A stretch of 64,000 nucleotides of DNA from Ascidia mentula (lineage: Eukaryota; Chordata; Ascidiacea; Phlebobranchia; Ascidiidae): the NCBI GenBank assembly GCA_947561715.1, contig OX387204.1:16931001-16995000 (forward strand), read 5' to 3'. The first letter of the stretch is position 1, and the number at the start of each line of letters is the position of its first letter. A model generated the notes under the pieces. That model ran no database searches. It worked only from the letters and a program-made list of their open reading frames with translations, and was not told the DNA's origin. Positions 1 through 64,000 of the stretch are shown here, piece by piece. Made by a program: the position numbers and the translations under genes.

Positions 1-602
1 AACAACTACATTTGTGAATGTTGAAACCAAACTAGCTATGCTTTGGAAGCAATTATTTTGGGTATTTGGTAACGTTATCTATATACTCTGCCGACATAGT
101 TTTGATGTCACATAATTATGAATTTCTAGGCCAACAATATGTCTCGTTTTCGACCAATATTTGTGTTGATTTGAACACGAAGGCCACTGTGACCCGAACA
201 AACCACCTACGAAACAATTATTGCGACGGCAGAAGGAAACTGAACAATGGCATACTTGCATTGAACTGTGCATATTTTGGAACTTTCCGTACATAAGGTT
301 AACTTAAAGTTGATGTCGAAATATTGCCTCTCAATTTGCATAGGGAATTGTTCTCATCCCTTTCTTAGAAAATGCGTGTGCATTTACTTTTTTTATAAGC
401 TGTAGCCAGTGATATTTATGTTACTTTACGCACTCACGTTTATTTGGTATCATTAACTCGGGTAACTCTGACAGTGAAGGAATTTTTTCTTTGCATTCGC
501 ATGACAGTTGTCCTCAATGAAAACATTTTTTTAATTAAGACGGTTCTGACCTTTCACGATTTTTTAACCTAAGATGTCTTAGAATTTAGCGTTCAAGTAA
601 AG
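1..602. other. 5' flank of receptor copy A1
   Basis: No supported gene. This sequence is closely similar to 56444-57044, upstream of copy B5, and less so to the flanks of B1, A2, B2 and B4. That defines two flank subfamilies (A1/B5 against the rest). Short open frames at 66-296 and their relatives are shared only because the DNA is duplicated. Confidence 0.6.
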
Positions 603-1160
603 ATGTCAGAAGCAGTAAACAGTTGTGTGATGATCTGGACGTGTGCTATGTTGATATCTCAAGAGTTTGGCTGTAAGTGTTTTATTCAACTAATTTGATT
701 CAAGAAATGTACAAGTTCATTGTGAGCAAGGCAGTTATCGTTCCATTGTAGGTTCCTCATCGAAACCATGCACATATCGTTTCTTTTCAATGTCCAATGA
801 CAAACGAACTTGGCAGGATGCGAAGGAACAATGTATTGAGCTTGGTGGAAACCTTGCGAGAATTCTTGATTCCGAAACAGAAAACAGACTTATTCGTCTT
901 GCAAACAACAAAACTGGAATGCGTAAAAAACCCATTTGTACTAATTTAAATCTGTTTGGATATTTTTCCAATAAAAATTATCACGTCATTCAGAAACAGA
1001 AAGCAATTTTTTTTCTCGTTTTCCAGATTGTTTTTTAGGTGGTAGACGTTTTGGAAACAAATTTACGTGGCCGGACGGAGTTGTTTTTTACCAGTGGAGC
1101 ATGACAGGTTTTTGTTTTGTTATTCTTCTTTCATGAATTTATGACTAACCGATATCAAGT

Positions 1161-1248
1161 ATCATGATTAAAGCTGCACTGATGAGACCTTTTAGGTCGA
1201 AACAGTGGCCATCTGTCTGCAGCTTATACACAAATATCATGATTAAAG
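1161..1248 (+). mobile_element. Small insertion carrying HHR-1, with 13-bp target-site duplication
   Basis: ATCATGATTAAAG occurs at 1161-1173 and again at 1236-1248, flanking about 62 bp that contain the hammerhead. The equivalent CTLD introns of B1, A2, B2, B4 and B5 have the motif once (with small changes) and no insert, so they act as empty sites. This fits insertion of a short, probably truncated, ribozyme RNA by target-primed reverse transcription. The machinery is not visible in the window. Confidence 0.75.
1171..1225 (+). ncRNA. Type I hammerhead ribozyme motif, HHR-1
   Basis: The invariant core is complete. Stem I is AAGCTGCA (1171-1178) paired perfectly with TGCAGCTT (1218-1225). 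CTGATGA is at 1179-1185. Stem II is GACCT/AGGTC (1186-1190, 1194-1198) with loop TTT. GAAA is at 1199-1202. Stem III is CAG/CTG (1203-1205, 1213-1215). TC is at 1216-1217, so cleavage is predicted between 1217 and 1218. Both ends lie in stem I, which makes it type I. It sits in the CTLD intron of A1. Cleavage activity is inferred from the known family consensus. Confidence 0.82.
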
Positions 1249-4200
1249 TTTGAATTTAAATAAAAAATATAATTCAAAAATTTTATCCCGCATTTTCAAT
1301 TCAAGTCGGCAAGGAACGGATAGATAACAATCATAACTATATTAGTCAAAAATATCCTAGGAAACATGTGGTTTGTTTGTTATGATTCAAGGTTATGGCA
1401 TGGTGGGTTCGCCAATAATGCCATGGACCGGTAAAAAATATACAGCCTGGTTATTTCACCCAAACCCCGGAACTGGTGAGTGTGTTCTGCTTGCAAATTC
1501 TTTTGATTGGGGTTGGTACGCTGGTGATTGCAACAAAAAAATCAACTATATTTGTGAATTCAAAGGTGGGTTTAATAATATTGTTATTCAAACAACTGAC
1601 ATGATGCTGTTTGCAGATCAACCACGAAAAATTGTATTTTCTCAAACAAGTTACTCTGCAATTGTCGGTGAAAAAATCAACATTAAGGGAAAAATTACCG
1701 AACCTTATATAGAAGCGCTAAGTATCAGAGCAATTTACAACCTAAACCAACGGGTTACTTTAGCAACCAACTACACGGGTGTGGACTTCAGTTATTTCAT
1801 CCAGGATATTAGTCCATCTCATTTTGGTAACATTGCAATTGAAGCCATTGGAGTCGAATCAAAATGCAAATTTTCCAAGAGCACTTTTTTGAATGAAGGT
1901 AACAATAACAAGTTTGGATAATGACGGTCGGGTTCCAATACTTTAACATTCATTTACATTTACGCAGTAAAGATTGAGATTGACAGAAATAAAATAGTTG
2001 CGAAAAACTATGGAAATTATGAATCTGTGAGTTGCTCTTTTCCAGAAAATAATCCCAATCCCACCCCACTTACATGGATAAGGTATAATGTATTTGTTGA
2101 TACCCGTAATTACAACAGTGGAAAAAAGTTTTTTACACCGCACTGCCATATAAATAATGTTTTCTTCTGAACTCCACTAGGTTTTAGTATCGTTTGTCAT
2201 TGTTGTGTTGAGATTGTTTTTCACACTGCAGTTACAAATATTTGCTATTAAATCCGATTTACATGAATGTAGCCCATTTGGGTAAACCAGTCCCTAGCCG
2301 TCACTACTCATATGTATAATCCTAAAAAGTTATCATAGTCATCAGAATATTTGTCCAGAAAAACTAAGACGTTTTAAATGTATTGCAATTAGTCAAATTT
2401 TACTCAGGAAATGTGATAACAAGTCACGTTTATCGCGCAGAAATGACGCAATGGTTACCAACAATAGTAGTTCCAACGTTTATCAATCTGTCAACTCCTC
2501 CTACAGTTCATCCACTCTTCACATAACAGTGAATGATGTGAGTGAATCGGGTAATTACACTTGCATGGGAACAAATATGGTTGAATCTAAGATGGAAAAG
2601 AAAACTTTACAAGTGTTCGGTAAGTCAAAATTTTTGTTTCAAAATTGTTTAAATGTTAACGCAATAATGACGATTTCGATCGCATACAGACGTGTAGATA
2701 GCCATGCATGTGGCAGACAAAGAACGCTAGTGAACAACAAAAATCAATATTAAAACAACCCTTTAGTCTGCCACTCTATTGATTTTTTTCAGTGTTATGA
2801 ATTATTCCAATGGGTGCGATCGTCCCTGCTTGGTTCTGCCGCTGCCTTTCACTGCTAAATTCATTTTTTGCAGTTTCTCCAAATATATCTTTGAGCAACA
2901 CAACAATTGTTGCTGAATACGGTCAACAAATCCACGTTGATTGTATTTCGTTTGGATTTCCCAAAGTAACTCTATCGTGGACGAGGTGTGGGAACAGTTT
3001 TAATCGCTATGTGTAACATTACGCATTATAGGCAATTAAATCAATTGATGCCAAGCAAGGACCTGCGCAGTAGAGCGATGCTGCCAATCATGCCATTGCA
3101 TGAAATCCTCTTGCCTTAATGATTCTCACTTTTGGTAAACTTTTGGTGAAAACTTGTGCAGAAACGGAAAAATTATTGAAGCATCATCGATTTTCGGCGA
3201 ATTCAAATCCATATCCTGGTTAAACTTCAATATTACTAACATAGAGGATGCTGGAGGTTATCACTGCAAAGTCTCTAATATTCCTGGTTTGAAAATGACC
3301 TCAGAAACCTTTACTCTTCTTGGTGAGTTTTTGAGTCCTTCTGTTATTTGTTTTTGGGGAAAATGAAAACTGGTACTTTTAGTCACACCCAACATTTCCT
3401 TGTCATCAAGTCACGTCACAATAGCAGAGGGCGAATCTGCAAACGTAACTTGTACTTCATTCGGATATTACAACCCAATAGTGTACTGGACACGGTGAGG
3501 GATTCGTGTTATACGGTTTCTCAATTTAGCGGAAAGCATGTTATGTTAAGTAATACTTTCTCGTTTTCAGTTTCTCCAAAAACTTATCGACTAACTCGTT
3601 GAATCGAATAAATTTTAAAACTACAAGTGTCAGTAAATTTAAGACAGAAAGTACACTTAATATTCAAACTTCCGATGTCAGTGATTCTGGTACTTTTGTT
3701 TGCCACGCTGGATCTAGTTACGAAAGTTTAAACTTTTCCGTTTTGTCCCCACAACAGACACAAGGTATGACGGAATTATTTTGCTGTTTGGCAAATGATT
3801 TTCCACGCTTTACTTTTTATTATCATTCCAGTTTCTTTGTATAATGACACCGTATGTTCAATGTCAATTAGTAAAAACAAAAGCAACATTTGATCCACAA
3901 AGCGATGCTATTTGGCCCTTTGTTCTATAATTTCGTGATATTTATACGTTTGCTCGTTTTTGGTAATGCTAATTGTATTTAACAAACTATTTGACTCCAT
4001 TTTTCCTGTATATATTAGTTTTTTTCTAGGTTTATCTACACCACATTGGTTGCTACCAGCTATTATCGGATTGTCATTTTTATTCATATCGGTTATAATT
4101 GCTGTGCTAGTGTTGGTGAAGTTGAGGTAAATGACCTTTAATTATAACACATAAACCGCAAGCAAAGCTATTACTAAGTTAAAACGTGTTTAGATATTTT

Positions 4201-5963
4201 TGGGCTCGTGAACACAACAGAAAGAAACCCGAAATATACCTTGAAACTGTCAACCCAGGTAAATAGCTGGTATTTAAAAAATATACAGCCTATTAATGCG
4301 TTTTCTCGAATTGTCAAATAGGACTGTTGACAATAATGCTTGTAAAAATTCGACCACTGGTATTTCAGATTCCTCAGATTCTCCAGTTGAAACCAAACGT
4401 CGTCCAGACTCGACTACGATGAGAATTTTTAAGTTTTATTTATATGATCTTTATGTGGAGAGCGCCAACCACGGACATCAAGCATTGAAAGCTCAACATG
4501 AGGTGCGTTGTAAAGTTAACGTTTTGTCACCTAAGTTTTTCTGCATAATATATTCAGGACCGGGTGATATGCAAATACATGGTATACGCAGTGGGCGCCA
4601 CATTCATACTTTTAAATACAGATTTACAATCTGCTCCTGTGAAACATTTATATTTCGTGTGGTTTGTTTTGACAGAAAATAAGAATACAATCAAGACGTC
4701 TTCTCATTGTTGAAACTGCTGAAAAAAACCCAAGTCGAAATCGTTACAAGAATATTTTACCATGTATGACTTTAAGTTTTTTTATTCATAAACGTATATT
4801 TTTAAATACCGTGCACATATAGATGAAAACAACAGATTGATTCTTCGCGGATTAAAAAGCGACGAAAATGATTACATTAACGCATCATATGTTGAGGTTT
4901 GTCACTGCAGCAATGATTTCCTGGAAATTTTACATTGATGGTAATATTTCTCAGGGTTTTAAACAACCGAACAACCCAAGGCCCCATCGATACAACTGTG
5001 AATGATTTCTGGGCGATGGTTTGGCAACAAAATGTCAGAGTAATTGTAATGCTTGCCAATATATGTGAGAAGGGCAAGGTATTGTAATTAAACACTTTAT
5101 GATTATTTTGCAAATCGTTATCATGTCAAAATAAATTTTAAAGTCAAAGTGCGCCGTCTACTGGCCTGAACACATCGGTCACTCCCAAAACCACAAACAG
5201 GTGCAAGTCCACTTAACTAACGTCATCGTTAAAGGGAGTTACGTCATCAGAAAGATGAATATCGAAGAAGGGAAGACCGCATATGTATCGGTATTTCATA
5301 CATTGGGTTTACACCAAATTCATATAACACCTGTTTCTTCTGTTGCAGGAACAACGCACTGTGACGCAATATCACTTCACTGCTTGGCCCGACCACGGAG
5401 TTCCACAAACTACCACTGGTTTACTCAGATTTGTGGAAGAAGTTTTTGTCAATATGCAGCACTGGAAGACATCTTTAAATACAGATATTCCCACTATTGT
5501 TCACTGCAGGTTCGATTAATGTTGTACCGCGATTTGCAATTCACTGGTGTATTTTCCACGTAGACTATGATGTTCATATATTGACTTAACTGTTGATGTT
5601 TTAGTGCCGGCATTGGAAGAACTGGAACTTTTATTGCTGTTGATTATTTAATGAAGGAGTTAAACCAAACTGGTTCAGTTGATGTTTTCAAGGCAGTTTG
5701 TCGTTTGAGAGAGCAAAGAATGGAAATGGTTCAAACTTCCGTGAGTTAACAGCGAGTATGTTTATAAAACTATTTATTAAAGTCCGTCTTTTGTGCTGCA
5801 GGAACAATATGTTTTGCTTCACAGACTCCTTCACGAGTCTTTAAACTTTATGGAAACGAATTTGGATGTCAAACAGTTTAACCAAAGATTAGAACAACAA
5901 AAACGGCAAGAAAACGTGGATTTTTGATGTATGTCGATTTTACAAACGTTTGCTTTTGATTTA

Positions 5964-7071
5964 GGCTGCCGTATTGTAACAGCATAAAAAAGGAATTTGA
6001 GGATTTAACTAAGATCGTTAATGTCCTACAAATAAACTGCATAGAGGGGACAGGCGGTAAACCTAATAATAACACATAATAGTTTAAGCACTATTTAACC
6101 TTATTTTGTTATGATCAGATGATTCAGCCGAAGAAAAAACGAAACAAACTGAATACTACGAATTGGAGGTGAAGTTTTCTTTGAAAAACAATAATGTTAT
6201 TACAGTTTATACATATCTGCTGATCCTGTAATTTTTCAGTCGTATCATGGCACGAATCGTCTGACAATTGGGAAAGAACCTAAAGCTGATCAAGTGGAAC
6301 AATTTTTCAGAGTTTTGTTTCAGAAGAGCTACGGAATCGTTTTGTTTCTTGGGAAGTCGGCAGTTTTCGTAAGACGCAACATTTCTTTGCTTAAACTACT
6401 TTCTCAACTCATGTGCTTAGGAGAATATTTCCTCGCAATTGAACACAAATTTGATTTTGGGTGATCTTTGTGTGGAATGTGTTGAACAAACCAATCGTGG
6501 AAGTGCAAAAGTAACGGATCTTTTGATTAAGGATCGAAACGCACAAGTAAGGGTTTCAACTATTCTGCGATCTACTTTTCCATGAAACTCGGCTATTTTA
6601 GAAAAACACAACATGGGTTGAATTCGCCTTTTTTCCCGAGAGGGAGGGACCAGAACACGGCAAAGACTTCATAAAATTCATCTCGTTTCTCAAGACTGAT
6701 ATTGGTGGGGCAGATAAAAATAGCATGTTATTGATGTCCAGGTAAGAATGTTAATGTTTAGTAGGCCAGGAGATAATGCTTTTTTTAGAAGTATTTTATT
6801 TAATTGTTTTCCAGTAGGGGATTTTCAAAGTCCGTGATGTTCTGTGTTGTCTGGAATCTCATCTCTCGTTTCGATGTCGAGAAATTAGTGGATGTGTTCA
6901 AAACGGTCAAAGATATCAGTGAGTGTATGTGTGATCTGCATCTCTCATTGGTAGGTATTAAAACAATATTTTCCTTGAAACCCTGCAGTAATTTTGTTGC
7001 AGCTTTTGAAGGAAGAATACAAGGCTTGTTATTCTATGATCAAGTTGTACATTGACCATGAGAGAAAGTGA
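5964..7071 (+). CDS. Degenerate second PTP domain (D2) of A1
   Basis: Exons read LPYCNSIKKEFEDLTK, DDSAEEKTKQTEYYELE, SYHGTNRLTIGKEPKADQVE, LGDLCVECVEQTNRGSAKVT, TTWVEFAFFPEREGPEHGK and LMSR/GFSKSVMFCVVWNLISRF. The phase-2 intron after LMS-AG sits where D1 splits HCS/AGIGRTG. The signature Cys is thus Ser and the Arg is Lys, and the WPD loop is replaced by FPE. A2 has the same domain at about 24486-25598. This resembles the inactive D2 of vertebrate two-domain receptor PTPs. The intron at about 5865-5965 may use a GC donor. Confidence 0.75.
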
Positions 7072-8041
7072 CTGGAACTTTATGACGTCATCGTTCAGTG
7101 GAAAGCATGTTTTGTACATTTATTTTATTTGTCATGTGGGATACTGGATACAACAAACATATGTATGTAGTGAGTTTGAGTACCAATGGAATGCCCGAAC
7201 ACTTTCTCTACATCCTAATAATACATTTGTTTTTGCATAAATTTACATCGCAGTCGCATTCGACAATAGTAGATAACATTAAGTTGATCACCCGAGCGCT
7301 CTGTGTTTACTTGGCTGTGTATCGTTTGTGTTCGCACCAACCGATGTTAAAATTACGTTTTTCCATAATATTTGAACCGCATACGTCAATTTTAACGAGG
7401 TTGATGTAAATAAATGTATTGCATTACTGTCACGAAAGTTGGCAATGAAAATATAAAATACAATCGTGAGGAATATGTTTAACAAGATCAACAAGAATAT
7501 TTTGCGTTTCGGCATCAGATATACTAGCAAGGTTTCCACTAAGCTCAGAACATTTTCTCCTCGCATCTTCCCTCGTTCGTCTGTCACCAGACAAGGATAA
7601 GAAACTTTTTTTTACATTTGTTTAATGACGAATCTAAACTAGTGTCAAAGGAAGGCTGTTAGTTTCTAATGTGCATTTGCTCATACAAATACAAAGAAAG
7701 TACTTCGTCACAGTAAGCCTCAAGTTAGATTCGAGCTCACATTAAACCATTGTATACGACCTAAAATATCTGATAATGCAGATTGGTCATTGTCTTACAA
7801 CTTTCTTTAGCACGGATCAGCATATCGACCTTTGGAGTGTTTAGTTTTGGGCAATCATGCTTTATCGAACGTTTGCATTCATTACAGAGCTTGCGCATTG
7901 ACGCAGTCATTAACCTATTGTAACAATGATTTTTTGCATAAAATTTTTATTATTAAAATGGGTGTAGCCTACACACAGTACACGTAAAAACTGATAAATA
8001 AAAATTATACTGGACAAAATGTCAGCACTTTGCAAACGTGA
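7072..8041. other. 3' flank of A1, no gene seen
   Basis: Non-coding as far as can be read. It is closely similar to 25599-26818 after A2, so the two type A units were duplicated together with this flank. The A2 flank carries about 230 bp extra (near 26186-26418). Short open frames in both strands are not supported by any domain. Confidence 0.55.
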
Positions 8042-8100
8042 TTGCAGTGTATCTGCCTGTACATGCCATGGCGCATAGAAGAAACAAAAACAACTACTTT

Positions 8101-8233
8101 GCACACCGTTTCGCACCTTAACGAGGTCATGCCCGACGTTTATTTCATCGTCCAACAACAGAAGTCCAACCCCTTCCCAACCCTGTTGATAGCTGGCCTG
8201 CTTACGACAATAATTGTGCTTGGAATTTTGTAA
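8101..8233 (+). pseudogene. Relic of the ZP-gene last exon (TM segment)
   Basis: The text HLNEVMPDVYFIVQQQKSNP followed by FPTLLIAGLLTTIIVLG matches the last exon of the ZP-domain gene (45608-45798). The acceptor there (CACACAG before ATTCGCAC) reads CACACCG here, so the AG is lost, and the frame stops right after the membrane span where the tail has been deleted. Nothing of the ZP or EGF exons is present upstream. The reading frame 8042-8233 is a chance extension into former intron. Confidence 0.8.
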
Positions 8234-10198
8234 TCCCGACCAACACAGAATGTGTTATACAAAAGATAGACACATCAGAAATATATTTACAAAACTTTGC
8301 TCTTAATACAGTGTACGGGAACGTTACCTTGGTATGATTTCTTTATTGTGGGTTTGTTTGTGCTTGAGAATTGATTCTGGGAATCATTTCCCATTCTGTT
8401 GTAATTTGGCCCTGAAGATTTCCACCTTATTATATATATAACAACTGTCTAGGAAACTTTCGTTTCAGGCTAAAATCTTTCAGTCTTCTTTAATTAGACA
8501 TATATATTTCGCTTCGTTAAATTAGCATAAAATGTAAATCATGCACTCACAGTTCACCTTCTTCAAGTGACGTCATCAACGAGATATACAGCTCGGTGAA
8601 GTTGTCTGATGACGTCATTGCTTCAGCAAAGCCGACAAAGGATTAAATTCCTAAATATTCGGATTGCTTTTCCACGTTGGGATTTTCGGTGTTCAAATCT
8701 GCGTTCAGGACAATTGCCCAAATGTAACAATATCTGAAGAATCAGCTTAAAATTAACAATTCGTAATTGTGACACCTGCGACTCGACGAGACGCCGTTAG
8801 ATATGTTTTAAAATTTGTGTCTCAAAATTGTCAAGGTTGTTGACGTAAATCTGCCTGGGATTTTACTTTTGAAAAACATTGTAAGTTAATGACGTGAACC
8901 ACTTATTTCATGTCATGACAATCATCCTTTTGCGTTTTGTGTTTCTTCAATGACTTCAATGAGTTTAGCATCTTGGCTGCGTTGCTATACCTGATCAGGA
9001 TTACATTTCTTGATGTCAAACGAAATTAAAAATATTTATTAGAACTTGTTCTATTACTATGTGAGGTTTAAACAACGATCATACAGACAGCTCGGTTGAG
9101 GTCGTTCCCACAACTACGTACAAAGATTGAAATGTAAAACCTATGAAGACCAGTTCTATTATCATTAGATCTGCGTTTTCACATTTTACCCCTTAAAAAC
9201 GTAACATCCATATGTTGTGCCTCTATACACACCGACTAACAGCTAATGTCACGGTTGATAATAATGGAGAAGTTTAGTAGCTAATCTAGCTTGGGGCCAG
9301 TACAGGCGGCCCCTAAAGTCCAAGAAACGGTTTTGGGAGGACGATTTAAGCCTCGGGTCTTTGTGAGATTGTCGCGTTATATTGCATGTGTAGGTTTATT
9401 TGCAATGTTGCTTGAGTCGTGTTGTACTATCGCTGAGTCATGTTAATTTACTCTAACAAGGCATAAGAAAGGTAATCGTTCGCATACAATATTTTCAAAG
9501 TATTAGTGCATACTGGGACAGCAAGTTGGAAAAATTTCTGACTGCTACGATTCAAAGTTTAAGTACCACTCTCACATTCAACAACTACATCTGTGAATAT
9601 TGAAACCAAACCAGACATTATTTGGAAACGTTGCCGACATGGTTTTGATGTCGAACAAGTATTAATTTTTCACCTAATGATCAGTCGTATCTCGTTTGTG
9701 AGGGCCGCTGTGACCCAAACAAACCACCCACGCAACAATTATTCCCAGGGAAAAAAGCAACCTGAACAATGGCATATTTGCATTGCAAGGTATTTTAAGT
9801 CTTGCATTGTGAATATTTTGGAACAATTCATACAGCAGGTAAACTTAAAGTGGCTATGTCGAAATATATCTCTTCATATGCATAAGGAATGGTTCTTATC
9901 CCGTTCTTAGAAAATCCGTGTGCAAATACCTTTTTTTAAAGCTATAGCCAGTGATTTTTCAATTACTTTACGCACTCACGTTTATTTGGTATCATTAACT
10001 CGGGTAACTTTGATAGTGAGGGATTACTTTCTTTGCATGAAAGTTGTCCTCTTTGAAAACATGTTCCTTTCTTAAATAATGTGTTGACATCTTTTTGTGA
10101 GCACCAATGACCAGAGCAGTATTTTGTTAATTTCAGCGGATCTCATCTTTCAAGATAATTTAAACATTAATGTCTTAGAATTTGGCGATGAAGTAAAG
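8234..10198. repeat. Inter-unit spacer 1
   Basis: No gene supported. From about 8522 it matches the sequence that follows the type B stop codons (GCATAAAATGTAAATC onward), with the TGACGTCA pair at 8568 and 8610, a GGGGCC...GGCCCC stem at about 9293-9315, and then the 5' flank of the next unit. The same block recurs at 16402-17861, 28710-30299, 36490-37140, 40315-40980, 47641-48981, 55389-57044 and 63212-64000, which marks the ends of the duplication units. The open frame 9593-9910 is shared among spacers but shows no domain. Confidence 0.65.
8568..8617. promoter_or_regulatory. Paired TGACGTCA (CRE-like) octamers in an inverted repeat
   Basis: TGACGTCATCA (8568-8578) and its reverse complement TGATGACGTCA (8607-8617) can form an 11-bp stem with a 28-nt loop. 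Each arm contains the palindromic CRE octamer, and their starts are 42 bp apart. The arrangement recurs at 16444/16486, 28753/28795, 36532/36574 and 63254/63296. At 40357 and 55431 the second octamer is mutated. Function (enhancer or 3' UTR hairpin) is unproven. Confidence 0.5.
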
Positions 10199-13100
10199 AT
10201 GTCAAGAGCAGTAAACAGTTGTGTGATGATCTGGACATTGGTTATGTTGATATCTCAAGAGTTTGGCTGTAAGTGTTTTATTCAACTAATTTGATTTAAG
10301 AAAGGTACAAGTTCATCGTGAGCAAGGCAGTTATCGTTCCATTGTAGGTTCCTCGTCGAAACCATGCACATATCGTTTCTTTTCAATGTCCAATGACAAA
10401 CGAACTTGGCAGGATGCGAAGGAACGATGTATTGAGCTTGGTGGAAACCTTGCGAGAATTCTTGATGCCGAAACACAAAACAGACTTATTCGTCTTGCAA
10501 ACAACATGCGTAAAAAACCCATTTGTACTAATTTAAAACTGTTTGGATATTTTTTTCCAATAAACATTATCTCGTCATTCAGAAACAGAAAGCAAACTCT
10601 TTTTCTTGTTTTCCAGCTTGTTTTGTAGGTGGTAGACGTTTTGGAGACAAATTTACATGGCCGGACGGAGTTGTTTTTTACCAGAGGAGTACAATAGGTT
10701 TTCGTTTTGTAAATCTTCTTTCATGAATTTACGACTAAACGATATCAATTATCATGCTTAAAGTTGGAATTTAAATAAAAAATACAATTCAAAAACTTTA
10801 TCTCATATTTTCAATTTAAGTGGACAAAGAACGAATAGATAACAATCATAACTATATTAGTCAAAAATATCCTAGGAAAACATGGCGTTTGTTTGTTACG
10901 ATTCAAGGTTATGGCATGGTGGGTCCGCCAATAATGTCTTGGACCGGTAAAGAATATACAGCCTGGTTTGATAACCAACATCCCGGAACTGGTGAGTGTG
11001 TTTTGCTTGAAAAACATTTCAAATGGGGGTGGTATGCTGGTGATTGCAACCTAAAAATCCACTATATTTGTGAATTCAAAGGTGGGTTTAATAATATTGT
11101 AATATTTAAACGACTGACATGGTGCTGTTTGCAGATCAACCACGAAAAATCGTATTTTCACAAACAAGATACTTTGCAATTGTCGGTGAAACAATCATTA
11201 TCAAAGGAAAAATTACCGAACCTTATATAGAAGCTATAACTATCAGAGCAATTTACAACCTAAACAGACGGGTAACTTTAGCAACCAACTACACGGGTGT
11301 GGACTTCAGTTATTCCATCCAGGATATTAGTCCATCTCATTTTGGTAACATTGTAATTGAAGCAATTGGAGTCGAATCGAAATGCAAATTTTCCAAGAGC
11401 ACTTTTTTGAATGAAGGTAACAATAATAAGTTTGGTTAATGAATTCCAGTACTGTAATATTCATTTACATTTACGCAGTAAAAATTCAGATTGACAGAAA
11501 CAGAATAGTTGCGGAAAACTATGGAAATCATGAATCTGTTAGTTGCTCTTTATCAGAAAACCATTCCACCCCAATAACATGGATGAGGTATAAATTGTTT
11601 GTTGATACCTGTGATTATAACTGTGGAAAAATGTTATTTTACCACTCACTGCCAAATAAAACACGTTTTTAGATCTTATTTTCACACTGCAATTAGAAAT
11701 ATTTGCTATTAAATCCGTTGTACATGCAGCCCATTTGTGTAATATTTATCTTGTGGGTTAACCACCCCCTAATCATCTCTACTCACATGTATATAATCCT
11801 CAAAATTTGGGGCCCCTGATTTTAGTGAACAAAATATTTGTCCAGAAAAAACTAATACGTTTCAAAAGTAAATGAAAGAAGTCAATTTTAGTGAGGAAAT
11901 GTGATAACAAGTGACATTTATTCCGCAGAAACGATGCAACGGTTTCCAACAAAAATAGTTCCAACGTTTACCAATCTTTCAGCACCACCCACAGTTCATC
12001 CACTCTTCACATAATAGTGAATGATGTGAGTGAATCGGGGAATTACACTTGCATGGGAACAAATATGATTGAATCTAAACTGAAAATGAAGTATTTGCAA
12101 GTGTTTGGTAAGTCAACATTTTTTGTTTTTAATTTTTTTTTAAATTTTAACGCAGTAATAACGATTTCGGTCGCATGGAGAGCCATGCATGTGCACACAA
12201 AGCACACTAGTGAACAACAAAAACAAAAAAATCAAATAGTTTTAAGGGGGGCGATCTTCCCTTGATGGTTCCGCCCCAGACGTACACAGCAAAATTCATG
12301 GATACATTTAAAGTAAAAATCATCTTGTTTTAGTTAAAGTAAACATCACATTATCCCGAAGAAATTTGGACTTGGAACAATGGGAGAATGTAACGGTTGA
12401 TTGCACATCGTATGGAAATCCCAGGCCTGTGGTTAACTGGTACTGGTAAGTTTTTGCATCATACGCTTGTTAAAAACATTAGTCCCTTTTAACAGAAAAT
12501 TCGTTGGTAAGATGTAAAACTTTACAGTGGGGTTTCAGCATAATTTTACCCTAAATTATGTGGAGATGAGGTTTTATTTTGATCTTTATTGTTTTTTAGG
12601 AAAGAAAATTTGATAAGAAACTTTTCATATTCTGTGTCGGTTTCCCAGCAAAAAATATCACAAGGTCGATACCACGTAATGAAACGCCTTCACTTTATAA
12701 AGGTTGGTGCAGCTTATGGCGGAGTTTACGAATGTTGGGCAGAAAACCGCAAGAACACAAAACTGCTGTCTCAAACCAGAAGAGAAGTCACTCTGAAAGG
12801 TAGTAGTGACCATAAACTGCTCGAGTTTCAGTTAAAATGTTAGTTGTTTTAGTTCGTCCAAACATAACACTTTCTGCATCAGAAATTATTGCGGAAAAAT
12901 TTCACCAGCAATATGTTGATTGTGTCTCTTATGGGTTTCCAAGACCTAACGTTACATGGAAAAGGTAAACACATGATTTAGCATCAGTTCAACAAATCCG
13001 TAACTTTGGTTTTAAATTTTAGAAATAAATCTGTCATCGGAGCTTCAAATTCTAATATCTACACGAGTATTGTTAATAACACAAATAATTTGCAAACAAC

Positions 13101-16100
13101 TCGATTAAATTTTATCATCGATAATGTTGCGGATTCAGGAACTTACGTTTGTCAGTCAACAAACAATCATATTGACAAGGAGGAAAAGGCGTTTATAATT
13201 AGAGGTATCCTACTGCTATGATTTGATTTTTTTGTCATTTGTCAGTTAACCAATGCATCTACAGTACCAGCAAATATATCGGTTACTCAAACCAGCAAAG
13301 TTGTTAGTATTCCAGAAACGTTTACGATTGGTTGTGAATCATATGGTTTTCCATTGCCGACAACATATTGGATTCGGTAAAGCGATTGGCAAAATCAAAA
13401 ATTTGTTTTGTTCTACTCCGTATATTCATGAAATCAACAATACGCTGTGTTCATAGAAATGATCATGTAGCAAACTGCACTACTAACACCTCCTCGGTTT
13501 GCCAAAAACGTACAACCGTCGGCGAATTCAAATCCATATCTTGGTTGAACACAAATATAAACTGCATAGAAGATGCTGGAAGTTATCACTGCAAAGCCTT
13601 CAATAAATTTGGTTTAAAAATGGTCTCAGAAACCTTTACTCTTCTTGGTGAAACTGTGATGTTTTTCGTCCTAAGAATCTTAGCGATATTTAGTTATTTT
13701 AACATTTTTAGTTGAGACAAACATTTCTCTCACTACAAATTACGCCAGATTGCTGGTGGGTGAATCCACAAACGTGACTTGTACTTCTTTCGGATATTAC
13801 ACTCCTACTGTTTATTGGACCAGGTAAAAAATAACTATCGAAAAAAGCTAAGATTTAATCTTTTCTTTGACACTTTATTTTTAGATCTTTGGAAAACATA
13901 TCGAATAAATCGTCAACACGAATATATTATGAAACATTCAACGTGGACAAATTCCAAACGATAAGTGTACTGAATATAAATGTTGCCAATGTTAATGATT
14001 CTGGTATTTTTTTCTGCCGAACTACATCAAATACCAAGAGTTTACGTATTGTCGTTACAACCCCACAGCAGGTTGCGTTTGCAGCTGGTATGTATGCTTG
14101 TCTTGTGAGCAATGTTACTTACACTTGCAAATATTAATTCCTATTTATTGGGTTAGGTGTCAACGTATTTGTGTCAAAATGGTTTATTCCCACAGTTATT
14201 GGATTTTCTGTTTTGATTATTTTGTTCATATCTGTAGGTGTGGTAATCAAGTGGAGGTAAACACTTCCGACCATATTAAATCAAAAAAATGTTGTCCTAT
14301 TTTAATTATTTAATGTTTAGGGAAAAAATATGTGCAACTATTTACAAACGGAAAAGAAACGCAGCAGAAACCTCGTTATAATTGGAATTGAATAAAAGAG
14401 TGAGTTGGAAGTACTCCCCAGGTAATCGGAAGATAAAACTTTTTAGGAATCAATCCGTTTCAAAAAAAGTTTGCTTTGTAATTATAACCTTTAGAGGATG
14501 GGCCTGATGACATTTATAACACACGGATACGTAAGTTTTACTTGAGTGAATTTTACACGAAGAGCGCAGATAATTCACACAAAGCAATCAAATCACAATA
14601 TCAGGTACGTGTATAACTTCTGCCATTTATGTTGCCAAAATATCCATTTAGTATTTTTTGCTTTGTGCACATAGAGTCATAGATTGTTGATACACAAATT
14701 ATGTGGTATTTGCCTTGCAGAAAATAAGAAGACAATCAAGAAATGCTTTCAGCATTGAAACAGCAAAAAACAACCCATGTCGAAATCGTTACAAGAATAT
14801 TTTACCATGTAAGTTGTTGTTCATTGCACAGCGCAAGGTTAGTTGACAGATTCACAAACAATTTCTTGTCATAGGAACACTAACAACGGATTTACTCATG
14901 TTTTAGACAATGGTATGTTTTATTTATTCAAGGCGTATCTGCAAAAACTTATGCCATCATCAGTTGAAAGGGGAGTGGTTAGTCTTTCTCCATAGTGATA
15001 TAAAGGTGACCTGACTGATGCCAGACTGATGATGATGGCATAAGTTTTAGCATCAATTTCTTGAATAAATAAAACATGTGAATGCTTATAGCACTATGGG
15101 GAACTCTGTTTGTTCTCAGAGTTACTTGTCAGAAAAACAAATGGTTTTCTTCCTCACATTCAATACTTCATTTTTAATACTTTGTTGAATAAATTAACTT
15201 ATATGCAAACAGTACGAGATAAATTGCCCCGGAAGGTATTAAAAAATTTTCTGCATAATAATTTTGTCAAAAATACATCACATTTACACCAATAATGTCC
15301 GTAGACGATTATAACAGAGTGCTCCTTCGTGGACTTGAGGGCGATGAAAACGACTACATTAACGCATCATATGTAGAGGTTCGTCACCGTGCTGAATGCA
15401 GTGGAAAATAAACTGTTAACGATTCTAATTAGGGTTTTAAACAACCAAACAAGTGGATTGCAACCCAAGGCCCCATCGATACAACTGTAAATGATTTCTG
15501 GACGATGGTTTGGCTACAAAAAGTCAGAGTAATTGTAATGCTCACAAATCCAGACCAAAACAAAAAAGTAAGTGTTTAAATGAATTTTGATATGATATTT
15601 TTAAACGCTTTTCGCTGTTTAGTCAAGGTGTGCTCTTTACTGGCCCCAGAGCTTCGCCCCCTTTAAACTGTACGGCCGTGTTAACGTGAAACTGCTTAAA
15701 GTCCTGAACAAACATGGTTTCATTGTCAGGAAAATGGCAATCGAAGAAGCGAACACCTTATATGTTTCGGTATACTAGGTTTAAATAGAAGCTCTTCGTT
15801 GCTGTTATTGTTCTTATATCGCTTTAAATCCAGGAACAACGAGTTGTGACTCACTACCAATTACTTGCTTGGCCCGGTTGTGGAGTTCCACAAACAACAA
15901 CTGACTTTCTCACATTCACAAACCAAGTTCAGAAGGAAATGGATCGCGTAAATCGAACTTTGCGAACTCAGGTTCCCACTGTGGTCCATTGTAGGTAAAA
16001 ATAGTGATTATATACCTTTGTAAGCTCAGTGACTGCGAAATAAACTTCAAGTATGTTTATCAAGCGGAGGTGCCGGCAGAACGGGGACTTTCATTGGTTT

Positions 16101-16401
16101 TGTTTATTTGTTGGAGGAATTAAGTCAAACTGGCTCAGTTGATGCTTTCAAGGCCGTTTGCCACCTGAGAGAGCAAAGAATGGAAATGGTGCAAAATGCG
16201 GTAAATGTGTTTCTTTTCCCCGAGTTATTTTAACTTGTGTTAACTTCATTTGTTACATTTATCTAGGAGCAATACATATTCTTGCACCACTTGATTGCAC
16301 AAAGTGTTGAATGTTGCGAAACCCGAACAAATGTTTCTGGACTGAACGAAAACGTTGAGCAACTTGAATGGTTTGTGACCTGCATACAAAAAACTGTTTA
16401 G
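10199..16401 (+). CDS. Receptor copy B1: CTLD-Ig(6)-TM-PTP, stop after the TM segment
   Basis: Type B receptor. Exons as read: 10199-10268 (signal peptide), 10348-10509, 10617-10697 and 10908-11081 (CTLD), 11135-11416 (Ig-like), 11479-11587 + 11929-12107, 12334-12445 + 12600-12799, 12853-12964 + 13023-13204, 13265-13376 + 13457-13647 and 13712-13823 + 13885-14087 (five two-exon Ig domains), 14157-14255 (TM), then juxtamembrane and PTP exons to TAG at 16401. The juxtamembrane exon beginning 14321 reads in frame into TAA at 14379-14381, where B4 has AAA and B5 GAA. The mature protein would therefore be a membrane receptor with a stub tail and no phosphatase, although the downstream PTP exons look undamaged (WPGCGVP at about 15870-15890, [10 protein letters not shown]). 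Exon skipping or a sequencing error could restore the phosphatase. Confidence 0.8.
14912..15079. mobile_element. Intronic foldback (MITE-like) element in B1
   Basis: The ends are inverted copies: ATGTTTTATTTATTCAAG... on the left and ...CTTGAATAAATAAAACAT on the right, continuing inward with AACTTATGCCATCATCAG against CTGATGATGATGGCATAAG. The centre GGGGAGTGGTTAGTCTTTCTCC is conserved. The element lies in the same intron, between the KNRY exon and the [10 protein letters not shown] exon, in every type B copy, so it entered before type B amplified. It is absent from type A. Confidence 0.6.
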
Positions 16402-17861
16402 CATAAAATGTAAATCATGCCCTCACAGTTCACCTTCTTCAAGTGACGTCATCAACGAGATATACAGCTGGGTTAAGTTGTCTGATGACGTCATAGCTTC
16501 AGCAAAGCCGACAAAGGATTAAATTCCTAAATATTCGGATTGCTTTTTTACGTTGGGATTTTCGGTGTTCAAATCCGCGGTCGGGACAATTGCCCAAATG
16601 TCACAATATCTGAAGAATCAGCTTAAAATTAACAATTCGTAATTGTGACACATGCGACTCGACGAGACGCCGTTAGATATGTTTTAAAATTTGTGTCTCA
16701 AAATTGTAAAGGGTGTTGACGTAAATCTGCCTTGGATTGTATTTTTGAAAAATGTTATAAGTTAATGACGTGAACTATACTTATTTCATATCATATCAAT
16801 CATCCTTTTATGTTTCTTCCATGACTTCAATGAGTTTAGCATCTTGGCTGCGTTTCTATACCTGTACTCTTATATTCAATATACACACCGACTAACAGCT
16901 AATGTCACGGTTGATAATAATGGAAAAGTTTAGTAGCTGATCTAGCTTAGGGCCAGTATACCCGGCCCCTAAAGACCACGAAGTGGTTTTGGGAGGACGC
17001 TTTAAGCATCAGGTCTTTGTGAGATTTTCACGTGATATTGCATATGTAGGTTTATGTGCAATGCTACTTGAGTCGTGTTGCACCATCACTAAGTCATGTT
17101 AATTTATTCCAACAAAGCACTAGGAAGGTAATCTTTCGCATACAATATTTTAAGAGCATTAGTCCTAACTGGGACAGCAAGTGGAAAAAATTTCTGACTA
17201 CTACGATTCAAAGTTTAAGTACCACTCTCACATTCAACAACTTTATCTGTGAATATTGAAACCTAACCAGACATGATTTGGAAACGTTGCTGACATAGTT
17301 ATGATGTCGAACAAGTATTAATTTTTACGCCTAATGATCAGTCGTATCTCGTTTGTGAGGGCCGCTGTGACCCAAACAAACCACCCACGCAACAACAATT
17401 CCCACGGCAAAAGGCCACCTGAACAATGGCATATTTGCATTGCAAGGTGTTTTAAGCCTTGCATTGTGAATATTTTGGAACAATCCATACAGCAGGTCAA
17501 CTTAAAATTGCTATGTAGATATATATCTCTTCATATGCATAAGGAATGGTGTTATCCCTTTTTTAGAAAATCCGTGTGCAAATACCTTTTTTTTGAAGCT
17601 GTAGCCAGTGATTTTTCTGTTACTTTACGCACTCACGTTTATTTGGTATCATTAACTCGGGTAACTTTGACAGTGAAGGATTACTTTCTTTGCATTCGCA
17701 TGAAAGTTGTCCTCTTTGAAAACATTTTCCTTTCTTGAATAATGTGTTGACATCTTTTTGTGAGCACCAACGGCAGGAGCATTATTTTTTTAATTTCAGC
17801 AGATCTCACCTTTCAAGATAATTTAAACATTAATGTCTTAGTATTTAGCATTCAAGTAAAG
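16402..17861. repeat. Inter-unit spacer 2
   Basis: Homologous to the other spacers; no gene supported. It includes the paired TGACGTCA octamers at 16444-16451 and 16486-16493, 43 nt after the B1 stop. Compared with spacer 1 it lacks several hundred bases, by deletion between the GTTGCTATACC-like segment and the ACACCGACTAACAGC segment. Confidence 0.6.
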
Positions 17862-20800
17862 ATGTCAGAAGCAGTAAACAGTTGTGTGATGATCTGGACA
17901 TTGGTTTTGTTGATTTCTCAAGAGTTTGGCTGTAAGTGTTTTATTCAACTATTTTGATTCAAGAAATGTGCAAGTTCATTGTAAGCAAGGTAGTTATCGT
18001 TCCATTGTAGGTTCCTCATCGAAACCATGCACATATCGTTTCTTTTCAATGTCCAATGACAAACGAACTTGGCAGGATGCGAAGGAACGATGTATTGAGC
18101 TTGGTGGAAACCTTGCGAGAATTTCTGATGCCGAAACACAAAACAGACTTATTCGTCTTGCAAACAACAAAAATACAATGCGTAAAAAATACATTTGTAC
18201 TAATTTAAATCTGTTTGGATATTTTTTTTCCAATAAAATTTATCACGTCATTCAGAAACAGAAAGCAACTAATTTTTTCTTGTTTTCTAGCTTGGTATTT
18301 AGGTGGTAGACGTCTTGGAAACAAATTTACGTGGCCAGACGGAGTTGTTTTTTACCAACGGAAAATAGGTTTTCGTTTCGTAAATGTTTTTTCATGAAAT
18401 ATTGGCTAACCCATATTAATTACCATGATTAAAGTTAAAATTAAAATGCAAAATTAAATCAAAATCTTTATCTTATGTTTTCAATTCAAGTGAGCAAAGA
18501 ATGGATAGATAACAATCATAACTATATCAGTCAAAACTATCCTAAGTATCCTAAGTCGTTCGTTTCTTATGGTTTAAGGTTATGGTTTCAATGGTTCGTC
18601 AATGTCATGGACCGGTAAAGTATATACAGCCTGGTTACTTAACTCACAGCACGGAACTGGTAAATGTGTTCTGCTTGTAAATTCTTTTAATTGGGGGTGG
18701 CATGCTGGTGATTGCAACAAAAAATTCAACTATATTTGTGAATTCAAAGGTGGGTTTAATAATATTGTAATATTTAAACGACTGACATGGTGCTGTTTGC
18801 AGATCAACCACGAAAAATCGTATTTTCACAAACAAATTACTCTGCAATTGTCGGTGAAACAATCATTATCAAAGGAAAAATTACCGAACCTTATATAGAA
18901 GCGCTAAGTATCAGAGTAATTTACAACCTAAACCAACGGGTAACTCTAGTAACCAACTACACGGGTGTGGACTTCAGTTATTATATCCAGGATGTTAGTC
19001 CTTCTCATTTTGGTAAAGTTACAATTGAAGCCATTGGAGTCGAATCGATGTGCAAATTTTCCAAGAGCACTTTTTTGAATGAAGGTAACAATAACAAGAT
19101 TGAGTAATGAAGGTGGGTTCCAGTACTGTAACATTTTTTCACATGTACGCAGTAAAGATTGAGATTGACAGAAACAAAATAGTTGCAAAAAAACATGGAA
19201 ATTATGAATCTATTAGTTGCTCTTTGTCAGAAAACCATCCCACACCAATAACATGGATGAGGTATAAAATGTTTATTGATATCTGTGATTACAACTGTGG
19301 AAGCATGTTTTGTACACCGCCATATAATTCATGTTTTCTTCTGCACTCCACTACATTTTATTTACGTTTGTCATTGCTGGGTTTAGATCCTTTTTTCACA
19401 CTGCAACTAGAGATATTTGCTATTAAATCCGATGTAAGTGCAGCCCATTTGTGTAATATTAATCTTGTGGGTTAACCACACCCTAATCGTCTCTACTCAC
19501 CTGTATATATCCCCAAAAAGTTCAAGGTCCCTAATCTTAGTGATCAGAATGTTTGTCCAGAAAAACTAACACGTTTCAAAAGTAAATGCAGGAAGTCATA
19601 TTTTAGCAAGGAAATGTGATAACAAGTCACGTTTATCGCGCAGAAATGACGCAATCGTTTCCAAAAAAAGTAGTTCCAACGTTTATCAATCTGTCAGCTC
19701 CTCCCGCAGTGCATCCACTCTTCACATAACTGTGACCGATGTGAGTGAATCAGGGAATTATACTTGCATGGGAACAAATAGGATTGGATCCAAACTGATA
19801 ATGAAGTATTTGCAAGTGTTTGGTAAGTCAACATTTTTGAATGTTAACGCAATAATGACGATTTCGGTCGCATACAGACGTATAGATAGCCATGCATACT
19901 GGCACAGTAGTGAACAACAAAAATCAATATTAAAACAGCCCTTTTGTCTGCCACTGCAGTGATTTTGCCAGTGTTATGGCATTTGTTAAATGGGACCATC
20001 GTCTCTTTTTGATTCCGTCCCTGCCTTACACAGCAAAATTTCTCGTTTTTTGCAGTTGCTCCAAATATATCTTTGAGCAACACAACAATTGTTGCTGAAT
20101 ACGGTCAACAAATCCACGTTGATTGTATTTCGTTTGGATTTCCCAAACCAACTGTATCGTGGACGAGGTTTGTTCTCCGTTTTAATCACTCTGTATAACG
20201 TTACGCATAGACAATTAAATCAATTGATGCCAATTGAAGCTTTAAAATGAATTTTTTTCAGTTTCTACTAACATTTTGGTAAACTTATGAAATTGTGAAA
20301 CTTATGCAGAAACCGAAAAATTATAAGAGCATCATCGATTTTCCAAACTACAGAAAACAATGGCGTCATTGCAATCTGGAAATTATGAATGTGTTGCAAA
20401 AAATATGTATGGAAAAGTCAAAGGAAAGTTAACTATATATGGTAAGAATAACATAAAATACATTCTTTAAATTATACTAAAAATCACCTTGTTAATATAT
20501 ATGTATTTAACATATACAGTCCCGGAAATAGCCACAACAATAAAATACATTTTTAGTAAAAATCACCTTGTTTTAGTTAAAGTAAACATCACATTATCGC
20601 GAAGAAATTTAGACTTGAAACAATGGGAGAATGTTACGGTTGATTGCACTTCGTATGGAAATCCCAGGCCTGTGGTTAACTGGTACAGGTAAGGTTTTGT
20701 AACTTTTGAAAAGGAAATGCTTATAGGTAAGATGTAAAACGTGACGGAAGGGTTTCTGCATTACATCCTAATATTTGTATAGCTAATATCTTGCTCTTTA

Positions 20801-23800
20801 TTGTTTTTAGGCGTGGAAATTTGATAACAAACTTTTCATATTCGGTGTCGGTTTCCCAGCAAATATTATCGCAAGGTCGATACCACGTAACGAAACGCCT
20901 TCACTTAACAAAAGTTTTTGCAGCTTATGGCGGAGTTTACCAATGTTGGGCACAAAACCGAAAGAACACAAAACTGCTGTCTCTAACCAGAAAAGAAGTC
21001 ACTCTGAAAGGTATAGTAGTGACCATAAACTGTTTAAGTCCCAGCTAAACTGTTAGATGTATTTAGTTCGTCCAAACATAACACTTTCTGATTCAGAAAC
21101 TATTGCTAAAAAGTTTTATCGGCAATACGTTAATTGTGTCTCCTATGGGTTTCCAAGACCTAACGTTACATGGAAAAGGTAAACACATGATTTAGCATCA
21201 GTTCAACAAATCCGTAACTTTGGTTTTAAATTTTAGAAATAAATCTGTCATCGGAGCTTCAAATTCTAATATCTACACGAGTATTGTTAACAACACGAAG
21301 TATTTGCAAACAGCTCGATTAAATTTTATGGGTAATGATGTTGCGGATTCAGGAACTTACCTTTGTCAGTCAACAAACAATCATATTGATAAGGAGGAAA
21401 AGGCGTTTGTAATTAGAGGTATCCAATCGTAATGATTTGCTTTTATTGCTCTCATTTAACCAATGCATCCACAGTACCAGCAAATATATCGGTTACTCAA
21501 ACCAGCAAAGTTGTTAGTATTCCAGAAACGTTTAAAATTGGTTGTGAATCCTATGGTTTTCCATTGCCGACAACATATTGGATACGGTAAAGCGATTGGC
21601 AAAATGAAAACTTTGTTTTGTTCTACTCCGTATATTCATGAAATCAACATTACGTTGTGTCATGTAGCAAACTGCACAACTAACACCACCTCGGTTTGCC
21701 AAAATCGTACAACCGTCGGCGAATTCAAATCCATATCCTGGGTAAACTTCAATATTACCAATATAGAAGATGCTGGAGGTTATCACTGCAAAGCCTCTAA
21801 TATTCCTGGTTTGAAAATGACCTCAGAAACCTTTACTCTTTTTGGTGAGTTTTTGAGTTCTTCTGTTATTTGTTTTTGGGGAAAATGAAAACTTGTACTT
21901 TTAGTCACACCCAACGTTTCCTTGTCATCAAGTCACGTTACAATAGCAGAGGGAGAATCTGCAAACGTTACTTGTACTTCATTCGGATATTACAACCCAA
22001 TAGTGTATTGGACACGGTGAGTGATTCGTGTTATACGGTTTCTCATTTTCGCAGAAAGCATGTTATGGAAAATTTTTCGTTTTCAGTATCTTCAAAAACT
22101 TATCGACTAACTCGTTGAATCGAATAAATTTTAAAACTACAAGTGTCGGTGAATTTAAGACGGAAAGTACACTTAATATTCAAACTTCTGATGTCAGTGA
22201 TTCTGGTACTTTTGTTTGCCACGCTGGATCTAGTTACGAAAGTTTCAACTTTTCCGTTTTGTCCCCACAACAGACACAAGGTATGACGGAAATATTTTGC
22301 TGTTTGGCAAATGATTTTCTACGCTTTACTTTTTATTATCATTCCAGTTTCTTTGTACAATGACACCGTATGTTCAATGTTAATTAGTAAAAACAAAAGC
22401 AACATTTGATCCACAAAGCGATGCTATTCGGCCCCTTGTTCAATAATTTCGTGATATTTATACGTTTGCTCGTTTGTGGTGATGCTAATTGTATTTGACA
22501 TACTATTTCACTCCATTTTGCCTGTATATATTAATTATTTTTATAGGTTTATCTACACCACAATGGTTGCTACCAGCTCTTATCGGATTGTCATTTTTAT
22601 TCATATCGGTCATAATTGCTGTGCTAGTGTTGGTGAAGTTTAGGTAAACGACCTTAAATTATAACACGTAAACCGCAAGCAAAGCAATTACTAAGTTAAA
22701 TCGTATTTAAATATTTTAGAGTTCGTGCACATAACAGAAAGAAACCCGAAATAAACCTTGAAACTGTCAACCCAGGTAAATAGCTGGTATTTAAAAAATA
22801 TACATCCTATTATTGCGTTTTGTCGAATTGTCAAGTAGGACTGTTGACAATAATGTTTGTAAAAATTCGACCACTGGTATTTCAGATTCCTCAGATTCTC
22901 CAGTCGAAACCAAACCTCGTCCAGACTCGACTGAGACGAGAATTTTTATGTTTTATTTATGTGATCTTTATGAGGAGAGCGCCAAGCACGGACATCAAGC
23001 ATTGAAAGCTCAACGTGAGGTGCGTTGTAAAGTTAACGTTTAGTCAACCTAAGTTTTTCTGCATAATATATTCAGGACCGGGTGATATGCAAATACACGG
23101 TATACGTAGTGGGCGCAATATTCATACTTTTAAATACAGATTTACAATCTGCTCCTGTGAAACATTTATATTTCGTGTGGTTTGTTTTGACAGAAAATAA
23201 GAATACAATCAAGACGTCTTCTCAGTGTTGAAACTGCTGAAAAAAACCCAAGTCGAAATCGTTACAAGAATATTTTACCATGTATGACAGTTTTTTCATT
23301 CATGAACGTATATTTTTAAATATCGTGTACATATAGATGAACACAACAGAGTGATTCTTCGCGGATTAAAAAGCGACGAAAATGATTACATTAACGCATC
23401 ATATGTTGAGGTTTGTCACTGCAGCAATGATTTCCTGGAAATTTTACATTGTTGCTAATATTTCTCAGGGTTTTAAACAACCGAACAAGTGGATTGCAAC
23501 CCAAGGCCCCATCGATACAACTGTGAATGATTTCTGGGCGATGGTTTGGGAACAAAATGTCAGAGTAATTGTAATGCTTGCCAATATATGTGAGAAGGGC
23601 AAGGTATTGTAATTAAACACTTTATGATTATTTTGCGAACCGATATCATGTCAAAAGAAATTTTAAAGTCAAAGTGCGCCGTCTACTGGCCTGAACACAT
23701 CGGTCACTCCCAAACCACAAACAAGTGCAAGTTCACTTAACTGACGTCATCGTTAAAGGGAGTTACGTCATCAGAAAGATAAATATCGAAGAAGGCAAGA

Positions 23801-25598
23801 CCGCAAATGTATCGGTATTTCATACATTGGGTTTACACCAAATTCATATAACACCTGTTTCTTCAGTTGCAGGAACAACGCACTGTGACGCAATATCACT
23901 TCACTGCTTGGCCCGACCACGGAGTTCCACAAACTACCACTGGTTTGCTCAGATTTGTGGAAGAAGTTTTTTACAATATGGAGCAGTGGAAGACATCTTT
24001 AAATATAGACATTCCCACTATTGTTCACTGCAGGTTCGATTAATGTTGTACCGCGATATCCAATTCACTGGTGTATTTTCCACGTAGACTATGATGTTCA
24101 TATATTGACTTAAATGTTGATGTTTTAGTGCCGGCATTGGACGAACTGGAACTTTCATTGCTTTTGATTATTTAATGAAGGAGTTAAACCAAAATGGTTC
24201 AGTTGATATTTTCAAGGCAGTTTGTCGTTTAAGAGAGCAAAGAATGGAAATGGTGCAAACTTCCGTGAGTTAACAGAGAGTACGTTTGAAACTATTTATT
24301 AAAATCCGTCTTTTGTGCTGCAGGAACAATATGTTTTGCTTCACAGACTTCTTTACGAGTCTTTAAACTTGATGGAAACGAATTTGGATGTCAAACAGTT
24401 TAACCAAAGATTAGAACAACAAAAAAGGCAAGAAAACGTGCATTTTTGATGTGTGTAGATTTTACAAACGTTTGTTTGTGATTTAGGCTGCCGTATTCTA
24501 ACAGCATAAAAAAGGAATTTGAGGATTTAACTAAGATCGTTAATGTCCTACAAATAAACTGCATAGAGGGGACAGGCGGTAAACTTAATAATGACACATA
24601 ATAGTTTAAGCACTATTTAACCTTATTTTGTTATGATTAGATCATTCAGCCGAACAAAAAACGAAGCAAACTGAATACTACGAATTGGAGGTGAAGTTTT
24701 CTTTGAAAAACAATAATGTTATAATAGTTTATACATATCTGCTGATCCTGTAATTTTTCAGTCGTATTATGGCACGAATCGCCTGACAATTGGGAAAGAA
24801 CCTAAAGCTGATCAAGTGGAACAATTTTTCAGAGTTTTGTTTCTGAAGAGCTACGGAATCGTTTTGTTTCTTGGGAAGTCGGAAGTTTTCGTAAGAAGCA
24901 ACTTTTCTTTGCTTAAACTAGTTTCTCAACTCATGTGCTTAGGAGAATATTTTCTCGCAATTGAACACAAATTTGATTTTGGGTGATCTTTGTGTGGAAT
25001 GTGTTGAACAAACCAATCGTGGAAGTGCAAAAGTAACGGATCTTCTGATTAAGGATCGAAACGCACAAGTAAGGGTTTCAACTATTCTGCGATCTACTTT
25101 TCCATGAAAAACGGCTATTTTTAGAAAAAAAAACATGGGTTGAATTCGACTTTTTTCCTGAGAAGGAGAGACCAGAACACGGCATAGACTTCATAAGTTT
25201 TATTTCGTTTCCCAAGACTGATATTGGTGGGGCAGATAAAAATGGCATGTTATTGATATCCAGGTAAGAATGTTAATGTTTAGTAGGCCAGGAGATAATG
25301 CTTTTGGGAAGTATTTTAATTTGTATTTAATTGTTTTCCTGTAGGGGATTTTCAAAGTCCGTAGTGTTCTGTGTTGTCTGGAATCTCATCTCTCGTTTCG
25401 ATGTCGAGAAATTAGTGGATGTGTTCAAAACGGTCAGAGATATCTGTGAGTCTATGCGTGATCTGCATCTCTCATTGGTAGGAATTAAAACAATATTTTC
25501 CTTGTAATCCTGCAGTAAATTTGTTGCTACTTTTAAAGGAAGAATACAAGGCTTGTTATTCTCTGATCAAGTTGTACATTGACCATGAGAGAAATTGA
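17862..25598 (+). pseudogene. Receptor copy A2: type A with several lesions
   Basis: This has the fullest type A layout: signal peptide (17862), CTLD, Ig-like exon (about 18803-19083), six two-exon Ig domains, TM exon 22547-22643, D1, degenerate D2, and TGA at 25596-25598. It has one more Ig domain (VAPNISLSNTTIVAEYGQQ, about 20055-20168 + 20311-20441) than type B. Lesions seen: the 20311-20441 exon is out of frame between its two halves; 13 bp including the acceptor of the next-to-last Ig second-half exon are missing at about 21660; and one A is missing at about 23713 (CAAACCAC where A1 has CAAAACCAC), shifting D1. D1 otherwise carries WPDHGVP (Asp 23915-23917) and HCSAGIGRTG. Probably a decaying copy. 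Confidence 0.8.
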
Positions 25599-26818
25599 CT
25601 GGAACTTTATGACGTCATCGTTCGGTGGAAAACATGTTTTGTACATTTATTTTATTTGTCATGTGGGATACTGATACAACAAACATATGTGTGTAGTGAG
25701 TTTGAGTATCGATGGAATGCCCGAACACTTTCTTTACATCCTAATAAGACATTTGTTTTTGCATAAATTTACATCGCAGTCGCATTCGGTCACAATGACA
25801 ATAGTAGATAAAATAAAGTTGATCACCCGAGCGCTCTGTGTTTACTTGGCTGTGTATCGTTTGTGTTCGCACCAACCGATGTAAAAATTACGTTTTTTCA
25901 TAATATCTGAACCGCATACGTCAATTTGAACGAGGTTGATGTAAATAAATTGATTGCATTACTGTAGAGATCATTTTATACTGCCGCCAAAATTTTTTTT
26001 AAATATGAAATACAAATGTGAAGAATATGTTTAACAAGATCAACAAGATTATTTTGCGTTTCGGCATCAGATATACTAGCAAGGTTTCCACTAAGCGCAG
26101 AACATTTTCTCCTCGCATCTTCCCACGTTCGTCTGTCATCAGACAAGGAGAAGAAACTTTTTTTTACATTTGTTTGATGACGAATTGAAACGCAACCATA
26201 GTTGACACCCTGCTTACATGGATGTTTTGAATTAAAAAGTTTTTAGATCATGGCTTATAAACCAACACAAAAACAATTAGGTTGAAAATCACAAATGCGT
26301 TGTTCATGTATCGGCTTATATTTTGTAATTGCTATCAGAGTATTCTTAGTTTTGAAAAGGTTTTAGGGTTAATTACACTCGCTCCAAATTGTCCCAGCCA
26401 CTGGGTTTATAAGAGAAACTAAACTAGTGTCAAAGGAAGGCTGTTAGTTTCTAATGTGCATTTGCTCCTACAAATACAAAGAAAGTACTTCGTCACTGTA
26501 AGCCTCAAGTTAGATTCGAGCTCACATTAAACCATTGTATACGACCTAAAATATCTGATAATGCAGATTGGTCATTGTCTTACAACTTTCTTTAGCACGG
26601 ATCAGCATATCGACCTTTGGAGTGTTTAGTTTTGGGCAATCATGCTTTATCGAACGTTTGCATTCATTACAAAGCTTGCGCATTGACGCAGTCATTAACC
26701 TATTGTAACAATGATTTTTTGCATAAAATTTTTATTATTAAAATGGGTGTAGCAGTACACGCAAAAATTGATAAATAAAAATTATACTGGACAAAATGTC
26801 AGCACTTTGCAAACGTGA
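25599..26818. other. 3' flank of A2, no gene seen
   Basis: Homologous to the A1 flank 7072-8041, but with an extra segment at about 26186-26418 between GACGAAT and AAACTAGTGTC. That segment has no recognisable coding capacity and is either an insertion here or a deletion in A1. Confidence 0.55.
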
Positions 26819-26877
26819 TTGCAGTGTATCTGCCTGTACATGCCATGGCGCATAGAAGAAACAAAAACAACTACTTT

Positions 26878-27010
26878 GCACACCGTTTCGCACCTTAACG
26901 AGGTCATGCCCGACGTTTATTTCATCGTCCAACAACAGGAGTCCAACCCCTTCCCAACCCTGTTGATAGCTGCCCTGCTTACGACAATAATTGTGCTTGG
27001 AGTTTTGTAA
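26878..27010 (+). pseudogene. Second relic of the ZP-gene last exon
   Basis: It has the same lost acceptor and truncated tail as the relic at 8101-8233 (reading HLNEVMPDVYFIVQQQ and FPTLLIAALLTTIIVLG before the stop). The shared defects show that one damaged copy was duplicated together with the type A unit upstream. Confidence 0.8.
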
Positions 27011-27331
27011 TCCCGACCAACACAGAATGTGTTATACAAAAGATAGACACAACAGAAATATATTTACAAAACTTTGCTCTTAATACAGTGTACGGGAACG
27101 TTACCTTGGTATGATTTCTTTATTGTGGGTTTGTTTGTCGTAATAAACATATATGTTACTTGAAATCAACATTTGTTTTAAATTGTGCTGAGATTGTATT
27201 GAAATTATTCAAATTATATTTATACCAAAGACTTCAAAAGTAATTTTCCTTGTAATAAATTAAAATCACAATGTTTTGAAAAAACAGCGTTAACAAAGAT
27301 ACCAATAGATTACATTGATTTATTTTCTTAA
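27011..27331. other. Non-coding stretch downstream of ZP relic
   Basis: No gene seen. It matches 45935-46255 downstream of the intact ZP gene, so the duplication that copied the ZP 3' end continues through here into the divergent CTLD relic. Confidence 0.55.
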
Positions 27332-28709
27332 GATTGGTATTTGGATGGTAGAAGAGTGGAAAATAAGTGTGTTTGGCCAGACGAAACAGTTTTTTTTACC
27401 GGTGGAATATATCAGGTTTGTCATATTATTAGCTCTTATAAGAATGAAAAATGGACATTTTGCCAAAGTTGCTAGGAAAATCATTTTTTTGTTATTCTCT
27501 GCTGTTTGCTTCATTGGGACTTAAGTCTTTCAGTTATTTCAGTTGTTTATGCAAAATTAAGAAAATGTAAAGGTTAACTTTAATATAAAATATTTCATGC
27601 GATTGCTTTCGGAGGTGTATGTGCGTCTTCAAAAATCGTGTTCGAGGCAAAATATCCTACGAGTCACATATCATTTATCATATTGAGATGCGCAATTCAC
27701 CAAACTAGATAAAACAAACTTTTTTGGCCCAAGTGTCAATCAAACAACGAACCAAATGTTTTTCCATCAAACAGTGATGCATCCAAATGTAAATGTGCTT
27801 TTTGTTTTCATTGAAGGCCTTGTTGCTTATGGATATCCGGTTTATTCATGACACGCCTTAGAAGTTACAGATTGCTTATGACCAAGAACTTGCTCGGTAA
27901 AGGTTTTCGTCTTGTTCATAAGATATCTTGGAGGGGGAATGCTGGTGATTGCAACGAAGAAATCAATTATATTTGTGAATACAAAAGTAAGTTTTGAAAT
28001 GATGTATTTATTTATAATTTGACATGTTTTATTTATTTAAAACGTTCCGGCAAAACCTATGCTGTTATCAGTTTAAATGGGGGTGGTTAGTCTTTCTCCA
28101 TAGTAATGTAAAGCTAACCTGACTGACATTAGACTGATAATGGAATGAATTTTTGCGGAAATGCTTTGAATAAATGCTTTAAGCACTATGCGCCAATCTG
28201 TTTATCCTCACTGGTCAACTGCTGGAAATAAAATTTCTTTTTTTCCTTTCCATATATTCACTACCTTTTGTAATTATTTTGTTGAATATATGCAATCAGT
28301 ACGAGGTAAATTGAATTTGGAAACGTATTAGGAAGTTTTCTGCATGACAATCTTGTCAAAAACACATGACATTTACACCTACTATGTCCGCAGACGATTA
28401 CAACAGAGTGCTCCTTCGTGGACTTGAGGGCGACGAAAACGACTACATTAACGCATCATATGTGGAGGTTCGTAACGGTGCTAAATGGAGTGGCAAATAA
28501 ACGTTTCTAATTAGGGTTTTAAACAACCCCAAGTTACTTTAACTTGTGTTAACTTTATTTGTTACATTTATCTAGGAGCAATACATATTCTTGCACCACT
28601 TGATTGCACAAAGTGTTGAATGTTGCGAAACCCAAACAAATATTTCTGGACTGAATGAAAACGTTGAGCAACTTAAATGGTTTGTGACCTGCATACAAAA
28701 AAGTGTTTA
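27332..28709 (+). pseudogene. Relic receptor 1: divergent CTLD exons plus PTP scraps
   Basis: WYLDGRRVENKCVWPDE at about 27334-27385 is a CTLD WPDG exon clearly different from those of types A and B. A second CTLD exon (about 27825-27992) ends ISWRGNAGDCNEEINYICEY but has TGA where the sister relic has TGG, and is missing bases near 27890. After a degraded foldback element come the [20 protein letters not shown] exon (about 28394-28467) and then, after a GFKQP fragment, the C-terminal PTP exon (28577-28709, ending CIQKSV). No signal peptide, Ig, TM or catalytic exons remain. Confidence 0.75.
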
Positions 28710-30299
28710 GCATAAAATGTAAATCATGCACTCACAGTTCACCTTCTTCAAGTGACGTCATCAACGAGATATACAGCTCGGTTAAGTTGTCTGATGACGT
28801 CACTGCTTCAGCAAAGTCGACAAAGAATTGAACTCTTTTATATTCGGATTGTTTCTACGTTGGGATTTTCGGTGTTCAAATTCGCGTTCAGGACAATTGC
28901 CCAAATGTCAAAATATCCGAAGAATCAGCTTAAAATTAACAATTCGTAATTGTGACACCTGCGACTCGACGAGACGCCGTTAGATATGTTTTGAAATTTG
29001 TGTCTCAAAATTTTCAAGGTTGTTGACGTAAATCTGCCTGGGATTTTACTTTTGAAAAACATTGTAAGTTAATGACGTGAACCACTCATTCTATGTGATG
29101 CAAAACATCCTTTTGCGTTTTGTGTTTCTTCAATGACTTCAATGAGTTTAGCATCTTGGCTGCGTTGCTATACCTGTACTTATCTTCATGATTACATTTC
29201 TTCATGTCAACCGAAATTAAAAATATTTATTAGAACTTGTTCTATTACTATGTGAGGTCTAAACAACGATCATACAAACAACTCAGTTGAAATCGTTCCC
29301 ACAACTACGTACAAAGATTGAAATGTAAAACCTATGAACACCAGTTCTATTTTTATTAGATTTGCGTTTTCACATTTTACCTCTTAAAAACGTAACATCT
29401 ATATGTTGTGCCTCTATACACACCGACTAACAGCTAATGTCACGGTTGATAATAATGGAGAAGTTTTGTAGCTGATGTAGCTTGGGGCCAGTACAGGCGG
29501 CCCCTAAAGTCCAAGAAACGGTTTTGGGAGGACGATTTAAGCCTCAGGTCTTTGTGAGATTGTCACGTTATATTGCATATGTAGGTTTATTTGCAATGTT
29601 GCTTAAGTCGTGTTGTACAATCGCTGAGTCATGTTAATTTACTCTAACAAGGCATAGGAAAGGTAATCGTTCGCATACAATATTTTCAAAGCATTAGTCC
29701 CAACTGGGACAACAAGTCGGAAAAATTTCGCACTGCTAAGATTCAAAGTTAAAGTACCACTCTCACATTCAACAACTACATCTGTGAATATTGAAACTAA
29801 ACCAGACATTATTTGGAAACGTTGCTGACATAGTTTTGATGTCGAACAAGTAGTAATTTTTGCGCCTAATGATCAGTCGTATCTCGTTTGTGAGGGCCGC
29901 TGTGACCCAAACAAATCACCCACGCAACAACTATTCCCACGGCAAAAGGCAACCTGAACAATGGCATATTTGCATTGCAAGGTATTTTAAGTCTTGCATT
30001 GTGAATATTTTGGAACAATCCATACAGCAGGTAAACTTAAAGTTGATGTCGAAATATATCTCTTCATATGCATAAGGAATGGTTCTTATCCCGTTCTTAG
30101 AAAATCCGTGTGCAAATACCTTTTATAAGCTGTAGCCACTGATTTTTCTGTGACTTTACGCACTCACGTTTATTTGGTATCATTAACTCGGGTAACTCTG
30201 AGCACCAATGACAGGAGCAGTATTTTGTTAATTTCAGCAGATCTCACCTTTCATAAACATGTAAACATTAATGTCTTAGTATTTAGAATTCAAGTAAAG
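28710..30299. repeat. Inter-unit spacer 3
   Basis: Homologous spacer; no gene supported. TGACGTCA octamers are at 28753-28760 and 28795-28802. It runs into the B2 5' flank. Confidence 0.6.
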
Positions 30300-33200
30300 A
30301 TGTCAAGAGCAGTAAACAGTTGTGTGATGATCTGGACGTGTGTTATGTTGATTTCTCAAGAGTTTGGCTGTAAGTGTTTTATTCAACTATTTTGATTCAA
30401 GAAATGTACAAGTTCATTTTGAGGAAGGCAGTTATCGTTCCATTGTAGGTTCCTCATCGAAACCACGCACATATCGTTTCTTTTCAATGTCCAATGACAA
30501 ACGAACTTGGCAGGATGCGAAGGAACGATGTATTGAGCTTGGTGGAAATCTTGCGAGAATTCCTGATGCCGAAACACAAAACAGACTTACTCGTCTTGCA
30601 AACAACAAAAAATCAATGCGTAAGTACTTATTTAAAACTGTTTGGATATTTTTTCCAATAAAAATTATCACGTCATTCAGAAACAGAAAGCATTCAGAAA
30701 CAGAAAACTAATTTTTTTCTTGTTTTCCAGCTTATTATTTAGGTGGTAGACGTCTTGGAAACAAATTTACGTGGCCAGATGGAGATGTTTTTTACCAACG
30801 GAAATTAGGTTTTCGTTTCGTAAATATTTTTTCATGAAATATTGGCTATCCCATATTAATTACCATGATTAAAGGTAAAATTAAAATGCAAAATTTAAAT
30901 CAAAAACTTTATCTCATATTTTCAATTCAAGTGAGCAAAGAATGGATAGATAACAATCATAACTATATTAGTCAAAAATATCCTAAGAAAACATGTCGTT
31001 CGTTTCTTATGGTTTAAGGTTATGGTTTGAATGGATGGCCACAAATGTCTTGGACCGGTAAAGAATATACAGCCTGGTTAAATAACATATTTCCCGGAAC
31101 TGGTGAATGTGTTCGACTTGAAAAACATTTCAATTGGGGTTGGTATGCTGGTGATTGCAACAGGAAAATTAACTATATTTGTGAGTTCAAAGGTGGGTTT
31201 ATTAATATTTGTTTATTTAAATGTCTGAAATGGTGCTGTTTGCAGATCAACCACGAAAAATCGTATTTTCACAAACAAGTTACTCTGCCATTGTCGGTGA
31301 AACAATTATTATCAAGGGAAAAATTACAGGACCTTATGTAGAACCTACAAATATCAGAGCAATTTACAACCTAAACAGACGGGTAACTTTAGCAACCAAC
31401 TACACGGGTGTGGACTTCAGTTATTACATCCAGGATATTAGTCCATCTAATTTTGGTAACATTGCAATTGAAGCTATTGGAATCGAATCGAAATGCAAAT
31501 TTTCCAAGAGCACTTTTTTGAATGAAGGTAACAATAACAAGTTTGGTTAATAAAGGTGGGTTCCAGTACTGTAACATTTATTTACATGTACGCAGTAAAG
31601 ATTGAGATTGACAGAAACAGAATAGTTGCGGAAAACTATGGAAATCATAAATCTGTTAGTTGCTTTTTATCAGAAAACCATCCCACCCCAATAACATGGA
31701 TGAGGTATAAAATATTTGTTGATACCTGTGATTACAACTGTGGAAACATGTTTTTTTACCACGCACTGCCATATAAAACACGTTTTTAGATCTTATTTTC
31801 ACACTGCAATTAGAAATATTTGCTATTAAATCCGTTGTACATGCAGCCCATTTGAGTAATATTAATCTTGTGGGTTAACCACCCCCTAATCGTCTCTACT
31901 TGCATGTATATAATCCTCAAAAGTTTGGGGCCCCTGATCTTAGTGAACAAAATATTTGTCCAGAAGAACTAATACGTTTCAAAAGTAAATGCAAGAAGTC
32001 AATTTTAGTGAGGAAATGTGATAACAAGTGACATTTATTCCGCAGAAATGACGCAATGGTTTCGAACAATAGTAGTTCCAACGTTTATCAGTCGGTCAGC
32101 ACCACCCATACTTCATCCACCCTTCACATAACAGTAAATGATGTGAGTGAATCGGGTAATTACACTTGCTTGGGAACAAATAGGATTGGATCCAAACTAG
32201 AAATGAAGTATTTGCAAGTGTTTGGTAAGTCAACATTTTTTGTTTTTCAATTTTTTTTTTTGAATTTTAACGCAGTAATAACGATTTCGGGCTCATAGAT
32301 AGTCTTGCATGTGCCAGACAAAGCACACTAGTGAAAAACAAAAACAAAAAAAATCAAATATTTTTAAGGGGGGCGATCTTCCCTTCATGATTCCGCCCGA
32401 GACGTACACAGCAAAATTCATGGATACATTTAAAGTAAAAATCATCTTGTTTTAGTTAAAGTAAACATCACATTATCCAGAAGAAATTTGGACTTGGAAC
32501 AATGGGAGAATGTTACGGTTGATTGCACTTCGTATGGAAATCCCAGGCCTGCGGTTAACTGGTACAGGTAAGATTGTAACATTTTAACAGGAAATGCTTA
32601 TAAGATGTAAAACTTGACAGAAGGGTTTTTGCGTTACACCCTAATATTTGTAAAGCTAATATCTTCCTCTTTATTGTTTTTAGGCGAGAAAATTTCATAA
32701 CAAACTTTGCATATTCGGTGTCGGTTTCCCAACAAAAATTATCACAAGGTCGATACCACGTAACGAAACGACTTCACTTAACAAAAGTTGACGCAACTTA
32801 TGGCGGGGTTTACGAATGTTGGGCAGAAAACCGCAAGGACACAAACCTGCTGTCTCAAACCAGAAAAGAAGTCACTTTGAAAGGTAGTAGCGACCATAAA
32901 CTGTTGCAATCCCAGCTAAACTGTTAGATGTATTTAGTTCGTCCAAACATAACACTTTCTGAGTCAGAAATTATTGCTAAAAAGTTTCATCGGCAATATG
33001 TTGATTGTGTCTCCTATGGGTTTCCAAGACCTAACGTTACATGGAAAAGGTAAACACATGATTTAGCATCAGTTCAACACATCCGTAACTTTGGATTTTA
33101 AATTTTAGAAATAAATCTGTTATCGGAGCTTCAAATTCTAATATCGACACGAGTATTGTAAATAACACAAAGTATTTGCAAACAGCTCGATTAAATTTTA

Positions 33201-36200
33201 TGATTGATAATGTTGCGGATTCCGGAAGTTACGTTTGTCAGTCAATAAACAATCATATTGACAAGGTGGAAAAGGCGTTTATAATTAGAGGTATCCTACT
33301 GCAATGATTTGATTTTTTTGTCATTTGTCATTTAACCAATGCATCTACAGTAGCAGCAAATATATCGGTTACTCAAACCAGCAAAGTTGTTAGTATTCCA
33401 GAAACGTTTACAATTGGTTGTGAATCTTATGGTTTTCCATTGCCGACAACATATTGGATTCGGTAAAGCGATTGGCAAAATGAAAAATTTGTTTTGTTCT
33501 ACTCCGTATATTCATGAAATCAACATTACGTTGTGTCCATAGAAATGATCATGTAGCAAACTGCACTACTAACATATCCTCGGTTTGCCAAAAACGTACA
33601 ACCGTCGGCGAATTCAAATCCATATCTTGGTTGAACTTGAACATAAACCGCATAGAAGATGCTGGAAGTTATCACTGCAAAGCCTTCAATATATTTGGTT
33701 TAAAAATGGTCTCAGAAACCTTTACACTTCTTGGTGAAACTGTGATGTTTTTCGTCCTAAGAATCTTAGCGATATATAGTTATTTTAACATTTTTAGTTC
33801 AGGCAAATATTTCTCTCACTACAAATTACGTCAGATTGCTGGAAGGTGAATCTACAAACGTGACTTGTACTTCATTCGGATATTACACTCCTACTGTTTA
33901 TTGGACCAGGTAAAAAATAATTTTCGAAAAAATCTTTAAAGATTTAATCCTTTCTTTGACACTTTTTTTTTAGGTTGTCGGAAAATATATCGAATAACTC
34001 TTCAACACGAATATATTATGAAACATTTAACGTGGACAAATTCCAAACGATCAGTGTACTGAATATAAATGTTGCCGACGTTAACGATTCTGTTATTTTT
34101 ATCTGCCGAACTACATCAAATATCAAGAGATTACATATTATCGTTACAACCACACAGCAGGTTGCCTTTGTAGCTGGTATGTATGCTTGTCTTGTGAGCA
34201 ATGTTAGTCACACATGCAAATATTCATTCCTATTTATTGGGTTAGGTGTCAACGTATTTGTGTCAAAATGGTTCATTCCCACAGTTATTGGATTGTTTGC
34301 TTTGATTGTTTTACTCATATCTGTAGGTGTGGTAATCAAGTGGAGGTAAACTTTTCCGATCTTATTAAATCAAAAAAATGTTGTCCCATTTTAATTATTT
34401 GATGTTTAGGGAACAATTATGTTCAACTATTTACACACGAAAAAAAAACGCATCAGAAACCTCCTCAGAATTTAAATTGAATAAAGGAGTGAGCTGGAAG
34501 TACTCCCCAGGTATTTGGAAGATAAGACTTTTTAGAAATCAATCCGTTTTAAAAAACGTTTACATTACAACCATTAGAGGATGGGCCTGATGACATTTAT
34601 AACACACGGATACGTAAGTTTTACTTGAGTGAATTTTACACGAAGAGCGCAGATAATTCACACAAAGCAATCAAATCACAATATCAGGTACGTGTATAAC
34701 TTCTGCCATTTATGTTGCCAAAATATCCATTCAATTTTTGTTGTTTTGTGCACATAGAGTCATAGATTGTTGATACACAAATTATGTGGAAATTACAAGT
34801 TATTTCCTTTTCAGAAAATAAAAAGACAATCAAAAAATGCTTTCAGCATTGAAACAGCAAAAAACAACCCATGTCGAAATCGTTACAAGAATATTTTACC
34901 ATGTAAGTTGTTGTTCATTGCACAACGCAAGGTTGGTTGACAGATTCACAAACAATTTCTTGTCATAGGAACACTAATAACGAATTTACTCATGTTTTAG
35001 ACAATGAAATGTTTTATTTATTCAAGACGTATCTGCAAAAACTTATGCCATCATCAATTGAAAGGGGAGTGGTTAGTCTTTCTCCATAGTGATATAAAGC
35101 TGACCTGACTGATGCCAGAATGATGATGATGGCATAAGTTTTGCAACAATTTCTTAAACAAATAAAACATGTAAATGCTTATAGCACTATGGGCTACTCT
35201 GTTTATTCTCAGAGTTACTTGTTGGAAAAACAAATGGTTTCCTTCCTCACATTCAATACTTCATTTTTAATATTTTGTTGAATAAATTAACTTATATGCA
35301 AACAGTACGAGGTAAATTGTCCCGAAAGGGCATTAAAAAATTTTCTGCATGATAATCTTGTCAAAAATACATAACATTTACACCAATTATTTCCGTAGAC
35401 GATTATAACAGAGTGGTCTTTCGTGGACTTGAGGGCGATGAAAACGACTACATTAACGCATCATATGTAGAGGTTCGTCACCGTGCTGAATGCAGTGGAA
35501 AATAAACTGTTAACGTTTCTAATTAGGGTTTTAAACAACCAAACAAGTGGATTGCAACCCAAGGCCCCATCGATACAACTGTAAATGATTTCTGGACGAT
35601 GGTTTGGCTACAAAAAGTCAGAGTAATTGTAATGCTCACAAATCCAGACCAAAATAAAAAAGTGAGTGTTTTATCATTAATTTAGATGCGTATTATTCAA
35701 CGCTTTTCACTGTTTAGTCAAGGTGTGCTCATTACTGGCCCCAGAGCGTCGCCCCCTTTAAACTGTACGGCCGTGTTAACGTGAAACTGCTTAAAGTCCT
35801 GAACAAACATGGTTTCATTGTTAGGAAAATGGCAATCGAAGAAGCAAACACCTTATATGTTTCGGTATAGTAGGATTAAATAGAAGCTCTTCGTTGTTTT
35901 GTTAAATCGCTTTGCATCCAGGAACAACGAGTTGTGACTCACTACCAATTTATTGCTTGGCCCGGTTGTGGAGTTCCACAAACAACAACTGACTTTCTCA
36001 CATTCACAAACCAGGTTCAGAAGGAAATGGATCGCGTAAATCGAACTTTGCGAACTCAGGTTCCCACTGTGGTCCATTGTAGGTAAAAATAGTGATTATA
36101 TACATTGGTAAACTCAGTGAATGCGAAATAACCTTCAAGTATATTTTTCAAGCGGAGGTGCCGGCAGAACTGGGACTTTTATTGGTTTTGTTTATTTGTT

Positions 36201-36489
36201 TGAGGAATTAAATCAAACTGGATCAGTTGATGCTTTCAAGGCCGTTTGCCACCTGAGAGAGCAAAGAATGGAAATGGTTCAAAATGCGGTAAATGTGTTT
36301 CTTTCCCCCGAGTTATTTTAACTTGTGTTAACTTTATTTGTTACATTTGTCTAGGAGCAATACATATTCTTGCACCACTTGATTGCACAAAGTGTTGAAT
36401 GTTGCGAAACCCAAACAAATATTTCTGGACTGAACGAAAACGTTGAGCAACTTAAATGGTTTGTGACCTGCATACAAAAAACTGATTAG
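30300..36489 (+). CDS. Receptor copy B2: CTLD-Ig(6)-TM-PTP, intact
   Basis: Best-preserved unit. Exons: 30300-30369, 30449-30619, 30731-30808, 31019-31192, 31246-31527, 31596-31704, 32046-32224, 32456-32567, 32684-32883, 32938-33049, 33109-33290, 33351-33462, 33543-33733, 33798-33909, 33974-34176, 34246-34345, 34410-34510, 34578-34687, 34815-34902, 35399-35472, 35527-35661, 35718-35864, 35922-36082, 36153-36288, 36355-36489. They total 3474 nt with consistent phases, about 1157 residues. Order: signal peptide 1-23, CTLD to about 165, Ig-like to about 258, five two-exon Ig domains to 762, TM about 770-795, PTP about 870-1157. PTP motifs: [32 protein letters not shown] (Gly about 1029 replaces the catalytic Asp), [10 protein letters not shown] (Cys about 1067, Arg about 1073), and EMVQNAEQY Q-loop. 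It should bind phosphotyrosine, but turnover is probably weak. The ligand is unknown. Confidence 0.85.
30449..31192 (+). CDS. C-type lectin domain exons of B2
   Basis: Three exons (30449-30619, 30731-30808, 31019-31192) give [50 protein letters not shown], and [17 protein letters not shown]. These are the hallmark W/C/WPDG/C...C...YICE positions of the CTLD fold. There is no EPN or QPD triplet and no complete WND, so classical calcium-dependent sugar binding is not expected; a protein ligand is at least as likely. The third-exon acceptor (TTTAAG before GTTATGG) is inferred: an upstream in-frame stretch would run into TAA in several copies. Confidence 0.85.
31246..31527 (+). CDS. Cysteine-poor Ig-like domain exon of B2
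   Basis: A single symmetric 1-1 phase exon of 282 nt beginning [20 protein letters not shown]. It has an Ig-like strand pattern, but the usual disulfide Cys of strands B and F and the core Trp are not in place; the only Cys is near the end (SKCKF). Every full copy has it at the same length and with high similarity. The fold assignment is tentative; a fibronectin-like or other beta sandwich is possible. Confidence 0.55.
31596..34176 (+). CDS. Five tandem two-exon Ig domains of B2
   Basis: Each domain has a first-half exon with VxC...W and a second-half exon with DxGxYxC (for example [28 protein letters not shown]). The intradomain intron is always phase 2, directly after the Trp-x-Arg/Lys of strand C. 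The interdomain introns are always phase 1. Whole domains can therefore be gained or lost without frame damage, and that is what distinguishes the array members. Confidence 0.85.
34246..34345 (+). CDS. Transmembrane exon of B2
   Basis: It encodes [20 protein letters not shown] then GVVIKWR: one hydrophobic helix followed by basic residues, which places the PTP side in the cytoplasm. Equivalent exons are at 14157-14255 (B1), 53156-53255 (B4) and 60964-61063 (B5). Type A uses a different span beginning GLSTPHWLLPAIIGLSFLFI (4030-4126). Confidence 0.85.
34815..36489 (+). CDS. PTP domain exons of B2, WPD-loop Asp replaced by Gly
   Basis: Seven exons carry the classical PTP motifs in order. Codon GGT at 35964-35966 stands where type A has GAC. 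The same Gly is present in B1 (15876-15878), B4 (54863-54865), B5 (62676-62678) and the relic at 47519-47521. The nucleophile Cys and P-loop Arg are kept. The established role of the WPD Asp is as general acid/base; substitutions there give slow or substrate-trapping enzymes. Confidence 0.85.
35006..35172. mobile_element. Intronic foldback element in B2
   Basis: Orthologous to the element at 14912-15079, with terminal inverted repeats around AACTTATGCCATCATCA / TGATGATGGCATAAGTT. Other copies: 39537-39693, 53914-54065, 61713-61879, and degraded ones near 28021-28170 and 46861-47030. Confidence 0.6.
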
Positions 36490-37255
36490 CATAAAATGTA
36501 AATCATGCACTCACAGTTCACCTTCTTCAAGTGACGTCATCAACGAGATATACAGCTCGGTGAAGTTTTCTGATGACGTCATAGCTTCAACAAAGCCGAC
36601 AAAGAATTGAACCTTTTGTTATTCGGATTGTTTTTCTACGTTGGGATTTTTGGTGTTCAAATCCGCGTTCAGGACAATTGCCCAAATGTCACAATATCCC
36701 AAGAATCAGCTTAAAATTAACAATTCGTAATTGTGACACCTGTGACTCGACGAGACGCCGTTAGATATGTTTTAAAATTTGTGTCTCAAAATTGTCAAGC
36801 TTGTTGCCGTAAATCTGCCGGAATTGTACTTTTGAAAAACATTATAAGTTAATGACGTGAACCGCTCATTCTATGTCATGCAAAACATCCTTTTGCGTTT
36901 TATGTTTCTTTAATGACTTCAATGAGTTTAGCATCTTGGCTGCTACACCTGTACTTATGTTCAAGAATACATTTTTTTATGAAAACCGAAATTAAAAATA
37001 TGTATTAGAACTTGTTCTATTCCTATGTGAAGTCTGAACAACGATCATGCAAACAGCTCAGTTGAGGTCGTTGTTACAACTACGTGCAAAGGTTGAAAGT
37101 CAAAACCTATGAAGACCAGTTCTATTTTGTTAGACAACTTTATCATGATTAAAGTTGGAATTGAAAACTTTACAGTGGGTTTTCTGCATAAATTTCACCC
37201 TGATTTATGTAGAGATGAGGTTTTATTTTGTTCTTGATTGTTTTTTTGGAAAGGA
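36490..37255. repeat. Inter-unit spacer 4, fused into a CTLD intron
   Basis: Spacer sequence (TGACGTCA at 36532 and 36574) runs to about 37140, then joins ATCATGATTAAAGTTGGAAT, which belongs to the CTLD intron of full copies. At about 37165 it jumps again to the intron before the second half of the second two-exon Ig domain. No gene is present in it. Confidence 0.65.
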
Positions 37256-40200
37256 AATTTAATAACAAACTTTTCATATTCGGTGGCTGTTTACCAGCAA
37301 GAATTATCACAAGGTCGATACCACGTGACGAAACGCCTTCACTTTACAAAAGTGGACGCAGCTTATGGCGGAGTTTACGAATGTTGGGCAGAAAACCGCA
37401 AGGACACAAAACTGCTGTCTCGAACCAGAAGAGAAGTCACTCTGAAAGGTAGTAGTGACCATAAACTGTTCGAGTCTCAATTAAAATGTTGGTTGTTTTT
37501 GGTTCGTCCAAACATAACACTTTCTGCGTCTGAAATTATTGCGGAAAAGTTTCATCGGCAATACGTTGATTGTGTCTTTTACGGGTTTCCAAGACCTAAC
37601 GTTACATGGAAAACGTAAACACATGATTTAGCATCAATTCAACAAATCCATAACTTTGATTTTAAATTTTAGAAATAAATCTGTCATCGGAGCTACAACT
37701 TCTAATATCTACACGAGTATTGTAAATAACACAAAGTATTTGCAAACAGCTCAATTGATTTTTATGATTGATAATGTTGCGGATTCAGGAAGTTACGTTT
37801 GTCAGTCAACAAATAATGATATTGACAAGGAGGAAAAGGCGTTTATAATTAGAGGTATCCTACTGCTATGATTTGATTTTTTTGTCATTTGTTAGTTAAC
37901 CAATGCATCTACAGTACCAGCAAATATATCGGTTACTCAAACCAGCAAAGTTGTTAGTATTCCAGAAACGTTTACAATTGGTTGTGAATCCTATGGTTTT
38001 CCATTGCCGACAACATATTGGATTCGGTAATGCGATTGGCAAAATGAAAACTTTGTTTTGTTCTACTCCGTATATTCATGAAATCAACATTACGTTGTGT
38101 CCATAGAAATGATCATGTAGCAAACTGCACTACTAACACCTCCTCGGTTTGCCAAAATCGTACAACCGTCGGCGAATTCAAATCCATATCTTGGTTGAAC
38201 ACAAATATAAACCGCATAGAAGATGCTGGAAGTTATCACTGCAAAGCCTTCAATATATTTGGTTTAAAAATGGTCTCAGAAACCTTTACTCTTCTTGGTG
38301 AAACTGTGATGTTTTTCGTCCAAAGAATCTTAGTGATATTTAGTGTTTTAACATTTTTAGTTCAGGCAAATATTTCTCTCACTACAAATTATGCCAGATT
38401 GCTGGTGGGCGAATCTACAAACGTGACTTGTACTTCATTCGGATATTACACTCCTACTGTTTATTGGACCAGGTAAAAAATAATTTACGAAAAAGCTAAG
38501 ATTTAATCTTTTCTTTGACACTTTATTTTTAGGTTTTTTGAAAATATATCGAATAAATCGTCAACACGAATATATTATGAAACATTATCGTGGACAAATT
38601 TCAAACGATAAGTGCACTGAATATAAATGTTGCCGATGTTAACGATTCTGGTATTTTTATATGCCGAACTACATCAAATAACAAGAGTTTACGTATTGTC
38701 GTTACAACCCCACAGCAGGTTGCCCTTATAGCTGGTATGTATGCTTGTCTTGTGAGCAATGTTAGCCAAACATGCAAATATTCATTCCTATTTGTTGGGT
38801 TAGGTGTCAACGTATTTGTGTCAAAATGGTTCATTCCCACAGTTATTGGATTGTCTGTTTTGATTATTTTACTCATATCTGTAGGTGTGGTAATCAAGTG
38901 GAGGTAAACTTTTCCGATCTTATTAAATCAAAAAAATGTTGTCCCATTTTAATTATTTGATGTTTAGGGAAAAAATATGTGCAACTATTTACAAACGAAA
39001 AAAAAACGCATCAGAAATCTCGTCAGAATTCAAATTGAATAAAGGAGTGAGCTGGTAGTACTCCCCAGGTATTCGGAAGATAAGACTTTTAAGGAATCAA
39101 CCCCTTTTTAAAAAAAGTTTACATTATAACCATTAGAGGATGGGCCTGATGACACTTATAACACACGGATACGTAAATTTTACTTGAGTGAATTTTACAC
39201 AAAGAGCACAGATAATTCACATAAAGCAATCAAATCACAATATCAGGTACGTGTACAACTTCTGCCATTTAAGTTGCCAAAATATTCATTTAGTTTTTGT
39301 TGGTTTGTGCACATAGATTCATAGATTGTTGATACACAAATTATGTGGTATTTGCTTTTCAGAAAATAAGAAGACAATCAAGAAATGCTTTCAGCATTGA
39401 AACAGCAAAAAACAACCCATGTCGAAATCGTTACAAGAATATTTTACCATGTAAGTTGTTGGTTAGTTGAAAGATTCACAAAACATTTAATGTCATAGGA
39501 ACACTAATAACGATTTACTCATGTTTTAGACATTGGCATGTTTTATTTATTCCAGACGTAAACTTATCTCTTCATCAGTTGAAAGGGGAGTGGTTAGTCT
39601 TTCTCCATAGTGATATAAAGCTGACCTGACTGATGCCAGACTGATGATGATGGCATAAGCTTTAGCAACAATTTCTTGAACAAATAAAACATGTGAATGC
39701 TTATAGCACTATGGGGAACTCTGTTTATTCTCAGAGTTACTTGTTGGAAAAACAAATGGTTTCCTTCCTCACATTCAATACTTCATTTTTAATATTTTGT
39801 TGAATAAATTACCTTATATGCAAACAGTACGAGGTAACTTGTCCCGGAAGGGTATTAAAAAAATTTCTGCATGATGATCTTGTCAAAAATACAAAACATT
39901 TACACCAATTATGTCCGTAGACGATTACAACAGAGTGCTCCTTCGTGGACTTGAGGGCGATGAAAACGACTACATTAACGCATCATATGTAGAGGTGGGA
40001 CTTTTATTGGTTTTGTTTATTTGTTTGAGGAATTGAATCAAACTGGCTCAGTTGATGCTTTCAAGGCCGTTTGCCACCTGAGAGAGCAAAGAATGGAAAT
40101 GGTGCAAAATGCGGTAAATGTGTTTCTTTCCCCCGAGTTATTTTAACTTGTGTTAACTTTATTTGTTACATTTGTCTAGGAGCAATACATATTCTTGCAC

Positions 40201-40314
40201 CACTTGATGGCACAAAGTGTTGAATGTTGCGAAACCCAAACAAATATTTCTGGACTGAACGAAAACGTTGAGCAACTTAAATGGTTTGTGACCTGCATAC
40301 AAAAAACTGATTAG
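37256..40314 (+). pseudogene. Receptor copy B3: N-terminal and catalytic exons deleted
   Basis: It starts at the second half of an Ig domain (acceptor AG changed to TG just before GAAAGGAAATTT), and lacks the signal peptide, CTLD, Ig-like and earlier Ig exons. The remaining Ig exons, TM exon (about 38808-38904) and juxtamembrane exon follow; the latter has TAG at 39056-39058 where B2 has AAG. In the PTP, the [12 protein letters not shown] exon (39923-39996) is fused directly to [15 protein letters not shown], removing everything from GFKQPNKW through the HCSGGAGR signature. The C-terminal exon ends with TAG at 40314. One first-half Ig donor is also changed (AAAACGTAAAC near 37612). Confidence 0.85.
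39537..39693. mobile_element. Intronic foldback element in B3
   Basis: A shortened copy of the element described at 14912-15079. The left arm has lost the ATCTGCAAAA segment, but the right arm is complete. Confidence 0.55.
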
Positions 40315-41080
40315 CATAAAATGTAAATCATGCACTCACAGTTCACCTTCTTCAAGTGACGTCATCAACGAGATATACAGCTCGGTGAAGTTTTCTGATG
40401 ACCTCATAGCTTCAACAAAGCCGACAAAGAATTGAACCTTTTAATATTCGGATTGTTTTTCTACGTTGGGATTTTTGGTGTTCAAATCCGCGGTCGGGAC
40501 AATTGCCCAAATGTCACAATATCCCAAGAATCAGCTTAAAATTAACAATTCGTAATTGTGACACCTGTGACTCGACGAGACGCCGTTAGATATGTTTTAA
40601 AATTTGTGTCTCAAAATTGTCAAGCTTGTTGCCGTAAATCTGCCGGAATTTTACTTTTGAAAAACATTATAAGTTAATGACGTGAACCACTCATTCTATG
40701 TCATGCAAAACATCCTTTTGCGTTTTGCGTTTCTTTAATGACTTCAATGAGTTTAGCATCTTGTCTGGCTGCTACACCTGTACTTATGTTCATGAATACA
40801 TTTTTTTATGTAAACCGAAATTAAAAATATTTATTAGAACTCGTTCTATTCCTATGTGAAGTCTGAACAACGATCATGCAAACAGCTCAGTTGAGGTCGT
40901 TGTTACAACTACGTGCAAAGGTTGAAAGGCAAAACCTATGAAGACCAGTTCTATTTTGTTAGATAATTTTATCATGATTAAAGTTGGAATTCAAATAAAA
41001 AATATAATTGAAAAACTTTATCCCATATTTTCAATTCAAGTGGGCAAAGAACGAATAGATAACAATCATAACTATATTAG
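40315..41080. repeat. Spacer 5 fused to CTLD intron, upstream of ZP gene
   Basis: It has the same spacer-to-CTLD-intron joint as at 37140 (CCAGTTCTATTTTGTTAGA then ATCATGATTAAAG), so both loci share one deletion event. Only the first TGACGTCA octamer (40357-40364) is kept. It continues through the CTLD intron up to AACTATATTAG, after which ZP-gene sequence begins. An open frame from ATG 40938 runs into the first ZP exon, but it begins with no clear signal peptide. Confidence 0.6.
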
Positions 41081-44000
41081 GACTTTAAATTCGAGCGATG
41101 GAATGATTTCTTGTGGCGCCGCAAACACAACAATTACGTAAGTGGGAAATTTGGCGTAGGAAGTGTTTGAATGGGAGGTACTCTTGTTTTTGATACTTTA
41201 TTTACGAAACAGGAGTTCGGAAGTCGCATGCGGGCTGATATTTAACCAGAATATCAGAAAATATTTCCCCAGTGCCGTTCTTCATTGCACTTCGTTTTCT
41301 TCTTTTCTAACATGTTTTTGAGACATTGCCACTAGAAAAATAGAAAGAGAAAATGATCGCACAAATGTTTGGCACGCGATAGATAATACGCAACAAATAT
41401 GACTCGTATGACAAGTTATGTACCCTCATTTTAATTTGTCATTTTTTGGTAGCTTTAGTAGCTGGTCTTAATGTTATTTTAGTAAGCTTTAATATCTTCA
41501 GAAGCTTACTTGGTTAGAAGGTGGCCTGCTGTAAACAAGTATTGATACGTATTAAAATTTTGCACATTTTTAAAGGTTGACAAGCGAACTTTTGAGCAAT
41601 TCCCCAATCAGTCCGACTGGTTCTTTCGATTTTCTGGACGCCTCACCCAGTGGTTCGCCCCCAAACTGCTCTTTTCCTGGAACAGCTGGCGACATTGTGT
41701 TGGATCAGTTTTTCGGCCAGTGCGCCTCGTCTGTGGAAGTAAGCGATTGTTGGGAAGTTATTTGAGATTTAACAACCTTATAATTGGCAGACTATCCTGG
41801 ATGTTTAAGATTGTTCACTTTTTAAAGGTGTTTTTCAAAATTCCGCCCTTTCTTTATTCAACCTTGTTTATCTTTTGATGGTTAAAAACCGTAATACTTG
41901 ACACAACGATTGATATTAAGAAAGTAAATTTTAATTGAAAATAAAGTTTTCTGTAATCCCTTATAAACTGGCACCAATCATTGCTTTTGAAAACTTACAT
42001 TTTTTTGTGTCCAGGAAAGCGGGAATTTACTTGTGGTGAACTACACGTTGTGTGTATCACCGGTGGACGATCCGGCCGGCTTAATATCACGTGATGTCTC
42101 AAGTCTCATCTACTTCACCTGCACGTTTGTACGCAACGTCACAATATCCGATCTACGCATCGAGTAAGTACGATATTTGATCAGAAGTAGGAGTTTTCCA
42201 CATAAATTTTTTTGTGTTGCTTGAAAAATGAGCTTAAAGTTTAAAAATGAAATGTCGCTGATCGTCGCTGATGTTTCAAGCAACACAAAAAAAATTCTGT
42301 GTTTAAGAACTTCGGTGTTCAGTACCTCGTCATATTTCTACTACTCATGTAATTGAAGTGCTCGGCAACATGTGTGGCGCCAATTCTTACCACAGGCGAT
42401 AAGTTAACGTTATACAACCGGTCTAAAACACCAAACAGGGCTTTTCCCCCCACCCACCCCCCCCAAATGGCACCAATTTTTATAAATATAAGATGTATAA
42501 ACAACCAGGGCACATATCCACTTGCAAAAATCACGTTTATGCAATAAACCAATAATGATCAGTGACCGCAGACAGTTGTGCTTCGATATATAAGACCAGT
42601 CAGTCGGCAAGACCGTCGTCAGCTGCACTGATGAGACTGGGTCGAAACAGTGTGTACAACTGTCTGCAGGTCAATGCAAAAACCGTGTTTTTCGCATTCG
42701 CTTGCTTTCGTGTTCCGCGAGACTCACAACAATAAAATAACGCAAGCTCTACGTGTGTTTCTTCAGCCGCATTCGGGCTCAAGCACCAGGAGCCCAGGGA
42801 GAGTTTGTTGTGGATGTTACAAGATTCAGCAACTCCGCCTTTAACGAAACCGATCCAAGCCAGGAAGTGACAGTTGAGGATCCAGTTTACGTCGGTCTTG
42901 GTGTGAGAGGTGGAGAGTCGGCCGACCTCGTGCTTCAGGTTTGTAATTTGTCAAGTTTCATATTTCAATCCTGGAAGGTCGTTGAAATAGGTGATGGAGA
43001 AGTAACAGAAACGTTTGTTTTACGTTTTTACTGTGTTTCTTTTTAAATGCTGAATCCTCGTCGTTTCATGCCGAAAATTTATGTGCATTTTTTTTATTAT
43101 TTAGTCCAAAAAAATGTGCCACAAAAAATCGACATCAACAACCACTGTAACTTGTCATGCAAAACAAGCTTTAAAAAAGTCTTTGGCATTACAGTGATGA
43201 AAAATGACAAACTTCTAACGAATCTGGAAAGTGCGTTTTATTTGTAAGTTGTTAGTTTTAAAAATGTGTTATATCAACAGGCTTTGAATTGCTGGGCAAC
43301 CCCTACTTCAAACAGCAGTGATATGGAACGATACGATATCATCGTAGACAGGTGGGCCATATATTTGCTTATATATGTTTCTATGATGTAGATATTTCAA
43401 TCGTATTCTGATGTCATTCAAAAAGCTTTAAGCCTCTAATTGTTGTCGGCTTATTTATTGCTCTGGGAACATCAACTTCGCTTACGCTGTTGACATCATC
43501 AGTTTTGTGAATGTAATAATGGCCAACTATTTCGGTATCCCGATATTTTGTTGTAAATACTTGTTTGTATTACCAGCGCTCAAGGTCTAACAAAATCTCC
43601 AATCCAAGTTCTCCAAATCTTAAGACAAACAGATGAAGATTACTTAATAACATAATTTTTTCATAAATACTAACAAAAATGGTTGTTTGAGGAACCTCGG
43701 GCCAATGACGGTTTAAATTAAAGAAAAAGGCAAAAATTCCATACATTGTTTCAACTGAATTTCATGCAGTTGTGAGGCCAACACTAATTCCTGGGAACAC
43801 AACATGATGATCACCAACTATGCCGGACCTTACGTCGAATTCAAGTTTAATTCTTTCGTGTGGACGAGTCGTATTGACGGCCTCCAAGAGACCCGCATTG
43901 TGAGGTCACTGTGTGTCCCAACGCCATTGCCGAGTTCCAATGTCTGGTGGTAAGTCTTCCATGGCCGATCACAATGCGACAAAATATTTAGTTGGCTTTC

Positions 44001-45798
44001 TAGTTGCTTCGTATTAATTCTGGGAAACCTAGCATATTAATTGTGTATGGTTTAAAACCTACACGTTGCCAATAACGCAAATGTTCTGTTGTAATCACAT
44101 GTTTAAATCCAGGCATATTGCGTAATTGTAACGGTTTTAGTAGACATCGCTTACTTAAAAAAATCCTCATATTAAATCGGTTACTGGCGAAAAGTTTCAT
44201 GATGTGCAAACGACCGAATATAAATTAGGCTGTCCACATAGATCTAATAAGATTTTCCTAACCTCTCAATATTTTCTTCGATTTGTGTAAATTTAAACCA
44301 TGCCCTAAAAACTGGAAGAATAATTTTTGGTTTGCTATAACTTTGTGTTTTGCGACAAAACGTTTTTTTAAATCACTGCTGAAGTTGTCGTCGTTATATT
44401 TTCTGTTTGTTTTTTCAGAGCCCATGTACAGGTAGCAGAAAACGACGTGGTTTTTCCAACCAACTGAGAAGACAAACAATCAGTCTCGGTTCCGTTGAAG
44501 TCCCGACTAAGAAGGAGTGCGACAAGGTAAACGAAAAAATCCAACCCTTTGTGTCTAAACAACGTAGAAGTAATACCATGCTTTCGCATAGCAAGGCAGG
44601 ATCGCCCCACTGCGAAGGCCCTTTATATTTGGCGATCTCAACCCTCGTATTTTGATCATAGGATTCATAGCTTGGCTGCAATGCCTTAAATGCGAAGCCT
44701 GTGAACCTTTTTTTATAGGAATATTCCAACAGTCTTATAGGCAACAAAAACTTGGTATTTTATTTTTTAAACTTGGTATAAAAATAACTCTTTGTATAAT
44801 CGCGCTTAATAGACGGTATATTGCGTTGATTGCGGACTAAAAAGTGAAAATAAGCTTTGGCCAGCGGGTAACATAATGAATTACAGATCTGTTTGTGTGG
44901 TGTAAGGTTTAGGTTGACAGGAAACTTGTTGAGCTTTAAAACGTTACGAATATAATTGTGGGTCACCGTGCCATTAAGTGAAATTCGGACGGTTCTTTAA
45001 GATTGGAAAATGCTGTGCGAAATGTGCAGTATTCGGAAAAATGCACTAATTTAGGAGAAAGCATTGTTGCTGACGACTTGGATTTATCAGCGAACATGGC
45101 GATAATGGAAATAGAGGAGAGGTTGTGACAAACGGATAAATTTCCTGTTTTTCGGTAAGTTTTAGTCGTCAGCAACAATGCTTTCTCCTAAATTAGTGCA
45201 TTTTTCCGAATACTGCACATTTCGCACAGCATTTTCCAATCTTAAAGAACCGTCCGAATAAAATACACGGAATCTCACAATCTGTATTTGTGTTTAGGAA
45301 TGTTCGCATGACTGCACTCACGATGACGAAGGGATTCCTTACTGCACCTGCCCCCCAGATATGACGTTGGACACGACGGGAGTGATCTGCCTGGATAATT
45401 CCGGTAGGTTCAATGTTCTTGTGAAGAAGAAATCTCAATCTTAAATTTCTCGAGAAAATTCTTTTCAAGAACATTGCAACAAAAACATGTCAACAAAACT
45501 AAGAAAAAAAATAATACTACAAGAGAAAATGTCAACACTTTAACATTTGCAATATAACGTTATTTCGTAGCGCATACAAGTTGCAAAAACACATACTTTG
45601 CACACAGATTCGCACCTGAACGAGGTCATGCCCGACGTTTATTTCATCGTCCAACAACAGAAGTCCAACCCCTTCCCAACCCTGTTGATAGCTGCCCTCC
45701 TTATGACAATAATTGTGCTTGGCATAATGTGGGTGCAAGAAAAACGTCGCCTGATAGTTAACAGCGATAAGAGCGCTAAAGTTAACATGAAAATTTAA
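41081..45798 (+). CDS. ZP-domain / EGF-like / transmembrane protein (5' end unresolved)
   Basis: Exons as read: 41081-41137 (SSDGMISCGAANTTIT), 41576-41738, 42015-42163, 42767-42938, 43281-43351 (ALNCWATPTSNSSDMERYDI), 43771-43949 (ending in SLCVP), 44421-44526 (PCTGSRKRRGF, a furin-like basic site after the ZP module), 45298-45403 (EGF-like: ECSHDCTHDDEGIPYCTCPP), 45608-45798 (TM FPTLLIAALLMTIIVLGIMW, basic tail ending KVNMKI). The order ZP-N, ZP-C, cleavage site, EGF, TM resembles secreted or membrane-tethered polymerising ZP proteins. Its codons are more GC-rich than those of the receptor array. No signal-peptide exon is visible; either it lies upstream, is borrowed from another unit, or the gene is 5'-truncated. 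Confidence 0.75.
42199..42301. repeat. Imperfect inverted repeat in ZP intron
   Basis: Arms 42199-42226 and 42274-42301 (core TTTTTTTGTGTTGCTTGAAA and its complement) enclose 47 nt with a short direct repeat TCGCTGATCGTCGCTGAT. Probably a small foldback relic. Confidence 0.5.
42623..42669 (+). ncRNA. Type I hammerhead ribozyme motif, HHR-2
   Basis: CTGCA (42623-42627) / TGCAG (42665-42669) form stem I. CTGATGA is at 42628-42634, stem II GAC/GTC with loop TGG at 42635-42643, GAAA at 42644-42647, stem III CAG/CTG at 42648-42650 and 42660-42662, TC at 42663-42664. Predicted cleavage is after 42664. It lies in the ZP-gene intron 42164-42766. Stem I is shorter than in the other two copies and stem II has only 3 bp, so activity is less certain. 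GCAGACAGTTGT (about 42568) is complementary to ACAACTGTCTGC in its 3' part. Confidence 0.7.
44983..45259. repeat. Perfect 96-bp inverted repeat in ZP intron
   Basis: 44983-45078 and 45164-45259 are exact reverse complements by my reading, separated by 85 bp. Arm ends are ATTCGGACGG... and ...GACGACT. The right arm stops 38 bp before the EGF exon. It could be a young foldback transposon, a palindromic duplication or an assembly artefact. In RNA it would fold into a long hairpin within the intron. Confidence 0.8.
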
Positions 45799-46254
45799 GT
45801 TGTGCTTTTACCTTTGTTAGGTGGAAAGATTTCAAACATTCCATCTGATTAATTACCTCACATAATAAATCACCTCAAATCTTAAAATCAGTTAGCTGTC
45901 TTTGGTGTTATTGGTTAAAAAACTAGTTTTGTAATCCCGACCAACACATAATGTGTTGTACAAAAGATAAACATGTCAGAAATATATTTACAAAACTTTG
46001 CCCTGAATACAGTGCACGGGAATGTTACCTTGGTATGATTTCTGTATTGTGGGTTTGTTTGCGTAATAAACATATATGTTACTTGGAATCAACGTTTGTT
46101 TCCAGTTGTGCTTAGTTTGTATAAATATTTTTCAAATTATATTAATACCAAAAACTTAAAAAGTAATTGTCTTTGTATTAAATTAAAATCACAATATTTC
46201 GAAAAAACAGCGCTATACAAAGATACCAATAGATTACATTGATTTATTTTCTTA
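45799..46254. other. 3' flank of the ZP gene
   Basis: No gene seen. The segment from TTTTGTAATCCCGACCAACAC (about 45928) onward is shared with the flanks of both ZP relics (8228 and 27006), so the duplicated block extends through the ZP 3' end. Confidence 0.55.
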
Positions 46255-47640
46255 AGATTGGTATTTGGATGGTAGAAGAGTTGAAAATAAGTTTGTTTGG
46301 CCAGACGAAACAGTGTACAAAAACCAAAGTTGCAGGGAAAATCATTTTTTTATTCTCTGCTATTTGCTTCATTGGGACTTAAGTCTTTTAGTTATTTCAG
46401 TTATTTATGCAAAATTAAGGAAATGTAAAGGTTAACTTCAATATAAAATTAATTGGTCAGCAATATTTCATACGATTGCATTCTGAGGTCTATGTGCTTC
46501 TTCAAAAATTGCTTGAGGTAAAATTGACAGCAAAATATCCTACGAGTCACATATCATTTATCATATTGAGATGCGCAATTCACCAAATTAGATAAAACAA
46601 ACTTTTTTGGCCCAAGTGCCAACCCAACAACGAACCAAATGTTTTTCCATCATACATTGATACATCGTAAATCCGGTGTATTCGTGGCACCCCTTACAAT
46701 TTACAGATTGGTTAAATGACCAAGAACCTGGACCTGGTAAATGTTTTCGTCTTGTGATTAAGATATCTTGGAGATGGAATGCTGGTGATTGCAACGCAAA
46801 AATCAATTATATTTGTGAACACAAAAGTGAGTTTAAAAACTAATTTTAATTATTTATAATTTGACATGTTTTATTTATTCAAGACGTTCCGGCAAAACCT
46901 GTGCTATTATCAGTTTAAAGGGGAGTGGTTGGTCTTTCTCCATAGTGATAAAAAGCTAACCTGACTGACGTCAGACTGATGATGGCATGAATTTTTGCGG
47001 AAATTTATTGAACAAATGCTTTTAGCACTATACGACAGTCTGTCTATCCTTAGAATCACTAGTCAACTGCTGGAAATACAATTGCTTTCCTTCCTTCCTT
47101 CCATATATAAGGTACTTTTTTAATTATTTTGTTGAATAAACTAACTTACATGCAATCAGTACGAGGTAAATTGTATTTGGCAGGGTTTAAGAAGTTTTCT
47201 GCATAATGATCTTGTCAAAAATATGCAACATTAACAAAATATATGCAACATTAATATGCAACATTAAAAATATGCAACATTAAAGGTTCTTAACCGTGCT
47301 GAATGCAGTGGAAATTAAACAGTTGACGTTTTTATTAGGGTTTTAAACAACCGAACAGGTGGATTGCAAAAAGGCCAGATCGACACAAGTGTAAATGATT
47401 TAAGGACTATGCTGGTTTGGCTACAAAAAGTCAGAGTAATTGTAATGCTCACAAATCCAGACCAAAGTAAAACCGTGAGTGTTTAAATCAATTCTGATCC
47501 ATATTTATTGCTTGGCCCGGTCATGGAGTTCCACAAACAACAACCGACTTTCTCACATTCACAAATCAGGTTCAGAAGGAAATGGATCGGGTAAAGCGAA
47601 CTTTGCGAACTCAGGTTCCCACTGTGGTCCATTGTAGGTA
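46255..47640 (+). pseudogene. Relic receptor 2: divergent CTLD exons plus PTP scraps
   Basis: Sister of the relic at 27332-28709. The CTLD exons read WYLDGRRVENKFVWPDE (about 46259-46312) and VYSWHPLQFTDWLNDQEPGP ... ISWRWNAGDCNAKINYICEH (about 46672-46828), both open. PTP remnants: GFKQPNRWIAK (about 47339) then frame damage, and [17 protein letters not shown] to VVHC (about 47509-47636). The loop WPGHGVP keeps the His found in type A but already has Gly for Asp, an intermediate between types A and B. Ig, TM and C-terminal exons are missing. Confidence 0.75.
47222..47285 (+). repeat. Short tandem repeat of ATATGCAACATTAA
   Basis: Four imperfect copies of a 14-nt unit (AATATGCAACATTAA and variants) lie in the PTP remnant of relic 2, where other units have only one ACATTTACACC-like stretch. 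Likely a local slippage expansion. Confidence 0.6.
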
Positions 47641-48981
47641 AAAATAGTGATTGTATACCTTGGTAAACTCAGTGACTGCGAAACAACCTTGACGTAAACC
47701 ACTCATTCTATGTCATGCAAAACACCCTTTTGCGTTTTGTGTTTCTTTAATGACTTCAATGAGTTTTGCATCTTGGCTGTATTGCTACACCTGAACTTAT
47801 ATTCAAGAATACATTTTTTCATGTAAACCGAAATTAAAAATATTTATTAGAACTTGTTCTATTACTATTTGAAGTCTAAACAACGATCATACAAACAGCT
47901 CGGTTGAAGTCGTTCCCACAACTACGTCCAAATATTAAAATGTAAAACCTATGAAGACCAGTTCTATTATTATTAGATTTGCGTTTTCGCATTGTATCCC
48001 ATAAAGACATAAATTCGATATGTTGTGCCTCTATACACACTGACTAATAGCTAATGTCAAGGTTGATAACAATGGAAAGTTTAGTAGCTGATCTAGCTTG
48101 GGGCCAGTATAGGCGGCCCCTAAAGTTCACGAAACGGTTTTGGGAGGACGCTTTACGCCTCAGTTCTTTGTAATATTGCATATGTAGGTTTATTTGCAAT
48201 GTTGCTTGAGTCGTGTTGTACTATCGCAGAGTTATGTTAATTTATTCCAACAAGGCATAAGAAAGGTAATCGTTCTCATACAATCTTTTATGAGCATTAG
48301 TCCTAACTGGGAAAGCAAGTTGGAAAAATTTCTGACTACAACGATTCAAAGTTTAAGTACCACTCTCACATTCAACAACTACATTTGTGAATATTGAAAC
48401 CAAACCAGGCATGATTTGGAAACGTTGCTGACATAGTTTTGATGTCGAACAAGTATTAATTTTTAGGCCTAATGATCAGTCGTATCTCGTTTGTGAGGGC
48501 CGCTGTGACCCAAACAAACCACCCAGCACGCAACAACTATTCCCACGGCAAAATGCAACCTGAACTATGGCATATTTGCATTGCAAGGTATTTTAAGCCT
48601 TGCATTGTGAATATTTTGGAACAATCCATACAGCAGGTTAACTTAAAGTTGCTATGTCGAAATATATCTCTTCATATGCATAAGGAATGGTTCTTATCCC
48701 TTAGAAAATCCGTGTGAAAATACCTTTTTTTTAAAGCTGTAGCCATTGATTTTTCTGTTACTTGACGCACTCACGTTTATTTGGTATCATTAACTCGGGT
48801 AACTTTGACAGTGAAGGATTACTTTCTTTGCATTCGCATGAAAGTTGTCCTCTTTGAAAACATGTACCTTTCTTGAATAATGTGTTGACATCTTTTTGTT
48901 AAGCACCAATGACAGAAGCAGTATTTTGTTAATTTCGACAGTTCCAACCTTAATGTCTTAGTATTTAGCATTCAAGTAAAG
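47641..48981. repeat. Inter-unit spacer 6
   Basis: Homologous to the other spacers but missing the part with the TGACGTCA pair: P-loop donor sequence passes directly to GACGTAAACCACTCATTC near 47692. It then continues into the B4 5' flank. No gene supported. Confidence 0.55.
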
Positions 48982-49067
48982 ATGTCAAGAGCAGTACACA
49001 GTTGTGTGATGATCTGGACATTGGTTATGTTGATATCTCAAGAGTTTGGCTGTAAGTGTTTTCTTTA

Positions 49068-49279
49068 ACTATTTTGATTCATATGTGCAAAAAAAGCCAT
49101 AATATTGCAAAGCTGCAGACAGGGTGTGTACACGCACTGTTTCGACCTGTAAGGTCTCATCAGTGCAGCTGTTGTGTGGCACTGTGCTAGCTTTCACACT
49201 AGCAGGCACACTAGTCTCCACTTTGTGGTACCTTTCGGTCAACGTCGATCTGCAGGGTACCCTATACTATTTTGATTCA
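49068..49279 (-). mobile_element. 184-bp insertion bearing HHR-3, 14-bp target-site duplication
   Basis: ACTATTTTGATTCA occurs at 49068-49081 and 49266-49279, flanking 184 bp absent from intron 1 of every other copy, where the motif occurs once. In minus orientation the insert begins near AGGGTACCCTGCAGATCG, has the hammerhead in its second half, and ends with a T-run (GGCTTTTTTTGCA). I see no Pol III A/B boxes and no open frame, so it is a non-autonomous element. Confidence 0.8.
49111..49170 (-). ncRNA. Type I hammerhead ribozyme motif, HHR-3
   Basis: Read on the minus strand: AGCTGCA (49170-49164) pairs with TGCAGCT (49117-49111) as stem I; CTGATGA at 49163-49157; stem II GACC/GGTC (49156-49153, 49147-49144), extendable by a T-A pair; GAAA at 49143-49140; stem III CAG/CTG (49139-49137, 49122-49120) with a loop containing GTGTACAC; TC at 49119-49118. 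Predicted cleavage lies between 49118 and 49117. It is antisense to the host gene B4, so the B4 pre-mRNA would not carry an active ribozyme. Confidence 0.82.
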
Positions 49280-52200
49280 AGAAACGTACAAGTTCATTGC
49301 GAGCAAGGCAGTTATCGTTCCATTTTAGGTTCCTCATCGAAACCATGCACATATCGTTTCTTTTCAATGTCCAATGACAAACGAACTTGGCAGGATGCGA
49401 AGGAACGATGTATTGAGCTTGGTGGAAACCTTGCGAGCATTCCTGATGCCGAAACACAAAACAGACTTATTCGTCTTGCAAACGACAAAAATAGAATGAG
49501 TAAAAAAAACATTTGTACCAATTTAAAACTGTTTTGATATTTTTTCCAATAAAATTTATCACGCTATTCAGAAACAGAAAGCAATTTTTTTTTCTTGTTT
49601 TCCAGCTTGTTTTTTAGGTGGTAGACGTTTTGGAGACAAATTTTCGTGGCCGGACGGAGTTGTTTTTTGCCAGTGGAAAGGAACAGGTTTTCGTTTCATA
49701 AATATTTTTCATGAATTATTGGCTAACCCATATTAATTACCATGATTAAAGTTTTAATTTAAGTAAAAAAATATTCAAAAACTTCTTATATATCCTATCT
49801 TATATTTTTAAACCAAGTGGACAAAGAATGAATAGATAACAATCATAACTATATTAGTCAAAAATATCCTAGGAAAACATGTCGTTCGTTTCTTACGGTT
49901 TAAGGTTATGGTTTGACTGGTATGCCACAAATGTCTTGGACCGGTAAAGAATATACAGCCTGGTTAAATAACATATTTCCCGGAACTGGTGAATGTGTTC
50001 GACTTGAAAAATATATCAAGTGGGGTTGGTATGCTGGTGACTGCAACAGGAAAATTAACTATATTTGTGAGTTCAAAGGTGGGTTTATTAGTATTTTGTT
50101 ATTTAAACGACTGGCATGATGCTGTTTGCAGATCAACCACGAAAAATCGTATTTTCACAAACAAGATACTCTGCAATTGTCGGTGAAACAATCATTATTA
50201 AAGGAAAAATTACAGGACCTTATGTAGAACCTATAACTATCCGAGCAATTTACAACCTAAACAGACGGGTAACTTTATCAACCAACTACACGGGTGTGGA
50301 CTTCAGTTATTCCATCCAGGATGTTAGTCCATCTCATTTTGGTAACATTTTAATTGAAGCCATTGGAGTCGAATCGAAATGCAAATTTTCCAAGAGCACT
50401 TTTTTGAATGAAGGTAACCATGACAAGTTTGGTTGATGAAGGTGGGTTCCAGTACTGTTACATTCATTTACATTTACGCAGTAAAGATTGAGATTGACAG
50501 AAACAGAATAGTTGCGGAAAACTATGAAAATCATGAATCTGTTAGTTGCTCTTTATCAGAAAACCATTCCACCCCAATAACATGGATGAGGTATAAATTG
50601 TTTGTTGATATCTGTGATTACAACTGTGGAAAAAAGTTTTTTACCACGCACTGCCAAATAAAACACGTTTTTAGATCTTATTTTTATACTGCAATTAGAA
50701 ATATTTGCTATTAAATCCGTTGTACATGCAGCCCATTTGGGTAATATTTATCTTGTGGGTTAACCACACCCTAATCGTCTCTACTCACCTGTATATATCC
50801 CCAAAAAGTTCAATGTCCCTGATTTTAGTGAACAAAATATTTGCCCAGAAAAAAACTAATACGTTTCAAAAGTAAATGCAAGAAGTAAATTTTAGTGAGG
50901 AAATGTGATAACAAGTGACATTTATTCCGCAGAAACGATGCAACGGTTTCCAACAAAAATAGTTCCAACATTTATCAATCTGTCAGCACCACCCACAGTG
51001 CATCCACTCTTCACATAACATTGAATGATGTGAGTGAATCGGGGAATTACACTTGCATGGTAACAAATATGATTGGATCCAAACTGGAAATGAAGTATTT
51101 GCAAGTGTTTGGTAAGTCAACATTTTTTGTTTTTCAATTTTTTTTAATTTTAACGCAGAAATAACGATTTCGGTCGCATAGATAGTCATGCATGTGCCAG
51201 ACAAAGTACACTAGTAAACAACAAAAACAAAAAAAATCAAATAATTTTAAGGGGGCGATCTTCCCTTCTTCGTTCCGCCCCAGACGCACACAGCAAAATT
51301 CATGGATACATTTAAAGTAAAAATCATCTTGTTTTAGTTAAAGTAAACATCACCTTATCCAGAAGAAATTTGGATTTGGAACAATGGGCGAATGTTACGG
51401 TTGATTGCACTTCGTATGGAAATCCCTGGCCTGTGGTTAATTGGTACAGGTAAGTTTTTCCATCATACGCTTGTTAAAAACATTAGTCCTTTTTAACAGG
51501 AAATTCGTTGGTAAGATGTAAAATTTTACAGTGGGGTTTCTGCATAAATTTCACCCTAATTTATGTAGAGATGAGGTTTAATTTTGTTCTTTATTTTTTT
51601 TAGGAAAGGAAATTTGATAACAAACTTTTCATATTCGGTGTCGGTTTCCCAGCAAGAATTATCACAAGGTCGATACCACGTGACGAAACGCCTTCACTTA
51701 ACAAAAGTTGACGCAACTTATGGCGGAGTTTACGAATGTTGGGCACAAAACCGCAGGACACAAAACTGCTGTCTCGAACCAGAAGAGAAGTCACTCTGAA
51801 AGGTAGTAGTGACCAAAAACTGTTCGAGTCTCGGTTAAAATATTGGTTGTTTTTAGTTCGTCCCAACATAACACTTTCTGCGTCAAAAGTTATTGCGGAA
51901 AACTTTCACCAGCAATACGTTGATTGTGTCTCTTACGGGTTTCCAAGACCTAACGTTACATGGAAAAGGTAAACACATGATTTAGCATCAGTACAACAAA
52001 TCCGTAACTTTGGTTTTAAATTTTAGAAATAAATCTGTTATCGGAGCTACAACTTCTAATATCTACACGAGTATTGTAAATAATACAAAGTATTTGCAAA
52101 CAGCTCGATTAAATTTTATCATTGATAATGTTGCGGATTCCGGAAGTTACGTTTGTCAGTCAACAAATAATGATATTGACAAGGAGGAAAAGGCGTTTAT

Positions 52201-53913
52201 AATTAGAGGTATCCTACTGCTATGATTTGATTTTTTTGTCATTTGTTAGCTAACCAATGCATCTACAGTACCAGCAAATATATCGGTTACTCAAACCAGC
52301 AAAGTTGTTAGTATTCCAGAAACGTTTACAATTGGTTGTGAATCCTATGGTTTTCCATTGCCGACAACATATTGGATTCGGTAAAGCGATTGGCAAAATG
52401 AAAACTTTGTTTCGTACTCCGTATATTCATGAAATCAACATTACGTTGTGTCCATAGAAATGATCATGTAGCAAACTGCACTACTAACACCTCCTCGGTT
52501 TGCCAAAAACGTACAACCGTCGGCGAATTCAAATCCATATCTTGGTTGAACACAAATATAAACCGCATAGAAGAAGCTGGAAGTTATCACTGCAAAGCCT
52601 TCAATATATTTGGTTTAAAAATGGTCTCAGAAACCTTTACTCTTCTTGGTGAAACTGTGATGTTTTTCGTCCTAAGAATCTTAGTGATATTTAGTGTTTT
52701 AACATTTTTAGTTCAGGCAAACATTTCTCTCACTACAAATTACGTCAGATTGCTGGAAGGTGAATCTACAAACGTGACTTGTACTTCATTCGGATATTTC
52801 ACGCATGTTGTTTATTGGACAAGGTAAAAAACAATTTACAAGAAAGGCTAAGATATAACTTTTCTTTGACACTTTATTTTTAGGTTTTTGGAAAACATAT
52901 CGAATAACTCTTCAACACGAATATATTATGAAACATTTAACGTGGACAAATTTCAAACGATCAGTGTACTGAATATAAATGTTGCCGATGTTAACGATTC
53001 TGGTATTTTTAACTGCCGAACTACATCAAATAACAAGAGATTACGTATTGTCGTTACAACCCCACAGCAGGTTGCGTTTGCAGCTGGTATGTATGCTTGT
53101 CTTGTGAGCAATGTTACTCACACATGCAAATATTCATTCCTATTTATTGGGTTAGGTGTCAACATATTTGTGTCAAAATGGTTTATTCCCACAGTTATTG
53201 GATTGTCTGTTTTGATTATTTTGCTCATATCTGTAGGTGTGGTAACCAAGTGGAGGTACACTTTTCCGACCTTATTAAATCAAAAAATTGTTGTCCTATT
53301 ATAATTATTTAATGTTTAGGGAAAAAATATGTGCAACTATTTACAAACGGAAAAGAAACGCACCAGAAACCTCGTTAAAATTTGAATTGAATAAAAGAGT
53401 GAGCTGGAAGTATTCCCCAGGTATTCACAAGATCAAGTTTTTAGAAATTCTATTCGTTTCAAAAAAAGTTTGCTTTATAATTTTAATCATTAGCGGATGG
53501 GCCTGATGACACTTATAACACACGGATACGTGAGTTTTACTTGAGTGAATTTTGCACGAAAAGCGCAGATAATTCACATAAAGCAATCAAATCACAATAT
53601 CAGGTACGTGTAATTTCTACCATTTCTGTTCGCAAAATATATATTTAGTATTTGTTGGTTTGTGTACAAAGATTCATAGATTGTCGATACAAAAGTTATG
53701 TGGTATATAAATGCCTTGCAGAAAATAAAACGACAATCAAGAAATGCTTTCAGCATTGAAACAGCAAAGAACAACCCAAGTCGAAATCGTTACAAGAATA
53801 TTTTGCCATGTAAGTTGTTGTTCATTGCACAACGCAAGGTTGGTTGACAGATTCACAAACAATTTCTTGTCATGGGAACACTAATAACGGATTTACTTAT
53901 GTTTTAGACAATG

Positions 53914-54065
53914 ACATGTTTTATTTATTCAAGACGTATCTGCAAAAACTTATGCCATCATCAGTTGAAAGGGGAGTGGTTAGTCTCTCTAAAGCTGACC
54001 TGACTGATGCCAGACTGATGATGGCATAAGTTTTAGCAACAATTTCTTGAACAAATAAAACATGT
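53914..54065. mobile_element. Intronic foldback element in B4
   Basis: Ortholog of the 14912-15079 element. The central part lacks the CTCCATAGTGATA stretch, but both arms are retained. Confidence 0.55.
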
Positions 54066-55388
54066 GAATGCTTATAGCACTATGGGGAACTCTGTTTATT
54101 CTCAGAGTTACTTGTTGGAAAAACAAATGGTTTCCTTCCTCACATTCAATACTACATTTTAATATTTTGTTGAATAAATTCACTTATATGCAAACAGTAC
54201 GAGGTAAATTGTCCCGGAAGGGTATTAAAAAATTTTCTGCATAATAATCTTGTCAAAAACACATAACATTTACACCAATTATGTTCGTAGACGATTACAA
54301 CAGAGTGCTCCTTCGTGGACTTGAGGGCGATGAAAACGACTACATTAACGCTTCATATGTGGAGGTTCGTAACCGTGCTGAATGCAGTGGAAAATAAACT
54401 GTTAACGTTTCTAATTAGGGATTTAAACAACCAAACAAGTGGATTGCAACCCAAGGCCCCATCGATACAACTGTAAATGATTTCTGGACGATGGTTTGGC
54501 TACAAAAAGTCAGAGTAATTGTAATGCTCACAAATCCAGACCAAAATAAAAAAGTGAGTGTTTTTTTATTAATTTAGATGCGTATTACTCAACGCTTTTC
54601 ACTGTTTAGTCAAGGTGTGCTCTTTACTGGCCCCAGAGCTTCGCCCCCTTTAAATTGTACGGCCGTGTTAACGTGAAAATGCTTAAGGTCCTGAACAAAC
54701 ATGGTTTCATTGTTAGGAAAATGGCAATCGAAGAAGCGAACACCTTATATGTTTCGGTATACTTGGCTTGAATAAAAGCTCTTCGTTGCTGTTATTGTTG
54801 TTATATCGCTTTGAATCCAGGAACAACGAGTTGTGACTCACTACCAATTTCTTGCTTGGCCCGGTTGTGGAGTTCCACAAACAACAACTGACTTTCTCAC
54901 ATTCACAAACCAGGTTCAGAAGGAAATGGATCGGATAAATCGAACTTTGCGAACTCAGGTTCCCACTGTGGTCCATTGTAGGTAAAAATAGTGATTGTAT
55001 ACCTTGGTAAACTCAGTGACTGCCAAATAACCTTCAAATACATTTCACAAGTGGTGGTGCTGGCAGAACTGGGACTTTCATTGGTTTTGTTTATTTGTTG
55101 GAGGAATTAAATCAATCTGGCTCAGTTGATGCTTTCAAGGCCGTTTGCCACCTGAGAGAGCAAAGAATGGAAATGGTGCAAACTGCGGTAATGTTTTTCT
55201 TTTCCCCCAATTTCTATTAACTTGTGTTAACTTCATTTGTTACATTTATCTAGGAGCAATACATATTCTTGCACCACTTGATGGCACAAAGTGTTGAATG
55301 TTGCGAAACCCAAACAAATGTTTCTGGACTGAACGAAAATGTTGATCAACTTAAATGGTTTGTGACCTGCATACAAAAAACTGATTAG

Positions 55389-57044
55389 CATAAAATGTAA
55401 ATCATGCACTTACAGTTCACCTTCTTCAAGTGACGTCATCAACGAGATATACAGCTCGGTTAAGTTGTCTAGTGACATCATAGCTTCAACAAAGCCGGCA
55501 AAAAGTTCAACTCTTTAAATATGCGTGATGTTCTTCTATGTTGGGATTTCGATTTTACATACGCGTTCGGGCCAATTGCCTAAATGTCACAATATTCGAA
55601 GAATCAGCTTAAAATTAACAATTCGTAATTGTGACACCTGCGACTCGACGAGACGCCGTTAGATATGTTTTAAAATTTGTGTCTCAAAATTGTTAAGGTT
55701 GTCGACGTAAATCTGCTTGGGATTGTACTTTTGTAAAATATGATAAGTTAATGACGTAAACCACTTATTTCATGTCATGACAATCATCCTTTTGCGTTTT
55801 GTGTTTCTTAAATGACTTCAATGAGTTTAGCATTTTGTCTGCGTTGCTATACATGTACTTATCTTCATGATTACATTTCTTCATGTAAACCAAAATCAAA
55901 AATATTTATTAGAAGTTGTTCTATTATTTATGTGAAGTCTAAACAACGATCATACAAACAGCTCAGTTAAAATCGTTCCCACCACTACGTGCAAAGGTTA
56001 AAATGCAAAACCTATGAAGGCCAGTTCTATTATTATTAGATTTGCGTTTTAACATTTTTTTCCCATAAAAACATAACATCTATATGTTGTGCCTCTATAC
56101 ACTCTGACTAACAACTAATGTCGATAATAATGGAAAAGTTTAGTAGCTGATGTAGCTTGGGGCCAGTATAGCCAGCCCTTAAAGAAGGGTCCACGAAGCG
56201 GTTTTGGGAGGAAGTCTAAGGTCTTTGTGAGATTGTAACGTAACATTGCATATGTAGGTTTATTTGCAATGATACTTAAGTCGTTTTGTGCTATCAGTGA
56301 GTCATGTTAATTTACTCTAACAAGGCGTTAGGAAGGTAATCGTTCGCATACAATCTTTTAAGAGCATTAGTCCTAACTGGGACAGCAAGTCGGAAAAATT
56401 TCGGACTGCTACGATTCAAAGTTTAAGTACCACTGTTACATATAACAACTACATTTTTGAATGTTGAAACCAAACTAGCTATGCATTGAAAGCAATTATT
56501 TTGGGTATTTGGTAACGTTATCTATATACTCTGCCGACATAGTTTTGATGTCACATAATTATGAATTTTTAGGCCCACAATATGTCTCGTTTTCGACCAA
56601 TATTTGTGTTGAGTTGAACACGAAGGCCACTGTAACCCGAACAAACCACCTACGAAACAATTATTCCGACGGCAAAAGGAAACTGAACAATGGCATACTT
56701 GCATTGAACTGTGCATATTTTGGAACTTTCCGTACATAAGGGTAACTTGAAGTTGATGTCGAAATATTGCCTCTAAATTTGCATAGGGAATTCTTCTCAT
56801 CCCTTTCTTAGAAAATCCGTGTGCATTTACTTTTTTTATAAGCTGTAGCCAGTGATATTTCTGTTACTTTACGCACTCACGTTTATTTGGTATCATCAAC
56901 TCGGGTAACTCTGACAGAGAAGGAATTTTTTCCTTGCATTCGCATGACAGTTGTCCTCATTGAAAACATTTTTTTAATTAAGACGGTTCTGACCTTTCAC
57001 GATTTTTTGCCTAAGATGTCTTAGTATTTAGCGTTCAAGTAAAG
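55389..57044. repeat. Inter-unit spacer 7
   Basis: Homologous spacer followed by the A1-like 5' flank; no gene supported. The first octamer TGACGTCA at 55431-55438 is intact, but the second has become TGACATCA. Confidence 0.6.
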
Positions 57045-60000
57045 ATGTCAGAAGCAGTAAACAATTGTGTAATGATCTGGATATGTATTTTGTTGATTTC
57101 TCAAGAGTTTGACTGTAAGTATTTATTCAACTAATTTGATTCAAGAAATGCACAAGTTCATTGTGAGCAAGGCAGTTATCGTTCCATTGTAGGTTCCTCA
57201 TCGAAACCATGCACATATCGTTTCTTTTCAATGTCCAATGACAAACGAACTTGGCAGGATGCGAAGGAACGATGTATTGAACTTGGTGGAAATCTTGCGA
57301 GAATTCCTGATGCCGAAACACAAAACAGACTTATTCGTCTTGCAAACAACAAAAAATCAATGCGTAAGTAATTATTTAAAACTGTTTTTTTTCCAATAAA
57401 AATTATCACGTCATTTAGAAACAGAAAGCAACTAATTTTTTTCTTGTTTTCTAGCTTATTATGTAGGTGGTAGACGTTTTGGAAACAAATTTACGTGGCC
57501 AGATGGAGATGTTTTTTACCAACGGAAATTAGGTTTTCGTTTCGTAAATATTTTTTCATGAATTATTGGCTAACCCATACTAATTACCATGATTAAAGGT
57601 AAAATTAAAATGCAAAATTTAAATCAAAAACTATATCTCATATTTTCAATTCCAGTGAGCAAAGAATGGATAGATAACAATCATAACTATATTAGTCAAA
57701 AATATCTTTAGAAAACATGTCGTTCGTTTCTTATGGTTTAAGGTTATGGTTTGAATGGATGGCCACAAGGGTCTTGGACCGGTAAAGAATATACAGCCTG
57801 GTTAAATAACATATTTCCCGGAACTGGTGAATGTGTTCGACTTGAAAAACATTTCAATTGGGGTTGGTATGCTGGTGATTGCAACCTAAAAATCCACTAT
57901 ATTTGTGAATTCAAAGGTGGGTTTAATAATATTTTGTTATTTAAATGTCTGAAATGATGCTGTTTGCAGATCAACCACGAAAAATCGTATTTTCACAAAC
58001 AAGATACTCTGCAATTGTCGGTGAAACAATTATTATCAAGGGAAAAATTACAGGACCTTATGTAGAACCTATAAATATCAGAGCAATTTACAACCTAAAC
58101 AGACGGGTAACTTTAGCAACCAACTACACGGGTGTGGACTTCAGTTATTACATCCAGGATATTAGTCCATCTCATTTTGGTAACATTGTAATTGAAGCCA
58201 TTGGAGTCGAATCGAAATGCAAATTTTCCAAGAGCACTTTTTTGAATGAAGGTAACAATAACAAGTTTGGTTAATGAAGGTGGGTTCCAGTACTGTAACA
58301 TTTATTTACATGTACGCAGTAAAGATTGAGATTGACAGAAACAGAATAGTTGCGGAAAACTATGGAAATCATAAATCTGTTAGTTGCTTTTTATCAGAAA
58401 ACCATCCCACCCCAATAACATGGATGAGGTATAAAATATTTGTTGATACCTGTGATTACAACTGTGGAAACATGTTTTTTTACCACGCACTGCCATATAA
58501 AACACGTTTTTAGATCTTATTTTCACACTGCAACTAGAAATATTTGCTATTAAATCCGTTGTACATGTAGCCCATTTGAGTAATATTTATCTTGTGGGTT
58601 AACCACCCCCTAATCGTCTCTACTCACATGTATATAATCCTCAAAATTTGGGGCCTCTGATCTTAGTGAACAAAATATTTGTCCAGAAGAACTAATACGT
58701 TTCAAAAGTAAATGCAAGAAGTCAATTTTAGTGAGGAAATGTGATAACAAGTGACATTTATTCCGCAGAAATGACGCAATGGTTTCGAACAATAGTAGTT
58801 CCAACGTTTATCAGTCTGTCAGCACCACCCATACTTCATCCACCCTTCACATAACAGTAAATGATGTGAGTGAATCGGGTAATTACACTTGCTTGGGAAC
58901 AAATATGATTGGATCCAAACTAGAAATGAAGTATTTGCAAGTGTTTGGTAAGTCAACATTTTTTGTTTTTCATTTTTTTTTTTAATTTTACGCAGTAATA
59001 ATGATTTCGGGCTCATAGATAGTCTTGCATGTGCCAGACAAAGCACACTAGTGAAAAACAAAAACAAAAAAAATCAAATATTTTTAAGGGGGGCGATCTT
59101 CCCTTCATGGTTCCGCCCCAGACGTACACAGCAAAATTCATGGATACATTTAAAGTAAAAATCATCTTGTTTTAGTTAAAGTAAACATCACATTATCCAG
59201 AAGAAATTTGGACTTGGAACAATGGGAGAATGTAACGGTTGATTGCACTTCGTATGGAAATCCCAGGCCTGTGGTTAACTGGTACAGGTAAGATTGTAAC
59301 ATTTCAACAGAAAATGCTTCTGAGATGTAAAACTTGACAAAAGGGTTTTTGCGTTACACCCTAATATTTGTAAAGCTAATATCTTCCTCTTTATTGTTTT
59401 TAGGCGAGAAAATTTGATAACAAGCTTTGCATATTCGGTCTCGGTTTCGCAACAAAAATTATCACAAGGTCGATACCACGTAACGAAACGACTTCACTTA
59501 ACAAAAGTTGACGCAACTTATGGCGGAGTTTACCATTGTTGGGCACAAAACCACAAGGACACAAAACTGCTGTCTCAAACCAGAAAAGAAGTCACTATGA
59601 AAGGTATAGTAGTGACCATAAACTGTTGCAATCCCAGCTAAACTGTTAGATGTATTTAGTTCGTCCAAACATAACACTTTCTGAGTCAGAAATTATTGCT
59701 AATAAGTTTCATCGGCAATGTGTTGATTGTGTCTCCTATGGGTTTCCAAGACCTAACGTTACATGGAAAAGGTAAACACATGATTTAGCATCAGTTCAAC
59801 AAATCCGTAACTTTGATTTTAAATTTTAGAAATAAATCTGTTATCGGAGCTTCAAATTCTAATATCGACACGAGTATTGTTAATAACACGAAGTATTTGC
59901 AAACAGCTCGATTAAATTTTATGATTGATAATGTTGCGGATTCAGGAACTTACGTTTGTCAGTCAATAAACAATCATATTGACAAGGAGGAAAAGGCGTT

Positions 60001-63000
60001 TATAATTAGAGGTATCCTACTGCAATGATTTGATTTTTTTGTCATTTGTCATTTAACCAATGCATCTACAGTAGCAGCAAATATATCGGTTACTCAAACC
60101 AGCAAAGTTGTTAGTATTCCAGAAACGTTTACAATTGGTTGTGAATCTTATGGTTTTCCATTGCCGACAACATATTGGATTCGGTAAAGCGATTGGCAAA
60201 ATGAAAAATTTGTTTTGTTCTACTCCGTATATTCATGAAATCAACATTACGTTGTGTCCATAGAAATGATCATGTAGCAAACTGCACTACTAACATATCC
60301 TCGGTTTGCCAAAAACGTACAACCGTCGGCGAATTCAAATCCATATCCTGGTTAAACTTCAATATTACCAACATAGAAGATGCTGGAAGTTATCACTGCA
60401 AAGCCTTCAATATATTTGGTTTAAAAATGGTCTCAGAAACCTTTACACTTCTTGGTGAAACTGTGATGTTTTTCGTCCTAAGAATCTTAGCGATATTTAG
60501 TAATTTTAACATTTTTAGTTGAGACAAATATTTCTCTCACTACAAATTACGTCAGATTGCTGGTGGGTGAATCTACAAACGTGACTTGTACTTCTTTCGG
60601 ATATTACACTCCTACTGTTTATTGGACCAGGTAAAAAATAACTATCGAAAAAAGCTAAGATTTAAACTTTTCTTTGACACTTTATTTTTAGATTTTTGGA
60701 AAATATATCGAATAAATCGTCAACACGAATATATTATGAAACATTTAACGTGGACAAATTCCAAACGATCAGTGTACTGAATATAAATGTTGCCGATGTC
60801 AACGATTCTGGTATTTTTATCTGCCGAACTACATCAAATACCAAGAGTTTACGTATTGTCGTTACAACCCCACAGCAGGTTGCCTTTGCAGCTGGTATGT
60901 ATGCTTGTCTTGTGAGCAATGTTACTTACACTTGCAAATATTAATTCCTATTTATTGGGTTAGGTGTCATCGAATTTGTGTCAAAATGGTTCATTCCCAC
61001 AGTTATTGGATTGTCTGTTTTGATTATTTTACTCATATCTGTAGGTGTGGTAATCAAGTGGAGGTAAACCTTCTTTTCTTCATTAAATCAAAAAAGTGTT
61101 GTCCCATTTTAATTATTTGATGTTTAGGGAAAAAATATGTGCAACTATTTCCACACGAAAAAAAAACGCATCAGAAACCTCGTTAGAATTTGAATTGAAT
61201 AAAAGAGTGAGCTGGAAATACTCCCCAGGTATTCGGAAGATAAGACTTATTAGGAATCAATCCGTTTTAAAAAAGTTTACATTATAACCATTAGAGGATG
61301 GGCCTGATGACACTTATAACACACGGATACGTAAGTTTTACTTGAGTGAATTTTACACGAAGAGCGCAGATAATTCACACAAAGCAATCAAATCACAATA
61401 TCAGGTACGTGTATAACTTCTGCCATTTATGTTGCCAAAATATTCATTAGTATTTGTTGTTTTATGCACATAGAGTCATAGATTGTTGATACACAAATTT
61501 TGTGGTATAATCCTTGCAGAAAATCAAAAGACAATCAAGAAATGCTTTCAGCATTGAAAAAGCAAAAAACAACCCATGTCGAAATCGTTACAAGAATATT
61601 TTACCATGTAAGTTGTTGTTCATTGCACAGCGCAAGGTTAGTTGTCAGATTCACAAACAATTTCTTGTCATAGGAACACTAATGACGGATTTACTCATGT
61701 TTTAGACAATGAAATGTTTTATTTATTCAAGACGTATCTGCAAAAACTTATGCCATCATCAGTTGAAAGGGGAGTGGTTGGTCTTTCTCCATAGTGATAT
61801 AAAGCTGACCTGACTGATGCCAGACTGATGATGATGGCATAAATTTTAGCAATAATTTCTTGAAAATATAAAACATGTGAATGCTTATAGCACTATGGGC
61901 TACTCTGTTTATTCTCAGAGTTACTTGTTGGAAAACAAATGGTTTCCTTCCTCACATTCAATACCTCATTTTTAATATTTTGTTGAGTAAATTAACTTAT
62001 ATGCAAACAGTACGAGGTAAATCGTCCCGGAAGGGTATTAAAAAATTTTCTGCATGATAATCTTGTCAAAAATACATAACATTTACACCAATTATTTCCG
62101 TAGACGATTACAACAGAGTGCTCCTTCGTGGACTTGAGGGCGATGAAAAGGACTACATTAACGCTTCATATGTGGAGGTTCGTAACCGTGCTGAATGCAA
62201 TGGAAAATAAACTGTTAACGTTTCTAATTAGGGTTTTAAACAACCAAACAAGTGGATTGCAACCCAAGGCCCCATCGATACAACTGTAAATGATTTCTGG
62301 ACGATGGTTTGGCTACAAAAAGTCAGAGTAATTGTAATGCTCACAAATCCAGACCAAAATAAAAAAGTGAGTGTTTTATTATTAATTTAGATGCGTATTA
62401 TTCAACGCTTTTCACTGTTTAGTCAAGGTGTGCTCTTTACTGGCCCCAGAGTTTCGCCCCCTTTAAATTGTACGGTCGTGTTAACGTGAAAATGCTTAAA
62501 GTCCTGAACAAACATGGTTTCATTGTCAGGAAAATGGCGATCGAAGAAGCAAACACCTTATATGTTTCGGTATACTAGGTTTAAATAGAAGTTCCTCGTT
62601 GCTGTTATTGTTCTTATATCGCTTTGAATCCAGGAACAACGAGTTGTGACTCACTACCAATTACTTGCTTGGCCCGGTTATGGAGTTCCACAAACAACAA
62701 CTGACTTTCTCACATTCACAAACCAAGTTCAGAAGGAAATGGATCGGGTAAAGCGAACTTTGCGAACTCAGGTTCCCACTGTGGTCCATTGTAGGTAAAA
62801 ATAGTGAAAAATAGTGATTATATACCTTGGTAAACTCAGTGACTGCGAGATAACCTTCAAGTATGTTTATCAAGCGGAGGTACCGGCAGAACAGGGACTT
62901 TCATTGGTTTTGTTTATTTGTTGGAGGAATTAAATCAAACTGGCTCAGTTGATGCTCTTAAGGCCGTTTGCCACCTGAGAGAGCAAAGAATGGAAATGGT

Positions 63001-63211
63001 GCAAACCGCGGTAAATGTGTTTCTTTTCCCCGACATATTTTAACTTGTGTTAACTTCATTTGTTACATTTATCTAGGAGCAATACATATTCTTGCACTAC
63101 TTGATTGCACAAAGTGTTGAATGTTGCAAAACCCAGACAAATATTACTGGACTGAACGAAAATGTTGAGCAACTTAAATGGTTTGTGACCTGCATACAAA
63201 AAACTGTTTAG
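57045..63211 (+). CDS. Receptor copy B5: CTLD-Ig(6)-TM-PTP, apparently intact
   Basis: Type B receptor with all exons readable: signal peptide 57045-57114 (MSEAVNNCVMIWICILL), CTLD ([35 protein letters not shown]), Ig-like exon about 57970-58251, five two-exon Ig domains, TM exon 60964-61063, an open juxtamembrane exon, and the PTP to TAG at 63209-63211. It differs from B2 in the PTP at [12 protein letters not shown] (Asn to Lys), WPGYGVP and HCSGGTGRTG. The Gly-for-Asp change is shared. From the CTLD to the fourth two-exon Ig domain it is very close to B2, while its 5' flank is closest to A1, which suggests exchange between units. Confidence 0.82.
61713..61879. mobile_element. Intronic foldback element in B5
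   Basis: Ortholog of the 14912-15079 element in the same PTP intron, with both arms and the centre retained. Confidence 0.6.
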
Positions 63212-64000
63212 CATAAAATGTAAATCATGCACTCACAGTTCACCTTCTTCATGTGACGTCATCAACGAGATATACAGCTGTGTTAAGTTGTCTGATGACG
63301 TCACTGCTTCAACAAAGCCGGCAAAGAGTTCAACTCTTTAAATATGCGGAATCTTCTTCTGTGTTGGGTTTTCGGTTTTAAATACGCGTTCAGGGCAATT
63401 GCCTAAATGTCACAATATTCGAAGAATCAGCTTAAAATTAACAATTCGTAATTGTGACACCTGCGACTCGACGAGACGCCGTTAGATATGTTTTAAAATT
63501 TGTGTCTCAAAATTGTCAAGCTTGTTGACGTAAATCTGCTTGGGATTGTATTTTTGAAAAATGTTATAAGTTAATGACGTAAACCACTTATTTCATGTCA
63601 TGACAATCATCCTTTTGCGTTTTGTGTTTCTTCAATGAGTTTAGCATCTTGTCTGCGTTGCTATACATGTATTTATCTTCATGATTGCATTTCTTCATGT
63701 AAACCGAAATTAAAAATATTTATTAGAACTTGTTCTATTCCCATGTGAAGTTTACTCAGTTGAAGTCGTTCCCACAACTACGTACAAATATGAAAATGCA
63801 AAACCTATAAAGACCAGTTCTATTATTATTAGATTTGCGTTTTTACATTTTATCCCATAAAAACATAACATCTATATGTTGTGCCTCTATACACACTGAC
63901 TAACAGCTAATGTCGATAATAATGAAAAAGTTTAGTAGCTGATGTAGCTTGGGGCCAGTATAGCCAGCCCCTAAAGTAGGGTTCACGAAGCGGTTTTTGG
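63212..64000. repeat. Inter-unit spacer 8 (cut by window end)
   Basis: Spacer homologous to the others, with TGACGTCA at 63254-63261 and 63296-63303. Because it leads toward another unit-type 5' flank, the array probably continues past the window. Confidence 0.6.

Follow-up and report, generated by a model that had tools for sequence, protein, structure and literature searches.

Non-LTR retrozymes of metazoans, as described by Cervera and de la Pena (2020; PMC7229834), consist of tandem units of 150–450 bp with a type I hammerhead, a GC content below 50% and target duplications of more than 4 bp, and their motifs can number thousands per genome. Which autonomous element moves them has been stated as an open question, and Penelope-like elements (PLEs) have been proposed because both carry hammerheads and co-occur (PMC7229834, PMC7761336). 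Further features of this class are the lack of LTR, PBS and PPT and expression as linear and circular RNA. The reverse transcriptase (RT) of an Anolis PLE begins cDNA at two neighboring internal sites and elongates from both strands, behavior that its authors tied to the optional 30–40-bp PLE tail; in vitro, the start sites were alike for the top and bottom strands, and the hammerhead of this PLE required protein (PMC11167929). According to PMC3846280, one of the inverted pLTRs of a PLE may or may not carry the tail, and most pairs are arranged head-to-head.

Two inserts in a receptor gene array

The window (the whole 64-kb stretch of DNA analyzed here) has a GC content of 35.7% by base counts. 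Judging by Pfam matches in the ten ORFs scanned, none of them at the curated cut-off, it contains receptor genes of the C-type-lectin/Ig kind, arrayed in tandem and with short introns. A protein search with a receptor ORF found nothing, and an ORF near 42.7 kb, amid the receptor genes, is weakly ZP-like (16 bits against a cut-off of 24.6). The array contains three hammerhead motifs, two of them in short inserts:

1160–1173, plus strand: target-site duplication of insert 1, left copy, 14 bp
1171–1225, plus strand: HHR1, the type I hammerhead fold of insert 1, with predicted cleavage between 1217 and 1218
1174–1234, plus strand: insert 1, a putative 61-bp 5'-truncated retrozyme copy of family R1 with a short 3' tail reaching 17 nt past the cleavage site
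1235–1248, plus strand: target-site duplication of insert 1, right copy, 14 bp
42620–42669, plus strand: HHR3, a third and more diverged hammerhead
49068–49081, plus strand: target-site duplication of insert 2, ACTATTTTGATTCA, 14 bp
49082–49265, minus strand: insert 2, a putative 184-bp retrozyme copy of family R2 with a long 3' tail, antisense in an intron of another receptor copy
49111–49170, minus strand: HHR2, the type I hammerhead of insert 2
49266–49279, plus strand: target-site duplication of insert 2, second copy, 14 bp

The first-pass annotation had described insert 1 as a mobilized ribozyme, 62 bp long and flanked by a 13-bp direct repeat; HHR2 and HHR3 did not figure in that finding. 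Insert and repeat are both present at slightly different lengths: the repeat, TATCATGATTAAAG, is identical over 14 bases at 1160–1173 and 1235–1248, leaving 61 bp between its copies. As that annotation had also claimed, the paralogous introns are empty: all five that can be aligned on both sides are without insert 1, which is also missing from two further copies (37141 and 40970) that align on the right side only. The site of insert 2 is likewise empty in 5/5 paralogous introns alignable on both sides. The simple reading is one gain per host copy for each insert rather than five exact losses, such that the empty sites represent the pre-insertion state and supply two before/after cases within one gene array.

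Insert 1, which lies in sense orientation relative to its host gene, is identical over 61/61 bases to the native R1 unit of another locus (L089) when read over the boundary of the ~284-bp tandem unit. Since it occupies one of six paralogous copies and is identical to another genomic copy, insert 1 is young. Judged by sequence, it appears to be a 5'-truncated retrocopy of an animal retrozyme of ~284 nt with a type I hammerhead; the insertion and its membership in a mobile family thus stand, while the insert itself is a short piece of a longer unit and not a self-standing ribozyme element. Insert 2 matches the native 291-bp unit of a tandem locus (L092) at 182/184 bases, and among 45 matches listed, six other genomic places are identical to it over all 184 bases. 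In a search for a tRNA-like (SINE) head, no tRNA was detected in the window, and none of the 7 rows of a tandem-repeat scan of the window lies at the inserts.

Two further observations concern the same array. At a rearrangement junction (window 40923–41000 and 37094–37170), sequence from a gene flank is connected to the same intron within ~6 nt of the insert 1 site, which may perhaps be a cut-prone site. Just upstream of HHR3 lies a degenerate, inverted hammerhead-like stretch (about 42565–42610), and the pair folds as a long hairpin (42541–42740, z −3.8); together they are perhaps an old two-ended insertion. A candidate duplication around HHR3 was not accepted, as its best repeat (13/16) was equalled in 11 of 200 shuffles.

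The hammerhead fold

HHR1 reads, in order, AAGCTGCA (1171–1178), CTGATGA, stem II GACCT/AGGTC, GAAA, stem III ACAG/CTGT, C1217^T1218 and TGCAGCTT (1218–1225). Stem I pairs AAGCTGCA with TGCAGCTT over 8 bp, three of which draw on bases from the left repeat copy, and the stem III loop has 7 nt. The motif thus has the complete conserved core (CUGANGA ... GAAA ... NUH), the three helices and the open-ended helix I of a type I hammerhead; both the sequence reading of 1171–1225 and a structural descriptor bore out the core and the 8-bp stem I first reported for it. HHR1 would be expected to cleave itself, after C1217. Stem I is continuous in HHR1 and HHR2 (7–8 bp) with no internal loop seen, and a contact between loop I and loop II, as in the fast natural hammerheads, is therefore not evident from the sequence.

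An Rfam covariance search, which had been suggested as a check, gave no match at the gathering score for any family in the whole window. A permissive search of 401 bases ranked the RAGATH-1 hammerhead (RF03152) at 23.3 bits (cut-off 56.3, E 0.11) and the type III hammerhead (RF00008) at 18.2 bits (cut-off 48.5, E 0.32). Both families share the core and stem layout of the window motifs, which score 23–31 bits against RAGATH-1 (E 0.0019 to 0.11 in short stretches) and 18–25 bits against type III, far under those cut-offs. A covariance model built from the three window motifs rises above noise only at those three, its own training set (HHR1, 82.7 bits). Their alignment has 41 invariant positions and 93.6% of its pair cells paired; no covariation is seen in the helices of these three sequences, and the alignment alone is therefore no test of the fold. 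By nearest-neighbor folding, the hammerhead fold makes up 1.5% (HHR1), 7.8% (HHR2) and 1.6% (HHR3) of the ensemble, versus 40% for a phage type III motif. A conserved alternative pairing, CACUG/CAGUG, was considered as a built-in off state and set aside as not remarkable because with random loop III sequences the hammerhead probability was no higher in 18, 67 and 68% of trials (300 each).

A chance resemblance to a hammerhead would agree with the lack of an Rfam match at the gathering score and with the minimum-free-energy fold of HHR1, which differs from a hammerhead. It is at odds with frequency: a descriptor demanding at least 5, 3 and 3 pairs in stems I, II and III has three hits in the window (1179 +, 42628 + and 49163 −), against four in 300 dinucleotide-preserving shuffles combined. 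In the genome (a 195.8-Mb assembly of 79 contigs), an exact 24-mer from the 3' end of HHR1 has 772 matches against 0 for its reversed control, and a loose hammerhead pattern occurs at 5349 places, overlaps included, against 387 for the reversed pattern. A chance origin is therefore rejected as vanishingly improbable: by structure, recurrence and insertion evidence the hammerhead motif is real, though unrecognized by curated models at their cut-offs.

Outside this genome, a type III-like hammerhead was seen in two near-identical IMG/VR viral contigs, at 2300–2560 (−) in L001 and 1900–2160 (+) in L002. It reads GCTGTC TGTAGGT agtg ACCTGCA CTGATGA GACC..GGTC GAAA CAGC, lies shortly upstream of an ATG with a Shine-Dalgarno-like stretch, and has no Rfam gathering match.

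Retrozyme families and their junctions

The genome-wide search for insert 1 that the first-pass annotation had called for uncovered a mobile family, R1, with duplications at its copies; overall, that annotation's interpretation is supported. The R1 tandem unit measures 283 and 284 bp in two tandem loci and 283–286 bp overall. Among the first 100 of the 772 places listed, 17 same-strand neighbors lie less than 3 kb apart: 11 at 284–286 bp, one at 570, one at 273 and four at 2.1–2.8 kb. HHR2 belongs to a related family, R2, with a unit of 291 bp. The units have GC contents of 0.475 (R1) and 0.478 (R2), and their circular folds are 67% and 64% paired. Tandem units within 150–450 bp, one type I hammerhead in each, a GC content below 50% and target duplications longer than 4 bp lead us to class R1 and R2 as putative animal (metazoan) retrozymes, although the two window inserts are themselves shorter than one unit. 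A search of prokaryote genome contigs returned no match. Other hammerhead families recur among the listed places on contig C1, for instance CTGATGATGGCATAAG..., CTGATGATGAACGCAG... and CTGATGAAGCGAGATC..., and stem II differs between hammerhead families of this genome by paired substitutions read by eye, such as TGGC/GCC versus TGAC/GTC.

We read the junctions of R1 in loci selected from the places listed first on contig C1 (L011–L030), in the best 30 of 40 scored from 1776 candidates (L061–L090), and in every close minus-plus pair (ten in number) within the first 100 of the 772 places, a sample that by its construction leans to young copies. Some loci are represented twice (L024/L076, L021/L061) and some share flanks (L011/L012, L085–L087). 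In 51 R1 copies, the match to the unit past the cleavage site ends at 13–17 nt in 25, at 40–55 nt in 12, at 18–29 nt in 10 and at 7–9 nt in 2; the remaining two run on, being internal tandem units. Several of the 18–29-nt ends, insert 1 of the window included, are short ends extended by chance matches to the target. R2 copies end at about 14–16 or 36–45 nt, except for internal units of the L092 array. Insert 1 (17 nt) thus has the short end and insert 2 the long one. When the 51 R1 copies were scanned singly, a one-sided scan run without a mispaired control, 28 had a repeat of at least 12 nt, lying close to the end and again upstream of the copy, and 23 had none of that length (11 with a shorter repeat, 12 with none).

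Opposite-strand R1 neighbors are ordered minus-then-plus, by 10 to 0 within 600 bp and 11 to 1 within 3 kb (first 100 listed of 772). Such two-ended loci combine one short and one long tail in 18 of 19 cases, the exception being L016 with two short ends, and their outer flanks share 12–16 nt in 17 of 19 (L016 and L103 share 8 nt), while in 210 comparisons of mispaired ends, drawn from 15 of the 19 loci, the longest shared stretch is 8 nt. The 19 include L062 and L082, which fit, and L016, which does not; a diverged variant (L014) was left out, and the ends of L078, L103 and L106 were read with anchored tails. Because L011 and L012 share flanks and represent the same event, 17 independent events obey the one-short-one-long rule; with random ends, the chance of 17 unlike pairs would be at most 0.5^17, about 8 in a million. 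The plus-side end is the short one in 9 of these events and the long one in the other 8. Which side receives the short end therefore looks random, which is compatible with the likeness of top and bottom strands in vitro reported in PMC11167929.

R2 behaves in the same way: all five two-ended loci pair a long end with a short one (loosely placed, about +5 to +15), and four of the five share 12–13 nt (L013 shares 8), against at most 9 nt for mispaired ends (20 comparisons); L092 is uncounted because one outer end lies outside the locus. Duplications of resolved two-ended members measure 12–16 bp, mostly 12, suggesting a 12-nt stagger with fortuitous matches at the junctions. Either arm can be multimeric: two minus and four plus R1 units lie at C1:17581339–17582704, and in L092 the minus arm comprises seven R2 units and the plus arm five.

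Penelope-like elements and the proposed mechanism

The same genome holds many PLE frames: a GIY-YIG search, in which 150 of 382 candidates were scored, gave 121 matches, some of them in open frames of 800–892 codons. In the family we examined (L041–L055), 2,870-bp units carry a minimal hammerhead and frames of up to 892 codons with GIY-YIG. Opposite-strand neighbors among the 121 listed matches are again minus-then-plus, by 17 to 0 within 5.5 kb. Eight of ten head-to-head candidates have one end at +63–67 and the other at +101–107 from the presumed cleavage site, with 12–13 nt shared; one of the eight is an array at C67:6133715–6147185 (minus-minus-plus-plus-plus, 2,870-bp period) within one 12-nt duplication. 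Of the two exceptions, one (L107/L108) has no shared duplication, and the other (L113/L053), in which both ends are short and the flanks are mirror-identical, is not a clean insertion. A 12-nt floor of resolved duplications is thus common to the retrozymes and this PLE family. Neither the inserts, at 61 and 184 bp, nor the units, at 284 and 291 bp, have room for an ORF with RT and GIY-YIG endonuclease, and R1 and R2 are therefore not PLEs themselves; they nevertheless form head-to-head pairs within one duplication with a tail at one end only, the mark of Penelope-type integration. A one-sided tail on inverted repeats has already been reported for PLEs (PMC3846280); the pattern in retrozymes is new in this reading, and a link between retrozyme and PLE junctions was not found in print in the open-access literature searched.

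We consider it probable, and would hold with good confidence, that retrozyme RNA is copied into DNA by PLE machinery priming from both target strands, and that insert 1 is a young 5'-truncated retrocopy made in this way. A retrozyme RNA spanning the ribozyme site, as a circle or an uncleaved oligomer, would be captured by a Penelope-like RT/GIY-YIG protein, and the target DNA would be cut with a stagger of ~12 nt. Synthesis of cDNA would start internally on the RNA, a short way downstream of the hammerhead and at either of two favored positions, for R1 ~16 or ~44 nt past the cleavage site. Both cut strands would often prime, presumably with two enzyme units on one cut and one strand per start place, yielding head-to-head insertions, and repeated rounds on the RNA would turn the arms into tandem arrays. 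Insert 1 would be the simplest case, in which one strand primed at the upstream start place, synthesis stopped after 61 nt and the cDNA was joined to the target, perhaps via an AG match. R1 and R2 share no sequence above chance-level matches with the PLE family examined, which counts against a PLE helper. The junctions of R1 and R2 nonetheless bear the PLE signature, and the genome around them is rich in GIY-YIG PLE frames, which makes PLEs a likely helper for animal retrozymes.

Mobilization by a LINE of the APE or RLE type, as for SINEs, in which a single bottom-strand nick primes cDNA at the 3' end of the RNA, would also fit the 5' truncation and target duplications, and LINEs are named among possible retrozyme helpers in PMC7229834. 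We regard it as unlikely, since no poly(A) tail was seen by eye in the copies read, the 3' ends are internal and of two preferred kinds, both target strands are primed with one end type each, and the duplications are 12 nt or slightly longer as in the GIY-YIG PLE family. Head-to-head copies might also arise independently of two-strand priming, either from fold-back self-priming of one cDNA, which has been proposed for rotifer Penelope elements (PMC3846280), or from recombination of separate insertions. A complete fold-back should leave equal tails, and L016, with its two short ends, is the sole R1 locus that could fit; separate insertions would not have one duplication in common, as 17/19 R1 loci do. 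With unlike tails in 18/19, this alternative is largely refuted, and we give it little credence. The one-short-one-long rule thus tells two-strand priming from fold-back self-priming, and it yields simple predictions for in vitro work.

A different possibility concerns function: insert 1 could be a ribozyme retained by the host to regulate its receptor gene, like the conserved hammerheads of RECK and C10orf118 (PMC3088659). Its intact core and its sense orientation within the intron would suit such a role, yet it is found in one of six paralogous copies at 61/61 identity to another genomic copy, as expected for a young insertion, and insert 2 runs antisense to the gene that it sits in; host retention is thus highly improbable. 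Returning to copying by PLE machinery, a broader analogy seems to us reasonably likely, in which retrozymes relate to PLEs as SINEs do to LINEs: the PLE protein would use both strands of a single staggered cut to copy small ribozyme RNAs, with a different start place for each strand and in repeated rounds, to give head-to-head tandem arrays in one event.

R1 and R2 resemble the metazoan non-LTR retrozymes of Cervera and de la Pena (PMC7229834) in unit, hammerhead type, GC content, duplications and abundance of motifs. They differ from the retrozymes as presented in that account in that their integration marks are readable (~12-bp duplications, two preferred 3' ends and head-to-head two-ended insertions), and in that stem I of the two window inserts has no visible internal loop. 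With the PLEs Poseidon of Anolis (PMC11167929) and Penelope of Adineta vaga (PMC3846280), as those reports describe them, they share head-to-head and tandem order, short duplications, a hammerhead close to the start sites, a tail of ~30–40 bp that is optional at one of the two ends, and an AT-rich target (judged by eye for R1 and R2). Helix III has 4–5 bp in the R1 and R2 hammerheads, whereas those of PLEs are described as minimal, and the duplications are ~12 bp, compared with 8–10 bp in the A. vaga cases (PMC3846280). The PLE family of the same genome differs from R1 and R2 in being coding and in its minimal hammerhead, and is like them in its 12–13-nt duplications, its two end classes 35–44 nt apart and its minus-then-plus arrays.
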